From positions 1-64,000 of the forward strand of contig NZ_VWPY01000007.1 in assembly GCF_011839805.1 (NCBI RefSeq): 64,000 nucleotides of DNA, given 5' to 3'. Positions 1 to 64,000 of this stretch are shown here, piece by piece. The translations under genes and the position numbers were made by a program. Source of the stretch: Kineococcus rubinsiae (GTDB taxonomy: Bacteria > Actinomycetota > Actinomycetes > Actinomycetales > Kineococcaceae). Within the stretch, counting starts at the first letter, position 1, and the number at the start of each line of letters is the position of its first letter. Under the pieces are notes generated by a model, which saw nothing but the letters and a program-made list of their open reading frames with translations, did no database searches and was not told the DNA's origin.

Positions 1-50
1 GGCTGCGGGCTGCGGGCGGCGGGCTGCGGGCTGCGGGCTGCGGGCGGCGG
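1..50. repeat. GGGCTGC-type heptamer repeat
   Basis: The first 50 bases are an imperfect tandem array of the 7-mer GGGCTGC with interspersed GGGCGGC variants. It lies inside an open frame that continues to the stop at 231. A 7-base unit is not a multiple of three, so gain or loss of one copy would shift the frame. The array touches the window edge, so its full length is unknown. Confidence 0.6.
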
Positions 51-233
51 CACCGGTTCGCCCGCCGTGCGCCGCGCTGGGACGCTGGGGCCATGTCGTC
101 GGTCCCGGACTTCTCGCAGGCCCCCGCCTCTGCCGCCGTCGAGGACGTCACCCCGCCGGGGAGCGAGCCCCTCTCCACCACGGAGTCGGAACCAGGCGCC
201 GAGGACGCCGCCGAGCCCGCGCCTGACGCGTGA
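3..233 (+). CDS. C-terminal end of an unknown protein (partial)
   Basis: An open frame enters from the left edge and stops at TGA 231-233. Its stop overlaps the GTG of the next gene by four bases (GTGA), the junction used elsewhere in this window within operons, which supports it being real. The visible end is low-complexity: Gly/Arg/Ala-rich over the heptamer repeat, then an acidic Ala/Pro/Glu tail ending in PAPDA. An ATG at 93 could start a 46-residue peptide, but nothing resembling a ribosome site precedes it. No family can be recognised. The XdhC gene two places downstream makes a molybdoenzyme accessory protein (CoxE or CoxG type) possible; that is inference only. Confidence 0.4.
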   Translation: MRAAGGGLRAAGCGRRHRFARRAPRWDAGAMSSVPDFSQAPASAAVEDVTPPGSEPLSTTESEPGAEDAAEPAPDA

Positions 234-898
234 GCCGGGAGGCCACACCGCGCGAGGCCCTCGCGCTGTACTACGACGACTCCGCCCCCTCCTACGTCGC
301 GGGGTGGCGCACGCTGGAGCACTACAGCCCCCTCGTCGCGGAGTTCCTCCTGCACGCCGTGGCGCCGGGCCGCCGGGTGCTCGACGTCGGGTGCGGGCCG
401 GGGCAGCTGACGGCGGAGCTCCCGCCCGGCGTCTCCGTCACGGGCTTCGACGTGTCGCCGGGGATGCTCGCCGCGGCGCGCGCGCGGCGGCCGGACGGCA
501 CCTACGAGCAGCACGACCTCCACGACCCGCTGCCCGCGGGGTGGGGCCGCTTCGACGTCGTCGTCGCGGTCGGCTGCCTGGAGTTCTGCCGCGACCTCCC
601 CGCGACCCTGCGCCACCTCGCGGCCGCGTGCGCGCCCGGGGCGCGGCTCCTGGTGGGCGTCGTCGAGGACCGCCGCGCGCCGGCGGGCCGCTCCCGGGAG
701 GCGTTCTCCGACGAGGGCCTGCCGGGGGTGCCGATGTACGCCTACGACGTCACCGCCCAGCTGGCCGCGGTGACGGCCGCGGGGCTCGCCCCGTCGTCCT
801 ACCGCGACGTCCCGGCCTGGCGGCACGACGAGTACTCCCGCACGGTGCGCTACGGCCTGTGGGAGCTGCGCGCCGGCGAGGGGACCCCGGGTGCGTGA
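230..898 (+). CDS. Class I SAM-dependent methyltransferase
   Basis: This 222-residue soluble protein has a Rossmann-type methyltransferase fold. The glycine-rich SAM motif VLDVGCGPGQ lies near residues 47-56, followed by the acidic strand end GFDVSPGML (motif II) and FDVVVAVGCLEF (motif IV region). The substrate cannot be predicted. The GTG start overlaps the upstream stop (GTGA) and its own stop overlaps the xdhC-like gene by 8 bases, so all three are probably translated from one transcript. Length is normal for stand-alone family members. The family is secure, the substrate is unknown. Confidence 0.85.
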   Translation: MSREATPREALALYYDDSAPSYVAGWRTLEHYSPLVAEFLLHAVAPGRRVLDVGCGPGQLTAELPPGVSVTGFDVSPGMLAAARARRPDGTYEQHDLHDPLPAGWGRFDVVVAVGCLEFCRDLPATLRHLAAACAPGARLLVGVVEDRRAPAGRSREAFSDEGLPGVPMYAYDVTAQLAAVTAAGLAPSSYRDVPAWRHDEYSRTVRYGLWELRAGEGTPGA

Positions 899-2063
899 CG
901 TGCTGCCCGCGGTCCTGCGCTGGGCCGGCGAGGGCCGCGGCTGCGCCGTGGCCACCGTGGTCCGGACGTGGAACAGCTCCCCGCGGCCCGCGGGGGCCTC
1001 GATGGCGGTCGCCGCCGACGGCGAGGTGGTCGGCAGCGTCTCCGGCGGGTGCGTCGAGGGGGCCGTGCACACCCTCGCGCTGGAGGTCGTCGCGTCGGGG
1101 CAGGCCGTCGCCGTCACCTACGGCGTCTCCGACGACGAGGCCTTCGCGGTGGGCCTGACGTGCGGTGGCGTGCTGGAGCTGGTGGTCGCTCCCGTGACGG
1201 CGGACGACGTGCCGCTGCTGCAGGCGCTGCAGGACGACCTGACCGGCGAGCGCGCCGCGGCCCTGGTCACGGTGGCGGGCGGGGCCGGGGCGCTCGGCGC
1301 GCGCCTCGTGGTCGGGGAGGACGCGACCGCGGGCTCCCTCGGCTCGGCGCGCCTGGACGCCGCGGCCGCGGACGCGGCCCGGGGCCTGCTGGCCGCGGGA
1401 CGCACGGACGTCGTCCACCTCGGACCGGACGGCGAGCGCCGGGGCGACGAGCTGGCGCTGTTCGTCGAGTCCTGCGCGCCGCCGCCGCGGATGCACGTCT
1501 TCGGCGCCATCGACTTCGCGGGGGCCGTCGTGCGGATGGGCAAGTTCCTCGGCTTCCGGGTCACGGTGTGCGACGCGCGGCCGGTCTTCGCGACGGCGGC
1601 GCGCTTCCCCGACGCCGACGAGGTCGTCGTGCAGTGGCCCCACCGCTGGCTCGCGACGGCCCCGGTCGACGACCGCACGGTCATCTGCGTGCTGACCCAC
1701 GACCCGAAGTTCGACGTGCCGCTGCTGGAGGTCGCGCTGCGCACGCCCGCCGCCTACGTGGGGGCGATGGGCAGCCGCCGCACGCACGAGGCGCGGCTGG
1801 CGGCGCTGCGCGAGGCGGGGCTCACCGAGGCCGAGCTGGCCCGGCTGTCCTCGCCGATCGGGCTGGACCTGGGCGGGCGCACGCCCGAGGAGACCGCGGT
1901 GTCGATCGCCGCGGAGGTGCTGGCCCTGCGCTGGGGCGGCAGCGGCCGCCGGCTCAGCGACGTCCCCGGCCCCGTGCACACCGCGCCCGCGCACGCCGGG
2001 CCCGCGCCCGCGGGTCCTCCGGGCGCGGCCGCTCCGGGCGGCGGGGAGCGGCCCGGCGGTTAG
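891..2063 (+). CDS. XdhC/CoxI family molybdoenzyme maturation protein
   Basis: XdhC proteins bind molybdenum cofactor, promote its sulfuration and hand it to xanthine-dehydrogenase or CO-dehydrogenase type enzymes in the cytoplasm. The N-terminal half carries the XdhC_CoxI signature (ATVVRTWNSSPRPAG and the SGGCVEGAV motif, residues about 22-60). The C-terminal half is the Rossmann XdhC_C domain (MHVFGAIDFAGAVVRMGKFL near 203, then the YVGAMGSRRTHEARL motif). About 40 Pro/Ala/Gly residues end the protein and look disordered. The gene overlaps the methyltransferase by 8 bases. The molybdoenzyme it serves is presumably encoded left of the window. Its TAG stop forms the first bases of the apparent -10 box of the next gene. 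Confidence 0.88.
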   Translation: MRDVLPAVLRWAGEGRGCAVATVVRTWNSSPRPAGASMAVAADGEVVGSVSGGCVEGAVHTLALEVVASGQAVAVTYGVSDDEAFAVGLTCGGVLELVVAPVTADDVPLLQALQDDLTGERAAALVTVAGGAGALGARLVVGEDATAGSLGSARLDAAAADAARGLLAAGRTDVVHLGPDGERRGDELALFVESCAPPPRMHVFGAIDFAGAVVRMGKFLGFRVTVCDARPVFATAARFPDADEVVVQWPHRWLATAPVDDRTVICVLTHDPKFDVPLLEVALRTPAAYVGAMGSRRTHEARLAALREAGLTEAELARLSSPIGLDLGGRTPEETAVSIAAEVLALRWGGSGRRLSDVPGPVHTAPAHAGPAPAGPPGAAAPGGGERPGG

Positions 2064-2066
2064 GCT
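2061..2066 (+). promoter_or_regulatory. -10 box of dprE1, leaderless arrangement
   Basis: TAGGCT lies six bases before the GTG at 2073 with no ribosome-binding sequence between, so transcription should begin at or next to the start codon. The same layout recurs at several other genes here. The box reuses the TAG stop of the xdhC-like gene. Confidence 0.5.
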
Positions 2067-2072
2067 CGCCGC

Positions 2073-3494
2073 GTGGTGAGCCTCCCTGGTCTGAAGAACG
2101 TCCTCGATCGCAGCAGCGCCGACGAGACGGTGCCCGCGCGCCGCACGGCGCGGCTGACGGGGTGGGGGCGCACGGCCCCGACGACGGCGACGGTCCTGCG
2201 CACGGCCGACCTCGACGTCCTCGCGGAGGCCGTGCGCACCGCCGGCCCGCGCGGCGTCATCGCCCGCGGCCTGGGCCGCAGCTACGGCGACCCGGCGCAG
2301 AACGCCGGCGGCCTGGTCATCGACATGACGGCGCTGAACCGCATCCACCGCATCGACGTCGACGAGGCCGTCGCCGTCGTGGACGCGGGGGTCTCGCTGG
2401 ACACCCTGCTGCGCACGGTCGTCCCGCACGGGCTGTGGGTCCCCGTCCTGCCCGGCACCCGCCAGGTCACCGTCGGCGGCGCGATCGGCGCCGACATCCA
2501 CGGCGGCAACCACCACACGCAGGGCACCTTCACCCGCCACGTCCTGTCGATGGACCTGCTGACCGCCGACGGCACGGTGCGCACGCTGACGCCGGACGGC
2601 CCCGAGCGCGAGCTGTTCCTGGCCACGACGGGCGGCATGGGCCTGACCGGGATCGTGCTGCGCGCGACCATCCGCCTCGACCGCGTCGAGACGTCCTACT
2701 TCCTCGCCGACGTCGAGCAGGCCCCGGGCTTCGACGAGCTCCTCGAGCGGCTGCAGCGCAACGACGAGAAGTACACTTACTCCAAGACGTGGTTCGACTC
2801 CGTGACCAAGGGCGAGCACATGGGGCGCGGGTTCCTGCTGCGCGGCTCCAGCGCGAAGCTCGAGGACCTGCCGAAGAACCTCCGCAAGGACCCGCTGAAG
2901 TTCGACGCCCCGCAGCTCGCGTCCTTCCCCGACCTGTTCCCGTCGGGGATGCTGAACCGGCTCTCGGCGAAGGCGCTGAACGAGTTCTACTACCGCAAGT
3001 CCCACACCGAATCCGGTGTGGTGCAGAACATCACGCAGTTCTACCACCTGCTCGACCTGTTTGCGGACTGGAACCGCGCCTACGGCCCCAACGGGTTCCT
3101 GCAGTACCAGTTCGTCGTGCCCTTCGGCCGCGAGGACGTCCTGCGCGCCAGCATGGAGGCGATCGTCGAGTCCGGGCACATCTCGGCGCTGAACGTCCTC
3201 AAGCGCTTCGGCCCGGGCAACGACGCGCCGCTGTCCTTCCCCACCGAGGGCTGGACGCTGGCCGTCGACCTGCCCGCGCGCGAGGGCCTGGACCGGCTCT
3301 GCGACACCCTCGACGAGATGGTCCTGGACGCCGGCGGCCGCCTGTACCTGGCCAAGGACTCCCGCACCACGGCCGAGCGCTTCGCCCGGATGTACCCGCA
3401 GCTGCCGGCGTGGCGGAAGGTGCGCGACGCAGTGGACCCGGAGCGGAAGTTCGCCTCCGACCAGTCGCGGCGGCTGGACCTCGTCGTCGGCTGA
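2073..3494 (+). CDS. dprE1: Decaprenylphosphoryl-beta-D-ribose 2'-oxidase (DprE1-like)
   Basis: DprE1 is an FAD enzyme that, with DprE2, epimerises decaprenylphosphoryl ribose to the arabinose donor used for cell-wall arabinan. The 473 residues match mycobacterial DprE1 along their whole length: ARLTGWGRTAP near residue 26, the FAD loop ARGLGRSYGD, GLWVPVLPGTRQVTVGGAIG, the DIHGGNHH segment, FDAPQL, LYLAKDSRTTAE and a C-terminal FASDQSRRL. The cysteine that benzothiazinones trap in mycobacteria (C387, context NICVDFP) is Ala397 here (TLAVDLP). No dprE2 or arabinosyltransferase gene lies nearby, so the enzyme's partner is elsewhere. GTG 2073 is preferred because a -10 box sits six bases upstream. 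Family assignment is strong; the exact lipid substrate is inferred. Confidence 0.9.
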   Translation: MVSLPGLKNVLDRSSADETVPARRTARLTGWGRTAPTTATVLRTADLDVLAEAVRTAGPRGVIARGLGRSYGDPAQNAGGLVIDMTALNRIHRIDVDEAVAVVDAGVSLDTLLRTVVPHGLWVPVLPGTRQVTVGGAIGADIHGGNHHTQGTFTRHVLSMDLLTADGTVRTLTPDGPERELFLATTGGMGLTGIVLRATIRLDRVETSYFLADVEQAPGFDELLERLQRNDEKYTYSKTWFDSVTKGEHMGRGFLLRGSSAKLEDLPKNLRKDPLKFDAPQLASFPDLFPSGMLNRLSAKALNEFYYRKSHTESGVVQNITQFYHLLDLFADWNRAYGPNGFLQYQFVVPFGREDVLRASMEAIVESGHISALNVLKRFGPGNDAPLSFPTEGWTLAVDLPAREGLDRLCDTLDEMVLDAGGRLYLAKDSRTTAERFARMYPQLPAWRKVRDAVDPERKFASDQSRRLDLVVG

Positions 3495-3515
3495 GGCGCG
3501 TCGTCGGCTGAGGCG
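3482..3515. repeat. 17-bp tandem duplication across the dprE1 stop
   Basis: CGTCGTCGGCTGAGGCG occurs twice in direct tandem (3482-3498 and 3499-3515). It covers the last codons and the TGA of dprE1, so the second copy repeats the stop-codon context outside the gene. Confidence 0.8.
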
Positions 3516-3601
3516 CACGTCACACCCGGCGCGCCTCGAGGAGCGGCGCCGGGTGGCCGATGGTCCCCTGGAGAGGACGACCGTCGACCGGGGAGGTGCG
3601 C

Positions 3602-5185
3602 GTGCTGGCTGCTGTCGCCCCGGCGCTCCCAGTCGCCGGCCCCTACGACCGCGCGGCCGCCCGCCGCGAGGTCGACGACCTGCTGCTGCGCGTGGGCCTG
3701 GACCCCGAGCCCTGCCTCGTGCGGGCGCGGGCGCTGCTCGCCGTGGCCCAGGAGGCCGACGACGACGACGTCGTGGTGCACGCCCTCGTGCTGGAGGCCG
3801 ACGCCCTGCACCGCCTGGGCGGTGTCGCGGACGCCGCCCGCATCGTCACCGCGGTGCGCGAGACCCGCCCCGACCTCTCGGCGGAGCACCGCGTCCGCAC
3901 GGGCTGGGTCCTCATGCGGGTCTGCTCGAACATCGGGGACAGCGCGACCGCGCTGGAACACGCCGTCGAGACCGCCCGGTGGCTGGGCGACGACATCCCG
4001 CCGCGGCTGCGGATCCAGTTCACCATCAAGTACGGCGACGTCCTGGACGCCGTGGGCGACGTCGAGGGCGCCCGCGAGCGCTACGAGCAGGCCGAGCAGC
4101 TCGCCGTCGGCGACCCGGAGCTGCACCTGCGCGCGGTGAATAACCGCGCCTACACGGAGCTGTCCCTGGGCGACACCGAGCGGGCCGTCGCGGGGGCCGA
4201 GCACCTGGTGGAGCTGGCGGAGCGCTACGGCCACCCCCTGAACTCCGACGAGCTGGACACGCTCGCGCACATCCACCTCATGCAGCACCGCCCCGAGCTG
4301 GCCGTCGCGGCCGCGCAGGAGGCCCTGGGCCTGCTGACGGTCAAGGGGAACAAGGGCCGCGACGACCTGCCGGAGATCCTCCTCACCCTGGGCATCGCCC
4401 ACCGCCACCTCGGCGACCTCGACACGGCCGCCGGCCACCTCGGCCGGGCCCGCGAGATCGTCGCCTCGCACGGGTTCTCCGAGCTGACGGCCCGGGTCTT
4501 CGAGGAGGAGGCCGAGCTGCTGGCCGCGCGCGGCGACTTCCGCGGGGCGCTGGAGGCCCACAAGGCGTTCCACCTGGCCGACAAGGAGCTCGTCTCGCTG
4601 CAGCGCGAGGCGCAGTCCCGTGCGCGGCAGGCGATGTACGAGTCCACGCAGGCCCGCGCCGACGCCGCCCGCTTCCGCGAGGAGGCCCGCCGCGACCCGC
4701 TGACCGGCCTGCACAACCGGCTGGCGGTGGGGGAGCGGCTGCCCGCGCTGCTGGACGCCCGCACGCGCGGCGGGATGCTCGTCGTCGCCGCCCTGTTCGA
4801 CCTCGACCACTTCAAGGCCGTCAACGACGTCTACTCCCACGAGGCCGGCGACCACGTCCTCGTGACGTTCGCGGAACTGCTCGCCGCCTCCGTCGCGGAC
4901 CTGCCGGAGGGTTCCGGCCTGGCCGCCCGGCTGGGCGGTGAGGAGTTCCTGCTGGTGCTGGCGGCGACGACCGCCGCCGAGGCCATGCAGCGCATCGGCG
5001 CCGTGCGCCGGGCCGTCGAGGAGCACGACTGGTCCTCGACGACCCCGGGCCGCAGCGTCACCGTCAGCGCGGGCGTCGCGGTCGCCGACGACGACAGCAC
5101 GCACTTCAGCCTGCTGCGCCGCGCCGACGTCGAGCTGTACGCGGCCAAGGCCGCCGGGCGCAACCGGGTCTGCGGCGGCGTCTGA
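3602..5185 (+). CDS. TPR-type sensor with GGDEF diguanylate cyclase domain
   Basis: The protein (527 residues from GTG 3602) should make cyclic di-GMP from GTP. Residues 1-340 are alpha-helical repeats of tetratricopeptide type (for example AVNNRAYTELSLGD, LLTLGIAHRHLGDLDTAAGHL), followed by a helical linker and a GGDEF domain opening with DPLTGLHNR. The active-site loop is GGEEF at 445-449, expected to be active, with DLDHFKAVND as the metal-binding strand. The inhibitory I-site (RxxD before the signature) is absent: the equivalent stretch is EGSG. There are no membrane segments, so it is cytoplasmic and may respond to a protein or peptide bound by the repeats. The start is chosen because GGGAGG lies five bases upstream; an in-frame ATG at 3560 would add 14 residues but lacks such a site. 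Confidence 0.87.
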   Translation: MLAAVAPALPVAGPYDRAAARREVDDLLLRVGLDPEPCLVRARALLAVAQEADDDDVVVHALVLEADALHRLGGVADAARIVTAVRETRPDLSAEHRVRTGWVLMRVCSNIGDSATALEHAVETARWLGDDIPPRLRIQFTIKYGDVLDAVGDVEGARERYEQAEQLAVGDPELHLRAVNNRAYTELSLGDTERAVAGAEHLVELAERYGHPLNSDELDTLAHIHLMQHRPELAVAAAQEALGLLTVKGNKGRDDLPEILLTLGIAHRHLGDLDTAAGHLGRAREIVASHGFSELTARVFEEEAELLAARGDFRGALEAHKAFHLADKELVSLQREAQSRARQAMYESTQARADAARFREEARRDPLTGLHNRLAVGERLPALLDARTRGGMLVVAALFDLDHFKAVNDVYSHEAGDHVLVTFAELLAASVADLPEGSGLAARLGGEEFLLVLAATTAAEAMQRIGAVRRAVEEHDWSSTTPGRSVTVSAGVAVADDDSTHFSLLRRADVELYAAKAAGRNRVCGGV

Positions 5186-5215
5186 GCCGACTCGCCGGCG
5201 GGGCGGTCGGGCTTT

Positions 5216-5247
5216 GGTCTCAGACGGTCGCGGTCTCAGACGGTCGT
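5216..5247. repeat. 16-bp tandem duplication at the epimerase stop
   Basis: GGTCTCAGACGGTCG(C/T) occurs twice in tandem. The second copy contains the stop codon of the minus-strand epimerase gene and the first repeats it just downstream, much like the duplication at the dprE1 stop. Confidence 0.75.
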
Positions 5248-6133
5248 GAAGTACGACGTCGCGAGGTCCTCGAGCAGGCCGGCGTGCGTGGGCCGCCCGC
5301 CGAGGAGCTCCTGCGTGCGGACGGAGGACGCGGACAGGTCCGCCGCGAAGAACAGCCCGATCCACCCGAAGTGGGCCGCGGCCTCCTCAGGGGCGACCGA
5401 CGCGGTCGGCACGCCGAGGTGCTGCCCAATCGCCTCGGCGATCTCCCGGGTGCCCACGCCCTCCTCGGCCACGCCGTGCAGCGTGCTCCCGGCGGGCGCC
5501 GCCTCCACGGCCAGGCGGAAGAGCCGGGCCGCGTCGAGCCGGTGCACGGCGGGCCAGCGGTGGGTGCCGTCGCCGACGTAGGCGGAGACGCCGGTCCTGC
5601 GGGCGACCTCGACGAGGGTGGGCACGAAGCCCCGGTCCCCGCGGTCGTGGACGGTCGGGGCGAGCCGGACGACGGAGGAGCGCACGCCGTGACCGGCCAG
5701 CGCCCGGGCGGCGCGCGCGCTCGTGGCGCGGCCGCCGGCGGGCCCGTCCTCGGCCGGCTGGTCCAGCTCGGTGCCGGGGCGGCCCGTGGCCAGGCCGAGG
5801 GTGCCACCCACGATCACGAGCGGCCGGTCGCTGCCGCGCAGCGCGTCGCCGAACGCCTCGACGGCGGCCAGGTCCGTGCGCGCGGCGCCTGCCATGTCGG
5901 AGAAGTCGTGGCGGAAGGCCAGGTGGACGACGCCGTCGCTGGCGGCGGCGCCGGCACGCAGAGCGTCGAGGTCGTCAAGGTCGCCCGCGAGCACCTCGGC
6001 ACCCGCGGCGGTCAGAGCGGCGGCCGAGGCCTCGGAGCGGGCGAGCCCGACCACCTGGTGGCCCGCCGGCGAGGAGTTCGGGGACGACGGCGGAGCCGAC
6101 GAAGCCGGAGGCTCCGGTGACGAGGACGCGCAT
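5236..6133 (-). pseudogene. NAD-dependent epimerase/SDR, frameshifted near its start
   Basis: The natural start is the ATG at 6133 on the minus strand, after a GGGAG site. It begins with the classical extended-SDR nucleotide-binding motif, MRVLVTGASGFVGSAVV. After about 23 residues this frame goes wrong near 6067-6072, where one extra G (reading CTCGCCGGCGGGCCACC) moves the rest (GHQVVGLARSEAS onward) into another frame. That second frame is intact to the stop: a DLDDLDAL region, DGVVHLAFRHDF, a sugar-epimerase-like middle and a C-terminus ending FTTV. Deleting one base would restore a protein of about 298 residues. The gene is therefore either truly broken or carries a sequencing error. It lies divergent from a TetR regulator with shared operators, typical of a repressor-controlled SDR. 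Confidence 0.8.
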
Positions 6134-6167
6134 GAGCTGGACTCCCGTGGTCGGTGGGCAGGTCTGA

Positions 6168-6213
6168 TGTCACCTGGTGACATGACGGTACACGGTCATG
6201 TCACCGGGTGCCA
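6168..6213. promoter_or_regulatory. Double palindromic operator between epimerase and tetR
   Basis: Two copies of a 15-bp palindrome lie 31 bp apart centre to centre, about three helical turns: TGTCACC-T-GGTGACA at 6168-6182 (perfect) and TGTCACC-G-GGTGCCA at 6199-6213 (one mismatch). The inner halves also form an 11-bp perfect inverted repeat, GGTGACATGAC with GTCATGTCACC. The sites sit between divergent starts and just upstream of the tetR -10 box, as expected for an autoregulated TetR-family repressor. Confidence 0.75.
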
Positions 6214-6217
6214 TCGC

Positions 6218-6223
6218 TAAGGT
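6218..6223 (+). promoter_or_regulatory. -10 box of tetR gene, leaderless arrangement
   Basis: TAAGGT stands six bases before the GTG at 6230 and no ribosome site lies between. It abuts the second operator palindrome, so a bound repressor would block it. Confidence 0.5.
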
Positions 6224-6229
6224 GGGCCC

Positions 6230-6796
6230 GTGGGTCGATGGCAGCCGGACGCCCGGAACCGGTTCCGGCAGGCGGCCGTGGAGCTCTTCGACGAGCAGGG
6301 CTTCGAGGACACGACCGTCGTGCAGATCGCCGAGCGCGCTGGCCTCACCAAGCGCACGTTCTTCCGGCACTACGCCGACAAGCGCGAGGTGCTGTTCGAG
6401 GGCTCCGCGCGGCTGCAGGAGCTCATGGTCACCGCGCTCGTCGGCGCCCCGGACGGGGCCACGCCCCTGGAGGCCGTGGTCGCGGCCGTGCACGCCTCCG
6501 CCGCGTACTTCCTCCAGGACCGCGACGCGGTCCGGCGGCGGCACGCGGTCGTGACCTCGACGCCGGAGCTGCAGGAGCGGGAACGGGTCAAGCTCGCCAC
6601 CCTCACCGCGGCGCTCGCCGACGCCCTCCGCGGCCGCGGTGTCCCGGAACCCACCGCGACCCTCGCGGCGGAGTCGGGCGTCACCGTGTTCCGGCTCGCG
6701 TTCGACGCGTGGGCCACCCGGGCCGATCCGCCGCCCCTCACCGTCCTCGCGGACGAGCTGTTCACCGCGCTGCGGGGCGTCGCCGCCCCTGGCTGA
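6230..6796 (+). CDS. TetR/AcrR family transcriptional regulator
   Basis: The 188-residue protein has an N-terminal TetR helix-turn-helix (AAVELFDEQGFEDTTV, then IAERAGLTKRTFFRHYADKREVLF at about residues 33-56) and a C-terminal ligand and dimer domain of the usual size. It is transcribed divergently from the frameshifted epimerase gene, with a pair of palindromes between them, so it most likely represses both that gene and itself. The inducer is unknown. GTG 6230 is chosen because the protein begins immediately at the conserved first helix (RWQPDARNRFRQAA) and a -10 box lies six bases upstream. Confidence 0.9.
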   Translation: MGRWQPDARNRFRQAAVELFDEQGFEDTTVVQIAERAGLTKRTFFRHYADKREVLFEGSARLQELMVTALVGAPDGATPLEAVVAAVHASAAYFLQDRDAVRRRHAVVTSTPELQERERVKLATLTAALADALRGRGVPEPTATLAAESGVTVFRLAFDAWATRADPPPLTVLADELFTALRGVAAPG

Positions 6797-6837
6797 CAAG
6801 TGACGGCGACGCCCTTGTTCGGCGGGGGCGGGAACGG

Positions 6838-6843
6838 TAGGAT
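6838..6843 (+). promoter_or_regulatory. -10 box of the DUF222/HNH gene
   Basis: TAGGAT ends seven bases before GTG 6851, and TTGTTC at 6815-6820 is a plausible -35 with a 17-base spacer. There is no ribosome site, so the transcript is probably leaderless. Confidence 0.5.
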
Positions 6844-6850
6844 CGAACAC

Positions 6851-8191
6851 GTGTCCACTACTCCCGCAGCGTCTCCGGTGAAGGAGCTGCGAAACGCGGT
6901 CGAGGCGGTGGACCTCTCCGTCCAGTGCGGTTCGTCGGACGCCGAACTCGTCGACGTGATCGCGGCGGCGGAACTCGCGAAGCGGGCACTGGCCGCGGTG
7001 CAGGCCCGTGCGACCGCGGTGTTGTCTCGTTCGGTGCGTACCGCTGAGGCGGCGGCCGGAGTTCCCGCGGCGAAGCGGGGGAAGTCGGTGGGCCCGCAGG
7101 TCGCGGCCGCTCGACGGGTGTCGCCGCACCAGGGTGGGCGTCTCGTCGGTGCCGCTCTCGCCCTCGTCGATGACCTGCCGGAAACCCTGGCGGCGCTCCG
7201 GTCGGGGGTGGTCGAGGAGTGGACCGCGACCAAGGTCGTGCAGGCCACCGTGTGCCTGGCACGGGAGGACCGAGCTCGTGTCGACGCGGCCCTGGCCGGG
7301 GAGTTCTCCCGGCCCGGAATCGGTGCCGCCTCGGTCATCGGGTCCGCGCGGGCCCTGGCCCAGCAGGTCGACCCGGCCTCCGCGGTCGCGCGGGCGAGGA
7401 AGGCGGCGAACGAGCGCTGCGTCTCGATCCGCCCCGCGCCGGACACGATGACGTACGTGACCGCACTGCTGCCTGTCGCCGACGGGGTCGCGGTCCACGC
7501 GGCTCTGCTGACGGCCGTCTCGAAGCACGCCGCCTCCCGGGAGCCCGGCGACGAGCGAGGTCGGGGTCAGGTCATGGCCGACACCCTCGTCCAGCGGATC
7601 ACCGGCCGGAACCCGCACACCGACCCCGTGCCCGTCGTCGTCCACCTCGTGATGCCGACGGACACCCTCCTCGACGCCGGTGACGTCTCGGCCAGCGTCC
7701 CGGGTCACGGACCGGTGCCGGCCGCCATCGCCCGCGAACTCCTCGCCTGCGCCGCCGAAGCCGGCCAGGCGTGGGTGCGGCGGTTGTTCACCAGCCCGGA
7801 CAGCTCGCAGCTGGTCGCGTTGGAGTCCAGACAACGGGCGTTCCCCGCCGGCCTGGCCGCGTTCCTGCGCGCCCGCGACCAGCGCTGCGCGACCCCGTTC
7901 TGCGACGCCCCGATCCGCCACCTCGACCACGTCCAACCCCACGCCCGCGGCGGCCCGACCACCGCGGACAACGGACAAGGGCTCTGCGAGGCGTGCAATC
8001 ACACCAAGGAACTCCCCGGATTCCGCTCTGTCCGGGATCCCGTCAGCGGCGTCACCACCCTGACCACCCCCACCGGCCACACGTACGCGAGCTCACCCCC
8101 ACCGGTGCTCGGTCACTCTGTCCTGCCGCCCGAGCGGTACCGGTCGGGCATCGAGGCGGACCTGCGCCGACGCCTAGACCTCGCCGCCTGA
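6851..8191 (+). CDS. DUF222 domain HNH endonuclease (13E12-family type)
   Basis: This 446-residue protein belongs to the large actinobacterial family with an N-terminal DUF222 region and a C-terminal HNH nuclease. DUF222 is recognisable in the helical stretch LVDVIAAAELAKRALAAVQAR. The nuclease motif lies near residues 340-385: RDQRCATPFCDAP, then HLDHVQPHARGGPTTADNG with the catalytic His pair, then CEACNHTKE with zinc-type cysteines. Such genes are multicopy in many actinobacteria and their biological role is not established; they are not by themselves evidence of a phage. GTG 6851 is preferred over an upstream in-frame ATG at 6800 because it has the -10 box at leaderless spacing. The gene appears intact. 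Confidence 0.85.
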   Translation: MSTTPAASPVKELRNAVEAVDLSVQCGSSDAELVDVIAAAELAKRALAAVQARATAVLSRSVRTAEAAAGVPAAKRGKSVGPQVAAARRVSPHQGGRLVGAALALVDDLPETLAALRSGVVEEWTATKVVQATVCLAREDRARVDAALAGEFSRPGIGAASVIGSARALAQQVDPASAVARARKAANERCVSIRPAPDTMTYVTALLPVADGVAVHAALLTAVSKHAASREPGDERGRGQVMADTLVQRITGRNPHTDPVPVVVHLVMPTDTLLDAGDVSASVPGHGPVPAAIARELLACAAEAGQAWVRRLFTSPDSSQLVALESRQRAFPAGLAAFLRARDQRCATPFCDAPIRHLDHVQPHARGGPTTADNGQGLCEACNHTKELPGFRSVRDPVSGVTTLTTPTGHTYASSPPPVLGHSVLPPERYRSGIEADLRRRLDLAA

Positions 8192-8218
8192 CGCGTGAGC
8201 CGCCGGCTCGCGACCCCG

Positions 8219-9220
8219 TCAGCGCCCGACGGTGGAGTCCCGCACCACCAGCCGCGTCGGCATCGTCGTCGTCCCCACGCTCGGGCGGCCCGCGACGGCG
8301 TCGAGCAGGAGCTCGCCGGCCCGGCGACCCATCGCCTCGAGGCCCAGGGCCACGGTCGTCAGCGGCGGGCGCGAGGCGAGCGCGATGACGTCCCAGTCGT
8401 CGAAGCCCACGACGGCGACGTCGTCGGGGACCCGGCGGCCCGCGTCGCGCAGCCCGTCGCACACGCCGCGCGCGATCTGGTCGCTGCCGCAGGTGATCCC
8501 GTCGACGTCCGGGTGGCGGCGCAGCAGGATCTCGGCGGCCGTGCGGCCCCAGCGCTCGCTCCAGTCCCCGTGCAGCGCCGGGGCGACGAGGGTGTCGCCC
8601 GCCGCGGCGACGGCCGCCTCCCGCCGCACGACGGAGGCGTGGTGGTCGGCGGGGCCGGTGACGTGCGCGAGCCGCGTGCGGCCCAGGTCCAGCAGGTGGC
8701 GCACCGCGCTCTGCGCGCCACCGGCCTGGTCGACGACGAGGGAGGTGTCCGCCGGCGACTGCGACGGCGTGAACGCGTAGACGACCGGCAGGTGCTCCGG
8801 TGCCGCGACGGGCGTGCGGGGCTCCGTCCGGCGGCCGGTGACGATGATGCCGTCGACGCGGCGGGCCAGCAGGGTCCGCAGGTAGTGCTGCTCGCGCACC
8901 GGGTCGTCGCGGCTGTCGCACAGCAGGACGACCATCTCGCCCGCCCCCAGCGCGTTCTCGGCGCCGAGCATCACGGGGATCGAGAACCGCCCGAAGCTGT
9001 CCGTCGTGATGAGCCCTACCGTGTAGCTGCGGCCCGAGGACAGCCCGCGGCCCAGGGAGTCGGGCGTGAACCCGAGCTGCTCGGCGGCGCGGCGGACGCG
9101 CTCGCGCGTCTCGGCCCGCAGCTGCCCCGTGCCGTTGAGGGCCTTCGACGCGGTCCCGGGCGCGACGCCCGCGAGCGCAGCGACGTCGACGATCCGGGCC
9201 GGAACACCGATTTCCGTCAC
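8219..9220 (-). CDS. LacI family transcriptional repressor
   Basis: The 333-residue protein carries a LacI helix-turn-helix at residues 10-30 (IVDVAALAGVAPGTASKALNG), a hinge, and a periplasmic-binding-protein-like effector domain (VGLITTDSFGRFS, RRVDGIIVTG, ITCGSDQIARGV, VAVVGFDDWDVIALASRPPLTTV). It is encoded divergently from the GH127 and sugar ABC transporter operon and most likely controls it in response to an arabinose-containing sugar; that ligand is inferred only from the neighbours. A palindrome at the start point of the divergent promoter is the probable operator. Length and domains are complete. Confidence 0.9.
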   Translation of the reverse strand: MTEIGVPARIVDVAALAGVAPGTASKALNGTGQLRAETRERVRRAAEQLGFTPDSLGRGLSSGRSYTVGLITTDSFGRFSIPVMLGAENALGAGEMVVLLCDSRDDPVREQHYLRTLLARRVDGIIVTGRRTEPRTPVAAPEHLPVVYAFTPSQSPADTSLVVDQAGGAQSAVRHLLDLGRTRLAHVTGPADHHASVVRREAAVAAAGDTLVAPALHGDWSERWGRTAAEILLRRHPDVDGITCGSDQIARGVCDGLRDAGRRVPDDVAVVGFDDWDVIALASRPPLTTVALGLEAMGRRAGELLLDAVAGRPSVGTTTMPTRLVVRDSTVGR

Positions 9221-9308
9221 GTTCCGCCCCTCGTCGTCGCGCCCGAAGCGTCATCGTAGCGTCCGGGAGGCGCGAGCTGGGCCGGGGCTGGGAAGTGGCT
9301 CCGGTGCC

Positions 9309-9356
9309 TTGACGGTCCGGAGCCGCGGGCCTACCGTCGTCGCAGAAAACGTGTTC
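9309..9356 (+). promoter_or_regulatory. Promoter and LacI operator of the GH127 operon
   Basis: TTGACG at 9309-9314 and TACCGT at 9332-9337 are separated by 17 bases and form a good housekeeping promoter. The predicted start, near 9344, coincides with the palindrome GAAAACGTGTTC (9345-9356; GAAnACGTnTTC with ACGT at the centre), placed where a LacI-family repressor would block initiation. Confidence 0.65.
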
Positions 9357-9403
9357 CGTACGTTCCGCGACGTCCTCGTCGCTGCGACTCGATGGAGAGC
9401 TCG

Positions 9404-11344
9404 ATGACCACCACCACCTCGGCCGGGCGCACCGCCGTCGCCCCCGCCGCCCCCACCCGCGCCGCGTCCGTCGTGCTGCGCCCCGTCCCGCTCGGCGCCG
9501 CGCGCATCGCCGGCGGCTTCTGGGCCGAGCGCCAGGAGGCGAACCGCCGCCAGGCGATCCGCACCGGCTACGAGAAGCTCGAGACCGCCGGCAACCTGCA
9601 GAACTTCCGCATCGCCGCGGGCGTCGCCACGGGCGAGGTCCGCGGGCCGATCTTCATGGACTCCGACGTCTACAAGTGGCTCGAGGCCGCCGCCTGGGAG
9701 TACGCCCGCGAGGCCGACGAGGAGGTCCTCGGCTGGATCCGCGAGGTGACGAAGGTCGTCGCCGCGGCGCAGGCCGACGACGGCTACCTCGACTCCGTGC
9801 AGCAGGTGCGCGGCGAGGGACGGCGCTACACCGACCTGCCGTGGAGCCACGAGCACTACTGCGCGGGCCACCTGTTCCAGGCCGCGGTCGCCATCGTCCG
9901 CGGCACCGGCGAGACCGGGCTGCTCGACGTCGCGGTGAAGCTCGCCGACCACCTGGTCGCCACGTTCGGCGAGGGCCGCACGGTCGACGTCGACGGTCAC
10001 CCCGTCGTGGAGATGGGCCTCGTCGAGCTCTACCGCGAGACGGGCACGCAGGCCTACCTCGACCTCGCGCGCTGGTTCGTGGACGCCCGCGGCCACGGCA
10101 TCATCGAGAACCACGGCAAGGCCCCGACCTACTTCTCCGACCGGGTCCCCGTGCGGGAGCAGACGACCGTCGAGGGTCACTCCGTGCGCGCCGTCTACCT
10201 CACCGCGGGCGCGGCCGACGTGGCCGCCGAGACGGGGGACGCGGAACTCCTCGCGGCCCTGACCACGCAGTGGGAGGGCATGCTCGCCACGAAGACCTAC
10301 GTCACGGGCGGCATCGGGGCCCGCTGGGACATGGAGCAGTTCGGCGACCACTACGAGCTCAGCCCCGACCGGGCCTACGCCGAGACCTGCGCCGCCATCG
10401 GCAGCGTGCAGTGGACGTGGCGGATGCTGCTGGCCACGGGTGAGGCGCGCTACGCCGACCTCGTCGAGCGCACCCTCTACAACGCGTTCCTGCCGGGCGT
10501 CTCCCTCGCCGGCGCCGAGTACTTCTACGTCAACGCGCTCCAGCTGCGCGACGGGGCCCACCCCGACGAGGAGCGCAGCGTCGCCAACGGCCGCCGCCCG
10601 TGGTTCGACTGCGCCTGCTGCCCCCCGAACATCATGCGCACCCTCTCCAGCCTCGACGCCTACCTCGCGACGAGCTCCGCGGAGGGCGTGCAGCTGCACC
10701 AGTTCGCGACCGGCACCGTCCGCGCGGACGTCGCCGGCGGGATCGCCTTCGGCGTCACCACGGACTACCCGTGGGACGGCACCGTCCGCGTCGAGGTGAC
10801 GGAACCCGGTGCGGGGGAGTGGGAGCTCGCCGTGCGCGTCCCGGCCTGGGCCGAGGGCGCCACCGCCACCGTCGCGGGTTCCTCCGTCGCGGCGACGCCC
10901 GGTGAGTACCTGCGCGTCACCCGGGCCTGGGCGGCCGGGGACGTCGTCGAGCTCGTGCTGCCGCTGCAGGTGCGCGTCCTGGAGGCCGACGCCCGCGTCG
11001 ACGCCGTCCGCGGCGCCGTCGTCGTCGAGCGCGGCCCGCTCGTCTACTGCGTCGAGCAGCCCGACCTGCCCGCCGACCTGTCCGCCGACGACGTGCGGGT
11101 CCGCGTCGCGGAGCTGCGCACCGCGGACGCCGAGCACCGCCCCGACCTGCTGGGCGGCGTCACCGTCCTGCGGCTGCCCGTGCGGCACGCGGCCGGCGCC
11201 GCGAGCGGCCCGCTGTACCGGCCGGCCGGCGACGAGGCCCCCGCGGCCTCCACCGGTGAGGCCGTCACGGTCGACGCCGTCCCGTACTACGCGTGGGCGA
11301 ACCGGGACCTGGGCGCCATGCGCGTCTGGCTCCCGCGCGCCTGA
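9404..11344 (+). CDS. GH127 beta-L-arabinofuranosidase (DUF1680 type)
   Basis: GH127 enzymes release beta-L-arabinofuranose from plant hydroxyproline-rich glycoproteins or related glycans, using a zinc-bound cysteine as nucleophile. The 646-residue length and full-length family match are normal. The conserved metal and catalytic motifs are visible: ETC at 327-329 (equivalent to Glu338 and Cys340 of Bifidobacterium HypBA1) and the CACCPPN motif whose paired cysteines C405 and C406 correspond to Cys417 (nucleophile) and Cys418. No signal peptide is seen, so it acts inside the cell on imported oligosaccharides. The downstream transporter genes follow at 29 bases. GGAGAG four bases upstream selects ATG 9404 over the ATG at 9392. 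Confidence 0.9.
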   Translation: MTTTTSAGRTAVAPAAPTRAASVVLRPVPLGAARIAGGFWAERQEANRRQAIRTGYEKLETAGNLQNFRIAAGVATGEVRGPIFMDSDVYKWLEAAAWEYAREADEEVLGWIREVTKVVAAAQADDGYLDSVQQVRGEGRRYTDLPWSHEHYCAGHLFQAAVAIVRGTGETGLLDVAVKLADHLVATFGEGRTVDVDGHPVVEMGLVELYRETGTQAYLDLARWFVDARGHGIIENHGKAPTYFSDRVPVREQTTVEGHSVRAVYLTAGAADVAAETGDAELLAALTTQWEGMLATKTYVTGGIGARWDMEQFGDHYELSPDRAYAETCAAIGSVQWTWRMLLATGEARYADLVERTLYNAFLPGVSLAGAEYFYVNALQLRDGAHPDEERSVANGRRPWFDCACCPPNIMRTLSSLDAYLATSSAEGVQLHQFATGTVRADVAGGIAFGVTTDYPWDGTVRVEVTEPGAGEWELAVRVPAWAEGATATVAGSSVAATPGEYLRVTRAWAAGDVVELVLPLQVRVLEADARVDAVRGAVVVERGPLVYCVEQPDLPADLSADDVRVRVAELRTADAEHRPDLLGGVTVLRLPVRHAAGAASGPLYRPAGDEAPAASTGEAVTVDAVPYYAWANRDLGAMRVWLPRA

Positions 11345-11373
11345 GCACCCCACCCGGACCTGGAGGAGACGCG

Positions 11374-12687
11374 ATGGAGCTTTCCCGCAGGAACGTCCTG
11401 GGCCTGGGAGGGCTCACCGCGCTCACCGCGCTGCTGCCCTCCTGCGCCTCCACCCTCCCCGAGGCCGACGTCAGCGCGGCCGGCTTCGGGGAGGGCGCCA
11501 CGGGCACCGTCCGCCTGTGGTGCCGCGCCGCGACCGTCGTGGGCGTGCGGCAGGTCGTCGACGCGTTCAACGCGTCGCAGGACCGCCTGACGGTCGAGGT
11601 CACCCCCGTCCTCGACGCCCAGTACGTCACCAAGCTGGCCACCGCGATCCGCGGTGGGAACGTCCCGGACATCGTGGACATCGACGACATCAACTCGATG
11701 CTCTTCATCTACCGCGACTCCTTCACCGACCTCACCCCGCTGGTGCAGGGGCTCGACTTCGCGGACAGCATCAACCCCGGGCAGCTCGGGCTGGCCGTCC
11801 GCGACGACCGCAACTACGGCGTCCCCTACATCGCGGACAACTCGGCGCTGTTCTACAACACCGAGCTGTTCGACCGGGCCGGCATCGACCCGGTCACGGC
11901 GACGGCGGACTTCGACGGGATCCTCGAGGCGGCCCGCGCCATCCACGGCCTGGGGGACGGGACGTTCGGCTGGTCCGTCGACGGCAACGCCGCCGGCATC
12001 CTCGGCTTCGTCGTGCAGCCGCACATCTGGGCCGCGAAGTCGCCGAACGTCGTCGGCGAGGTCGGCGCCCAGAAGGGCGACGTGGCCGGCAACGACGCGG
12101 TGCGCCGCACGTTCGAGCTCTACCAGACCATGTGGAAGGAGGGCCTCATGCCGCAGACGAACTTCTCCGGTGATGGTTCGCGCTGGGGCGCGGACTTCCG
12201 CGAGGGGACCGTCGGGATGTTCCCCGGCAACTTCTCCGTCGCCGCGCTCAACGCGACCCCCGAGATGCGCGCCAAGACGGGTGTCGTCCTGCTGCCCGGC
12301 CCCGACGGCGGGCGCGCCACGTTCGCCGGCGGCGACAACCTCTGCATCCCGCGCGGTGCGGGCAACGCCTCCGGCGCGTGGGAGTTCGCCCGCTTCGCCC
12401 TCGACCTGCCGCAGCAGACCAACCTGCCGGCCGGCGGGTACATCCCCGTCCGCTCCGACGCGGCGACGCTGGAGTACCGGGCGGAGTTCCCGCTCGCCGT
12501 CGCGCCGCTGGAGGACATCGAGGCGGCGTACGCGCCGGTGACCCTGGCCTACAACCTGCTCTTCAACCAGCAGGACTCGCCGTGGATCGCGGCGTTCCGG
12601 CGGGCCGTCTTCGACGAGGACCTCGACGGTGCCCTGGCGCAGGGCCAGAAGGACTTCGACCGCATCCTCGAGCAGGCGCAGCTGTGA
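11374..12687 (+). CDS. Sugar ABC transporter substrate-binding lipoprotein (CUT1)
   Basis: The 437-residue protein is an extracellular solute-binding protein of family 1. The N-terminus has a twin-arginine-like SRRNVLGLGG followed by a hydrophobic stretch and the lipobox LLPSC (Cys24), so it should be exported, possibly by Tat, and lipidated. The mature part shows the family pattern (LTVEVTPVLDAQYVTKLATAIRGGNVPDIV, NYGVPYIADNSALFYNTELF). It follows GH127 and precedes two permeases, with its stop overlapping the first permease start. The likely cargo is an arabinose-containing oligosaccharide, inferred from GH127. A GGAGGAG site precedes the ATG. Confidence 0.9.
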   Translation: MELSRRNVLGLGGLTALTALLPSCASTLPEADVSAAGFGEGATGTVRLWCRAATVVGVRQVVDAFNASQDRLTVEVTPVLDAQYVTKLATAIRGGNVPDIVDIDDINSMLFIYRDSFTDLTPLVQGLDFADSINPGQLGLAVRDDRNYGVPYIADNSALFYNTELFDRAGIDPVTATADFDGILEAARAIHGLGDGTFGWSVDGNAAGILGFVVQPHIWAAKSPNVVGEVGAQKGDVAGNDAVRRTFELYQTMWKEGLMPQTNFSGDGSRWGADFREGTVGMFPGNFSVAALNATPEMRAKTGVVLLPGPDGGRATFAGGDNLCIPRGAGNASGAWEFARFALDLPQQTNLPAGGYIPVRSDAATLEYRAEFPLAVAPLEDIEAAYAPVTLAYNLLFNQQDSPWIAAFRRAVFDEDLDGALAQGQKDFDRILEQAQL

Positions 12688-13622
12688 GCGTCGTCGCGGG
12701 TCGTCCCGCCCCCGCCGCCCCCCGCGTGCGCAGCACCCCCGCCGGGAAGCCGGCGTCGCTGACCCACCCGCCGCGCACCGGGGTCCTGCTGACGCTGCCC
12801 GCGCTGGCCTTCGTCACCGTCTTCGTCCTGGTGCCGCTCGTCTTCGCCGTCTACATGTCGCTGACGAACTGGCCGCTCATCGGCTCCTACGACTTCGTCG
12901 GGTTCTCCAACTACGCCGGTGTGGCGAAGGACCCGGTGTTCTGGAAGTCGGTCGGCTACACCGTGCTCTACACGGCCGTCGTGACGCTGCCCATCCTCGT
13001 GCTCGGCTACCTGCTGGCCGTCGTGGTGCGCTCGAACCGGCGCGGCTCCACCCTGCTGCGGACGCTGTTCTTCCTGCCCTACGTCATCGGGCTCACGACG
13101 CTGAGCTTCCTGCTGGTCCTCGAGGCGCAGCCCAGCTCCGGGGCCGTGAACCTCGTGCTGCAGGGCCTCGGCATCACCGACGGGACGACGGCCTGGCTGG
13201 CCGACGGCCCGCTGGCCACCGGCCTCATCATCGTGATGATCGTGTGGGCCGTGTCCGGGCTCACGATGGTCCTGCTCATGGGCGGCATGCAGGGCATCCC
13301 GCGCGACGTCTACGAGTCGGCCGAGATCGACGGCGCCGGCTGGTGGCAGCGCGAGCGGAGCATCACGATCCCGCTGCTGCGCCCGACGATCGCCATAAGC
13401 CTGGTCATCTCGGTCATCGGCTCGCTGCTGGCCTTCACCCAGTTCTACGTGCTCACCCGCGGCGGGCCCGGGACGGACACCCAGACCGTCGTCCAGTACG
13501 TCTACCAGCGAGGGTTCGTCCAGCTCCAGCTGGGCGCGGCCTCCGCCCTGTCGATCGTCCTGGTCGTCGTCATCGGGCTCGTGACGGCCGTCCAGTTCCG
13601 CCTGCTGCGCGAGAAGGACTGA
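12684..13622 (+). CDS. Sugar ABC transporter permease 1 (MalF type)
   Basis: This 312-residue integral membrane protein has six predicted hydrophobic segments, the first near residues 33-55 (TGVLLTLPALAFVTVFVLVPLVF). The cytoplasmic EAA loop that contacts the ATPase is VYESAEIDGAGWWQRERSI. It overlaps the end of the binding-protein gene (GTGA), indicating coupled translation. With the next gene it forms the transmembrane channel of a CUT1 importer. No ATPase is encoded in the operon. Confidence 0.9.
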   Translation: MSVVAGRPAPAAPRVRSTPAGKPASLTHPPRTGVLLTLPALAFVTVFVLVPLVFAVYMSLTNWPLIGSYDFVGFSNYAGVAKDPVFWKSVGYTVLYTAVVTLPILVLGYLLAVVVRSNRRGSTLLRTLFFLPYVIGLTTLSFLLVLEAQPSSGAVNLVLQGLGITDGTTAWLADGPLATGLIIVMIVWAVSGLTMVLLMGGMQGIPRDVYESAEIDGAGWWQRERSITIPLLRPTIAISLVISVIGSLLAFTQFYVLTRGGPGTDTQTVVQYVYQRGFVQLQLGAASALSIVLVVVIGLVTAVQFRLLREKD

Positions 13623-13631
13623 GGAACCCCG

Positions 13632-14552
13632 ATGGCGACCCTGACCGAACGCCCCGCCGCAGTCCGCCCGCGGCGCACCCCGCACGTCGGGACCCGCAGC
13701 GACCAGACCCGCTCCGAGAGCCGCACCAAGACCGTCCTCTACGTCGTCGGCGGCGTGCTGGCGGCCCTCGTCTTCGTCGTGCCGCTCGCCTGGTCGATCC
13801 TGCGCTCGTTCCAGCCCAACGACGCGATCATCGCGACCGACCCGACGTGGTCGTCGCTGTCGAAGCTCACGACCGCGAACTTCACGGGCCTGTTCTCCGG
13901 GGACGCCGACATCTGGCGGGCCGTCGGGAACAGCCTGGTCGTGGCGGTCTCGACGGCCGTCCTCACCGCCGTCCTGGCCACGCTGGCCGGCTACGGGTTC
14001 GGGCGCTTCCACTTCCGGGGCAGCAAGTGGCTGTTCGGGCTCGTGGTCGTGACGATGATGGTGCCGTTCCAGGCGATCATCACGCCGCTGTACCTGCAGA
14101 TGAACGCCATGGGCCTCACGGACTCCCGGCTCGGCCTGGTGCTCTTCTACTCCACGGTCAACCTGCCGTTCGGCGTGTTCGTGATGCGCAACGCGTTCGA
14201 GGGCATCCCCGCCGAGATCGAGGACTCCGCGCACGTCGACGGCGCCGGCACCTTCCGGACGCTGTTCTCGGTGCTGCGCCCGCTGCTGGTGCCCGGCATG
14301 GCGACCAGTGCGCTGTACGCCTTCCTGGCCTCCTGGACGGAGTTCCTCGGGGCGCTGACCTTCCTCACCGACGACCGGCTCTACACGCTGCCGCTGTCAC
14401 TGGTGAACCTGCAGTCCGGCGCGTACGGGGCGGTCAACTACGGCTACCTCGTCGCCGGCGCGGTCGTCGCGATGATCCCCTGCGTCATCCTCTACGTCGC
14501 GCTGCAGCGCTTCTACGTGGCGGGCCTCGCGTCGGGCGCCGTCAAGGGCTGA
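13632..14552 (+). CDS. Sugar ABC transporter permease 2 (MalG type)
   Basis: This 306-residue partner permease starts nine bases after the previous gene. It has a basic cytoplasmic N-terminus, six hydrophobic segments (first LYVVGGVLAALVFVVPLAW) and the EAA loop IEDSAHVDGAGTFRTLFSVLRP. MalG-type permeases pair with the MalF-type protein upstream. It is the last gene before a strong convergent hairpin, so the operon is GH127, binding protein, permease, permease. The energy-coupling ATPase must come from another locus. Confidence 0.9.
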   Translation: MATLTERPAAVRPRRTPHVGTRSDQTRSESRTKTVLYVVGGVLAALVFVVPLAWSILRSFQPNDAIIATDPTWSSLSKLTTANFTGLFSGDADIWRAVGNSLVVAVSTAVLTAVLATLAGYGFGRFHFRGSKWLFGLVVVTMMVPFQAIITPLYLQMNAMGLTDSRLGLVLFYSTVNLPFGVFVMRNAFEGIPAEIEDSAHVDGAGTFRTLFSVLRPLLVPGMATSALYAFLASWTEFLGALTFLTDDRLYTLPLSLVNLQSGAYGAVNYGYLVAGAVVAMIPCVILYVALQRFYVAGLASGAVKG

Positions 14553-14563
14553 CCCCCCGCACG

Positions 14564-14606
14564 ACGAGGGCGGGTCCACCGGGACGACCGGTGGGCCCGC
14601 CCTCGT
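14564..14606. terminator. Bidirectional hairpin terminator
   Basis: Two 19-base arms (14564-14582 and 14588-14606), complementary except for one G-U type pair, flank the 5-base loop GACGA. The hairpin sits between convergent genes, the second permease on plus and the second lacI on minus. Confidence 0.75.
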
Positions 14607-14623
14607 GCGTGCCGGGCCGGCGC

Positions 14624-15685
14624 TCAGGACGGGGGCGGCGCCGTCGTGCCCCGCACGACCAGCCGGGTGGGGAACGGCCCCACGGTGCGCGGGGCCCGGC
14701 CCGCCAGGAGGTCGAGCACGACCTGCGCGGAGGCCCGACCGAGGGCCCCCGGGTCCTGCGCGACGGTGGTCAGGTCGGTGAGCTCGGCGAGGGGGTGGTC
14801 GTCGATGCTGACGACCGAGAGCTGCCGGGGCACGTCGATGCCCGCCCGCCGCAGGCTGCGGATGGCGCCGAGCGCGACCTCGTCGGAGAAGGCGAACACG
14901 GCGCTCGGCGACCGCCGGCCGGACAGCAGCCGGTCCATGCCCTCGGCGCCCCCGCGGGAGCCCTCGGCCCAGGAGACGACCAGGTCCTCGTCGACGGGCA
15001 CGCCGGCCGCCGCCATCGCCGTCCGGTAGCCGGCCTCCCGGTCGCGCTGGGCCTGCCACGCGCGGTCGGTCGCGGCGATGGTGTTGAGCAGCGCGATGCG
15101 CGTGTGGCCCAGCTGCAGGAGGTGGTTCACGGCCTGCTGGGCGGCCAGCTCGTCGTCGATGGCGACCGAGGGCACGCCGTCGCTGTGGCTGCCGGCGGCC
15201 ACCACGGCGACCCCCCGGTCGTGGAGCTTCGCCAGCTCCGACGGCCGCAGGGCGATGGCGATGACGACGACCGCGTCCACCTTGCGGCGCAGGGGGATCT
15301 CGGCGAAGAAGTGCACCCGGTCGTCGGGGTCGTCGACGCAGCGGACGAGGAGGTCCAGGCCGGCGGGCCGCAGCTCCCGCTCAAGGCCGACGATGAGCGA
15401 GCTGCTGTACCAGGTGGGCAGGTCGTGGGTCACCACCGCGACCCGGCCCGTGGCCCGTCCGGACAGGGCCGACGCCTCGGGGCTCACGACGTAGTCGAGC
15501 TCGGCGGCGACCTCCCGGATCCGCTCGCGCGTGCCCTCGCTGACGCCCTCGAGCCCGCGCAGGGCCCGCGACACCGTGGACAGGGACACCCCGGTCCGCG
15601 CGGCCACGTCGGCCATCCGGACCTCCGTCGCCGGGCCGACCGGTCGGCGCAGGGGCCGGGTGGGGTGTCGCGTCGGTGCGGGCAT
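14624..15685 (-). CDS. LacI family transcriptional repressor
   Basis: The 353-residue protein has its helix-turn-helix at MADVAARTGVSLSTVSRALRG after about 23 basic N-terminal residues, then the effector domain (VAVVTHDLPTWYSSSLIVGLE, HTRIALLNTIAATDRAWQAQRD, FAFSDEVALGAIRSLRRAGIDVP, VVSIDDHPLAEL). It is divergent from the second sugar transporter operon, and two AAACGTTT-type palindromes lie in the space between, so it is the likely repressor of that operon. The start at 15685 (MPAPTRH) is the best available; the internal ATG at MADVAARTG is an alternative that would keep the whole DNA-binding domain. The effector sugar is not predictable. Confidence 0.88.
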   Translation of the reverse strand: MPAPTRHPTRPLRRPVGPATEVRMADVAARTGVSLSTVSRALRGLEGVSEGTRERIREVAAELDYVVSPEASALSGRATGRVAVVTHDLPTWYSSSLIVGLERELRPAGLDLLVRCVDDPDDRVHFFAEIPLRRKVDAVVVIAIALRPSELAKLHDRGVAVVAAGSHSDGVPSVAIDDELAAQQAVNHLLQLGHTRIALLNTIAATDRAWQAQRDREAGYRTAMAAAGVPVDEDLVVSWAEGSRGGAEGMDRLLSGRRSPSAVFAFSDEVALGAIRSLRRAGIDVPRQLSVVSIDDHPLAELTDLTTVAQDPGALGRASAQVVLDLLAGRAPRTVGPFPTRLVVRGTTAPPPS

Positions 15686-15992
15686 GGCGCGATGCAACAC
15701 CACGGGGACACCGCCGGTCCAGTGCCGTCGCGGAGCCGCCCTTGCCGCTCGGTGATCCAGTGTTACCACATTGCAACAAAAACGTTTGCGTGCCCCTGAC
15801 GTGCAGGAACGGTCGAGCAAGCGTTTGCTTGCTTGCGCGTTGCTCGTTGACGGAGGGGGGCCCGGGGTGTTCCATCTCCTCGGTCGGACCGGGCTCGCAG
15901 ACGAGCCCGGACGGGGACCCGCGCGAGCCACCGGACGTTCCGGTCACGGCCCGCAGGCGCCTCCGCCGACACTCGATGAAGAGGAGAACGCT
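15686..15992. promoter_or_regulatory. Divergent control region with two LacI-type operators
   Basis: This 307-base space between the second lacI and its transporter operon has no gene. It holds AAACGTTT (15780-15787, within AAAAACGTTTGC) and GCAAGCGTTTGC (15817-15828), both close to the LacI-family consensus GCAAACGTTTGC and 39 bp apart, then a TTGC-rich tract and TTGACG at 15848-15853 that could be a -35 for the transporter, without a convincing -10. GAGGAG at 15981-15986 is the ribosome site of the binding-protein gene. Confidence 0.6.
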
Positions 15993-17300
15993 GTGTTCGG
16001 CAAGTCCATGCTCTCTCGCAAGGTCACCTTCGCCGCGGCGGCCGCGGCCACCGGCGTGCTCGTCCTGTCCGCCTGCGGGGGAGGGGGCGACGACGGGGGC
16101 AGCGCCACCGACGCCGCGGCCGCCGGCGCCGCGACCGGCCCGATCACCTACGTGCAGGGCAAGGACAACAGCAACATCGTCCAGCCCGCCATCGACAAGT
16201 GGAACGCGGCGCACCCCGACGAGAAGGTCACGCTCAAGGAGCAGACCGACCAGGCCGACCAGCAGCACGACGACCTGGTGCAGAACTTCCAGGCGAAGAA
16301 CGCCGACTACGACGTCGTCAGCGTCGACAACATCTGGACGTCGGAGTTCGCCGCCAAGGGCTGGCTGCAGCCGCTGACCGGGGACTACGCGCTGGACACC
16401 TCCACGCTGCTGCCGGCCACCGTCACCGCCGAGACCTACAACAAGACGCTCTTCGCGGGCCCCACGAGCTCCGACGGCGGCCTGCTCTACTACCGCAAGG
16501 ACCTCGTGCCCACCCCGCCGAAGTCCTGGGACGAGCTGATGTCCATGTGCGACATCGCCACCCAGAACGGCATCGACTGCTACGCGGGGCAGTACGCGCA
16601 GTACGAGGGCCTGACCGTCAACGTGGCCGAGGCGATCAACACCTTCGGCGGCTCGATCCTGTCCGAGGACGGCAAGACCGCCACCCTGGACACCCCCGAG
16701 GCCAAGAAGGGCCTCGACGCGCTCGTCAAGGGCTTCGCCGACGGCGACATCCCCAAGCAGGCCACCACCTACCAGGAGGAGCAGGGCCGGCAGTCCTTCG
16801 AGGACGGCAAGCTGCTCTTCCTGCGCAACTGGCCCTACGTCTACAGCCTGGCCAAGACCGACGGCTCCTCCACGGTGAAGGACACCTTCGGCGTCGCGGT
16901 GCTCCCGGGCGACGGCGACGGCAAGCCCGGCGCGTCGAGCCTCGGCGGTCACGCTGCCGGCATCAGCGTGTACTCCGACCACAAGAAGACCGCTCTGGAG
17001 TTCATCAAGTTCCTGCAGTCCGAGGAGATCCAGAACGACTGGCTGACCCAGGGCTCCGCGGCCCCGGTCATCGCCTCGCTCTACGACGACCCCGCCCTGG
17101 TCGAGCAGTTCCCGTACCTGCCGGAGCTGAAGACCTCGATCGAGAACGCCGTGCCGCGGCCCGTGACGCCGTTCTACCCGGCCGTCACCAAGGCCATCCA
17201 GGACAACGCCTTCTCCGCGCTCTCCGGCAGCAAGACCACCGATGCCGCGCTGACCGACATGCAGGCCGCGGTCCAGAACGCCATCAGCGGCGGTCAGTGA
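15993..17300 (+). CDS. Sugar ABC transporter substrate-binding lipoprotein (CUT1)
   Basis: This 435-residue exported lipoprotein has a basic start, a hydrophobic core and the lipobox LSAC (Cys28), followed by a Gly/Asp/Ala-rich linker. The binding domain follows the family-1 pattern (NIVQPAIDKWNAAHP, YDVVSVDNIWTSEFAAKGWLQPL, GGLLYYRKDLVPTPPKSWDEL) and resembles trehalose/maltose-type binding proteins in overall pattern; the sugar is not certain. GTG 15993 is chosen for the GAGGAG six bases upstream. It is followed by a perfect palindrome and then two permeases, suggesting higher output of the binding protein than of the channel. Confidence 0.88.
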   Translation: MFGKSMLSRKVTFAAAAAATGVLVLSACGGGGDDGGSATDAAAAGAATGPITYVQGKDNSNIVQPAIDKWNAAHPDEKVTLKEQTDQADQQHDDLVQNFQAKNADYDVVSVDNIWTSEFAAKGWLQPLTGDYALDTSTLLPATVTAETYNKTLFAGPTSSDGGLLYYRKDLVPTPPKSWDELMSMCDIATQNGIDCYAGQYAQYEGLTVNVAEAINTFGGSILSEDGKTATLDTPEAKKGLDALVKGFADGDIPKQATTYQEEQGRQSFEDGKLLFLRNWPYVYSLAKTDGSSTVKDTFGVAVLPGDGDGKPGASSLGGHAAGISVYSDHKKTALEFIKFLQSEEIQNDWLTQGSAAPVIASLYDDPALVEQFPYLPELKTSIENAVPRPVTPFYPAVTKAIQDNAFSALSGSKTTDAALTDMQAAVQNAISGGQ

Positions 17301-17314
17301 CCCGGACCCACGCA

Positions 17315-17346
17315 CCGGGGGCGGGACGACGTCGTCCCGCCCCCGG
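17315..17346. terminator. 32-base perfect palindrome between binding protein and permease
   Basis: Two 16-base arms (CCGGGGGCGGGACGAC and its exact complement) meet with no spacer. It sits 14 bases after the binding-protein stop and 22 before the permease start, inside the operon. It probably acts as an RNA stability or attenuation element that favours the binding-protein message, rather than as an absolute terminator. Confidence 0.7.
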
Positions 17347-17368
17347 CGCCGAGTCCTGAGGAGGACCC

Positions 17369-18385
17369 ATGAGCACCACCTCCGGTGTGGTCACCGGCGA
17401 GTTCGCGCAGGGCAAGCCCCCGCTGGACCCGGGGGCGAAGCGCAAGAGCCTGCACGACGGCTCCGGCCGGCGCGCCGCCGTCCTGATCGCCCCCACGATC
17501 GTGCTCCTCGCGATCGTCATCCTCTACCCGGTCGTCACGGCCGTCTCGCAGTCGTTCACCAAGGACGCGGGCCTGGACCCGGCGACGGGGCTCTTCGTCG
17601 AGGGCGGCTTCGCCGGGGTCGCCAACTACAAGCTCTGGCTCCTGCAGGACTGCGGGTCCGGCGCGTTCAGCTGCCCCCCGGGCACCCTCGGCTCGCAGTT
17701 CTGGACGTCGACCGGGGTGACGTTCCTCTTCACGGTCGTGGCCGTCTCGCTGGAGACCCTGCTCGGGCTGGTCTTCGCCCTCGTCATGAACCGGAACTTC
17801 AAGGGCCGCGGGATCCTGCGGGCCAGCGTCCTGGTGCCGTGGGCGATCCCCACTGCCGTGACCGCGAAGCTCTGGTACTTCATCTTCGCCTACGACGGGA
17901 TCGCCAACAAGGTCCTGGGCACCAACATCCTGTGGACCGGTGACGGCTGGCCGCCCAAGGCGGCCATCATCATCGCCGACACCTGGAAGACCGCGCCGTT
18001 CATGGCGCTGCTCATCCTCGCGGGCCTGCAGGTCATCGACGGCGGGGTGTACGAGGCGTCCAAGATGGACGGGGCCTCGGCCTGGCAGCGGTTCCGGTTC
18101 ATCACGCTGCCGCTGGTCCGCCCCGCGCTCATGGTCGCGGTCCTCTTCCGCACCCTGGACACGCTGCGGATGTACGACCTGCCGAAGATCCTCACCGGCG
18201 GGGCCGGCGACACCTCCACCCTGTCGATGCTGGTGGTCGACCAGGTCAGGTCGGGCTTCAACGCCGCCTCGGCGCTGTCGACCCTGACGTTCCTCATCGT
18301 GTTCGCGGTGGCGTTCATCTTCATCAAGTTCCTGGGCGCCAACGTCACCGAGCAGCGGGCCCCGAAGACGAAGAAGGCGGGCTGA
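17369..18385 (+). CDS. Sugar ABC transporter permease 1
   Basis: The 338-residue permease has a long polar N-terminus, six hydrophobic segments (first AAVLIAPTIVLLAIVILYPVV) and the EAA loop VYEASKMDGASAWQRFRFITLP. A periplasmic loop holds two cysteines (LQDCGSGAFSCPPG) that could form a disulfide. It is translated from GAGGAGG eight bases upstream, and its stop lies one base before the next gene. It forms the channel with that protein. Confidence 0.9.
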   Translation: MSTTSGVVTGEFAQGKPPLDPGAKRKSLHDGSGRRAAVLIAPTIVLLAIVILYPVVTAVSQSFTKDAGLDPATGLFVEGGFAGVANYKLWLLQDCGSGAFSCPPGTLGSQFWTSTGVTFLFTVVAVSLETLLGLVFALVMNRNFKGRGILRASVLVPWAIPTAVTAKLWYFIFAYDGIANKVLGTNILWTGDGWPPKAAIIIADTWKTAPFMALLILAGLQVIDGGVYEASKMDGASAWQRFRFITLPLVRPALMVAVLFRTLDTLRMYDLPKILTGGAGDTSTLSMLVVDQVRSGFNAASALSTLTFLIVFAVAFIFIKFLGANVTEQRAPKTKKAG

Positions 18386-18386
18386 G

Positions 18387-19298
18387 ATGGCCACCACGAC
18401 GAGCACCACCAAGGGCGGGTCGCGGAACCGGACGGTCACCAGCTCCGGTGTCCAGATCGTCCAGCGCCGCGACGTGCGCGGTGGGATCCTCACCTACGCC
18501 GGTGTCGTCCTCATCTGCCTGTGGGGGCTGCTGCCGTTCTACTGGATGATCGTCACCAGCTTCCGCGACGTGGGCTACACCTTCGACACCACGCCGTGGC
18601 CGACGCACACGACGCTGGAGAACTACGCCACCGCGTTCTCGACGTCGCGCGGCAACCACTTCGGGCGCGCCCTGCTCAACAGCGTGGTCATCGGGGCGGC
18701 CACCACCGCGGTCGGCCTCGTCGTGGGCGTCTTCACCGCCTACGCCCTGGCCCGGTTGGAGTTCCGCGGGAAGTTCTACGTCCTGGGCCTCATCCTCGGC
18801 GCCTCGATGTTCCCCGGCGTCGCCCTGGTCACGCCGCTCTTCCAGCTGTTCACCGACCTCGGCTGGCTGAACACCTACCAGGCCCTGATCATCCCGAACA
18901 TCTCCTTCGTGCTGCCGCTGACGGTGTACACGCTCACGGCCTTCTTCACCGAGATGCCCTGGGAGCTGGAGGAGTCGGCCCGCATGGACGGGTGCACCCC
19001 CGGTCAGGCCTTCGTCAAGGTCATCCTCCCGCTGGCCGCCCCGGGGATCTTCACGACCGCGATCCTGGCCTTCACCGCGGCCTGGAACGAGTTCCTGCTG
19101 GCCAGCCAGCTCGGCGGGGACAAGGTGCAGCCGGTGACGGTGGCCATCGCCAGCTTCGCCGGCGCGCAGCCGCACCAGGAGCCGTACACCGCCGTCATGG
19201 CCGCCGGGACGATCGTCACCGTCCCGCTGATCATCATGGTGCTCGTCTTCCAGCGCCGCATCGTCTCCGGCCTCACGGCCGGCGGCGTGAAGAGCTGA
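18387..19298 (+). CDS. Sugar ABC transporter permease 2
   Basis: The 303-residue MalG-type permease has six hydrophobic segments (first GILTYAGVVLICLWGLLPFYW) and an EAA loop, LEESARMDGCTPGQAFVKVILP. It is tightly linked to the preceding permease and followed 23 bases later by a small membrane-protein gene with its own GAGGAGGAG site. As in the first transporter cluster, no ATP-binding subunit follows. Confidence 0.9.
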   Translation: MATTTSTTKGGSRNRTVTSSGVQIVQRRDVRGGILTYAGVVLICLWGLLPFYWMIVTSFRDVGYTFDTTPWPTHTTLENYATAFSTSRGNHFGRALLNSVVIGAATTAVGLVVGVFTAYALARLEFRGKFYVLGLILGASMFPGVALVTPLFQLFTDLGWLNTYQALIIPNISFVLPLTVYTLTAFFTEMPWELEESARMDGCTPGQAFVKVILPLAAPGIFTTAILAFTAAWNEFLLASQLGGDKVQPVTVAIASFAGAQPHQEPYTAVMAAGTIVTVPLIIMVLVFQRRIVSGLTAGGVKS

Positions 19299-19321
19299 CA
19301 GACCCCGAGGAGGAGACCGCC

Positions 19322-19573
19322 GTGTCCACACCCCGCGACCGCCAGGGCGTCGGCCGGGACCTCGTCCGGGCCCGCCGCAACGCCCAGCACCTCGAGACGT
19401 TCGGCGGTCTCCTCGTCGCGATGACGCTGCTCGTCCTCGGCGTCACCGTCCACGCCGAGCTCACCGGCCGGCCCGCCCTCGCCCTCGTGGGCGTGCTCGT
19501 CCTCCTGCTGGCGGCCGACGTCGTCGTCGTCAAGGCCGCCCGCGGTCAGCGGCGGCGCGGGACGCCGTCGTGA
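19322..19573 (+). CDS. Small two-helix membrane protein at the end of the sugar operon
   Basis: An 83-residue protein starts at GTG 19322 behind a strong GAGGAGGAG ribosome site. It has a basic N-terminal region (RDLVRARRNAQHLETFG), two hydrophobic helices (about residues 28-44 GGLLVAMTLLVLGVTVH and 52-68 ALALVGVLVLLLAADVV) and a basic tail RGQRRRGTPS. I recognise no family. Its position 23 bases after the second permease suggests co-expression with the transporter, perhaps as an accessory or regulatory subunit; that is inference. Codon third positions are GC-rich like those of its neighbours. Confidence 0.7.
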   Translation: MSTPRDRQGVGRDLVRARRNAQHLETFGGLLVAMTLLVLGVTVHAELTGRPALALVGVLVLLLAADVVVVKAARGQRRRGTPS

Positions 19574-19648
19574 GTCGCAGCCCGTCCTGAAGCGAGGCCC
19601 GTCCTGAGCCGCAGGCCGCCGACGGGGGCGGCCGGGCCCGCCGGGCGG

Positions 19649-19654
19649 TAGCGT
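19649..19654 (+). promoter_or_regulatory. -10 box of the YciI-like gene, leaderless arrangement
   Basis: TAGCGT stands seven bases before GTG 19662, with no ribosome site between them. Confidence 0.45.
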
Positions 19655-19661
19655 CGCGCCC

Positions 19662-19943
19662 GTGCCCTACTTCGTCGCCACGTACCAGTACACCGCCGAC
19701 ACCGACACGCGCGACACCGTGCGCCCCACGCACCGCGAGTGGCTCGGGGACCTGGGGGAGACCCTCGTGATCTCCGGGCCGACCGACGCCGACGGCGCCT
19801 TCCTCGTGTTCGAGGCGGCGGACGCCCAGGCGGTGCGGACGGTCCTCGAGGAGGACCCGTTCGCCCTGCAGGGCGGGATCATCGCGGAGACCACCGTCGT
19901 GGGGTGGACACCGGTCCTGGGCCGGTTGCGCGACTCGTTCTGA
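19662..19943 (+). CDS. YciI-like domain protein
   Basis: This 93-residue cytoplasmic protein has the YciI/DGPF-type ferredoxin-like fold: an N-terminal beta strand (MPYFVATYQYT), a central THREWLGDLGETLVISGPT segment with the family's His and Asp, a GAFLVFEAADAQAVRTVLEEDPF stretch and a C-terminal strand. Family members are small and poorly characterised; a few act as muconolactone-isomerase-like enzymes. It stands alone between the sugar operon and a convergent gene and is followed by a hairpin terminator. Confidence 0.8.
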   Translation: MPYFVATYQYTADTDTRDTVRPTHREWLGDLGETLVISGPTDADGAFLVFEAADAQAVRTVLEEDPFALQGGIIAETTVVGWTPVLGRLRDSF

Positions 19944-19954
19944 CGGCCACGCCG

Positions 19955-20000
19955 GACCGGCCGGTGGGCACCCCCTCGCGGGGGCACCCACCGGCCGGTC
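19955..20000. terminator. Bidirectional hairpin terminator
   Basis: The arms GACCGGCCGGTGGG and CCCACCGGCCGGTC pair perfectly. After a small internal loop, CCCCC and GGGGG close an inner TCGC tetraloop. It lies between the YciI-like gene and the convergent ferritin-like gene. Confidence 0.75.
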
Positions 20001-20014
20001 GCGTGGTGAGGGGA

Positions 20015-20965
20015 TCAGCCGCTGACGCGGACGTCCCCGTTGACGCCGGCCGGGAAGAACCCGCCGCGGTCGACCTTGCCCGGGTTCAGGTAGACGACGT
20101 TCAGCACCTGGCCCGGGGTCCGGCTGAACGCGATGCCGTTCTTGTCGGTCGGCACGATGTTCACCACCGCCTTCTTCCCCTTGCCCAGCACGACGCCCTG
20201 GTCGAGGTCGCTCGAGCCGTCCAGGGAGTCGCGCGCGTCGGAGATCTTCACGGTGGCGTCCGCGAGGCCGACGTCGTACAGCACGCCGCGGACCGTGGCC
20301 GCGTGGTAGGCCTCGACGGCGAGGATGCCCGCCGCCGCCTCGAGGTAGGTCTTGTTCGTGATCAGCGGCGCCGCGCCCTTGTAGGCCGTGACCCCGACGT
20401 CCTCGAAGATGAACGCCGCGAGCAGGAAGTTGTTCTCGTTGGCGTAGGGGTCGAACACCTGCCCCTTGCCGATGAGGCCCGCCGCCTGCGCCGCGGCCGT
20501 GAAGCTGTCCCGCAGGTCGATGGCCGGGCGCGAGACCGCGGAGCGCCCGAGGGCGCTGCGCAGGAACTTCACGTGGGCGACCTCGTCACCCGCGATCTCC
20601 TTGGCGTACGCGGCGATCTTCTTGCTCTTGAAGGGGACCTGACGGCCTCCCGTCACCCGGCCGCGCTTGCCGGTGCCGGTGGTGCTGGAGTCGTCGAGAC
20701 CGCGGCCGTACGCGGCGAAGGAGTAGAACTCCGCCTCGAGGTACTCGAGGTTGAGGGCGAAGTTCAGGACGGTGGCGTCGCTGGGACCGCCGCCCCCCGT
20801 GGTGGGGGAGGACGCGGACGCCGCGTCGGCGGTACCGGTGCTGACCGCGGCGGCGCCGAGGACGCCCATCCCCATGAGGCCTGCGCCCCGGAGGAACTTG
20901 CGTCGGTCCGCGGGGGTCTCTGCGCTGCGGTCGACCATGTCGACGACCAGGTTCTTGCCGAACAT
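20015..20965 (-). CDS. Tat-exported ferritin-like (desiccation-related type) protein
   Basis: The 316-residue protein begins at ATG 20965 behind GAGG. A twin-arginine signal ([22 protein letters not shown], residues about 17-40) predicts folded export. The rest matches the ferritin-like family that includes plant desiccation-related protein PCC13-62: [21 protein letters not shown], then [29 protein letters not shown] and [16 protein letters not shown]. The Glu and Glu-x-x-His residues in these helices are those of a di-iron four-helix bundle. Function in bacteria is unproven; a stress or iron role is inference. It runs convergent to the YciI-like gene and has 180 bases of mostly featureless upstream sequence. 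Confidence 0.85.
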
Positions 20966-21143
20966 CCTGCCACCTCGTCCTTGAGTGAGACGACGCCCGC
21001 GTGCGGCGTCGTCCGGCTGCGAGCTCCCGGTGGTTCCCGCGGAGTGCGGGCCGGTGAGCTCCCTTCGGAACGGGTGGACGGGTGGATGGGCCGAACGGGT
21101 GAGAACTTCGCTGTGCGACCGACGTTCACGGTTGCGTGACGAC

Positions 21144-21178
21144 GGGTCCCGGGCCGGCCCTGCCCCGGCCCGGGACCC
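21144..21178 (-). terminator. Hairpin terminator of the ScyD-like gene
   Basis: GGGTCCCGGGCCGG and its perfect complement flank a 7-base loop. It starts just past the minus-strand stop at 21184. Confidence 0.7.
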
Positions 21179-21183
21179 CGAGG

Positions 21184-22281
21184 TCAGCTCCCGGCCGAGA
21201 ACGCCGAGGCGTCGACCCGCACGACCTGACCGGCACCGGACTGCCCGAGGAACGCGCCCGCGACGCTCCAGGCCGTGGAGTACAGCGCCCCGTCGGCCCA
21301 GCGCAGGCCCAGGGGCATGGTGACCTGGGCGACCGAGCGCGCGCCATCGGGCGCGACGCGGACGATCCGGCCGACGGTGGAGAGGTCGAAGCCGGCAGGG
21401 GGAGGCCCCTCCCCGGGAGGTGCTCCCTCCAGCAGTTCCGAGACGTAGACGGAACCGTCGTCGCCGACGGCCACCCCGGTCGGGCCCGACAGGCCGGTGA
21501 GCGTGCGCCGCAGCTCGCCGGTGCGGGCGTCGAGGACGTAGACGCGTCCCTCGCCCGGGACCTGGCTCGTCAGCGCGGAGACGTACAGGGAACCGTCCGG
21601 CCCGAACGCGAGCCCGGTCGGCACCGCGTCGCACCCCGTGTGCTCCGGGTCGTTGTTGGGCGCGCCCGCGCAGCCCCCGCTGGTCACGACGGGCGGGACG
21701 AAGAACGTGCTCACCGTCCCGTGCCGGTCGACGGCGAGCACGGCGTTGGCGCCCGCGTCGGCGACGTAGGCGAACCGCTCGTGCCCGCCCCGGCCGCCGA
21801 GGACGGCGAAGGGGTTGCTGAGGGCGTCCAGCGGCTGGCCGTCGTCGCCGAACTGCCGCTGGCCGTCGGGGTTCTCGGCGAGCTCGTACGCGGCCAGGTC
21901 GGCCAGCGGCCGCGGCGCGCTGCTCGGTGAGGAGACGTAGAGGGTGGAGGCGCCGGCAGTTCCGGGTTCCCCCTCGCCGGTGACCGTGAGCAGGTCGTGC
22001 GCGGTGCGGTCGACGCCGGCGGGACCGGCGAAGCCGCTCGCCCGCACGACGGGTCCGCTGCCGCCGCGGACGAAACCGCTGACCTCCCCGGTGGTGTTCT
22101 CGGCCGCGTAGAACTTCCCCGCGCGGAACGAGAGGCCGTACGGGTCGTCGAGCCCCTGCGCCACGACGGTCAGGGGTGGGGGAGCGGGTGTCGGTGGCGC
22201 CGCCGTCGCCGGGGCCGCGAGCGCGGCGCCCGCGACGGCGGCGAGCGTGATGACCAGTGCTGAACGACGACGGTGCGACAT
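21184..22281 (-). CDS. ScyD/ScyE-like secreted beta-propeller protein
   Basis: The 365-residue secreted protein starts at ATG 22281 behind GGAGG. Its Sec signal is [24 protein letters not shown], cleaved near residue 28-30. The mature part is a beta-propeller of NHL/SMP-30 type: [98 protein letters not shown]. This pattern is annotated as the ScyD/ScyE family, whose cyanobacterial members belong to scytonemin synthesis; in actinobacteria no function is known and no scytonemin genes lie here. A possible -10 (TAGCGT on the minus strand, 22329-22334) lies upstream. Confidence 0.8.
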
Positions 22282-22450
22282 GACGCCTCCGGTCCGCGGG
22301 GCCTCCGTCGGCCGCCGCTGCGGGCGGGACGCTACTCCGACCGGGTGACGCCCCACCAGGAGTTCTGCTGAGTGCCGACTGTGGGTCACCTGTGCTGGAC
22401 GCTCGGTGTCCGGTGGACGTGCCCGCGCGGTCGGAGCGGGTCCGCCCGCG

Positions 22451-23125
22451 TCAGCCGCGCAGCAGCGGCGGGTGCAGGGAGGTGGCGGGACCGCGGCGGA
22501 ACAGCTGCGCGGGGCGGCCGCCGTCGCGCGCGGTGGTGGCGCCGACGGGTTCGAGGAACCCCGCCGCGCCCGTCACCTTGCGGTGGAAGTTCCGCGCGTC
22601 CAGGGCCCGGCCCCAGACGGCCTCGTAGACGCGCCGCAGCTGCGCGACCGTGAACTCCGGGGGGCAGAACGCCGTGGCCAGCGGCGTGTACTCCAGCTTC
22701 GCGCGGGCGCGCTCGACCGCCTCGGCGAGCAGCCGGGCGTGGTCGAAGGCCAGGGGTCCCGCTTCGGCCAGCGGAACCCAGCGGGCGTCGGCGGCGTCGG
22801 TGCCGGCGACGGGGAGCGGGAGGTCGGGGGCCAGCGCCAGGTAGGCGACGGTCACGACCCGCTGGCGGGGATCGCGGCCCGGTGCGCCGTAGGTGGCGAC
22901 CTGCTCCAGGTGGACCGTGCCCGCGGGCAGGCCCGTCTCCTCGGCCAGCTCGCGGTCGGCGGCCTCGGGCAGGTCCTCGTCGGCGCGGACGAAACCGCCG
23001 GGCAGGGCCCAGCGGCCCGCGAAGGGCTCCTCGCCGCGCTCGACGAGGAGCACGGCGAGCCCGCCGTCGCGGACGGTCAGGACGACGAGGTCGACGGTCA
23101 CGGCGAAGGCGGGGAAGCCGGGCAC
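22451..23125 (-). CDS. NrtR-type Nudix transcriptional regulator
   Basis: The 224-residue protein fuses an N-terminal Nudix domain to a C-terminal winged helix, the NrtR layout. NrtR proteins bind ADP-ribose or related NAD metabolites and repress NAD-related genes. The Nudix box (residues 44-66, GX5EX7REXXEEXGL) is complete, including REXXEE at 58-63, so hydrolase activity cannot be excluded. The DNA-binding part (EYTPLATAFCPPEFTVAQLRRVYEAVWG, then DARNFHRKV) fills the last 80 residues. It is divergent from the SPFH and NAD-kinase-like genes across a short region with a symmetric site, so these are its probable targets. The GTG start has TAGGCT six bases upstream on the minus strand. Confidence 0.87.
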   Translation of the reverse strand: MPGFPAFAVTVDLVVLTVRDGGLAVLLVERGEEPFAGRWALPGGFVRADEDLPEAADRELAEETGLPAGTVHLEQVATYGAPGRDPRQRVVTVAYLALAPDLPLPVAGTDAADARWVPLAEAGPLAFDHARLLAEAVERARAKLEYTPLATAFCPPEFTVAQLRRVYEAVWGRALDARNFHRKVTGAAGFLEPVGATTARDGGRPAQLFRRGPATSLHPPLLRG

Positions 23126-23131
23126 GCCGTC

Positions 23132-23198
23132 AGCCTAGCTCCTTCTCGTCGTCTTGACGACAAGCGCGGGAGCCACTTATCGTCAACCCGACGACAAC
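23132..23198. promoter_or_regulatory. Divergent promoters and candidate NrtR operator
   Basis: Going left, AGCCTA (23132-23137) is the nrtR -10 box read on minus (TAGGCT). Going right, TTGACG (23154-23159) and TATCGT (23178-23183), 18 bases apart, form the SPFH promoter. The symmetric GTCGTC-TT-GACGAC (23148-23161) covers the -35 regions of both, and a second, looser site (TCGTCaacccGACGA, 23180-23194) covers the rightward start point. GACGACAA is repeated in both. One regulator could therefore silence both directions. Confidence 0.6.
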
Positions 23199-23215
23199 AA
23201 CCCCAGGAGGACCCG

Positions 23216-24226
23216 ATGGCCGACATCACGCGCTACCCCTTCACCCGCCACCTGCGCAGCACCCCGACGGCGCACGTCATCCACCACCGCGCCGGCCGCC
23301 TCGCCCACTCCGGCACCGGGCAGGCCTTCTGGTTCCGGCCCCTGGTCGCGGTGCTCTCGGAGGTCCCCGTCGACGACCGCGAGCTGCCGCTCGTCGTCCA
23401 CGCCCGGACGGCCGACTTCCAGGACGTCACCGTCCAGGCCACCGTGACCTTCCGCATCGCCGACCCCGAGCTGGCCGCGACCCGCGTCGACTTCTCCCTC
23501 GACCCCGGCACGGGCCGCTGGCGCGCGGCGCCGCTGCAGCAGGTCGCCGGGCTGCTGACCGAGACGGCGCAGCAGCACGTGCTGGACGTCCTCGCGGGGA
23601 TGCCGCTGCGCGAGGTCCTGCTCACGGGCGTCGCCCTCACCCGCGAGCGCATCACCGCGGGCCTCACCGACGACCCCCGCCTGGCGGGGACCGGGATCGC
23701 CCTCGTCGACGCCCGGGTCGTCGCCGTCCGCCCCGAACCCGAGGTCGAGCGGGCGCTGGGCACCCCGACCCGCGAGCAGCTGCAGACCGAGGCCGACCAC
23801 GCCAGCTCCCAGCGGCGCGCGCTGGCCGTCGAGCGCGAGCGGGCCATCAGCGAGAACGAGCTGCAGAACCAGATCGAGCTCGCCCGCCGCGAGGAGCAGC
23901 TCGTCGCCCAGCGCGGCGCCAACCAGCGCCGCACGGCCGAGGAGGCCGCCGCCGCCGACACCGTCCGCGCCGCGGCCGAGGCCGAGCGCGAGGAGCGCCT
24001 GGCCCAGGCGCACGCCACCGCCGCCCGCCTGGTGGGCGAGGCGGAGGCCGGGGCGGAGGCCGCCCGGCTGGCCGCCGTCGCCGGCACGTCGCCCGAGGTG
24101 CTGCTGGCGCTGGCGGTCCGGCAGCTGGCGGGTCAGCTGCCCGACATCGGCACCCTCGTGCTCAGCCCCGACGTGCTGACCACCGCGCTGGCCCGCTTCG
24201 GCGCCGCCCCCGGGACCGCCGCGTGA
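23216..24226 (+). CDS. SPFH/band-7 domain protein
   Basis: The 336-residue protein has an SPFH core (residues about 15-180): a strand-rich region VHARTADFQDVTVQATVTFRIADPE, then GRWRAAPLQQVAGLLTETAQQHVLDVLAGMPLREVLL. It ends with a long charged coiled-coil, Glu/Arg/Ala-rich, about residues 190-285. Unlike flotillins and stomatins it has no N-terminal membrane helix, so it is probably a cytosolic or peripheral scaffold that oligomerises. AGGAGG five bases before the ATG is a strong ribosome site. Its stop overlaps the GTG of the NAD-kinase-like gene by four bases, so the two are coupled. It is divergent from the NrtR-type regulator. Biochemical role unknown. Confidence 0.85.
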   Translation: MADITRYPFTRHLRSTPTAHVIHHRAGRLAHSGTGQAFWFRPLVAVLSEVPVDDRELPLVVHARTADFQDVTVQATVTFRIADPELAATRVDFSLDPGTGRWRAAPLQQVAGLLTETAQQHVLDVLAGMPLREVLLTGVALTRERITAGLTDDPRLAGTGIALVDARVVAVRPEPEVERALGTPTREQLQTEADHASSQRRALAVERERAISENELQNQIELARREEQLVAQRGANQRRTAEEAAAADTVRAAAEAEREERLAQAHATAARLVGEAEAGAEAARLAAVAGTSPEVLLALAVRQLAGQLPDIGTLVLSPDVLTTALARFGAAPGTAA

Positions 24227-25119
24227 GCCTCGCCCCGCGCGTCGTCCTCGTGCACCGGCGCACCCCGTACGCCGACGCGCTCGCCCGCCACGGCACCCGC
24301 GGCCAGGCCGAGTTCTTCCTGCGCAGCCGCGGCCGCGAGCTCGGCGACCTCGAGGCCGCCGACGAGCGGCAGCGCGACGTCCTCGCCCGGGTGGCCGCGG
24401 CCGTCCCGCTGGACTGGCGCTCCGGGCGGGTGGAGCGCGCCGACCTGCCGCGCTTCCTCTTCGCCCCCGAGGACGTCGTCGTGGTCGCCGGGCAGGACGG
24501 CCTCGTCGCCAACGTCACCAAGCACCTGCAGGGCCAGGTCGTCGTCGGGATCGACGCCGACCCCGGCCGCAACCCCGGCGTCCTCGTCCCGCACCCCGTC
24601 GACCGGATCGCGGACCTGCTGCGCCGCAGCGTCTCCCGCCCGGCCTGCGAGGAGCGGACCATGGTGCGCGCGGTCACCGACGACGGGCAGGAGCTGCACG
24701 CCCTCAACGAGGTCTACGTCGGGCACCGCAGCCACCAGACGAGCCGCTACCTGCTGACGACCCCCGGCGGGCGCAGCGAGGAGCAGGCCTCCAGCGGCGT
24801 CGTCGTCGGCACCGGCACGGGGGCCAGCGGCTGGCTGGCCTCGCTGGCCCGCCAGCGCGGCGGCGACGTCGCCCTGCCGGGCGCGACCGAGGACCGCCTG
24901 GCGTGGTTCGTCCGCGAGGCGTGGCCCTCGCCCACCACGGGCGCGGACCTGACCGCGGGGCTCCTCGACGGCGACGACGGCGCCGACCTGGTGCTCGACG
25001 TCCTCAGCGACGAGCTCGTCGTCTTCGGCGACGGCCTGGAGGAGGACCGCCTGCTGCTGACCCGCGGGCAGCGCCTGCGCGTGGGCCGGAGCCCCCGCCG
25101 GCTGCGGCTGCTGCGCTGA
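24223..25119 (+). CDS. Atypical NAD-kinase-like protein
   Basis: The 298-residue protein follows the NAD/diacylglycerol-kinase-like fold but with altered motifs. The phosphate-binding GGDG of NAD kinases is replaced by AGQDG at 89-93 (DVVVVAGQDGLVANV). The NE pair that contacts NAD ribose is present at N162-E163 (ALNEVYVGHRS). The TPTGSTAY-type loop appears as GTGTGASGW at 196-204. The remainder is a two-domain beta-rich protein ending in a strongly basic tail. It may phosphorylate NAD or a related nucleotide, or only bind it. Translational coupling with the SPFH gene and the divergent NrtR-type regulator both point to NAD metabolism. No membrane segment is seen. Confidence 0.75.
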   Translation: MSLAPRVVLVHRRTPYADALARHGTRGQAEFFLRSRGRELGDLEAADERQRDVLARVAAAVPLDWRSGRVERADLPRFLFAPEDVVVVAGQDGLVANVTKHLQGQVVVGIDADPGRNPGVLVPHPVDRIADLLRRSVSRPACEERTMVRAVTDDGQELHALNEVYVGHRSHQTSRYLLTTPGGRSEEQASSGVVVGTGTGASGWLASLARQRGGDVALPGATEDRLAWFVREAWPSPTTGADLTAGLLDGDDGADLVLDVLSDELVVFGDGLEEDRLLLTRGQRLRVGRSPRRLRLLR

Positions 25120-25129
25120 GCGGCCGCCG

Positions 25130-25885
25130 TCAGCCGCCGAGCCGGCTGACGGTGAAGGCGACCAGGAAGCCCAGCGTCGTGATGAGCCCCGTGAACAGCT
25201 GCGTCCGCTCGAACGCCTCGGGGATCATCGTGTCCGCGACCATCGTGAGGATCGCGCCCGCGGCGAGCGCGGTGATGCCGGCGACGAGCTCGGGCGGAGC
25301 GCCGCCGAGGGCGGCGTTGCCGACGGCGGCCGCCACGGCGCTGATCAGCGCGATGCCCGTCCACACGCCGAACACGTAGCGGGCGCTGCGCCCGGCCCGC
25401 TTCATCCCGGCCACGCTCGAGAGGCCCTCGGGCACGTTCGAGATCACCACGGCGGCGACCACGGCGGCGCTGACCCCACCGCCGCCGAGCAGGCCCACCC
25501 CCAGGACGACCGACTCGGGGACGCCGTCCAGCAGGGCTCCGACAGCGATCGCCGCCCCGCTGCCGCCCTGCTGCCCCTCGGAGGGCTGCTGGGCCCCCGA
25601 GCGCTTGCGGTGGCGGGCGCCGCGGCGGGCCAGCACGGCGTTCGCGGCGACGTACAGCAGAGCGCCGGCGAGGAAGCTCAGCGTCGTCGCGACCAGCCCG
25701 CCCTCGTCGGCGGCCTCCTCGGCCAGGTCGAAGGCCAGGGCGGAGATCAGGACGCCGGCGCCGAAGGCCATGACGGCGGCCACGACCCTCGACGGCACCG
25801 TCGCGAACCACGCCACGGCGGCGCCCACCACGAGCGCGGCCCCGCCCAGCAGGCCCCACCCCCCGGCTTCGAGCCACTGCGGCAC
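25130..25885 (-). CDS. ZIP family divalent metal transporter
   Basis: The 251-residue integral membrane protein has about seven to eight hydrophobic helices. Paired transport-site motifs lie in two helices, LLDGVPESVVLG and VISNVPEGLSS, matching the conserved HNxPEG/xxxPES elements of ZIP transporters, and MIPEAF lies near the end. A cytoplasmic loop rich in basic residues, Gly and Gln (RHRKRSGAQQPSEGQQGG) separates helices 3 and 4, where ZIP proteins carry metal-binding loops; histidine is scarce here. GTG 25885 is chosen because GGAGGAGG lies upstream. Zinc or iron is the likely substrate. It runs convergent with the NAD-kinase-like gene, 10 bases apart. Confidence 0.8.
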   Translation of the reverse strand: MPQWLEAGGWGLLGGAALVVGAAVAWFATVPSRVVAAVMAFGAGVLISALAFDLAEEAADEGGLVATTLSFLAGALLYVAANAVLARRGARHRKRSGAQQPSEGQQGGSGAAIAVGALLDGVPESVVLGVGLLGGGGVSAAVVAAVVISNVPEGLSSVAGMKRAGRSARYVFGVWTGIALISAVAAAVGNAALGGAPPELVAGITALAAGAILTMVADTMIPEAFERTQLFTGLITTLGFLVAFTVSRLGG

Positions 25886-26049
25886 GCGTGCCTCCTCCGT
25901 CGCGGGCCGCCCGGCGCGGGTCCCGGCGGGGGGGTACCCGCTCACGCGCCTGCGGAAACGGCCGGGCGCCACCGGGGTGTGCCCACCGTCACGCGGGGAG
26001 CCGGCGGTCGGCGTCGGCGAGGACGCGGGCTGCTTGCGACACTGGGCAC

Positions 26050-28911
26050 GTGACGCTCACCGAACCCGCCCCCGTGCGCAGCGACGCCGCTCCGGACGCG
26101 CTCGGCGCCCGCCTCGTCGCCGCCCTGGGGGCCGGCGGGGCCGAGGTCGTCGACGTCAGCACCCGCCGGCGCGCGGAGTACACCTCCGACGCCTCGAACT
26201 ACCGGGTCGTGCCGGGTGCGGTCGTCTTCCCCCGCAGCGCCGCCGACGTGGAGGCCGTCTTCGCCGTCTGCCGCGAGCTCGGCGTCCCCTTCACCAGCCG
26301 GGGCGCCGGCACGTCGGTGGCCGGCAACGCCGTCGGGACCGGCGTCGTCCTCGACTTCTCCCGGCACCTGAACCGCGTCCTCGAGATCGACCCGGAGACC
26401 CGCACGGCGCTCATCGAGCCGGGGGTCGTCCTGGACGACCTGCAGCGGGCCGCGGAGCCGTTCGGGCTGCGCTTCGGCCCGGACCCGTCCACCCACGCGC
26501 GCTGCACCGTCGGCGGGATGATCGGCAACGACGCGTGCGGTTCCCACGCCCTGGCCTACGGCCGGACCAGCCACAACGTCGTCCAGCTCGAGGTGCTCGA
26601 CGGCCACGGCCGCCGCTACTGGACCGACGCCGCGCCCGCGGAGCTCACGGCCCCGCTCGAGGCCGTCGCCGGCCGCCACCTCGCGACCATCCGCACCTCC
26701 TTCGGCACCTTCGGCCGCCAGGTGTCCGGCTACGCGCTGGAGCACCTGCTGCCCGAGACCGGCGGGCCGCGCGGCACCGCCCTGGCGCGGCTGCTGACCG
26801 GGTCGGAGGGGACGCTCGCGACGATCCTGCGGGCCCGCGTGCGCCTCGTGGCGCAGTCGCCCGCGACGACGTTCGTCGTCCTCGGCTACGCCGACATGGC
26901 CTCGGCCGCCGACGCGACCCCGGCCCTGCTGACGCACTCCCCGCTGGCCGTGGAGGGCATCGACCGCCGCCTCGCCGACGTCGTCGTGCGCCGCGGCGGG
27001 TCCGTCGCCGGGCTCCCCGGCGGCGACGGCTGGCTGTTCGTGGAGATGGGCGGGCAGACGCCCGAGGAGGCGCTCGCGGCCGCGCACGCGATGGTCGCCG
27101 ACTCCGCCGCGCTGGACTCCGTCGTCATCCCCACGGCCGCCGAGGCCCGCGCTCTCTGGCGCATCCGCGAGGACGGCGCCGGGCTCGCCGGGCGCTCGCC
27201 CGAGGGGCAGCCGGCGTGGCCGGGCTGGGAGGACGCGGCCGTGCCGCCCGCGCGCCTGGGCGCCTACCTGCGCGAGTTCGAGGCGCTCATGGCGAGCCAC
27301 GGCGTCGACGGCCTCGCCTACGGCCACTTCGGCGACGGCTGCATCCACGTCCGCATCGACTTCCCCCTCTACGAGGACGGTTCGCCGGCCCGGACGCGGG
27401 AGTTCCTGGAGGACGCGGCCCGGCTCGTCGCCTCGCACGGCGGTTCCCTCTCCGGGGAGCACGGCGACGGCCGCGCCCGCGGCGGGCTGCTGCCGCTGAT
27501 GTACGAACCCGAGGCGATCGCCGCGTTCGAGGAGGTCAAGCGCGTCTTCGACCCGGACGACCTGCTGAACCCCGGCGTCATCGTGCGGCCCAGCCCGGTC
27601 GACGCCGACCTGCGGGTTCCCGCGTCGCGCAGCTCCCACGTCCTCGGGATGCCGCTGAAGTTCGCCTACTCCCACGACGAGGGCGACCTCACCCGCGCCG
27701 TGCACCGCTGCGTCGGCGTCGGCAAGTGCCGCGCGGACTCCGGCGGCGTCATGTGCCCGAGCTTCCTCGCCACGGGCGACGAGAAGGACTCCACCCGCGG
27801 GCGCGCCCGGTTGCTGCAGGAGATGGCGAACGGCCAGCTCGTCACGGACGGCTGGCGCTCGGAGGAGGTCCGCGAGGTCCTCGACCTCTGCCTGTCCTGC
27901 AAGGGGTGCACGGTCGACTGCCCCGCGGGCGTGGACATGCCGACGTACAAGGCGGAGTTCTTCGACAAGTACTACGCGGGCCGGCTGCGGCCGATGAACC
28001 ACTACCTGCTCGGGTGGCTGCCGCGCTGGGCGAAGCTCGTGTCGCTCGCCCCGAAGCTCGTCAACGCCCTCACCGCGGTGCCCCTCCTGGCCCGCGTCGC
28101 GAAGGCCGCCGGAGGCATCGACCAGCACCGGCCGCTGCCGCGGTTCGCGGAGACGACGTTCCGGGCCTGGTTCCTGCGGCGCGCCCGCCGCACCGGGGGC
28201 CAGCCCGTCGTGCTCTGGGTCGACTCGTTCACCGACTCCTTCTCGCCCGAGGTCGGGCGGGCCGCGGTGGAGGTGCTGGAGCACCTGGGCTTCGACGTCA
28301 GCATCACCACGGAGCGGGTCTGCTGCGGGCTCACCTGGGTCTCGACGGGGCAGCTCGACGGGGCCAAGCGCCAGTTGCGCAGCTCGCTCGACGCGCTCAC
28401 GAAGCCGTCGCTGCCGCAGGACGTCCCGATCGTCGGGCTCGAACCGTCCTGCACCGCGCTGCTGCGCGAGGACGCGGCGGAACTGCTGCCCGACGACCCG
28501 CGCGCGCACGCGCTGAAGACCCGGGTGCGGACGCTCGCGGAACTCATCGCCGAGCAGCGCCCCGAGTGGGTGCCGCCGCGGATCGACGCGAAGGCGGTCG
28601 TCCAGCCGCACTGCCACCAGCACGCCGTCATGGGTTTCGCGCCCGACCAGGCGCTGCTGGCCAAGGCCGGCGTGGACGCGACGGTGCTCTCGGGGTGCTG
28701 CGGGCTGGCGGGGAACTTCGGCGCCGAGAAGGGCCACTACGACGTGTCCGTCAAGGTCGCCGAGCACCGGTTCCTGCCGGCGCTGCGCGAGCGCGGCGAC
28801 GCGGTCGTCCTCGCCGACGGCTACTCCTGCCGCACGCAGGCCGACAACCTCGCCGACGTCCGGCCGAAGCACCTCGCGGAACTCCTGGCGGACGCGCTGC
28901 GCGACCGCTGA
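26050..28911 (+). CDS. FAD-linked oxidase with Fe-S domain (D-lactate/2-hydroxyacid type)
   Basis: The 953-residue protein combines a GlcD/Dld-type flavoprotein with a GlpC-like Fe-S module. Residues about 45-230 form the FAD PCMH domain (VVFPRSAADVEAVFAVC, TSRGAGTSVAGNAVG, CTVGGMIGNDACGS), then the FAD-oxidase C-terminal domain (GDGCIHVRIDF, SGEHGDGRARGG). Two ferredoxin clusters follow near 555-640 (VGKCR...VMCP and LCLSCKGCTVDCP), and CCG-type cysteine motifs occur in the last third (ERVCCGLTWVSTG, HCHQHA, SGCCGLAGNFG). Proteins of this build oxidise D-2-hydroxyacids and pass electrons to the respiratory chain at the membrane. The exact substrate is not determinable. GTG 26050 has GACACT six bases upstream and is otherwise leaderless. 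Confidence 0.87.
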   Translation: MTLTEPAPVRSDAAPDALGARLVAALGAGGAEVVDVSTRRRAEYTSDASNYRVVPGAVVFPRSAADVEAVFAVCRELGVPFTSRGAGTSVAGNAVGTGVVLDFSRHLNRVLEIDPETRTALIEPGVVLDDLQRAAEPFGLRFGPDPSTHARCTVGGMIGNDACGSHALAYGRTSHNVVQLEVLDGHGRRYWTDAAPAELTAPLEAVAGRHLATIRTSFGTFGRQVSGYALEHLLPETGGPRGTALARLLTGSEGTLATILRARVRLVAQSPATTFVVLGYADMASAADATPALLTHSPLAVEGIDRRLADVVVRRGGSVAGLPGGDGWLFVEMGGQTPEEALAAAHAMVADSAALDSVVIPTAAEARALWRIREDGAGLAGRSPEGQPAWPGWEDAAVPPARLGAYLREFEALMASHGVDGLAYGHFGDGCIHVRIDFPLYEDGSPARTREFLEDAARLVASHGGSLSGEHGDGRARGGLLPLMYEPEAIAAFEEVKRVFDPDDLLNPGVIVRPSPVDADLRVPASRSSHVLGMPLKFAYSHDEGDLTRAVHRCVGVGKCRADSGGVMCPSFLATGDEKDSTRGRARLLQEMANGQLVTDGWRSEEVREVLDLCLSCKGCTVDCPAGVDMPTYKAEFFDKYYAGRLRPMNHYLLGWLPRWAKLVSLAPKLVNALTAVPLLARVAKAAGGIDQHRPLPRFAETTFRAWFLRRARRTGGQPVVLWVDSFTDSFSPEVGRAAVEVLEHLGFDVSITTERVCCGLTWVSTGQLDGAKRQLRSSLDALTKPSLPQDVPIVGLEPSCTALLREDAAELLPDDPRAHALKTRVRTLAELIAEQRPEWVPPRIDAKAVVQPHCHQHAVMGFAPDQALLAKAGVDATVLSGCCGLAGNFGAEKGHYDVSVKVAEHRFLPALRERGDAVVLADGYSCRTQADNLADVRPKHLAELLADALRDR

Positions 28912-28924
28912 ACCCCCGTCCCCT

Positions 28925-28959
28925 CCGTGATCATGCAGGTATTACCTGCATGATCACGG
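28925..28959. repeat. 35-base perfect palindrome, AT-richer than its surroundings
   Basis: CCGTGATCATGCAGGTA, one central T, then the exact reverse complement. It lies 13 bases after the FAD-oxidase stop and upstream of a small gene. It can act as a terminator hairpin, but its TGATCATGCA core is unlike the all-GC hairpins elsewhere in the window, suggesting a dispersed palindromic element. Confidence 0.75.
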
Positions 28960-29011
28960 TGGGAGTGGCGGTGCGTGGCCGCGGGTGCACCGTGGGTGGG
29001 AGGATGCCCAG

Positions 29012-29368
29012 GTGTCCCGCATGCGTCAGGTGCTGCTCGTGGTGGTGGTCGTCGGCGTCGGCCTCACGGTGGTCTCCGCCGTGCAGCGCGACTGGGTGTC
29101 GGTGGCGATGTTCGCGGCCTTCACCGGGTTGCTGCTGCTCTACCGCCGCTCCACGACGTCCCCCGGCGCGGTGCGCCAGCGCCGGCAGGCGGAGGACGCG
29201 GCGCGGGAGTGGGACGAGCACCGCATCGACGTCCTGGCGCGCTCGCGGCGGCTGGACCCCGCGAACCCCAAGCACCACGTCCGGCTCGTCAAGGCGCTGC
29301 GGGAGAGCGACCGGCGCCTGGACCTGCTGACGGCGAAGAACCTCGTGACCGACCGCCGCGGGGACTGA
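29012..29368 (+). CDS. Small membrane protein, two N-terminal helices
   Basis: The 118-residue protein starts with two hydrophobic helices (QVLLVVVVVGVGLTVVSAV and VSVAMFAAFTGLLLLY) followed by a soluble, charged region of about 70 residues (basic, with ARSRRLDPANPKHHVRLVKALRESDRRL). I recognise no family. GTG 29012 is taken because GAGGAT lies six bases upstream; the ATG at 29021 is equally possible. It stands alone, tail to tail with the F420-dependent oxidoreductase gene. Confidence 0.6.
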   Translation: MSRMRQVLLVVVVVGVGLTVVSAVQRDWVSVAMFAAFTGLLLLYRRSTTSPGAVRQRRQAEDAAREWDEHRIDVLARSRRLDPANPKHHVRLVKALRESDRRLDLLTAKNLVTDRRGD

Positions 29369-29408
29369 CGGCGACCGGTCACGAGGTTCTCCGGGGGCGG
29401 TACCCGCG

Positions 29409-30407
29409 TCAGCTGGGGCTGGGGTCGTTCGACTCCGCCGCCTCGCGCAGCGCGGGGATGATCTCCTTCTGCGCGGCCTCGAGGAACGCCGACTGGTGCT
29501 CCCCGCCGATCTGCACGAGCGCGAGGTCGGTGTACCCCGCCTTGAAGTACTCCGTCGCGGCCGTGACGATCGCCTCGACGTCGTTCCCGCACGGGATCGC
29601 GTCGGCCACGTCCTCGGGGCGGACGAACTGCGTGGCGCCCGCGAAGCCGGCCGTCGTCGGCAGGTCCGCGTTCACCTTCCAGCCCCCCGCGAACCACCGG
29701 AACTGCTCGTGCGCGCGGGTGATGGCCACGTCGCGGTCGGAGTCCCAGCTGACGGGCATCTGACCGACCTTGCGGCCGGCCGTGGCCCGCGCGCCGTCCC
29801 ACGCCGTCGCCAGCGACGGGTCCGGGTCGACGCCGATCATCACGTCGCCGAGCGGGGAGAACCGGGCGCAGGACTTGTCCCCGGACACCGCGATGCCGAT
29901 CGGCACCCGCTGCTCGGGCAGGTCCCAGATCCGGGAGGAGTCGACGCGGAAGTGCTCACCGGAGTAGGTGAGCAGCTCGCCGTCGAAGAGCGCCGAGATG
30001 ATCTCGACGGCCTCCACGAGCATCTCCTGCCGCTCCTCCACGGCCGGCCAGCCGTGGCCCGCGGTGTGCTCGTTGAGGTTCTCCCCCGAGCCGAGGCCCA
30101 GGGTGAAGCGGCCCTCGGACAGCAGCCCCAGCGTCGCCGCGCCCTGCGCGATGACCGCGGGGTGGTAGCGCATGGTCGGGCACGTCACGTAGGTCATGAG
30201 CTCGACGCGGGAGGTCGCCTGCGCGACGGCGCCCATGACGCTCCACGCGTAGGCCGCGTGACCCTGCGACGCGAGCCACGGCGAGTAGTGGTCGGAGAAG
30301 GCGACGAGGTCGAAACCCGCCTCCTCGGCGGCCGCCGCGTCGCGCACGAGCCAGCGCGGGTCCGACTGCTCGCCCATGCAGGTGTAGCCGATGCCGGGGG
30401 TGGCCAC
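29409..30407 (-). CDS. LLM-class F420-dependent oxidoreductase (FGD-like)
   Basis: The 332-residue TIM-barrel protein belongs to the luciferase-like, F420-using family close to glucose-6-phosphate dehydrogenase of mycobacteria. Evidence is the N-terminal GYTCMGEQSDPRWLVRDA, FSDHYSPWLASQGHAAYAWS and the GLGSGENLNEHTAGHGWP motif that contacts the deazaflavin. It should transfer hydride between F420 and an unknown substrate in the cytoplasm. Its presence implies that the organism makes F420. GTG 30407 lies two bases past the stop of the DJ-1-like gene, so the two are co-transcribed with that gene first. Confidence 0.87.
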   Translation of the reverse strand: MATPGIGYTCMGEQSDPRWLVRDAAAAEEAGFDLVAFSDHYSPWLASQGHAAYAWSVMGAVAQATSRVELMTYVTCPTMRYHPAVIAQGAATLGLLSEGRFTLGLGSGENLNEHTAGHGWPAVEERQEMLVEAVEIISALFDGELLTYSGEHFRVDSSRIWDLPEQRVPIGIAVSGDKSCARFSPLGDVMIGVDPDPSLATAWDGARATAGRKVGQMPVSWDSDRDVAITRAHEQFRWFAGGWKVNADLPTTAGFAGATQFVRPEDVADAIPCGNDVEAIVTAATEYFKAGYTDLALVQIGGEHQSAFLEAAQKEIIPALREAAESNDPSPS

Positions 30408-30409
30408 GC

Positions 30410-30967
30410 TCAGGCCCCCACGTGCTCGAGCAGGGCGGCGTTGAAGGCGGGGATGTCGTCGGGGTTGCGGCTGGTGATGAGGGGGCCGGGGCCCGAGACG
30501 TCCACGACGACCTCCTCGTCGACCCACTCGGCGCCCGCGTTGCGCAGGTCGGTGGCCAGGCTCGGCCACGACGTCATGCGGCGCCCGCGGACCGCGTCGG
30601 CCTCGATGAGCGTCCACGGGGCGTGGCAGATGGCGGCGACCGGCTTGGTGGAGGCGGCGAACTGCCCGACGAAGGCGACGGCCTCGCGGTCGGTGCGCAG
30701 CGCGTCCGGGTTGGCGACCCCGCCCGGCAGCACGAGCGCGTCGTACTCGCTGACCGAGGCGTCGGAGACGACGACGTCGACGTCGAAGGTGTCGGCCTTG
30801 TCGAGGTGGTCGAACGCCTGGACCGTGCCGGCCTGCGTCGACAGCAGCACCGGCCGGCCCCCGGCCTCCTGCACGGCCTGCCACGGACCCGTCAGCTCGG
30901 CCTGCTCGATGCCCTCGGGAGCGACGAGGAACGCGATCTTCTTGCCCTGCAAGCTGGTGTCTGCCAT
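30410..30967 (-). CDS. DJ-1/PfpI family protein
   Basis: The 185-residue protein has the class-I glutamine-amidotransferase-like fold of PfpI/YhbO proteins, with the nucleophile elbow AAICHAPWTLIEA (Cys followed by His) and the conserved early Glu in LVAPEGIEQAELTGPW. Members act as deglycases or proteases in stress responses; activity here is not proven. It is the first gene of a two-gene unit with the F420-dependent oxidoreductase and is divergent from fba. Confidence 0.87.
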   Translation of the reverse strand: MADTSLQGKKIAFLVAPEGIEQAELTGPWQAVQEAGGRPVLLSTQAGTVQAFDHLDKADTFDVDVVVSDASVSEYDALVLPGGVANPDALRTDREAVAFVGQFAASTKPVAAICHAPWTLIEADAVRGRRMTSWPSLATDLRNAGAEWVDEEVVVDVSGPGPLITSRNPDDIPAFNAALLEHVGA

Positions 30968-31078
30968 GCCCCCACCCTCGCCCCGCACGCCTCGTTCGGC
31001 ATCCGGAGGACCGGCTGCCGCACTGCGGGGAGGCGTGGAAGGATCGCCCCGCCAGTGCCGCCACGACGAGGAGTCGCC

Positions 31079-32101
31079 ATGCCCATCGCCACCCCCGACG
31101 TCTACGCAGAGATGCTGGACCGTGCCAAGGCAGGGTCGTTCGCCTACCCGGCGATCAACGTGTCCTCGTCGCAGACGCTCAACGCCGCGATCCGCGGCTT
31201 CGCCGACGCCGAGAGCGACGGGATCGTCCAGTTCTCCACGGGCGGCGCGGAGTACGCCTCCGGCCCGGCCGTGAAGGACATGGTCCTCGGCGCCCAGGCC
31301 CTCGCGGAGTTCGCCCACCACGTGGCCAAGGGCTACGGCGTGAACATCGCGCTGCACACCGACCACTGCCCGAAGGACAAGCTGGACAGCTTCGTCCGCC
31401 CGCTCGTCGCCATCTCCGCCGAGCGGGTCGCCGCCGGCCGCGAGCCGCTGTTCCAGTCGCACATGTGGGACGGCTCGGCCGTGCCGCTGGACGAGAACCT
31501 GCAGATCGCCGAGGAGCTCCTGGAGAAGTGCGCCGCGGCGCGCATCATCCTCGAGATCGAGGTGGGCGTCGTCGGCGGCGAGGAGGACGGCGTCGCGCAC
31601 GAGATCAACGACAAGCTCTACACGACGGCCGAGGACGGCCTGGCGACCGTGAAGGCGCTGGGCACGGGGGAGAAGGGCCGCTACCTGACGGCGCTGACCT
31701 TCGGCAACGTCCACGGCGTCTACAAGCCGGGTGGCGTGAAGCTGCGCCCGGAGATCCTGAAGCAGATCCAGGACGAGGTCGGCAAGGCGATCGGCAAGGA
31801 GAACCCGTTCGACCTCGTCTTCCACGGCGGCTCCGGCTCGGCGCCCGAGGAGATCTCGGCGGCCGTGGACTTCGGCGTCGTGAAGATGAACGTCGACACC
31901 GACACCCAGTACGCGTTCACCCGCCCCGTCGTGGAGCACATGCTCCGCAACTACGACGGCGTGCTGAAGATCGACGGTGAGGTCGGCAACAAGAAGCAGT
32001 ACGACCCGCGCGCGTGGGGCAAGGCCGCCGAGGCGGGCATGTCCGCCCGCGTGGTCGAGGCCGCGCAGAGCCTGCGCAGCGCCGGCAAGTCCGTCCGCTG
32101 A
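31079..32101 (+). CDS. fba: Fructose-bisphosphate aldolase, class II
   Basis: Class II aldolase cleaves fructose 1,6-bisphosphate to two triose phosphates in glycolysis and the reverse in gluconeogenesis, using zinc. The 340-residue sequence is a full-length match: YPAINVSSSQTLNAAIRGF, the HTDHC motif at 93-97 (Asp95 catalytic, His96 a zinc ligand), EIEVGVVGGEEDGV, TFGNVHGVYKPG with a further ligand His, FHGGSGS and the NVDTDTQYAFTR phosphate-binding end. GAGGAG precedes the ATG. It stands alone and ends in a hairpin. Divergent from the DJ-1-like gene. Confidence 0.96.
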   Translation: MPIATPDVYAEMLDRAKAGSFAYPAINVSSSQTLNAAIRGFADAESDGIVQFSTGGAEYASGPAVKDMVLGAQALAEFAHHVAKGYGVNIALHTDHCPKDKLDSFVRPLVAISAERVAAGREPLFQSHMWDGSAVPLDENLQIAEELLEKCAAARIILEIEVGVVGGEEDGVAHEINDKLYTTAEDGLATVKALGTGEKGRYLTALTFGNVHGVYKPGGVKLRPEILKQIQDEVGKAIGKENPFDLVFHGGSGSAPEEISAAVDFGVVKMNVDTDTQYAFTRPVVEHMLRNYDGVLKIDGEVGNKKQYDPRAWGKAAEAGMSARVVEAAQSLRSAGKSVR

Positions 32102-32119
32102 GGCTGGCCGGCTGAGCGG

Positions 32120-32155
32120 GGTGCCCCGCGGTGGCGCGAGCCGCCGCGGGGCACC
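32120..32155. terminator. Bidirectional hairpin terminator after fba
   Basis: GGTGCCCCGCGGTGGC and GCCGCCGCGGGGCACC pair with one G-U around a GCGA loop. It lies between fba and the convergent STAS gene. Confidence 0.8.
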
Positions 32156-32161
32156 GCCGTC

Positions 32162-32569
32162 TCAGGCGGGCTGAGGCCCGTCGTCCTCGCCGACGAGCGC
32201 CGGCTCCTCGTCGACGACGTCGAGGAGCTGGACGATGTTCGTCGTCTCGATGAGGAACTTGACCACGGCCGGCGGCCGGATCAGGGTCACCCGGCGCCCG
32301 CGCGAGCGGGACGCCAGCCGGGCGAGGAAGGCCAGGCCGGTGGAGTCCATGAAGGTCACGTGGTGGGCGTCGACCTGCAGTGGACGTCCGGAGGTCAGGG
32401 CGTCCTCAGCCGCTTCGAGGAGGTCCGGGCCGAGCTCGGCGTCGATCTCCCCCGTGAGCACCACCCGGGTCGCACGCGGCTCGTAGAGCACGTGCACGGA
32501 CCCCGGGTCGACGGACCGCACCTCGGGCAGGCGTGGAGCACCCCCCGTCGGCGTCGTGTCTCTCGTCAT
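32162..32569 (-). CDS. STAS-domain anti-sigma factor antagonist
   Basis: The 135-residue protein is an anti-anti-sigma factor of the SpoIIAA/RsbV type. The STAS fold runs from about residue 27 to 125 (TRVVLTGEIDAELGPDLLEAA), and the phosphorylatable serine is Ser76 in FMDSTGLAFLARL. When dephosphorylated it should bind an anti-sigma kinase and release a sigma factor. It is divergent from a large protein that carries both a PP2C-type phosphatase and a kinase-type HATPase domain, its likely partner. GGAGG before the ATG at 32569 sets the start. The intervening 244 bases contain no clear sigma-B-like promoter that I can defend. Confidence 0.88.
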   Translation of the reverse strand: MTRDTTPTGGAPRLPEVRSVDPGSVHVLYEPRATRVVLTGEIDAELGPDLLEAAEDALTSGRPLQVDAHHVTFMDSTGLAFLARLASRSRGRRVTLIRPPAVVKFLIETTNIVQLLDVVDEEPALVGEDDGPQPA

Positions 32570-32813
32570 CTTCCCTCCGCAGGCAGCGCAGACGCTCGTC
32601 GGCCACCCGTTTCTCTGCAGGCGGCGGTCGAACCCGAACGATGCGTCGCTCGCACCGTAGGACACACCGGCCACCCGAGGGAACGCCGCGTCCCCTCGGG
32701 AGCGGTCACCCTCGACGCGCGAGCCGTCGCACCCCCCTGCATGCTACTGATCGAGGTCCGCGCCGCCGCCGCGCACCCGCGACACCGCAGCGCGCCCAGA
32801 GGAGAGACCACCG

Positions 32814-35210
32814 ATGCACGTCAGAGGCCCGCTGCCGCTCGCCCTGCGCGACGCTCCGGCAGCCGTCCTCCTCGTCCAGCGGCACGCCGGCGCGAGCCCC
32901 CGGCTCGTGGCCGCGGACGCGGGCGCCCTCGCCCTGGCCGGCGGCTCCCTGCCCGCGGACCTGGCGGCCTGGTGCCGGGCGGCCGGCTTCAGCGCCGGCG
33001 AGGGGCCGTGGGGGCGGCTGGCCGACGGCGAGCGCCTCGGCGGGGTCCTGCTCCCGGACCACCTGTGGCTGACCGCCACGCCCGCGGGTGGCGACCGCGT
33101 CCTGGTCGCCCTACAGCACCTCGAGACGCCGCCCGCCACGCCCGGGGCGGGGGACGACGACGTGGTCACCGCGAGCCCGGGGATGGCGCTGAGCGAGCGC
33201 GGGCCCGAGGCCGGCGCGACCCTCACCGTCACGTGGGCCGGGCCCGGCTACGCGCGCGCCACGGGCCGCTCGGCGGCCGACGTCGTCGGGCAGCCCGTGC
33301 GCGCCCTGGTGCCCGCGGGCGACGAGGCGTCCCTCGCGGAGCTGGCGGACGGCCTGGAGCGCGCCGAGCCGGTCGCGGTGACCGTGCTGGACCGTCGCAG
33401 CGACGGCACGTCCTTCCTGCACCGCGTGGGTACCTCGCCCCTGCTCGACGCGACCGGGCGCGCCGGCCACGTCGTGTCCTGGCACGCCGACGTCACCGGC
33501 CGGGTCGCCGCCGAGGCGGGCCTGCGCGCGGCGCAGGAGGCCGGGGAGCGCACCGCCGCCCGGCTGGAGCTGCTGCGCCGCCTCGACGAGGTCGTCGTCG
33601 CCGACGACGTCGCGGCCGGGCTGCAGGCCGTCGTCGACGTCCTGGGCGAGCACGTCGTCGCCGACGCCCTCGTCCTGCTCACCGTGGCCCGCCCCGGCGG
33701 CCCCCGCGGGGTCGACGCCGAGCTCGCGGCCGCCGCGGGGCCGGTCCTCGCGCCCCTGACCGGCCGCCGCCTGCGCCGCGCCACGGCCGACGGGGCCGAC
33801 GACCCGCTGCTGCGGGTCGCCCTGTCCGGCGCCGTGCACCCCCTGACCCCGCCGGTGCCCGACCCGCAGGAGGCGACCACCGCCTCCGGGTGGGTCGCCG
33901 CCATGGTCGCGGCGGTCACCGCCACGCCCGCGCTCGCGGTGCCCCTGCTCGGCCGCGACCAGGTCGTGGGCCTCCTCGTGGTCCTGCCGCGCGACGGGGC
34001 GCTCAGCGAGGACGCGGCGGCCGTCGTCGTGAGCGCGGCGCGCCGCGCCGGCCTGCTGGTCGAGACGGCCCGCTCGCACGCCCGCGAGCACGCCCTCGCC
34101 GAGACGCTGCAGCGCAGCATGCTGCCGCAGCAGGCCAGCGTCGACGGCCTGGACGTGTGGACGTACTACGCGCCCAACGTGGACCGCGCCCAGGTGGGCG
34201 GCGACTGGTACGACGTCCTGCAGACCGCACCCGACGTCGCGGCGGTCGTCGTCGGCGACGTCGTCGGCCACGACGTCGAGGCGGTCGCGGCCATGGGCCA
34301 GATCCGCTCCGTCGTGCGCTCCTACGCCCACGAGCTGGACGACCCGGGCAGCGTCCTCATGCGCGTGGACCAGCTGGCCAGCGGCATGCGCATCCCCCGG
34401 ATGGCGAGCCTCGTGTACGCGATGCTCTCCCGCCTGGACGACGGCGAGTGGGAGCTGTCGTGGTCCAGCGCCGGGCACCTGCCGCCCCTGCTGCGCCGCG
34501 GCGGCGCGGGCGCGGCGACCGTCGAGGTCCTCAGCGACGGCACCGGCACCCTCGTCGGCCTCGGCAGCCGCCCCCGGCCCACCCGCGACCGGTCGCTGTC
34601 GCCCGGCGACGTCCTCGTCCTCTACACCGACGGCCTCATCGAGACGCGCGAGCGGGCCATGCGCGACGGCCTGGGCGTCCTCGTCGGCGTCCTGGAGCAG
34701 GCGGGGGCCGCCGACGCGGCCGGCATCGGCGAGGAGCTGCTCACCGCGCTCGGCGAGTCGCCCGACGACGACACAGCGGTCGTCGTGGTGCGCATCCCCG
34801 ACCAGGTCTCCGACGTCCCCACCACGGCCGCCGACACCCCGCGGCGGCGGCGCTGGCAGCTGCCCTCGGAGCCGTCGTCCATCGGCAAGGCCCGCCACGC
34901 GACCCTGCGCGCCTGCGCCGTGTGGGGCCTCGGCTGCGGGCCGCAGGCCGAGATCGTCGTGTCCGAGCTGGTCGCCAACGCCGTCCTGCACGGCTGGGGC
35001 ACCGTCGGCCTGCGGCTGTTCGAGACCCCCGAGGGGCTGCGCATCGAGGTCGAGGACGACAGCCCCGAGGCCCCGCGCGTCGTCGATGCCCGCCCCGACG
35101 GCTCCGGCGGGCACGGCATGCGCGTGGTCGCCCGCCTGGGCCGGTGGGGCTGGCAGCCGACCCGCAAGGGCAAGATCGTGTGGGTGGAGCTGGCCGCGGC
35201 CGGCCTCTGA
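32814..35210 (+). CDS. PAS-GAF-SpoIIE phosphatase with HATPase (RsbW-like) domain
   Basis: The 798-residue cytoplasmic protein combines a partner-switching phosphatase and kinase. The first ~130 residues are unassigned. A PAS domain follows (about 140-235, ARATGRSAADVVGQPVRAL), then a GAF-like region (240-425). The PP2C/SpoIIE domain (430-655) has the metal-binding aspartates in GGDWYDV, GDVVGHD, YTDGLIE and DDDTAV. The C-terminal HATPase (675-798) carries the N-box SELVANAVLHG near 717 and the G2 box GGHGMRVV. The phosphatase should dephosphorylate, and the HATPase phosphorylate or bind, a STAS protein, most likely its divergent neighbour. PAS and GAF input suggest light, redox or ligand sensing; a cysteine-bearing LOV motif is not seen. 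Confidence 0.88.
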   Translation: MHVRGPLPLALRDAPAAVLLVQRHAGASPRLVAADAGALALAGGSLPADLAAWCRAAGFSAGEGPWGRLADGERLGGVLLPDHLWLTATPAGGDRVLVALQHLETPPATPGAGDDDVVTASPGMALSERGPEAGATLTVTWAGPGYARATGRSAADVVGQPVRALVPAGDEASLAELADGLERAEPVAVTVLDRRSDGTSFLHRVGTSPLLDATGRAGHVVSWHADVTGRVAAEAGLRAAQEAGERTAARLELLRRLDEVVVADDVAAGLQAVVDVLGEHVVADALVLLTVARPGGPRGVDAELAAAAGPVLAPLTGRRLRRATADGADDPLLRVALSGAVHPLTPPVPDPQEATTASGWVAAMVAAVTATPALAVPLLGRDQVVGLLVVLPRDGALSEDAAAVVVSAARRAGLLVETARSHAREHALAETLQRSMLPQQASVDGLDVWTYYAPNVDRAQVGGDWYDVLQTAPDVAAVVVGDVVGHDVEAVAAMGQIRSVVRSYAHELDDPGSVLMRVDQLASGMRIPRMASLVYAMLSRLDDGEWELSWSSAGHLPPLLRRGGAGAATVEVLSDGTGTLVGLGSRPRPTRDRSLSPGDVLVLYTDGLIETRERAMRDGLGVLVGVLEQAGAADAAGIGEELLTALGESPDDDTAVVVVRIPDQVSDVPTTAADTPRRRRWQLPSEPSSIGKARHATLRACAVWGLGCGPQAEIVVSELVANAVLHGWGTVGLRLFETPEGLRIEVEDDSPEAPRVVDARPDGSGGHGMRVVARLGRWGWQPTRKGKIVWVELAAAGL

Positions 35211-35294
35211 GGCCGCCCCCTCCCGCCCGACCCGCCCGCACGCGCAGACCCGCACGAGCACGAAGCACGAGCACCACCGACGAGAGGAACCACC

Positions 35295-35705
35295 GTGGCC
35301 CACAACCTGCTCCCCGGCCCGCCCGAGACCCTGCTGCCCGCCGTCCCCGAGGTCGACGCGGCGCTCGCGGGCGGTGCGGACCCGGCCCAGGTCGCCGCCG
35401 GGCACCCGTCGGCGTCCCTGCCCTGGGCCCTGCTGGCCGAGCGCGCCTTCGGGGCGGGCGACGACATCGCCGCCTACGCCTACGCCCGCACCGGCTACCA
35501 CCGCGGCCTGGACGCGCTGCGCCGCGCGGGCTGGAAGGGGCACGGCCCGGTGCCGTACTCGCACGAGCCGAACCGCGGCTTCCTGCGCGCGCTGGCCGCC
35601 CTGGCCCGCGCCGCGGGGGCCATCGAGGAGACCGAGGAGCTCGTGCGCTGCACCGAGTTCCTCGCCGACTGCGACCCCGCCGCCGCCCAGGCGCTGCTGG
35701 CATGA
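35295..35705 (+). CDS. DUF3151 family protein
   Basis: This 136-residue all-helical protein belongs to the actinobacterial DUF3151 family, recognisable by the N-terminal NLLPGPPETLLP, PWALLAERAF, YAYARTGYHRGLDALRRAGWKGHGPVPYSHEPNRGFLRALAALARAA in short pieces, and a final CTEFLADCDP. The function is unknown. GAGAGG lies upstream of the GTG. Its stop overlaps the ATG of the FAD-dependent gene that follows (ATGA), so they are coupled, and it lies between fba and purA. Confidence 0.85.
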   Translation: MAHNLLPGPPETLLPAVPEVDAALAGGADPAQVAAGHPSASLPWALLAERAFGAGDDIAAYAYARTGYHRGLDALRRAGWKGHGPVPYSHEPNRGFLRALAALARAAGAIEETEELVRCTEFLADCDPAAAQALLA

Positions 35706-36766
35706 CCGCGGCCGCCTCCAGCAGCGGGGGTCAGCCGTCCGGGAGCGACCGCGCCCCCGTCGTCGTCGTCGGCGCCGGCATCTCCGGCCTCACGTGCGCG
35801 CGCGTCCTCGTCGAGGCCGGGGTGCCCGTGCGGGTGCTCGACCGCGGCCGCCGGCCCGGGGGCCGGATGAGCGGGCGCCGCGTCGAGACCGCCGCCGGGG
35901 TCCGCGTCGTCGACCTCGGGGCGTCCTACTTCACCGCCTCCAGCGACGAGTTCACGGCCCAGGTCGCCGACTGGCAGGCCCGCGGCCTTGCGCGGCCCTG
36001 GACCGACCGCTTCGAGGTCATCGACGGCAACCCCGACGTCGCGGCGCGCGAGGACCAGCGGACCTCCTCCGGGCCGGTGCGCTACGGCGCCGCCGCCGGA
36101 CTGCGCAGCCTCACCGACGACCTCGTCGCCCCGCCGGGGAAGCCGGCGCTCGTCGTGGAGAGCGAGACCGACGTCGAGTCGGTCGACGCCACGCAGACGG
36201 GCCCGCAGGTCGACGGGGTGGACGCCGCGGCGGTCGTCCTGGCGATGCCCGACCCGCAGGCGGCCGACCTGCTGCCCCGCATGGTGGCCATGCGCCTCGA
36301 CGTGTCGGCCCGCTGGAACTACCGCCCGTGCATCGCGGTCTACGCCGCGTGGTCGAAGCGCTGGTGGCCGGACTTCCACGGCGCGTTCGTCAACAACTCC
36401 GACCTGGTGGTCTTCCTGGCCGACGACGGCGACCGGCGCGGCGACGCGGCTCCCGTCCTCGTCGCGCACGCCGCGCCCGACTTCTCCGCCGACCACCTCG
36501 ACGACCCGGCCTCGGCCGTGGCGCCCGTCATCGCCGAGCTCGGGCCGCTGCTCACGGGCGGGCCCACGCCCGCCCCGGAGTGGAACCGCGCGCACCGGTG
36601 GTCGCTGGCGGAGCCGCTGCGCCAGCACGAGGACCAGCCGTTCGGGCTCGACGAGGGTTCGCTCATCGGCGTCTGCGGTGACGCCTGGGGGCCCGCGTCG
36701 AAGGTCGAGGCGGCCTGGCTGTCCGGGCGCCGGCTCGGTCTCGAACTGCTCGAGCGCCTGGGCTGA
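35702..36766 (+). CDS. Renalase-like FAD-dependent amine oxidase
   Basis: The 354-residue flavoprotein has the FAD-binding dinucleotide motif VVVVGAGISGLTCARVL at about residues 20-36, the arginine-rich GRRPGGRMSGR that binds FAD phosphate, and a C-terminal FAD loop (IGVCGDAWGPASKVEAAWLSG). The spacing and overall sequence are of the NAD(P)/FAD-dependent renalase-like class, which oxidises isomeric dihydronicotinamides or amines. Substrate unknown. Its ATG overlaps the stop of the DUF3151 gene. A hairpin separates it from purA. Confidence 0.83.
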   Translation: MTAAASSSGGQPSGSDRAPVVVVGAGISGLTCARVLVEAGVPVRVLDRGRRPGGRMSGRRVETAAGVRVVDLGASYFTASSDEFTAQVADWQARGLARPWTDRFEVIDGNPDVAAREDQRTSSGPVRYGAAAGLRSLTDDLVAPPGKPALVVESETDVESVDATQTGPQVDGVDAAAVVLAMPDPQAADLLPRMVAMRLDVSARWNYRPCIAVYAAWSKRWWPDFHGAFVNNSDLVVFLADDGDRRGDAAPVLVAHAAPDFSADHLDDPASAVAPVIAELGPLLTGGPTPAPEWNRAHRWSLAEPLRQHEDQPFGLDEGSLIGVCGDAWGPASKVEAAWLSGRRLGLELLERLG

Positions 36767-38613
<1,847 letters not shown>

Positions 38614-38620
38614 GCACGGG

Positions 38621-39598
38621 TCAGGGCAGCACCTCGGCCACGCAGCGGGTCCGCTGGGCGCCGAGCCCGGAGATGGCCGTCTCCAGGACGTCGCCCGGGC
38701 GCAGCCAGCGGTTCCAGTACCCGCCGTTGCCGACGGGGCTCCCGGTGAGCAGCAGGTCGCCGGGCAGGAGCCGGGCCCCTGCGGAGGCCGACGCGATGAG
38801 CTGGGCGACGTCGTGGAGCATGCCGCCGGCGACCTCGTCCTGCATGCGGCGCCCGTTGAGGTCGAGGGTGATGCGCAGCTCGCGGTGGTCGGGGACCTGC
38901 GAGGCGGGCACGAACCAGGGACCCGTGGGCAGGAACGTCGGCCGGTTCTTCGCGCTCACCCAGTCCCCGCCCAGGCGCCGGTGCTCGGCGGAGAACTGCA
39001 GGTCCCGGGCGCTGACGTCGTTGCAGACGGTGTACCCGGCGACGTGGCGCATCGCGTCCTCGCGGGACACCCGGTGGGCGGGGGCGCCGATGACGACGGC
39101 CAGCTCGGCCTCCCAGTCGACCTGAGACGACTCGGGGGGCAGCACGACGTCGTCGTACGCACCGGACAGGGCCGAGGGCAGGGCGGCGAAGATGAACGGG
39201 CGGCCGTTGCGCGCCCGCTCGTCCATGCTCCGCACGACGGCGCGGCGCACCTCCTCCTCCGGCCGCCGGTCGCCGCGCGCACGGGCGGCGAGGTTCAGCT
39301 CGGCCACGTGCGTGCGGTAGTTCGCCCCGGCCTGCAGCACCTGCCGGGGCTGGACCGGGACGAGGACGCGCAGGCCGTCGAGGGAGCGGCCCTGCTCGGG
39401 CCGCCTGGCCGCCGCGAGCTGCTGCAGGCGCGGTTCGGTGGCGTCCCAGTCCTCCAGGAGCGCCGGCACGGTCGCCGGGCCGTCCACGACCTCGCCGGGG
39501 AGCAGGGGGTGGACGACCTCGTCGACGACCAGCCCCGTGAACTCCTCGGTGCCGTCGGAGAACCGGCCCAGGGCGTACCCCGTGGCGGACGTGCTCAT
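38621..39598 (-). CDS. Fumarylacetoacetate hydrolase family protein
   Basis: The 325-residue protein has an FAH-type C-terminal fold: QVLQAGANYRTHVAE near residue 95, DWEAELAVVIGAPAHRVSREDA, the metal-binding EAE/D cluster, GYTVCNDVSARDLQF, NRPTFLPTGPWFVP and LLLTGSPVGNGGYWNRWLRPGD. Members hydrolyse or decarboxylate acylpyruvates or related diketo acids; this is not enough to name the substrate. GGGAG precedes the ATG at 39598. An inverted repeat near its promoter suggests separate control. It lies 103 bases downstream of pabAB on the same strand. Confidence 0.85.
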   Translation of the reverse strand: MSTSATGYALGRFSDGTEEFTGLVVDEVVHPLLPGEVVDGPATVPALLEDWDATEPRLQQLAAARRPEQGRSLDGLRVLVPVQPRQVLQAGANYRTHVAELNLAARARGDRRPEEEVRRAVVRSMDERARNGRPFIFAALPSALSGAYDDVVLPPESSQVDWEAELAVVIGAPAHRVSREDAMRHVAGYTVCNDVSARDLQFSAEHRRLGGDWVSAKNRPTFLPTGPWFVPASQVPDHRELRITLDLNGRRMQDEVAGGMLHDVAQLIASASAGARLLPGDLLLTGSPVGNGGYWNRWLRPGDVLETAISGLGAQRTRCVAEVLP

Positions 39599-39647
39599 CG
39601 CTGCTCCCGTGTTCTCGCCCGGACCGCGGGGCGCCACCGGGGCGGCC

Positions 39648-39686
39648 AGGGTAGCGACCGTTCCGGAACCGCCGGTACCGGAACGG
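39648..39686 (-). promoter_or_regulatory. Inverted repeat and -10 box upstream of the FAH gene
   Basis: CCGTTCCGG and CCGGAACGG are perfect 9-base arms around an 11-base spacer (39658-39686). Reading on minus, TACCCT (complement of 39648-39653) is a -10 candidate just downstream, so the repeat would occupy the -35 region. It could instead be the pabAB terminator. Confidence 0.45.
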
Positions 39687-39701
39687 CGACGACCTCCCGG
39701 A

Positions 39702-41816
39702 TCAGGCCGGCGTCGTGACCTGAGGTTCCGGGGGCAGCACCGCCTGCAAGGACGCCGCCGCCTTGAGCAGGAGTTCCTCGAACTCCCCGACCGGGTCGGA
39801 GTCGAGGACGATCGCGCCGCCGGCCCCCGCGGTCCACTCGCCGCCCTGCGCGACGAGGGTGCGGATGACGATGTTCAGATCGGCCGTCCCCGTGAGGGAG
39901 AGGTACCCGAGAGCGCCCGAGTAGATCCCCCTCGGCCGCTGCTCGAGCTCGTCGATGATGCGCAGCGTGCGCTCCTTCGGGGCGCCCGTCATCGAGCCGC
40001 CCGGGAAGCAGGCGCGCACGGCGGCCACCACGGACGTCCCGGCGCGCAGCCGGCCACGCACGGTGCTGACGAGCTGGTGCACCGTCGCGTAGGTCTCGGT
40101 GACCATCAGTGCGGGAACGGACACGGAACCCACCTCGCACACCCGGCCCAGGTCGTTGCGCAGCAGGTCGACGATCATGAGGTTCTCGGCGCGGGTCTTC
40201 GCGCCGCGCTCCAGCGCCCCGCGGAGCTCCTCGTCCTCGGCCGGGGTGGCGCCGCGGGCGGCGGTGCCCTTGACGGGCCGCGCCTCCGCCCAGCGGTCGC
40301 GGTCGACGGTGAGGAACCGCTCGGGGGAGGCGCACGCCACCTCGACGTCGTCGAAGCGCAGGAACGCGGCGTACGGCGCGGGGTTCGCCCGCCGCAGGCG
40401 TCGGTACGTGCTCAGCGGGTCGGCGGTGACGGGCAGCCGCACCTCGTCCGTCAGGCAGATCTCGTAGCTCTCCCCGGCGCGCAGCAGCTCCCCGCACCGT
40501 GCCACGTCGGCGAGGTAGCCGGCGCGGTCCCGGCGCAGCAGGGGTTCCACGGCCGCCCCGGTGACGGCGGTCACGGATGCGCCGGGTTCGGACGACGGGC
40601 GGGTGTCGTCGGGGAGGTCGGCCAGCGCGGCCTCCGTCGCGTCGAGCCACGCCCGGGCCGCGGTGGCCGGCTCCCCGGCACCGAGGTCGCTGCGGGACAG
40701 GGCGAGCAGGTGCGTGCGGCCCTGCTCGTGGTCGACGGCGAGGAACCGGTCGGCGAACACCCACGCGGAGTCGGGGGTGCTCGCCGTGCGCGTCGTCGGG
40801 TACCCGCAGTCGGCGCGCAGCTCGTAGCCGAGGTAGCCGACGTAACCCCCCGCGAAGTCGAAGGGCAGGTCCTGCGGCCGGTCGGCCGGGTCGATCCGCC
40901 GGGCGGCGAGCTCCGCCTCCAGCAGGTCGAACACCGACCCCGGGACGAGGCGCTCCCCGTCGCGGTCGCGCACCCGCACCGCAACGTCGGCGACGCGGTA
41001 GGTCAGGAACTCCGCCTCGGGCCCGGCGGCGTCGCCGAGGAAGGAGAACCGGCCGGTCGCGGGGCTCGTGCGGGCGCTGTCGAGCCAGAACGCCTGCGCG
41101 CTGCGGGCGTTCAGCCGGTCGAACGCGGCCTCGGTGTCCACCGCGCGGGGCAGCGTCCGCACGTGGAGCCGGTAGGTCCGCCGGGCGGCCGCCGGAGTTC
41201 CGCTGCTCGTCGGCGGTCCGGACGATGTCGTCCGGGCCGGCGGGTGGGCCGCGCGGAGGAAGTTCCGGACGAGGACCGCCCCGTGCTCGCTCTCGATCGA
41301 CTCGGGGTGGAACTGGACGCCGACGAAGGGACGCTCGGTGTGCCGCAGCGCCATCACCACCCCGTCCTCGGCCCACGCGGTCGCCACGAGCGTCGGCGGC
41401 AGGGGTTCGGGGACGGCGAGGGAGTGGTAGCGGACGGCCGCGAACTCCTGCGGCAGCCCGGCGAACAACCCGGTGCCGTCGTGCGTGATGCGGCTGACGT
41501 GCCCGTGCCGGGCCCGGGGTGCGCGGACGACGGGCGCGCCCGCGGCCAGGGCGATCCCCTGGTGCCCGAGGCAGATGCCGAGCACCGGAACCCGCGCCCG
41601 GGCGAGCACGTCGGCGCAGAGGCCGAAGTCCGCAGCCACCCCCGGGTGGCCCGGGCCGGGGGAGAGGACGACCGCGTCGAAGCCCTCCAGGTCGAGCTCG
41701 CCCGGGGCCGCGCCGTCGTTCAGCACGACGACGGGCTCCTCGCCGGTGACCTCGGCGAGGAGCTGGAACACGTTGAACGTGTACGAGTCGTGGTTGTCGA
41801 CGAGCAGGACGCGCAT
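39702..41816 (-). CDS. pabAB: Fused aminodeoxychorismate synthase (PabA-PabB)
   Basis: The 704-residue protein fuses a glutamine amidotransferase to the chorismate-aminating subunit and makes 4-amino-4-deoxychorismate, precursor of p-aminobenzoate and folate. The PabA part (1-190) has the nucleophile loop LGICLGHQGIAL and the triad end FHPESIESEHG. The PabB part (210-704) has PVKGTAARG, whose lysine marks aminodeoxychorismate synthase rather than anthranilate synthase (PIAGT), then RAENLMIVDLLRNDLGRV, FPGGSMTGAPKERT and the end GEFEELLLKAAAS. The fused form is known from actinobacteria, in both folate and antibiotic loci. Nothing nearby suggests an antibiotic cluster. It is last in a minus-strand run behind aroC. 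Confidence 0.92.
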   Translation of the reverse strand: MRVLLVDNHDSYTFNVFQLLAEVTGEEPVVVLNDGAAPGELDLEGFDAVVLSPGPGHPGVAADFGLCADVLARARVPVLGICLGHQGIALAAGAPVVRAPRARHGHVSRITHDGTGLFAGLPQEFAAVRYHSLAVPEPLPPTLVATAWAEDGVVMALRHTERPFVGVQFHPESIESEHGAVLVRNFLRAAHPPARTTSSGPPTSSGTPAAARRTYRLHVRTLPRAVDTEAAFDRLNARSAQAFWLDSARTSPATGRFSFLGDAAGPEAEFLTYRVADVAVRVRDRDGERLVPGSVFDLLEAELAARRIDPADRPQDLPFDFAGGYVGYLGYELRADCGYPTTRTASTPDSAWVFADRFLAVDHEQGRTHLLALSRSDLGAGEPATAARAWLDATEAALADLPDDTRPSSEPGASVTAVTGAAVEPLLRRDRAGYLADVARCGELLRAGESYEICLTDEVRLPVTADPLSTYRRLRRANPAPYAAFLRFDDVEVACASPERFLTVDRDRWAEARPVKGTAARGATPAEDEELRGALERGAKTRAENLMIVDLLRNDLGRVCEVGSVSVPALMVTETYATVHQLVSTVRGRLRAGTSVVAAVRACFPGGSMTGAPKERTLRIIDELEQRPRGIYSGALGYLSLTGTADLNIVIRTLVAQGGEWTAGAGGAIVLDSDPVGEFEELLLKAAASLQAVLPPEPQVTTPA

Positions 41817-41841
41817 CAGCGTCCCCCGCCCGCGAGCGGGG

Positions 41842-42036
41842 TCAGCGGCGGCCGGCGGGGCGCCGGCGCGACGCCACGGCCAGGCCGATGCCGACGATCG
41901 CCACGATCGGGCCGACGACGGCCCACGTCGTCTGGCCGGACATCACGCTGCCGCCGAGGACGCCGATGCCCTGCAGGAACCACAGGACGCCGAGGAGGGC
42001 CATGACCACACCGAGGACGAGCATCGCGATCTTCAT
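41842..42036 (-). CDS. Small two-helix membrane protein
   Basis: This 64-residue protein is almost wholly hydrophobic: helices MKIAMLVLGVVMALLGVLWFLQG and WAVVGPIVAIVGIGLAVAS, with a basic RRRPAGRR tail. Nothing in it identifies a function. It lies 46 bases after aroC and 25 before pabAB on the same strand, which suggests one transcript. Confidence 0.7.
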   Translation of the reverse strand: MKIAMLVLGVVMALLGVLWFLQGIGVLGGSVMSGQTTWAVVGPIVAIVGIGLAVASRRRPAGRR

Positions 42037-42082
42037 GCGGTGATCGTCACCCGGCCCCGCCGATCCCGCGCGGTGGACCTGC

Positions 42083-43339
42083 TCAGCCGACCGTGTCGGT
42101 GGGGGCGACCGTGTCGGTGCGGATGACCAGGGCGTCGAGGTAGCTGCGCACGTTGGCGCGCACCTGCGCCACGGTGTCGCCACCGAACTTCTCCAGCACC
42201 GCGTCGGCCAGCACGAGGCTGACCATGGCCTCGGCGACGACCCCGGCCGCGGGGACCGCGCACACGTCCGAGCGCTGGGCGATGGCCTGCGCCGCCCCGC
42301 CCGAGGACGTGTCGACGGTGTCCAGCGCCTTCGGCACGGTCGAGATGGGCTTCATGGCGGCGCGGACCCGCAGGACCTCGCCGTTGCTCATGCCGCCCTC
42401 GATGCCGCCCGCGCGGTCCGTGCGCCGCCGCACGGTCAGGCCGGCCGCGTCGCTGCCGTCGTCCGTGCGCTCGATCTCGTCGTGGGCCTGCGAGCCGCGC
42501 CGGCGGGCGGTCTCGAAGCCGTCGCCGACCTCGACGCCCTTGATCGCCTGGATGCCCATGAGGGCCGCGGCCAGCCGGGAGTCGAGCTTGCGGTCCCAGT
42601 GGACGTAGGAGCCGAGGCCCGGCGGCAGCCCGTGCACGACGACCTCGACGACGCCGCCGAGGGTGTCGCCCTCCCCGTGGGCCTTGTCCACCTCGGCCAC
42701 CATGAGCGCGCTGGTCTCCGGGTCGGTGCAGCGGACCGGGTCCGCGTCGATGCGCTCGCGCGCCCCCCGCTCGGGCACGACGCCCGCGGGGGCCTCGACG
42801 GAGCCGAGCGAGACGACGTGCGAGACGACCTCCGCGCCGACGGTCTGCGCGAGGAAGAGGCGGGCGACCTCACCGAGCGCGACGCGCGTGGCGGTCTCGC
42901 GGGCGGAGGCGCGCTCGAGCACGGGCCGCGCGTCGGTGAAGGAGTACTTCTGCATGCCCGTCAGGTCGGCGTGGCCGGGCCGGGGCCGCGTCAGCGGGGC
43001 GGAGCGACCGCGCGCGGGCAGGCGGCCGGGCTCGTCGTAGCGGCGGCCGTCGGCGTCGGCCGGGTCGGCCGACATGACGTCGGACCAGCGGGGCCACTCG
43101 GTGTTGCCGATGCGCAGCGCGACCGGCCCGCCCTGGCTGAGGCCGTGGCGGATGCCGCCGATGACCTCCAGCTCGTCCTGCTCGAAGCCCATGCGGGCCC
43201 CGCGGCCGTAGCCCAGGCGCCGCCGGGCGAGCGCCGCGCGGAGGTCGTCGGAGGTCACCTCGACCCCGGCGGGCAGGCCCTCGAGGATCCCTGCGAGCGC
43301 CGGACCGTGGGACTCGCCTGCCGTCAGCCACCGCAACAC
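42083..43339 (-). CDS. aroC: Chorismate synthase
   Basis: AroC removes phosphate from 5-enolpyruvylshikimate 3-phosphate to give chorismate, using reduced FMN. The 418-residue sequence has the family signatures [18 protein letters not shown] near the start, [25 protein letters not shown] in pieces, [35 protein letters not shown] in pieces, and [22 protein letters not shown] near the end. It is probably the first gene of the run with the small membrane protein and pabAB, which would consume its product. Its GTG start shows CAGACT seven bases upstream on the minus strand. Confidence 0.96.
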
Positions 43340-43438
43340 GTCACACAGTCTGCCGCACGGGTGACGCCCGGCCGTCCCCGCGGTGACGCTGCCCCTCCGC
43401 GGGGGGCCCCGAGGCTGCGCCAGCCGGGTGAACCACGG

Positions 43439-43528
43439 CTTCTAGAAGACCTTCCGGTTCAGGTTGGCCGACCTGTGGTCCGAGTCACAGGTCTAGAAGT
43501 TCTAGCTGTCGTGCGGCCACGTGGCCGC
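43439..43528. promoter_or_regulatory. Palindrome cluster upstream of the surface-protein gene
   Basis: The 234-base space between aroC and the giant gene holds four symmetric elements: CTTCTAGAAG (43439-43448); GACCTGTG-N8-CACAGGTC (43470-43493); CTAGAA-G-TTCTAG (43493-43505); and GCGGCCACGTGGCCGC (43513-43528). The TTCTAG/CTAGAA words are very rare at this GC content. GAGGGGG at 43561-43567 is the ribosome site. They look like regulator sites, but no -35/-10 pair stands out. Confidence 0.6.
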
Positions 43529-43573
43529 GCGGTGCCGTCGTCCAGTCCTGGGCGCGGTCGGAGGGGGATCGTG

Positions 43574-46500
43574 ATGGAACCGACGCAACAACCACGGGTC
43601 GTGCACCTCCGGCACCCCCGCCTGGCCGCGCCCGGGTCGCTGGCCGGCCTGACGCGCCGCGGTCAGCAGGCGCTCACCGGCGTCGTGGCCCTGGCCATCG
43701 GCGCCGGCCTGCTCGGCGGCCCCTTCGCGCCCGCGGCGTCCGCGAGCCCCGTCAGCACCCCCTTCGCGACCGCCGCCACCGGCAGCATCGCCAACATCAG
43801 CGTCGGCGCCCTCGGCGCCGAGACCCTCAAGGCCCAGGTCGGCGTCTCGGCCGGCACCAGCAGCAGCACCGCCGCCAACCGCTCCGACGCCTCCGTCGCG
43901 GTCCTCGGCCTCAACGCGCTGGGTCTCCCCGTCGGGGCCCTGCCGCTGGAGCAGCACGGCGACAACGCCGCGTCCACCTCCGCGGACGGGGCGGCCGTCA
44001 ACGCCGCCAACGTCCTGTCGCTCGGCACCCTGAAGCGCTCCGCCTGGGCCCGCTGGCCCGGGGACCAGGTCTGCGTGCCGCTGAGCAGCTCGACCCTCAC
44101 CCAGACCACCTCCGCCACCGCGGGCCTCAACGTCCCGCTCATCGGCCTCGGCGTCACCTCCGCCTCGGGCGGCCAGACCCTCGGCACGACGACCACCACG
44201 TCGCTGACCGCCGGTCCCGGCGCCACGCGCCGCGGGACCACCTCCACGGCGACCTCCAGCGCGGCGCGGATCACCCTGCCCAACGGCCTGCTCGGCGACA
44301 TCACCGTCGACCTGCCCGCGGCCACGCTGACCGCCGTCTCGACGGGCGCGGCCGGTGGGTCGACGGTCACCTACTCCCGCACCGCGGCCACCATCACGGT
44401 GCCGAAGACGGTCGGCAGCACGATCACCACGCTCAACCCCGGTGACGGTCCCAAGACGCTCGGGGGCTTCACCTTCGGCTTCAGCGCCCTCGACGCCGGC
44501 CCGGCCCCCGCCGCCGGCGGCACCGCCGCCGCGGCCTCCACGAAGGGCGTCCTGTCGATCAGCAGTCCCGGCCTCCTCGGCCTGGCCGCCTTCTCCGTCA
44601 ACCTCTTCCCGCTCTCGGTGTCCACCACCACGCCCGCCGGCGGTGTCGACTGCTCGCTGCCGGCGCCCGTCATCTCCACGCCCGTGGACCAGGCCCTCGT
44701 GCGCACCCGCGCCGTCGGCGTGACGGGCACCGGCATCCCCGGCGCGGTCGTCACCGTCACCTCCGGCGGCACCGCCGTCGCGACGGCGACCGTGAGCGCC
44801 GGCGGCACCTGGAGCGCCACCGCGACCCTGCCCGCCGACGGCACCCAGGTGCTCGTCTCGACGCAGACCATCGGTGGCCAGACCACGGCCCCCTCCAACC
44901 AGGTCACCGTCCGGGTGGACACCGCCGCCCCGGCGCGCCCGGTCATCACCACGGAGGTGCCGACCGGGCAACTGCGCGCCTCCGCCTTCCAGCTCTCGGG
45001 GAAGGCCGAGCCCGGCAGCCGGGTCCTCGTCAGCGACGGGGCGAACCCCGCGCACACGTGGGGTCCCGTCACCGCCGACGGCAACGGGGTCTGGACCGTC
45101 CAGCTCACGCTGCCCGAGGGGCCGAGCACGGTCACCGCGGTCGCGACCGACGCAGCGGGCAACGCCTCGCCGGCCTCGGCCCCGTGGTCGGCGACCGTCG
45201 ACACCGCCGCGCCCACCACACCCGTGGTCACCGCTCCCGCCAACGACTCCTCCACCAAGCAGCGCCGTCCCGTCGTCTCGGGCACGGGCGAAGCCGGCTC
45301 GAGCATCACCGTCACGACCGACCGGGGCACCTCGCTCGGCAGCACCACGGTCGGCGGCGACGGCAGCTGGAGCCTGACCCCCACGGCCGACCTGGCCGAG
45401 GGCGGCAACGTCCTGGTCGCCACCTCCCGCGACCAGGCGGGCAACTCCGCCGAGGCCGACGGCGTGCGCGTCGTCGTCGACACCACGGCCCCCGCCGTGC
45501 CCGTCATCCTCACCCCGCAGGACGGCTCCACCGCGGGCGCTGCGGCCACCGCGGTCTCCGGCACCGGCGAGCGCGGCACCACGGTGACCGTGACGCTGGA
45601 CGACGCGCCCTTCGGCACCGCCCGCGTCGACGACGCCGGCCACTGGACCGTGCCCGGCACGCTGCCGGTGGGGACGCACACCGTCACCGCGAAGCTCACC
45701 GACGCCCTCGACAACGCCTCGGCCGCCGTCCCCTCCACCTACACGGTCGAGGTCGACGCGGCGCTCCCGGCCGTGCCCGTCCTGGACGCCCAGCCCGTCA
45801 CCTGGCCCGTGGACACCAGCGTCATCAGCGGCACCGTCGCCACGTCCGCGCCCGGCGACAAGGTCGTCATCGACGTGTCCCCCGCCTCCGGCACCACGGG
45901 CAGCGGGGCCCGCCTCACCGTGGACGTGGTGAACGGCTCCTTCGCGGGGACCTTCAGCGTCGGCGACGGCTCGTGGATCGTCACGGCCGTCCACCTCAGC
46001 GGCGGCCTCACCTCCAGCACGTCCGCCCCGGTCCTGCTCATGGTCGACTCCCAGGCTCCCGAGCCGCCCGTCGTGACCTCCCCAGCCGGTGGCGCCGTGG
46101 TGCAGACCACCACCCCGCTCCTCGTGGGCACCGCCGAGCCCGGGGCCCGCGTGGACGTCACCCTCGGTGGTGACCTGGTCGGCAGCGGCTACGCCGACCC
46201 CACCGGCGCCTTCCAGGTGCTGCTCGACCCGATCACGCCCGACGGTCCCGTCGTCCTGGTGGTCAACGCCGTCGACAACTCCACGCACAACTCCCTGCCC
46301 ACGACCCTGTCGCTCACGATCGACGCCGCCGGCCCGGCGGCCGTCACCATCACGGCCCCCACCGCGGGCCAGATCGTCAACGGGCCCGTGGTGCCCCGCG
46401 GCGCCGGGGCGGACCCGGGCGCCCAGGTCACCGTCACCGACGAGACCGGCGCCGCCGTCGGGACCGTCCCGGCCGACGCGCAGGGCGAGTGGGAGCTCGC

Positions 46501-49500
46501 GTCCTACCTGCCCACCGACGGCACCCACACCCTCAACGCCACCCAGGTGGACCGCTTCGCCCGGTCGTCCCCGATCGCGTCGGTGACCTGGACGACCGAC
46601 ACCACCGCCCCGGCGGTTCTCGCGGTCTCCAGCCCGGACCCGCGGTTCACGCTCACCGTCAAGGACACCGTGCCCGTCGTCACCGGCGCCGGCGCCGAGC
46701 CGGGCGCCACCGTCGTCCTGCGCGACGGGGACGGCCGCCGGGTCGCGACCACCACCGCCGCCCAGGACGGCACCTTCTCGCTCCCCACGTCCTCCGCGGG
46801 CACCGCCGAGGGTCCGCTCGTGCGCAAGGTCGTGCAGCTCGACGCGGCCGGCAACGAGTCCCCGGCCGTGCAGCTCGACCTCGCGGTCGACCGGCACGCG
46901 GACGTCCCCGTCGTCCTGGCCCCGTCCCCGGGCCTGATCTCCAACGACGACACCCCGACGATCACCGGCACGGCCGAGCCCTTCGCCTCCGTCGACGTCA
47001 CGCTGGACGGCACCCCCCTCGACCGCGTCATCGCCGACGGGACCGGGACCTGGATCGCCCAGGTCACGGTCCGCGTCGCCGACCGTCAGCACACCGTGAG
47101 CGCCCAGCAGACCGACGTCGTCGGCAACGTCTCGCCGCGCTCGGCGGACGTCGCCTTCACGACCGACACGGTCGTCGCGCCGCCCGTCATCGACCCCATC
47201 GCGGACGTCACGGCCGACCCGCTGGTCCTCACCGGGACCGCGGAGCCCGGGGCGTCGGTCGTCGTGACCGCGACGCCGCTGATCGGCGCCGTCACCACCG
47301 CCCCGGCCGTCCAGGCCGACGGCGGCGGTCGCTGGACCGTGACCCTGCGCCTGGCCGCCGACCTGCACCGCTTCTCCGCGGTGCAGACCGACCTCGCCGG
47401 CAACGTCTCCGAACCCGGCGAGCGGGGTGGCGTCACCGTGCCCGTCCCCACCACCCCGGGCACCCCGTCCCCGTCCGGCTCGTCGAGCAGTTCCTCCAGC
47501 AGCTCGTCGACCAGCTCGTCCAGCAGCTCGTCGACCAGCTCGTCCAGCAGCTCGTCGACCAGCTCGTCCAGCACCTCGACCAGCCCGTCCTCGACCACCT
47601 CGTCCTCGACCACCTCGTCCCCCTCGAGCAGCAGCAGCTCTGCCAGCTCCTCGTCCAGCAGTTCGTCGGACCCGGTCCCCACGACCCTGCCGACCACCCT
47701 GCCGCCGATCCCCACCACCGTTCCGACCACCCTTCCCACGGGCTCGTCCAGCAGCTCCACCACCAGCAGCTCCTCCACCACCAGCAGCTCCCCGAGCACG
47801 AGCAGCAGTTCCTCCACCACCAGCAGCAGTTCCTCGAGCACCACGAGTTCCCCGAGCAGCACCAGCAGTTCCCCGACCACCAGCAGTTCCCCGAGCACCA
47901 CGAGTTCCCCGACCACCACCTCGACCCCGACCACCACGCCCACGGGATCGCCGACGACGACCAGCTCGCCGACGACCACCAGCTCTCCCAGCAGCTCCAG
48001 CTCCCCGACGGCCACGGGCTTCCGTCGCCCGACGATCGTCACGCCGGCCAACGGCGCGTCGAGCTCGAACGGGAACCTGATCATCGTGGGCTACGGCGAG
48101 CCGAACACCACGATCACGATCAGTGACGGCACCCAGGCCATCGGTGCCGCGGTGACGGACTCCGAGGGCCGCTACTACCTCGCGCCCACCACCGCGCTCA
48201 AGCCCGGGGGGCACCGCCTCGTCGCGCGGCAGTTCGGTGCCGACGGGATGACCGCGCTGTCCACCGTGACCCAGGTGACGATCACCGCGACCGCCGGCAT
48301 CGTGCCGACGATCATGGGCCCGATCGACCGCACGGTCACGCCGACCGCCCGTCCGCGCTTCGGCGGGACGGCGGCCACCGGGTCGATCATCACCCTGCGC
48401 ACCGTCGACGGGGAGTTCCTCGGGACCGCCGTCACGGGTTCCTCGCCCAGCGACCCGACCACGGGGCTCTGGTACATCACGCCGAACATCGACCTGCCGG
48501 CGGGCGACTACACGAGCGTCATCGCGACCCAGCAGGTCGGGTCCGTCCTGACCACGTCGAACATCTCCAGCGTCCTGTACGACCCGAACGCGCCGGTCCC
48601 CGTGGAGATCAGCACCCCGGTCGACCTCTACCAGACGGACCAGGAGACCGAGACGGTCACCGGCAAGGGCCAGCCCGGCGGTTTCGTGTCGCTGCGCACC
48701 AACAGCGCCGAGGACGACCTGCACAGCAACATCCCGGTCGACTCGACCGGCACCTGGACGGCCACGGGCGTGAACTTCGACCAGGGCACGCACTGGGTCG
48801 TCGCGCTCCAGACCGTCGCCTTCTCGGGCGGCACCGCGGCGGCCACGATGGCCCGCACGCCGTCGACGGTGAAGCTCCAGAGCAGCCGGTACGCGCTGCT
48901 CGACGCGTCCCCGACCATCTACCAGTCCACGTCGCAGATGGTCCGCGTCGTGCGCCTGGCGGACGCGGACACCATCGCGAAGCCCGTCATCACCAGCCCC
49001 GCCGAGGGGTCGGTCTTGAAGGACGGTCGTCCCACGGTGGCCGGCACGGGTGAACCCGGTGCCCAGGTCGTCGTCAAGGACAGCAGCGGCCGGTTCATCG
49101 GTGCGGCCACGGTCGACGTCAGCGGCCGGTGGAGCTTCGTGCCCGAGGCCGCGCTGCCGGCGGGCACGGTGGCCCTCACCGCCTTCCAGTACGCCGACGG
49201 CGGCCCCAGCACCTTCAGCACCGTCCGCACGGTCGTCGCCCCGGCCTCGGCCTCGGCCGCGGACCCGACCCCCGCACCGAGCCCGTCGGCCTCCGCACCG
49301 ACGGTGACGCCCGCCCCCACCACGCCGGTGACGCCCACGCCGGCGCCGCCCGGCAGCCCGACCACCCCGGTCGCCGGGGCGGCGGGGTCCGACGGGACCA
49401 ACGGCTCGAACGGCACCAACGGCACGGGGTCGGGCCTCGGCCAGGCCGGCCAGACCGGCAGCGCCACGGCGCGCACCGGCACCGCCACGGCGCGCACCGG

Positions 49501-50083
49501 CGGCACCGGGGTCACCACCGGCACAGCGGCGGCGTCCCGCTCCACCGCCCGCACGGGTGTCGCGTCCACCGTGGCCGCGACCACCGGCAGGCTCGCCCAC
49601 ACCGGCGCCGGCCTCGCGCCGCTCGGGATCGGCCTGGCCCTGCTCCTGGCGGGTGCCGCGGCCATCGTCCTGGCCCGTCGGGGCAGCTCGTCCGGCCCCC
49701 GGGTCGCGACGTCCAGCTCGGCTCCCGGGCCGCGCTGGTCCGGCCCGGACGCGCTCGGTGGCCTGGACCTGCTCCAGAGCCCCGCGCGCCCCGCGGCGCC
49801 GCGCTCGTCCGGCAGCACCACCCGGGCCCGCACCCGGGACCACCTGCCCTCGACCGGGCGCCGCGCCGGCGCCCGGGCCGGGGCCCCGGCCACCCGCACC
49901 GCGCGGTCCGGTGGTGCCCGCCCAGCCTCGGCCCGCCAAGGTTCAGCCCGCCAAGGCTCAGCCCGCCCGGGCTCAGCCCGCCGGGGCGCCGGGGGAGCGG
50001 TGGGGGCACCACCGGGACGGTCCGCCCAGCCGGGACGGTCGGCTCAGTCGGCCAGACCGGTGAGCAGCGGGTCGATGCGGTAG
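43574..50083 (+). CDS. Giant Ig-like-repeat surface protein, LAxTG-anchored
   Basis: The 2169-residue protein starts at ATG 43574 behind GAGGGGG. It has a long Sec-type signal (cleavage near residue 58, PAASASP), an N-terminal Ser/Thr/Ala-rich domain (about 60-360) and some ten Ig-like repeats of about 92 residues (365-1296), each with a GTAEPGARVDVT-like motif, a W/F-containing strand and a VDTTAPA spacer. A Ser/Thr/Pro linker follows (1296-1481), then four more Ig-like repeats (1483-1891), a Pro- then Gly/Asn/Thr-rich stalk, LAHTG (2007-2011), one membrane helix and Arg-Arg. LAxTG is the class E sortase motif of high-GC actinobacteria. A basic tail of about 130 residues continues past the helix, longer than a normal sorting signal. 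Likely adhesion or matrix protein; the ligand is unknown. Confidence 0.85.
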   Translation: MEPTQQPRVVHLRHPRLAAPGSLAGLTRRGQQALTGVVALAIGAGLLGGPFAPAASASPVSTPFATAATGSIANISVGALGAETLKAQVGVSAGTSSSTAANRSDASVAVLGLNALGLPVGALPLEQHGDNAASTSADGAAVNAANVLSLGTLKRSAWARWPGDQVCVPLSSSTLTQTTSATAGLNVPLIGLGVTSASGGQTLGTTTTTSLTAGPGATRRGTTSTATSSAARITLPNGLLGDITVDLPAATLTAVSTGAAGGSTVTYSRTAATITVPKTVGSTITTLNPGDGPKTLGGFTFGFSALDAGPAPAAGGTAAAASTKGVLSISSPGLLGLAAFSVNLFPLSVSTTTPAGGVDCSLPAPVISTPVDQALVRTRAVGVTGTGIPGAVVTVTSGGTAVATATVSAGGTWSATATLPADGTQVLVSTQTIGGQTTAPSNQVTVRVDTAAPARPVITTEVPTGQLRASAFQLSGKAEPGSRVLVSDGANPAHTWGPVTADGNGVWTVQLTLPEGPSTVTAVATDAAGNASPASAPWSATVDTAAPTTPVVTAPANDSSTKQRRPVVSGTGEAGSSITVTTDRGTSLGSTTVGGDGSWSLTPTADLAEGGNVLVATSRDQAGNSAEADGVRVVVDTTAPAVPVILTPQDGSTAGAAATAVSGTGERGTTVTVTLDDAPFGTARVDDAGHWTVPGTLPVGTHTVTAKLTDALDNASAAVPSTYTVEVDAALPAVPVLDAQPVTWPVDTSVISGTVATSAPGDKVVIDVSPASGTTGSGARLTVDVVNGSFAGTFSVGDGSWIVTAVHLSGGLTSSTSAPVLLMVDSQAPEPPVVTSPAGGAVVQTTTPLLVGTAEPGARVDVTLGGDLVGSGYADPTGAFQVLLDPITPDGPVVLVVNAVDNSTHNSLPTTLSLTIDAAGPAAVTITAPTAGQIVNGPVVPRGAGADPGAQVTVTDETGAAVGTVPADAQGEWELASYLPTDGTHTLNATQVDRFARSSPIASVTWTTDTTAPAVLAVSSPDPRFTLTVKDTVPVVTGAGAEPGATVVLRDGDGRRVATTTAAQDGTFSLPTSSAGTAEGPLVRKVVQLDAAGNESPAVQLDLAVDRHADVPVVLAPSPGLISNDDTPTITGTAEPFASVDVTLDGTPLDRVIADGTGTWIAQVTVRVADRQHTVSAQQTDVVGNVSPRSADVAFTTDTVVAPPVIDPIADVTADPLVLTGTAEPGASVVVTATPLIGAVTTAPAVQADGGGRWTVTLRLAADLHRFSAVQTDLAGNVSEPGERGGVTVPVPTTPGTPSPSGSSSSSSSSSSTSSSSSSSTSSSSSSSTSSSSTSTSPSSTTSSSTTSSPSSSSSSASSSSSSSSDPVPTTLPTTLPPIPTTVPTTLPTGSSSSSTTSSSSTTSSSPSTSSSSSTTSSSSSSTTSSPSSTSSSPTTSSSPSTTSSPTTTSTPTTTPTGSPTTTSSPTTTSSPSSSSSPTATGFRRPTIVTPANGASSSNGNLIIVGYGEPNTTITISDGTQAIGAAVTDSEGRYYLAPTTALKPGGHRLVARQFGADGMTALSTVTQVTITATAGIVPTIMGPIDRTVTPTARPRFGGTAATGSIITLRTVDGEFLGTAVTGSSPSDPTTGLWYITPNIDLPAGDYTSVIATQQVGSVLTTSNISSVLYDPNAPVPVEISTPVDLYQTDQETETVTGKGQPGGFVSLRTNSAEDDLHSNIPVDSTGTWTATGVNFDQGTHWVVALQTVAFSGGTAAATMARTPSTVKLQSSRYALLDASPTIYQSTSQMVRVVRLADADTIAKPVITSPAEGSVLKDGRPTVAGTGEPGAQVVVKDSSGRFIGAATVDVSGRWSFVPEAALPAGTVALTAFQYADGGPSTFSTVRTVVAPASASAADPTPAPSPSASAPTVTPAPTTPVTPTPAPPGSPTTPVAGAAGSDGTNGSNGTNGTGSGLGQAGQTGSATARTGTATARTGGTGVTTGTAAASRSTARTGVASTVAATTGRLAHTGAGLAPLGIGLALLLAGAAAIVLARRGSSSGPRVATSSSAPGPRWSGPDALGGLDLLQSPARPAAPRSSGSTTRARTRDHLPSTGRRAGARAGAPATRTARSGGARPASARQGSARQGSARPGSARRGAGGAVGAPPGRSAQPGRSAQSARPVSSGSMR
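47501..47572. repeat. 24-bp x3 perfect tandem repeat in the Ser linker
   Basis: Three identical copies of a 24-base unit (47501-47524, 47525-47548, 47549-47572), starting AGCTCGTCGACC, encode eight Ser/Thr residues each. Slippage would change linker length in steps of eight residues without breaking the frame. Confidence 0.85.
49926..49985. repeat. 15-bp x4 tandem repeat in the C-terminal tail
   Basis: Four near-identical 15-base units (type CTCAGCCCGCCAAGG) encode the pentapeptide series SARQG, SARQG, SARPG, SARRG in the basic tail after the membrane helix. Confidence 0.75.
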
Positions 50084-50520
50084 GGCACCAGCTCCCGCAT
50101 CGCCAGGGAGGTCCGGGTGCGCACGACGCCGGGGATGGCCAGCAGCGACTGACCGACGCGGTAGAGGTCGTCGGCGTCACGGGCGACGACGCGGCACATG
50201 AGGTCGCCGTCACCCGTGATGCCGTGGACCTCGAGCACCTCCGGCGTCGCGCGCAGCTGCAGGAGCGTGTCGTCCTGCTGACCCTGGTGGATCTCGATCA
50301 TGACGAAGGCGGACACGGAGAAGCCCAGGGCCGCCGGCGCGAGCCGGCGGGAGAAGCGGTGCAGGACACCGTCGGACTCCAGGCGCTCCAGGTGCGTCTG
50401 GACGGTGCCCCGGGCCAGGTTCAGCAGCCGGGACAGTCCGAGCACCGTGGCGCGCGGATCCTCGTCGAGAGCGAGGAGGATCCGGGCATCGATGGGATCG
50501 AGACGGCGCACGGCGGACAT
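50044..50520 (-). CDS. Lrp/AsnC family transcriptional regulator
   Basis: The 158-residue protein has the N-terminal winged helix of AsnC/Lrp proteins (LDPIDARILLALDEDPRATVLGLSRLLNL) and the C-terminal effector/dimer RAM domain (VSAFVMIEIHQG, GDGDLMCRVVARDADDL). It should sense an amino acid or related metabolite and bind DNA as an octamer. Its target is not clear; a role in the flanking methylamine region is possible. AGGACAGG lies before the ATG. Its last 40 bases overlap the end of the convergent surface-protein gene. Confidence 0.9.
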   Translation of the reverse strand: MSAVRRLDPIDARILLALDEDPRATVLGLSRLLNLARGTVQTHLERLESDGVLHRFSRRLAPAALGFSVSAFVMIEIHQGQQDDTLLQLRATPEVLEVHGITGDGDLMCRVVARDADDLYRVGQSLLAIPGVVRTRTSLAMRELVPYRIDPLLTGLAD

Positions 50521-50626
50521 CCTGTCCTATGCGGCGGGTGTCGCGGCGCGCAATGTGCCCAACCGACCTCGCCGGGTGTGGGCAGGGCGCTCGCCGGCCC
50601 GGCGCGGCGTCCTGCGGGCGGGAGGG

Positions 50627-51325
50627 TCAGAGGACGGCGCGGACCTCGCGCTCGAAGCGGGTGACGTGCTCGTGCGCCAGGCGGGCGGCGTCGTCGGCGC
50701 GGCCGTCGACGATGGCCCGCAGCAGCTCGACGTGCTCGCCGACGTGCCCGCCGAAGCGCGGGAGGCGGTCCAGCACGAGGCACCAGATGCGGGTCGCCAG
50801 GTTGTCGTGGCGCACGAGGACGTCCTCGAGGAAGGGGTTGCCGCACGCGCGGTAGACACCGCGGTGCACCGCCACGTCGTGGCGCATGAGGGTGCGCGCG
50901 TCCAGCGTCGCCGGGTCGAGGGCCTCGATGGTCGCGGCCAGGCGCCGCAGCTCCTCGCGGGCCGCGGGGCCGGCGCGGCGGGCGGCGCCCTCGGCGGCCA
51001 GCGGCTCCAGCGTCCTGCGGATCTCCGAGAGGTGGGCGAGGTCGGTGATGTCGACGGCCGTGGCGAACGTGCCGCGGCGCGGGTAGGCGACGACGAGCCG
51101 GTCGGCCTCCAGCCGCTTCAGCGCCTCGCGCACGGGGGTGCGCCCGACGCCGAGCTCGCGCGCCAGCGCCTCGTCGTTCAGGGGGTCACCGGGGCGGATG
51201 TCGAGGACGAGGAGGGCGTCGCGCAGGGCCTCGTAGGCGCGGTCGGCCATCGTGGCGGGGCCCCGCTCGGCCGTCGTGCCCTCGGCCGTGCCGTCGTCCC
51301 CGAGCGTCTCGAGCGCTGCGCTCAC
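50627..51325 (-). CDS. GntR family regulator, FadR/FCD subgroup
   Basis: The 232-residue protein has the GntR winged helix (MADRAYEALRDALLVLDIRPGDPLNDEALARELGVGRTPVREALKRLEADRLV in pieces, residues about 26-80) and an FCD ligand domain with the metal-binding pattern starting HDVAVHRGVYRACGNPFLED. It is divergent from soxB, and a symmetric site lies over the soxB start point, so it probably represses the sarcosine oxidase operon until a substrate (perhaps sarcosine or a product) binds. Confidence 0.9.
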   Translation of the reverse strand: MSAALETLGDDGTAEGTTAERGPATMADRAYEALRDALLVLDIRPGDPLNDEALARELGVGRTPVREALKRLEADRLVVAYPRRGTFATAVDITDLAHLSEIRRTLEPLAAEGAARRAGPAAREELRRLAATIEALDPATLDARTLMRHDVAVHRGVYRACGNPFLEDVLVRHDNLATRIWCLVLDRLPRFGGHVGEHVELLRAIVDGRADDAARLAHEHVTRFEREVRAVL

Positions 51326-51334
51326 TGCTCCTCC

Positions 51335-51383
51335 TTGACCCTGGTTCGTCCCCGACCATACAGTCGCGAACTGACATATCAGT
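51335..51383 (+). promoter_or_regulatory. sox operon promoter and symmetric operator
   Basis: TTGACC (51335-51340), 18 bases, then TACAGT (51359-51364) form a promoter starting near 51371. ACTGA-CATA-TCAGT (51370-51383) is a perfect inverted repeat across that start, followed by another CAGT half-site, the likely site for the adjacent GntR regulator. Confidence 0.6.
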
Positions 51384-51407
51384 CAGTTGAGCAGGTCGGA
51401 GGACTCG

Positions 51408-52637
51408 GTGAGCACAGCACCCGCGACGGGCGTGCCGGAGCACCCGGCCCTCCTCTGGCGCAACCCCGACCCCAAGCCGTCCTACGACGTCGTCATCGTC
51501 GGCGGCGGCGGCCACGGGCTGGCCACCGCGCACTACCTGGCGAAGAACCACGGCATCACGAACGTCGCCGTCCTGGAGAAGGGGTGGCTCGCCGGCGGGA
51601 ACATGGCGCGCAACACCACCCTCATCCGCTCGAACTACCTGTGGGACGAGAGCGCCGCGATCTACGAGCACTCCCTGAAGCTCTGGGAGACGCTCGAGGA
51701 GGACCTCGACTACCCGATCCTCTTCAGCCAGCGCGGCGTGCTGAACCTCGCCCACACGCTGCAGGACGTGCGCGACTCCGTGCGCCGCGTCGGCGCGAAC
51801 GTGCTGAACGGCGTGGACGCCGAGTGGGTCGACACAGCCGGCGTCGCGGAGCTCTGCCCGATCGTCAACACGTCCCCGGACATCCGCTACCCCGTCCTCG
51901 GCGCGACCTACCAGCCGCGCGCCGGCATCGCCAAGCACGACTACGTCGCGTGGGGCCTGGCCCGACGCGCGGACGAGGCCGGCATCGACCTGATCCAGGA
52001 CTGCGAGGTCCTGGGGTTCACCACCGACGGCGACCGCGTCACGGGCGTGCGGACCTCGCGCGGGGACATCGCGTGCGGAACCCTCGCCCTCTGCGCCGCG
52101 GGCCGCACCTCGACCCTCACCGACGAGCTGGGGTTCCGTGTCCCGCTGCAGAGCCACCCCCTGCAGGCGCTCGTGTCGGAACTGCTGGAACCCGTGCACC
52201 CCACCGTCGTCATGTCGAACGCCGTGCACGTCTACGTCTCGCAGGCGCACAAGGGCGAGCTCGTGATGGGTGCCGGCGTGGACAGCTACAACGGCTACGG
52301 CCAGCGCGGCTCGTTCCACATCGTCGAGCGGCAGATGGCCGCGGCCGTGGAGCTGTTCCCGGTGTTCGCCCGGGCCCACGTGCTGCGGACCTGGGGCGGT
52401 GTCGTCGACGTCACGCCCGACGCGTCCCCGATCGTCGGGCGCACGCCGTACGAGAACGTCTACCTCAACTGCGGCTGGGGGACAGGCGGTTTCAAGGCCA
52501 CCCCCGGGGTGGGCTGGTGCCTCGCCCACACCATCGCGACCGGGGAACCCCACCCCTACAACGCCCCGTTCACCCTCGACCGCTTCGTCACGGGGCGGCT
52601 CGTCGACGAGCACGGCGCCGCCGCCGTGGCGCACTGA
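51408..52637 (+). CDS. soxB: Sarcosine oxidase beta subunit
   Basis: The beta subunit of heterotetrameric sarcosine oxidase holds FAD and covalent FMN and oxidises sarcosine to glycine, passing formaldehyde to tetrahydrofolate. The 409 residues include the FAD motif [20 protein letters not shown] near residue 33, [19 protein letters not shown], the flavin-histidine context AKHDYVAWG (His177, equivalent to the FMN-linked histidine of SoxB), and [13 protein letters not shown] near the end. GGAGGA before GTG 51408 decides the start over an upstream TTG. It is first in the five-gene unit soxB, soxD, soxA, soxG and a dimethylglycine-dehydrogenase-like gene. Confidence 0.94.
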
Positions 52638-52657
52638 GAACCCGAGGAGACGACGCC

Positions 52658-52963
52658 GTGCAGCTCATCGAGTGCCCCTGGTGCGGTCCCCGCGAGGAGG
52701 CCGAGTTCTCCTACGGCGGCCAGGCCCACGTGCCCTACCCGGCCGACCCGTCCGCCCTCAGCGACGAGGAGTGGGCCCACTACGTGTTCTTCCGCGACAA
52801 CACCGCGGGGGTGTGGGCGGAGCGCTGGATGCATGCGACCGCGTGCCGCCGCTGGTTCAACGCGGTGCGCGACACCCGCACCCACGCGTTCCTCGCGACC
52901 TACCGCCCGGGCGACCCCTCTCCCGACCTGACCGCCGCCGGGACGGGGGCCGGTCGTGGCTGA
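52658..52963 (+). CDS. soxD: Sarcosine oxidase delta subunit
   Basis: The 101-residue delta subunit is a small zinc protein. Its ligand pattern is complete: CPWCG near residue 6 (Cys-x-x-Cys) and MHATACRRWF near residue 60 (His-x-x-x-Cys). It interacts with the alpha subunit of the complex. Its coding region overlaps soxA by 8 bases and follows soxB by 20, with GAGGAGA upstream. The Ala/Gly-rich end is not conserved in length. Confidence 0.92.
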   Translation: MQLIECPWCGPREEAEFSYGGQAHVPYPADPSALSDEEWAHYVFFRDNTAGVWAERWMHATACRRWFNAVRDTRTHAFLATYRPGDPSPDLTAAGTGAGRG

Positions 52964-55803
52964 GCGCATCGAGGGCCGCGGTCGCCTGGACCGCTCGCGC
53001 ACGCTGCGCTTCACCTTCGACGGCAGGGAGTTCACGGGGCACCCCGGCGACACCCTGGCGTCGGCGCTGCTCGCCGCCGACGAGCTGGCCGTCGCCCGCA
53101 GCTCCGCGCGCGGCCGCCCGCGCGGCGTCCTGGCCGCGGGCGCGGAGGAGCCGAACGCCCTCGTCCAGGTCGAGCACCCGTTCCCCGACCCGATGCAGCT
53201 GGCCACCACGCTCGAGCTGTTCGACGGCCTCGTCGCCCGGGGCCTCGCCGGCCGCGGCCGCCTCGCCGACGTGCCCGACCCGGCGCGCTACGACACCCGC
53301 CACGCGCACGCCGACGTCGTGGTCGTCGGGGCCGGCCCCGCGGGGCTCGTCGCGGCGCTCACCGCCGCGCGCGCCGGGGCCCGGGTCGTGCTCGTCGACG
53401 AGAACCCGGAACCCGGCGGGTTCCTGCTCGGCACCGACGACGTCCTCGACGACCGCCCGGCGCTGGAGTGGGTCGCCGCGGCCCGCGCCGAGCTCGCCAC
53501 GCACGAGGACGTGCTGCACCTGCAGCGCACCACGGCCGTCGGCAGCTACGACGACGGGCTCGTGCTCGCGCTGGAGAAGCGCACCGACCACCTCGGCGCC
53601 GCGGCCCCGCGCAACCTCGCTCGGCAGCGCGTCTGGCGCGTGCGCGCCCGGCACGTCGTCACCGCGACGGGTGCCTACGAGCGGCCCGTCGTGTTCCGCG
53701 ACAACGACCGGCCGGGCGTCCTGCTGGCGTCCTCGGCCCGGACGTACCTGCACCGCTACGGCGTCCTCGCGGGGCGCGACGTCGTCGTGTTCACCTGCGA
53801 CGACGCCGCCTACGCCGCGGCGCTGGACCTCGCGGCCGCCGGTGCCGCCGTCCGCGTCCTCGACGCGCGCCCCGCGGCCCCGGCCGCGTGGGCGTCGCGG
53901 TGCACCGCCGCCGGGGTCCCCGTGCGGGCCGCGGTCGTGGTGACCGGGACGCTGGGGACCGACCGCGTCGAGGGCGTGCGCGTCGCCGACATCACCGGCG
54001 GTGCGGTCGGCACGGGCGGGGAGCTGGCCTGCGACCTGCTGCTCGTCAGCGGGGGCTGGAACCCGGCCGTGCAGCTGTTCAGCCAGTCCGGCGGGGCCCT
54101 GCGCTACGACACCGAGCTCGGCGGCTTCGTGCCCGCCGCGCCCCTGCCCACCGTCCACGTCGCGGGCGCCGCCCGCGGCGAGCTGGGCCTGGGCCAGGCC
54201 CTGCGCGACGGCGAGCGCAGCGCCGTCGACGTCCTCACCGCCCTGGGGCTGCCGGCCCCCGCGTCGTCGCTGCCCCGCCCGCCCCGCGGGCCGGAGCGCT
54301 CGCCCGGGCTGCTGCTGTGGCGGGTGCCGCAGGACGGTGACGGGACCGAGGAGTTCGTCGACCTGCAGCGCGACGCGACCGTCGCGGACGTGCGCCGCGC
54401 GGTCGGCGCCGGGCTGCGCTCCGTCGAGCACGTCAAGCGGTACACGACGATCGGGACGGCGCACGACCAGGGCCGCACCTCCGGGGTCATCACCTCGGGC
54501 CTCGTCGCGGAGCTGCTCGGCCGCACCGTCGCGGACCTGGGCGTCACGAAGTACCGGCCGCCCACCGTCCCCGTCGCGTTCGCGGCGTTCGCCGGCCGCA
54601 ACCGCGGCGACCTGTACGACCCGGTGCGCCGCACCGCCGTGCACGCGTGGCACGTCGAGCACGGGGCCGTCTTCGAGGACGTCGGGATGTGGAAGCGGCC
54701 GCGGTACTACCCGCGCCGCCGGCCCGACGGGACCACCGAGGACATGGACACCGCGGTGCTGCGCGAGTGCGCCGCCGTCCGCACGGGCGTCGGGATCCTC
54801 GACGGGTCGACGCTCGGGGGCATCTCCGTGCACGGCCCGGACGCCGGTGAGTTCCTCGACCTGATGTACACGAACGTCATGAGCAGCCTGAAGGTCGGCT
54901 CGGTGCGCTACGGCGTCATGTGCGGCGTCGACGGCACGGTCCTCGACGACGGCACCGTGCTGCGGCGGGGCGAGGAGGAGTTCCTCGTCTCCACGACCAC
55001 CGGGGCCGCGGCGAAGGTGCTCGACTGGATGGAGGAGTGGCTGCAGACGGAGTGGCCGCACCTGCACGTGCACCTCACGTCGGTGACCGACCAGTGGGCC
55101 GTGTTCCCGGTCGTCGGCCCGCTCTCGCGCGCCGTCGTCGGGGAGTTCGCCCCGGGCGTCGACGTCGCCAACGACGCCTTCCCCTTCATGACCTGGCGCG
55201 CCACCGAGGTCGACGACGTGCCGGTCCTGCTCTCCCGCGTCAGCTTCTCCGGGGAGCTCGCCTACGAGGTCATGGTCGACTCCCGCTACGCCGCCGCGGT
55301 CTGGGAGCGCCTCGTCGCCATCGGTGCGCCGCACGGCATCACGCCCTACGGGACCGAGACGATGCACGTGCTGCGGGCCGAGAAGGGCTACCCGATCATC
55401 GGGCAGGACACCGACGGCACCGTCACCCCGCACGACCTGGGGCTCGGCTGGGCGGTGTCGAGGAAGAAGGTCGACTTCGTCGGCAAGCGGTCGTTCTCCC
55501 GCCCCGCCAACCTCGACCCGGCGCGCCGGCAGCTCGTCGGCCTGCTGCCGCTGGAGGCGGGCGTCCTCGTGCCCGAGGGCAGCCAGCTCGTCGCGGCCGC
55601 GGAGATCCCCCCGCCGCCCGTGCCCATGCTGGGCTTCGTCACCTCCAGCTACCGCAGCGCGGCCCTCGGCCGGACGTTCGCCCTGGCGCTGGTCGCCGGC
55701 GGCCGCGCCCGCATCGGCGAGCAGGCGTACGCCGTCGTCGACGGCCGGACGGTCGCCGTCGAGATCACCTCCTCCGTCCTCGTCGACCCCGAAGGAGCCC
55801 GCC

Positions 55804-55814
<11 letters not shown>
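52956..55814 (+). CDS. soxA: Sarcosine oxidase alpha subunit
   Basis: The 952-residue alpha subunit binds NAD and tetrahydrofolate. An N-terminal Fer2_3-type region (LRFTFDGREFTGHPGDTLASALLAA) precedes the NAD-binding Rossmann domain (ADVVVVGAGPAGLVAALTAARAG near 120) and its second dinucleotide part. A zinc/linker region follows, and the C-terminal GcvT-like folate domain covers about 575-950 (GILDGSTLGGISVHGPDAGEFLD, FSGELAYEVMVDS, ETMHVLRAEKGYPIIGQD). The complex oxidises sarcosine and yields glycine and 5,10-methylene-tetrahydrofolate. GTG 52956 overlaps soxD and its end overlaps soxG by 11 bases. Length is normal. Confidence 0.94.
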
Positions 55815-58970
<3,156 letters not shown>

Positions 58971-59036
58971 GGCGCCGCCGCCCGCCCGCGTGCGCTCCGG
59001 AGGTGGGCGCCGCGGGCGCGGTGGCATGCTGGCGCC

Positions 59037-59867
59037 ATGAGCGCGCAGCCGGACGACGCCTCCGGCGTGCGGCCGCGCCCGGCGGTGGTGCCCGCCGTCC
59101 CCGCGGTGCGCGTCAGCCCCGTGCAGTCCGTCGACCGAGCCGTGACGATCCTCGAGGTCCTCGCCGAGCTCGGGGAGGCGGGCGTCACGGAGATCGCCGC
59201 CCGCCTGGACGTGCACAAGTCGACGGCCTTCCGGCTCGTGACGGCCCTGGAGGGCCGGGGGCTCGTCGAGCAGATCGGCGACCGCGGCAAGTACCGGCTC
59301 GGCATGGGCGTCGTGCGCCTCGCCGGGGCCGTCGCCGACCAGCTCGAGGTGACCCGGCGCAGCCGCCCCGCGTGCGAGGAGCTCGCGACCCTCGTCGGGG
59401 AGACCGTGAACGTGGCCGTCGCCGACGGCGACGCCGCCATCAACGTGGACCAGGTCCGCGGGGCCTCGTCGGTGATCACCCACAACTGGGTGGGGGAGCG
59501 GACCCCGCTGCACGCCACGTCCAGCGGCAAGGTCCTGCTGGCCTTCTGCCCGCCCGTGCGCCGCACCGGCCTGCCCGCGCGGCTGGCGCGGCTGACCGAG
59601 CGCACCCTGGTGCGGCGCAAGGACCTCGACGCCGAGCTGGCCCGCGTCGAGGCCGCCGGGTACGCCACGACGTCGGAGGAGCTGGAGCTCGGCCTGAACG
59701 CCGTCGCCGCCCCGGTCCGCGGCCCCGACGGCGTCGTCGTCGCCGCGATCAGCGTCTCCGGCCCCGCCTACCGCCTCAGCGAGCAGCGGATGGCCGAGGT
59801 CGTGCCCGCCGTCGTCGCGGCGGCCGACGCGGCCTCCGCGGCCCTGGGGTGGCGCGGCAGGCCCTGA
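59037..59867 (+). CDS. IclR family transcriptional regulator
   Basis: The 276-residue protein has an N-terminal winged helix (VQSVDRAVTILEVLAELGEAGVTEIAARLDVHKSTAFRLVTALEGRGLV in pieces, residues about 30-80) and the IclR effector domain (GRYRLG-type GKYRLGMGVVRLA, HATSSGKVLLAF, GYATTSEELELGLNAVAAPV). It lies between the sox operon and the betaine genes and is a good candidate to control one of them. CATGCT lies six bases before its ATG. It is convergent with the Rieske ferredoxin gene, 22 bases apart. Confidence 0.9.
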   Translation: MSAQPDDASGVRPRPAVVPAVPAVRVSPVQSVDRAVTILEVLAELGEAGVTEIAARLDVHKSTAFRLVTALEGRGLVEQIGDRGKYRLGMGVVRLAGAVADQLEVTRRSRPACEELATLVGETVNVAVADGDAAINVDQVRGASSVITHNWVGERTPLHATSSGKVLLAFCPPVRRTGLPARLARLTERTLVRRKDLDAELARVEAAGYATTSEELELGLNAVAAPVRGPDGVVVAAISVSGPAYRLSEQRMAEVVPAVVAAADAASAALGWRGRP

Positions 59868-59888
59868 CGGCCCACCGCGCCCTCCGCC

Positions 59889-60209
59889 TCAGCTGCGGGG
59901 CGTGCCCACGTGGACGACGACGTCGCCGTCGACGACGGAGACCGCGTGCGTGCGGACCGGGACGATCGCGGGCGGGCCCGACGGGGCGCCCGTGCGCAGG
60001 TCGAACGTCGCGGCGTGCAGGGGGCACTCCACCTGGCAGTCCTCGACCCAGCCCTCGGACAGCGAGGCGTCCTGGTGCGTGCAGGTGTCGTCGAGGGCGT
60101 ACAGCTCGCCCTCGACGTTGAAGACGACGACGGGGACGTCGAGGTCGACGCGGACCGCTTCGCCGTCGGGGAGGTCGCTCAGGGCACAGGCGACGACGTC
60201 GTTCGACAC
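59889..60209 (-). CDS. Rieske [2Fe-2S] ferredoxin
   Basis: The 106-residue protein is a stand-alone Rieske ferredoxin with the full cluster motif C43-T-H45 ... C62-P-L-H65. Similar proteins feed electrons from a reductase to Rieske oxygenases, nitrite reductases or related enzymes. In this choline/betaine island the natural partner would be a Rieske-type glycine betaine or carnitine monooxygenase, which is not seen in the window. A start at GTG 60209 with GAGAGG upstream fits the domain; a longer upstream extension is not supported. It is divergent from the betaine-aldehyde dehydrogenase. Confidence 0.88.
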   Translation of the reverse strand: MSNDVVACALSDLPDGEAVRVDLDVPVVVFNVEGELYALDDTCTHQDASLSEGWVEDCQVECPLHAATFDLRTGAPSGPPAIVPVRTHAVSVVDGDVVVHVGTPRS

Positions 60210-60340
60210 GCTCGGGTTCCTCTCGTGGGGGTCCTGCTCTCGCAGGAGATGGTGCCTCACCCCGGGCCCCGGCGCCCCGCCGGGAGCGGACGCGCGGGCT
60301 GGGCGCGTGTTGCGGGCCTGTGACGTCCTGGCCGGAGTCA

Positions 60341-60370
60341 TTGCGCGTGACGCAACGCGGTTCGTACAGT
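60341..60370 (+). promoter_or_regulatory. betB promoter region with TTGCG operator
   Basis: TTGCG-CGTGA-CGCAA (60341-60355) is a perfect inverted repeat that overlaps a TTGCGC -35, with TACAGT at 60365-60370 as -10 (18-base spacer). The -10 hexamer is the same as that of the sox promoter. The site could bind the nearby IclR regulator or a BetI-like protein. Confidence 0.55.
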
Positions 60371-60435
60371 GCACCACCGACGCGGGCGAAGATCACCGAC
60401 CGCGCAGCAGCACCGCGAACCACCGTGGAGGACAC

Positions 60436-61905
60436 GTGCCCGAGCTCTTCGTGGACGGCGAGTGGCGCTCCGCTGCCGAGGGCGGAACCCGCGACCTCGT
60501 CAACCCCTACGACGGCGAGGTGTTCCGCACCGTCGACGAGGCGAGCGCCGCGGACGCCGAGGCCGCCGTCCTCGCCGCCCGCCGCTGCTTCGACGAGGGC
60601 GCCTGGCCCGCGACACCGGTCGCCGAGCGCGCCGCCCTGCTGCAGCGGACCGCGGACCTGCTGCAGCGCGACCGCGAGGAGATCGCCCGCACCGAGACCC
60701 TCGACACCGGCAAGACCCTGGCCGAGAGCCGCATCGACGTCGACGACGTCACCGCCGTGTTCCGCTACTACGCCGAGCAGGTCCTCGTCGAGGTCGACCG
60801 CACGGTCGACGCGGGCCGCGGCGACGTCGTGAGCCGCGTCGTGCACCTGCCCGTCGGCGTGTGCAGCCTCATCGCACCCTGGAACTACCCGCTGCTGCAG
60901 ATGTCGTGGAAGGTCGCGCCCGCGCTGGCCGCCGGCAACACCGTCGTCCTCAAGCCCAGCGAGGTCACCCCGCTCACGACCGTCCACCTGGTCCGGCTCC
61001 TCGCCGAGGCCGGCGTGCCGGACGGCGCCGTGAACCTCGTGCTCGGCGGCGGGGCCGCGGTCGGGCCCGTCCTCACGAGCCACCCGGCCGTCGACCTCGT
61101 GTCGTTCACGGGTGGCCTCGCCACCGGGCGGGGGATCCTCAAGGCGGCCGCGGACACCGTCAAGCGCGTCACGGTCGAGCTGGGCGGCAAGAACCCGAAC
61201 ATCGTCTTCGCCGACGTCGACCTCGACACCGCGATCGACGTCGTGCTCACGGGGGTGTTCCTGCACTCGGGCCAGGTGTGCTCCTCCGGCACCCGCCTCA
61301 TCGTCGAGGACTCCATCGCCGACGCCCTCCTCGCGGGCGTGGCCGAGCGCGCGCCGCGCATCCGGTTCGGCAACGGCTTCACCGAGGGCGTCGAGTCGGG
61401 TCCGCTCGTCTCCGCGGCCCACCGGGAGAAGGTCGAGAGCTACGTCGCCATCGGGCTCGCCGAGGGCGCGCAGCTGGTCACCGGCGGCAAGCGGCCGGAC
61501 GACCCCGAGCTGCAGCGGGGCTTCTTCTTCGAACCGACGATCTTCGACCGCTGCGACCGGTCCATGCGGATCGTGCGGGAGGAGAACTTCGGGCCCATCC
61601 TCACGGTCGAGCGGTTCACGACCGAGGCCGAGGCGATCGAGCTCGGCAACGACACCGAGTACGGGCTCGCGGGCGGCGTCCAGACCGCCGACGTCGAGCG
61701 GGGCGAGCGCGTCGCCGCGGCGCTGCGCCACGGGACCGTCTGGATCAACGACTTCGGGCCGTACGTCCCCCAGGCGGAGTGGGGCGGCATGAAGATGTCC
61801 GGCAACGGCCGCGAACTGGGCCCCGCGGGGCTCGCGGAGTACCGGGAGACCAAGCACGTGTGGCGCAACACCACGCCTGCAGTCGCAGGGTGGTTCAAGG
61901 GCTGA
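60436..61905 (+). CDS. betB: Betaine-aldehyde dehydrogenase
   Basis: The 489-residue NAD-dependent aldehyde dehydrogenase oxidises betaine aldehyde to glycine betaine. Motifs are SLIAPWNYPLLQMSWKVAPALAAGNTVVLKP in pieces (PWNYP near 152), the catalytic base Glu248 in VELGGKNPN, the nucleophile Cys282 in HSGQVCSSG, GFFFEPTIF and EENFGPIL. The family includes several substrate types; neighbouring choline dehydrogenase, permease and sarcosine genes favour betaine aldehyde. GGAGG precedes GTG 60436. Expected to be soluble, tetrameric. Confidence 0.87.
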   Translation: MPELFVDGEWRSAAEGGTRDLVNPYDGEVFRTVDEASAADAEAAVLAARRCFDEGAWPATPVAERAALLQRTADLLQRDREEIARTETLDTGKTLAESRIDVDDVTAVFRYYAEQVLVEVDRTVDAGRGDVVSRVVHLPVGVCSLIAPWNYPLLQMSWKVAPALAAGNTVVLKPSEVTPLTTVHLVRLLAEAGVPDGAVNLVLGGGAAVGPVLTSHPAVDLVSFTGGLATGRGILKAAADTVKRVTVELGGKNPNIVFADVDLDTAIDVVLTGVFLHSGQVCSSGTRLIVEDSIADALLAGVAERAPRIRFGNGFTEGVESGPLVSAAHREKVESYVAIGLAEGAQLVTGGKRPDDPELQRGFFFEPTIFDRCDRSMRIVREENFGPILTVERFTTEAEAIELGNDTEYGLAGGVQTADVERGERVAAALRHGTVWINDFGPYVPQAEWGGMKMSGNGRELGPAGLAEYRETKHVWRNTTPAVAGWFKG

Positions 61906-61925
61906 CTCCCCCCACGGAGGACACG

Positions 61926-63488
61926 ATGGACAGCTCGGCAACGGGTTCGCCGGCCAAGCCGGTCGGCACCGAGGACTCGCACGGTCTCGACGAGTACGGC
62001 TACAAGCCCGGGCTGGAACGCAGCATCGGGTCGTTCGCGAGCTTCGCCGCGGGCGTCAGCTACATCTCCATCCTCACCGGGACGTTCCAGCTGTTCTACT
62101 TCGGCTACGGCACCGGCGGCCCGGCCTACCTGTGGTCCTGGCCGATGGTGTTCGTGGGCCAGCTGATGGTCGCGCTGTGCTTCGCCGAGCTCTCCAGCCG
62201 CTACGCCGTCGCCGGCTCCCTCTACAACTGGACCAAGCGCCTCGCGTCGCCGACGGTCGCGTGGGCCGCCGGCTGGACGATGCTCGTGGCGTCCATCGTC
62301 ACGCTCGCGGCCGTCGTCCTCGCCGTGCAGCTGACGCTGCCGCAGCTGTGGTCGGGGTTCCAGTTCTTCGACACCGGTGACGCCACCCGCGACTACGCGC
62401 TGAACGCCGTCGTCCTCGGCACGGTGGTCATCGTGTTCACGACCCTCGTCAACGCCTTCGGGGTCAAGCTCATGTCCCGCATCAACTCCTCGGGCGTGTT
62501 CATCGAGCTCATCGCGGCCGTCGTCATCGTGGTGCTGCTGGCCGTGCACGTGACGCGCGGCCCGGACGTCGTCCTGGAGAACCGGGGCGTCGGCACCGAC
62601 CACGTCGGCGGCTACTTCGGCGCCTTCCTCGTCGCGGCCCTCGCCTCGGGCTACGTCATGTACGGGTTCGACACCGCCAGCTCGCTGGGCGAGGAGACGA
62701 AGGACCCGCGGCGCACCGCCCCCCGGGCCGTCCTGCGCGCCGTCATCGCCTCCTTCGTCCTGGGCGGGCTCATCCTGCTCCTCGGCCTCATGGCCGTGCC
62801 GGACCTGGACGACCCGGAGCTCGCCAGCGCGTCCGGCGGCCTGCAGCACCTCGTGCTCACCACGGTCGGCTCGGGGTTCGGCAAGCCGTTCCTCGTCTGC
62901 GTCGTCGTCGCCGTCCTCGTGTGCTCCCTGGCCGTGCACACCGCGACGATCCGCATGATGTTCGCCATGGCCCGCGACAACAACCTCCCCGCCGGGGAGC
63001 GGCTGGCCCGCGTCAGCCCGAAGCACCACACGCCCGTCGTGCCCGCGGTGGTCATCGGGGTCCTGGCGATCCTCGTGCTCGTCGTGAACGTCGGGCAGCC
63101 CGCGATCTTCCTCGTGCTCACGAGCCTCGCGGTCGGCATGATCTACCTGGCCTACCTGCTGGTGACGATCCCGCTGCTCGTCGCGCGGCTGCGCGGGCGC
63201 TGGCCGGCGGACATGCCCGACGGCAGCAAGGCGCCGTTCAGCCTCGGCCGCTGGGGCCTGCCCGTCAACGTGCTCGCGGTGCTGTGGGGCGTGGGCATGA
63301 TGGTCAACCTGCTCTGGCCCCGGCGCGAGGTCTACAACCCCGAACCGGCCGCCTACCACTGGTACCTGACCTACGGCGCGGTCCTGTTCATCGCCGTCGT
63401 CCTCGGAGGGGGAGTCCTGTACTACCGCGCCAAGCTCCGCCACACCTCGGGCACCCTGGAGAGCCACCGCAGCGAGGCGACCCGGTGA
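61926..63488 (+). CDS. APC-superfamily amino acid/choline-type permease
   Basis: The 520-residue protein has about twelve predicted membrane helices and APC-family features: an N-terminal cytoplasmic segment GLERSIGSFASFAAGVSYISILTG, SSRYAVAGSLYNW, ASGYVMYGFDTASSLGEETKDPRRTAPRAV in pieces, and RMMFAMARDNNLPAGERLARVSP. It is the amino-acid permease type found with choline/betaine catabolic genes in actinobacteria; the substrate here (choline or betaine) is inferred from context. GGAGG precedes the ATG. Its stop overlaps the next gene. Confidence 0.83.
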   Translation: MDSSATGSPAKPVGTEDSHGLDEYGYKPGLERSIGSFASFAAGVSYISILTGTFQLFYFGYGTGGPAYLWSWPMVFVGQLMVALCFAELSSRYAVAGSLYNWTKRLASPTVAWAAGWTMLVASIVTLAAVVLAVQLTLPQLWSGFQFFDTGDATRDYALNAVVLGTVVIVFTTLVNAFGVKLMSRINSSGVFIELIAAVVIVVLLAVHVTRGPDVVLENRGVGTDHVGGYFGAFLVAALASGYVMYGFDTASSLGEETKDPRRTAPRAVLRAVIASFVLGGLILLLGLMAVPDLDDPELASASGGLQHLVLTTVGSGFGKPFLVCVVVAVLVCSLAVHTATIRMMFAMARDNNLPAGERLARVSPKHHTPVVPAVVIGVLAILVLVVNVGQPAIFLVLTSLAVGMIYLAYLLVTIPLLVARLRGRWPADMPDGSKAPFSLGRWGLPVNVLAVLWGVGMMVNLLWPRREVYNPEPAAYHWYLTYGAVLFIAVVLGGGVLYYRAKLRHTSGTLESHRSEATR

Positions 63489-64000
63489 GCGGGTTCCTGG
63501 GCGAGCGGTCCCTCGACGAGTTCGACTACGTCATCGCGGGCGGCGGCACCGCGGGGTGCGTCGTCGCGGCCCGGCTGTCGGAGGACCCGGACGTCACCGT
63601 CTGCCTCCTCGAGGCGGGCCCCAGCGACGTGGGGGACGAGAACATCCTCGTCCTCGCCGACTGGATGCACCTGCTCGACTCCGGCTACGACTGGGACTAC
63701 CCCGTCGAGCCGCAGGAGAACGGCAACAGCTTCCTGCGCCACGCCCGCGCGAAGGTCCTGGGCGGCTGCTCCTCGCACAACTCCTGCATCGCCTTCCACC
63801 CGCCCCGCGAGGGCCTCGACGCCTGGGAGGCCGCGGGCTGCACGGGCTGGGGCGCCGACGCGGTGCTGCCCCTGGTGCGGCGGCTGGAGAACAACGCCGG
63901 CCCGGGCGAGCACCACGGCCGCAGCGGGCCCGTCCGGCTGCGGACCATCCCGCCCGTCGACCCGTGCGGCGTCGCGCTGCTCGAGGCCGCGGCCGCGGCC
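63485..64000 (+). CDS. betA: Choline dehydrogenase-like GMC oxidoreductase (partial)
   Basis: The gene begins at GTG 63485 and leaves the window at 64000 after 172 residues. It carries the FAD-binding motif DYVIAGGGTAGCVVAARLSED and the GMC signature RHARAKVLGGCSSHNSCIAFHPP. GMC oxidoreductases of this type oxidise choline to betaine aldehyde, and the preceding betB would then finish the conversion. The four-base overlap with the permease (GTGA) places it in the same operon. Only the N-terminal third is visible, so the name is probable but not certain. Confidence 0.83.
   Translation, partial: MSGFLGERSLDEFDYVIAGGGTAGCVVAARLSEDPDVTVCLLEAGPSDVGDENILVLADWMHLLDSGYDWDYPVEPQENGNSFLRHARAKVLGGCSSHNSCIAFHPPREGLDAWEAAGCTGWGADAVLPLVRRLENNAGPGEHHGRSGPVRLRTIPPVDPCGVALLEAAAAA

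What the first reader, a model, noticed from the sequence alone, without database searches (positions are those of the whole stretch)
22451..25119. A compact NrtR - SPFH - NAD-kinase-like unit
An NrtR-type Nudix regulator with a complete Nudix box is divergent from an SPFH/band-7 protein without a membrane anchor, whose stop overlaps (GTGA) an NAD-kinase-like protein with GQDG in place of GGDG but an intact NE pair. A symmetric site covers the -35 regions of both directions. Shared control and coupled translation suggest one system that senses an NAD metabolite and uses a scaffold-bound nucleotide kinase. I know of no defined function for this combination. Seen: motifs, overlap, operator. Known: NrtR family and ADP-ribose. 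Inferred: the joint role.
Basis: partly seen in the sequence, partly recalled or inferred. Interest (0 to 1): 0.8.

Follow-up and report, generated by a model that had tools for sequence, protein, structure and literature searches.

The report
Nudix-controlled SPFH scaffold–kinase operon
A bacterial gene set seen in three phyla pairs a soluble scaffold-type protein with an unusual relative of the enzyme that makes NADP, usually beside a repressor from a family known to sense an NAD breakdown product; its job is unknown, but it is clearly one conserved unit.

Summary
The window (a Kineococcus relative) has an NrtR gene (22451-23125) divergent from a GTGA-overlapped SPFH-kinase pair (23216-25119), with two operators, not one, between them (23143-23163, 23177-23197). 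NrtR is beside them in 49 of 80 named loci; 28 of the 31 misses are Streptomycetaceae. The three-gene module recurs in Rhizobium, Cupriavidus, Providencia, Methylomonas, Moraxella and Proteus, the pair in Treponema and Roseomonas. The kinase has the NADK fold (best match human NADK2, Z 25.4) and keeps the catalytic Asp and the N-E/D pair, but GGDG is GQDG (77) or GPDG (3) in 80 loci. Best reading: an NrtR-repressed, SPFH-scaffolded kinase acting on NAD or an NAD-derived adenine nucleotide. Shown: module, operators, predicted fold, conservation. Inferred: binding, ligand, complex, substrate. The main NrtR regulon paper could not be read, so prior mention is not excluded.

The parts
22451..23125 (-). 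NrtR-type Nudix regulator, 224 aa (GTG start), complete Nudix box and C-terminal winged helix
   Evidence: Pfam NUDIX 1.3e-24, NrtR_WHD 1.2e-15; PDB profile hits AraR 5bs6 and MutT/nudix family protein 3gz5
23143..23163 (.). operator 1 (TTCTCGTCGTCTTGACGACAA), carries the -35 of the SPFH promoter
   Evidence: two or more sites in 62 of 79 regions
23154..23159 (+). -35 hexamer TTGACG of the SPFH-kinase promoter
   Evidence: TTGACn - 17 or 18 bp - TATCGT-type arrangement in 63 of 79 regions
23177..23197 (.). operator 2 (TTATCGTCAACCCGACGACAA), carries the -10; the only tight-core match in the genome
23178..23183 (+). -10-like hexamer TATCGT, 18 bp from the -35
23205..23211 (+). AGGAGGA, likely ribosome-binding site of the SPFH gene
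   Evidence: read from sequence
23216..24226 (+). SPFH/band-7 protein without an evident membrane segment, 336 aa: N-terminal beta region, SPFH domain, 114-residue helix (175-288)
   Evidence: Band_7 1.2e-15; AlphaFold2 mean pLDDT 85.2; hydropathy
24223..24226 (+). GTGA stop/start overlap (translational coupling inferred)
   Evidence: 4-base overlap in 52 and 1-base in 14 of 79 homologous loci
24223..25119 (+). NADK-superfamily kinase-like protein of the GQDG family, 298 aa
   Evidence: best structural match human NADK2, Z 25.4, 280 aligned, rmsd 3.0; profile E 1.3e-15 to NADK2
24490..24501 (+). GQDG motif in the GGDG position of NAD kinases
   Evidence: GQDG 77, GPDG 3 of 80 named loci; 12 Q and 1 P in 13 cross-phylum sequences

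Best explanation
This is a three-part operon system. (1) An NrtR-family repressor binds two palindromes that contain the -35 and the -10 of the SPFH-kinase promoter and leaves when ADP-ribose or a related NAD breakdown product accumulates (operators shown; binding and ligand inferred from the family). (2) The SPFH protein, with a 114-residue helix and no evident membrane segment, assembles into a ring or cage (inferred from SPFH relatives). (3) The coupled GQDG kinase, NADK2-like in fold and with the catalytic Asp kept, works on or in that assembly (inferred from the constant pairing) and phosphorylates the adenosine-ribose 2'-OH of NAD(H) or of an NAD-derived adenine nucleotide such as ADP-ribose (inferred from residues and from a few neighbours). 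The cell would switch it on when NAD is being broken down, to protect, store or recycle the NAD(P)/ADP-ribose pool, apart from the two GGDG-bearing NAD kinases that the genome also has.
For: SPFH and kinase in the same 32 of 197 class genomes, adjacent in each; in a phylum sample 13 of 396 have the kinase and 14 the SPFH, 13 shared, the 14th SPFH being cut by a contig end. Same gene order in other phyla, with overlaps of 14 (Rhizobium), 4 (Methylomonas, Cupriavidus, Roseomonas by my ORF calls for the last two) or 1 base (Providencia, Moraxella); a 10-base gap in Treponema. Operators: two or more sites in 62 of 79 regions, one in 14, none in 3, against 0.015 regions expected with two; 33 or 34 bp apart in 53 of 62. 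The same operator lies just before the separate NrtR ortholog in 9 of 9 genomes of one genus. Of 29 tight-core strand matches in 12 whole genomes, 21 lie at an SPFH or NrtR promoter (positions). NADK fold; equivalents of Ppnk D85, N159, E160 (E or D) kept in 13 of 13, T200 Thr in 12 and Ser in the window, Y202 Trp in 13 as in NADK2. NAD/ADP-ribose neighbours: a NAPRTase-like gene (just under the Pfam cut-off) and an isochorismatase-domain gene with the module on contig L176; NADAR and ADP-ribosylglycohydrolase after the kinase end on L175.
Against: GGDG is not intact, and the Thr after it is Leu in 13 of 13, so NAD kinase activity cannot be assumed. Ppnk Asp189, which contacts nicotinamide, is Ser in 13 of 13, though NADK2 also has Ser there. 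No complex was modelled. Four of four proteobacterial NrtR homologs checked have a degenerate Nudix box. The NAD-metabolism neighbours come from two contigs of a viral collection only; no fourth neighbour is widely shared in the actinobacterial loci. The module is patchy and dispensable: 165 of 197 class genomes, the 15 other same-order genomes listed, and at least one genome of genus g28 (G089) lack it.
Confidence: 0.5

Rival explanations
1. The third gene is simply a conditional NAD(H) kinase, possibly polyphosphate-using like NADK2, that raises NADP(H) when ADP-ribose signals NAD turnover; SPFH only localises it.
For: Predicted fold and most catalytic residues of NADK, best match NADK2; human mitochondrial NAD kinase is described as ATP/poly(P)-NAD kinase (PMC8553519, passages).
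Against: The second Gly of GGDG is Q or P in 80 of 80 loci; two NAD kinases with GGDG are already encoded; a plain NADK would not need a constant partner (inference).
Confidence: 0.3
2. The kinase acts on free ADP-ribose (or phospho-ribosyl products), making a phosphorylated ADP-ribose as sink or signal; NrtR senses its substrate.
For: NrtR of M. smegmatis is released from DNA by ADP-ribose (PMC6800001, passages); NADAR and ADP-ribosylglycohydrolase follow the kinase end on L175; the nicotinamide-contacting Asp189 is replaced.
Against: No direct evidence; NADK2 lacks that Asp too; L175 is one contig whose kinase is cut by the contig end.
Confidence: 0.25
3. The kinase is a pseudokinase or nucleotide sensor that gates SPFH assembly.
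For: Fixed motif change GGDGT to GQDGL or GPDGL.
Against: The equivalents of the catalytic Asp and Asn are invariant and E/D is kept across three phyla in the 13 sequences compared, which suggests selection for catalysis.
Confidence: 0.15
4. It is an anti-phage or NAD-depletion response module.
For: Nudix-TF ADP-ribose systems are predicted to counter viral ADP-ribosylation (PMC9503650, section 3.8 read); a version lies on a contig of a viral collection.
Against: No PADLOC match for kinase or SPFH, and for the regulator only a Nudix-region match (PDC-S07, 24.3 bits, 4.5e-6); no match in 50,697 phage records with two kinase queries; well conserved sequence (54-63% identity for full-length class matches). 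The neighbourhoods were not searched for defence genes.
Confidence: 0.12

Closest known systems
NrtR regulons (ADP-ribose-responsive Nudix repressors, e.g. MsNrtR of Mycolicibacterium smegmatis)
   Same: Nudix plus winged-helix regulator, divergent from its target, operator also at its own promoter
   Different: Target is SPFH-kinase, not nadABC; operator of the type TTATCGTCA-N3-TGACGANAA, not GTTTTCGA-N7-TCGAAAAC (PMC6800001 passage); Nudix box complete in 28 of 29, whereas that of MsNrtR is called less conserved and no hydrolase activity was detected
Human mitochondrial NAD kinase NADK2 (7r4l)
   Same: Fold (Z 25.4, 280 aligned, rmsd 3.0), SSG and TGTG-x-x-W region, N-E, Asp of GGDG
   Different: GQDGL instead of GGDGT; paired with SPFH; about 20% identity
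SPFH assemblies: HflK/C, erlin, prohibitin, stomatin, flotillin, major vault protein
   Same: SPFH domain plus long helix (rows at Z 11 to 14, large rmsd along the helix)
   Different: No evident membrane segment; constant kinase partner; Z in this range is weak evidence where long helices take part
ARG-centred Nudix/WYL-regulated ADP-ribose systems (PMC9503650, section 3.8)
   Same: Nudix-HTH sensor repressor, ADP-ribose theme
   Different: No ARG, phosphatase or chaperone in the module; the terms SPFH, stomatin, band-7, NAD kinase and NADK do not occur in that paper's main text

Membership tests
NrtR family | N-terminal Nudix domain and C-terminal NrtR winged helix | tested here: met
   Pfam NUDIX 87.1 and NrtR_WHD 57.8 bits, both above cut-off
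NrtR family | Palindromic operator at its own and its target's promoter | tested here: met
   (sequence level; binding not measured)
NrtR family | DNA release by ADP-ribose | not testable with these tools
   needs purified protein
NrtR family | NCBIfam equivalog of the ADPR-responsive repressor (400-bit cut-off) | tested here: not met
   142 bits: family member, not that equivalog
NAD kinase (NADK) | NADK fold | tested here: met
   predicted model, pLDDT 91.3; NADK2 Z 25.4, rmsd 3.0, 280 aligned
NAD kinase (NADK) | GGDG motif | tested here: not met
   GQDG 77, GPDG 3 of 80
NAD kinase (NADK) | NE/D short motif and catalytic Asp | tested here: met
   Asp and Asn in 13 of 13, E or D in 13 of 13
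NAD kinase (NADK) | Pfam NAD_kinase / NAD_kinase_C gathering score | tested here: not met
   window protein: no hit up to E 1. Of 44 relatives 34 and 5 reach E 1, best 6.1e-4 and 0.013; their bit scores are not shown
NAD kinase (NADK) | Phosphorylation of NAD | not testable with these tools
   enzyme assay needed
SPFH / band 7 | SPFH domain | tested here: met
   Band_7 58.4 bits, cut-off 23.6
SPFH / band 7 | Membrane anchor of classical members (recalled) | tested here: not met
   hydropathy only: at most 1.52 in 34 sequences; 1.61 and 1.77 in two of seven distant relatives, mid-domain; lipidation or peripheral binding not tested
SPFH / band 7 | Ring or cage oligomer | not testable with these tools
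   no complex prediction or microscopy

The most novel reading that the evidence does not exclude
A membrane-free SPFH cage, reminiscent of the SPFH and cap-helix part of the vault, that holds a new type of NADK-superfamily kinase producing a phosphorylated ADP-ribose or another new dinucleotide, switched on by an ADP-ribose-sensing repressor: a protein compartment for NAD breakdown products, spread over three bacterial phyla and also carried on a large contig of a viral collection.
Probability: 0.2. Interest if true: 0.88.

Novelty: new variant of a known kind. Interest (0 to 1): 0.72.

Why it matters
If right, it adds an uncharacterised kinase family with an altered signature motif, gives an apparently soluble SPFH protein a definite enzymatic partner, and provides an NrtR regulon outside NAD synthesis and pentose use. 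The substrate question (NAD, NADH, ADP-ribose or other) is a short list that one purified protein can settle, and the operator is precise enough for a direct binding test.

Tried and rejected
Defence system: PADLOC gave no hit for kinase or SPFH and one Nudix-region hit for the regulator; no phage record matched the actinobacterial or the Rhizobium kinase. Larger conserved island: ORFs of the window and 11 loci compared with ORFs of 80 loci plus the window showed only the three genes and ORFs overlapping them in 30 or more loci; the widest-shared other ORFs, from a Streptomyces locus, reached 17. Wider regulon: 8 of 29 tight-core strand matches lie elsewhere (five in G018, one each in G056, G057, G059; the reversed control pattern gave 2, both in G057). 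Five nearby genes of G018 were tested and gave no Pfam hit above cut-off, one weak DUF6204; those of the other three genomes were not tested, so no further target is claimed. Loose cores (37 places, control 3) were not followed up. The distance-matrix correlation of the three proteins (0.63 to 0.77 in 27 loci) has no control for shared ancestry and is not used. Operators upstream of Gammaproteobacterial modules: GTC-N5-GAC cores 33 bp apart in Providencia and Moraxella, none by the same search in Methylomonas, not clear in Rhizobium; suggestive only.

Rows dropped and limits: L109 (stop in the kinase) left out of the structure alignment; L084 (no SPFH, kinase near the contig start) and L114 (no SPFH N-terminus) not in the operator counts, leaving 78 loci plus the window = 79; in L084 and L107 the contig ends too close for an adjacent NrtR to be seen. 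No site with at most one mismatch: L060, L070, L109. L047, L061 and L062 were cropped at the NrtR match, which lowers the two-site count. One search used first-order Markov shuffles, not exact dinucleotide shuffles. The NE regex failed on 14 of 80 (65 NE, 1 ND); the alignment of 44 shows N invariant and E in 90% or more. Only the best 80 of at least 499 related stretches were read, so outliers may be missed.

Papers: the 2008 NrtR regulon paper is not held (one search was also a wrong DOI of mine), so a prior mention of this neighbourhood there cannot be excluded. NrtR+SPFH and SPFH+NAD kinase found 0 papers; Nudix+SPFH+Streptomyces found one, whose passages are unrelated. The other listings were seen as lists only, some cut (20 of 58, 10 of 41, 20 of 302 shown); of the listed papers I opened five: passages of PMC6800001, PMC7159879, PMC8981147 and PMC8553519, and passages plus section 3.8 of PMC9503650. 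The no-mention statement reaches no further than that.
Full report
The finding as checked. The window belongs to a 4.88-Mb genome whose kinase is 70% identical to that of Kineococcus xinjiangensis (lineage). Pfam supports Nudix plus NrtR winged helix, and Band_7; the kinase has no Pfam hit on its own.

Operators. The first holds the TTGACG -35, the second the TATCGT -10 of the SPFH promoter, 18 bp apart. In 79 upstream regions (window plus 78 named loci), sites with at most one mismatch in the ten fixed positions number two or more in 62, one in 14 and none in 3; Markov shuffles gave 1.1 regions with a site and 0.015 with two. The last two sites are 33 or 34 bp apart in 53 of 62, and a TTGACn - 17 or 18 bp - TATCGT-type promoter is present in 63 of 79. 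In the whole genome the tight core TATCGTC-N5-GACGA occurs once, here. In twelve genomes together there are 29 strand matches (0 to 7 each), of which 21 lie at an SPFH or NrtR promoter by the positions, and 8 elsewhere. The looser core is common (37 places in this genome, control 3) and not informative alone.

Conservation of the pair. In 197 genomes of the class the kinase is found in 32 and the SPFH subfamily in the same 32, adjacent in each. In a phylum sample of 396, 13 have the kinase and 14 the SPFH, 13 shared; in the odd one, G390, the SPFH is cut by the contig end and an NrtR-like gene is beside it. One divergent member, G433, has NrtR, SPFH and a partly matched kinase in one direction. 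The distribution is patchy: the 15 other same-order genomes listed lack it, as does G089 of genus g28. Of the best 80 of at least 499 related stretches in the genome collection, 79 hold SPFH and 49 a divergent NrtR. The 31 without NrtR are 28 Streptomycetaceae by record title, two Actinomadura and one MAG contig (L109) with a broken SPFH and kinase reading and no operator; in two of them (L084, L107) the contig ends too near to tell. SPFH stop and kinase start overlap by 4 bases in 52 and by 1 base in 14 of 79.

The exception supports the regulation. Nine of nine genomes of genus g28 (unnamed; Streptomyces-like by inference) that lack an adjacent NrtR carry an ortholog of 72-75% identity elsewhere, and each has the same operator shortly before its start. 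The named Streptomycetaceae loci keep operators before SPFH. Of the 11 further NrtR paralogs of 60-65% identity in these genomes, 6 (L127-L130, L132, L134) are preceded by a different palindrome of TATAGTC type; in L162 such a paralog overlaps by one base a gene that reads like an ADP-ribosylglycohydrolase (by eye, no family search).

Other phyla. The plasmid collection gave the three-gene module in Rhizobium etli and a relative, Providencia, Methylomonas and Moraxella from annotation, and in Cupriavidus and Proteus by tblastn or my own ORF reading. Treponema has SPFH-kinase with a NrtR-like gene about 4 kb away; Roseomonas has SPFH-kinase and no recognisable NrtR in the stretch read. The Rhizobium kinase is 49-55% identical to those of Treponema, Providencia, Methylomonas, Moraxella and Cupriavidus, and 36-39% to the actinobacterial ones and that of Roseomonas.

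Viral collection. Two contigs matched. L176, on a 257-kb contig, has a NrtR-like gene (NUDIX 2.9e-5, above cut-off; NrtR_WHD 9e-4, below), an isochorismatase-domain gene, SPFH, a 35%-identical kinase, and then a NAPRTase-like gene at 20.3 bits, just under the cut-off of 20.8. L175 begins inside the kinase and continues with NADAR (4.7e-51) and ADP-ribosylglycohydrolase (7.6e-81). I did not test whether these contigs are true viruses. They are the only neighbours that point to NAD and ADP-ribose metabolism independently of the NrtR label.

The kinase. AlphaFold2 gave pLDDT 91.3 and pTM 0.87. The best structural matches are human NADK2 entries (Z up to 25.4), then Pseudomonas NADK (22.7). By sequence profile NADK2 scores 1.3e-15. 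Residues vital in M. tuberculosis Ppnk (PMC8553519, passages) map as follows in 13 cross-phylum sequences: Asp85 kept in 13, Asn159 in 13, Glu160 E or D in 13, Thr200 Thr in 12 and Ser in the window, Tyr202 Trp in 13; the second Gly of GGDG is Gln in 12 and Pro in 1, the following Thr is Leu in 13, Asp189 is Ser in 13. So the catalytic residues are kept while the phosphate-loop motif is changed in a fixed way. I therefore call it an NADK-superfamily kinase of unknown substrate, not an NAD kinase. The genome has two further kinases with GGDG.

The SPFH protein. The model (pLDDT 85.2, pTM 0.51) shows an N-terminal beta region, the SPFH domain and one helix of 114 residues. Nearest folds are erlin, HflK/C, prohibitin, stomatin, flotillin and major vault protein; with Z 11 to 14 and large rmsd along the helix, only the SPFH core match is firm (112 residues at 2.6 A to stomatin, Z 12.5). 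Hydropathy shows no clear membrane segment in 34 sequences; two of seven distant relatives reach 1.61 and 1.77 inside the SPFH domain. Ring or cage assembly is inferred from the family.

The regulator. The complete Nudix box is present in 28 of 29 aligned proteins of the actinobacterial set and in Treponema, but degenerate in the four proteobacterial ones checked, so in those lineages the domain is probably a sensor only. NrtR of M. smegmatis is released from DNA by ADP-ribose and showed no hydrolase activity (PMC6800001, passages). Ligand response here is inference.

Verdict. The unit is real, present in three phyla, and its SPFH-kinase pair was never seen apart in the genome samples except at a contig end; it is under a dedicated NrtR-type regulator where that could be read. 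The mechanism I consider most likely is an ADP-ribose-induced, SPFH-scaffolded kinase acting on NAD or an NAD-derived adenine nucleotide. What is new is the combination, the GQDG kinase family and its apparently soluble SPFH partner; what is known is each parent superfamily. I saw no description in the listings and passages of the searches made, but the primary NrtR regulon paper was not available.

Noticed in passing
L173:5948-7862; L181:6656-7849: The module lies directly beside tetR(H)-tet(H) in Moraxella osloensis and near tet(J) in Proteus mirabilis; partial kinase matches occur on plasmids of Pasteurellaceae, Psychrobacter, Aeromonas and others, several of them small. Their surroundings were not examined.
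   Followed up: no
L176:637-7536: Large contig of the viral collection with NrtR-like, isochorismatase-domain, SPFH, GQDG kinase and NAPRTase-like genes close together: a possible virus-borne NAD salvage set.
   Followed up: partly
L175:2-2831: Kinase 3' part followed by NADAR and ADP-ribosylglycohydrolase genes on a contig of the viral collection.
   Followed up: partly
L162:3290-5016: NrtR paralog with a different palindrome, overlapping by one base a gene that reads like an ADP-ribosylglycohydrolase (by eye).
   Followed up: no
G000:C31:46750-46926 (L034): A second NrtR-type regulator in the window's genome, 39% identical to the first; its targets were not worked out.
   Followed up: no
21184-22389: ScyD/ScyE-family protein next to the NrtR gene (188 bits, cut-off 80); not among the widely shared neighbours.
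   Followed up: no
25130-25972: Protein with a weak ZupT-type zinc transporter match (34 bits, cut-off 252), convergent with the kinase.
   Followed up: no
L172:6133-7197: A further NUDIX gene (354 aa, just under the Pfam cut-off) lies after the Methylomonas kinase gene in convergent orientation.
   Followed up: no
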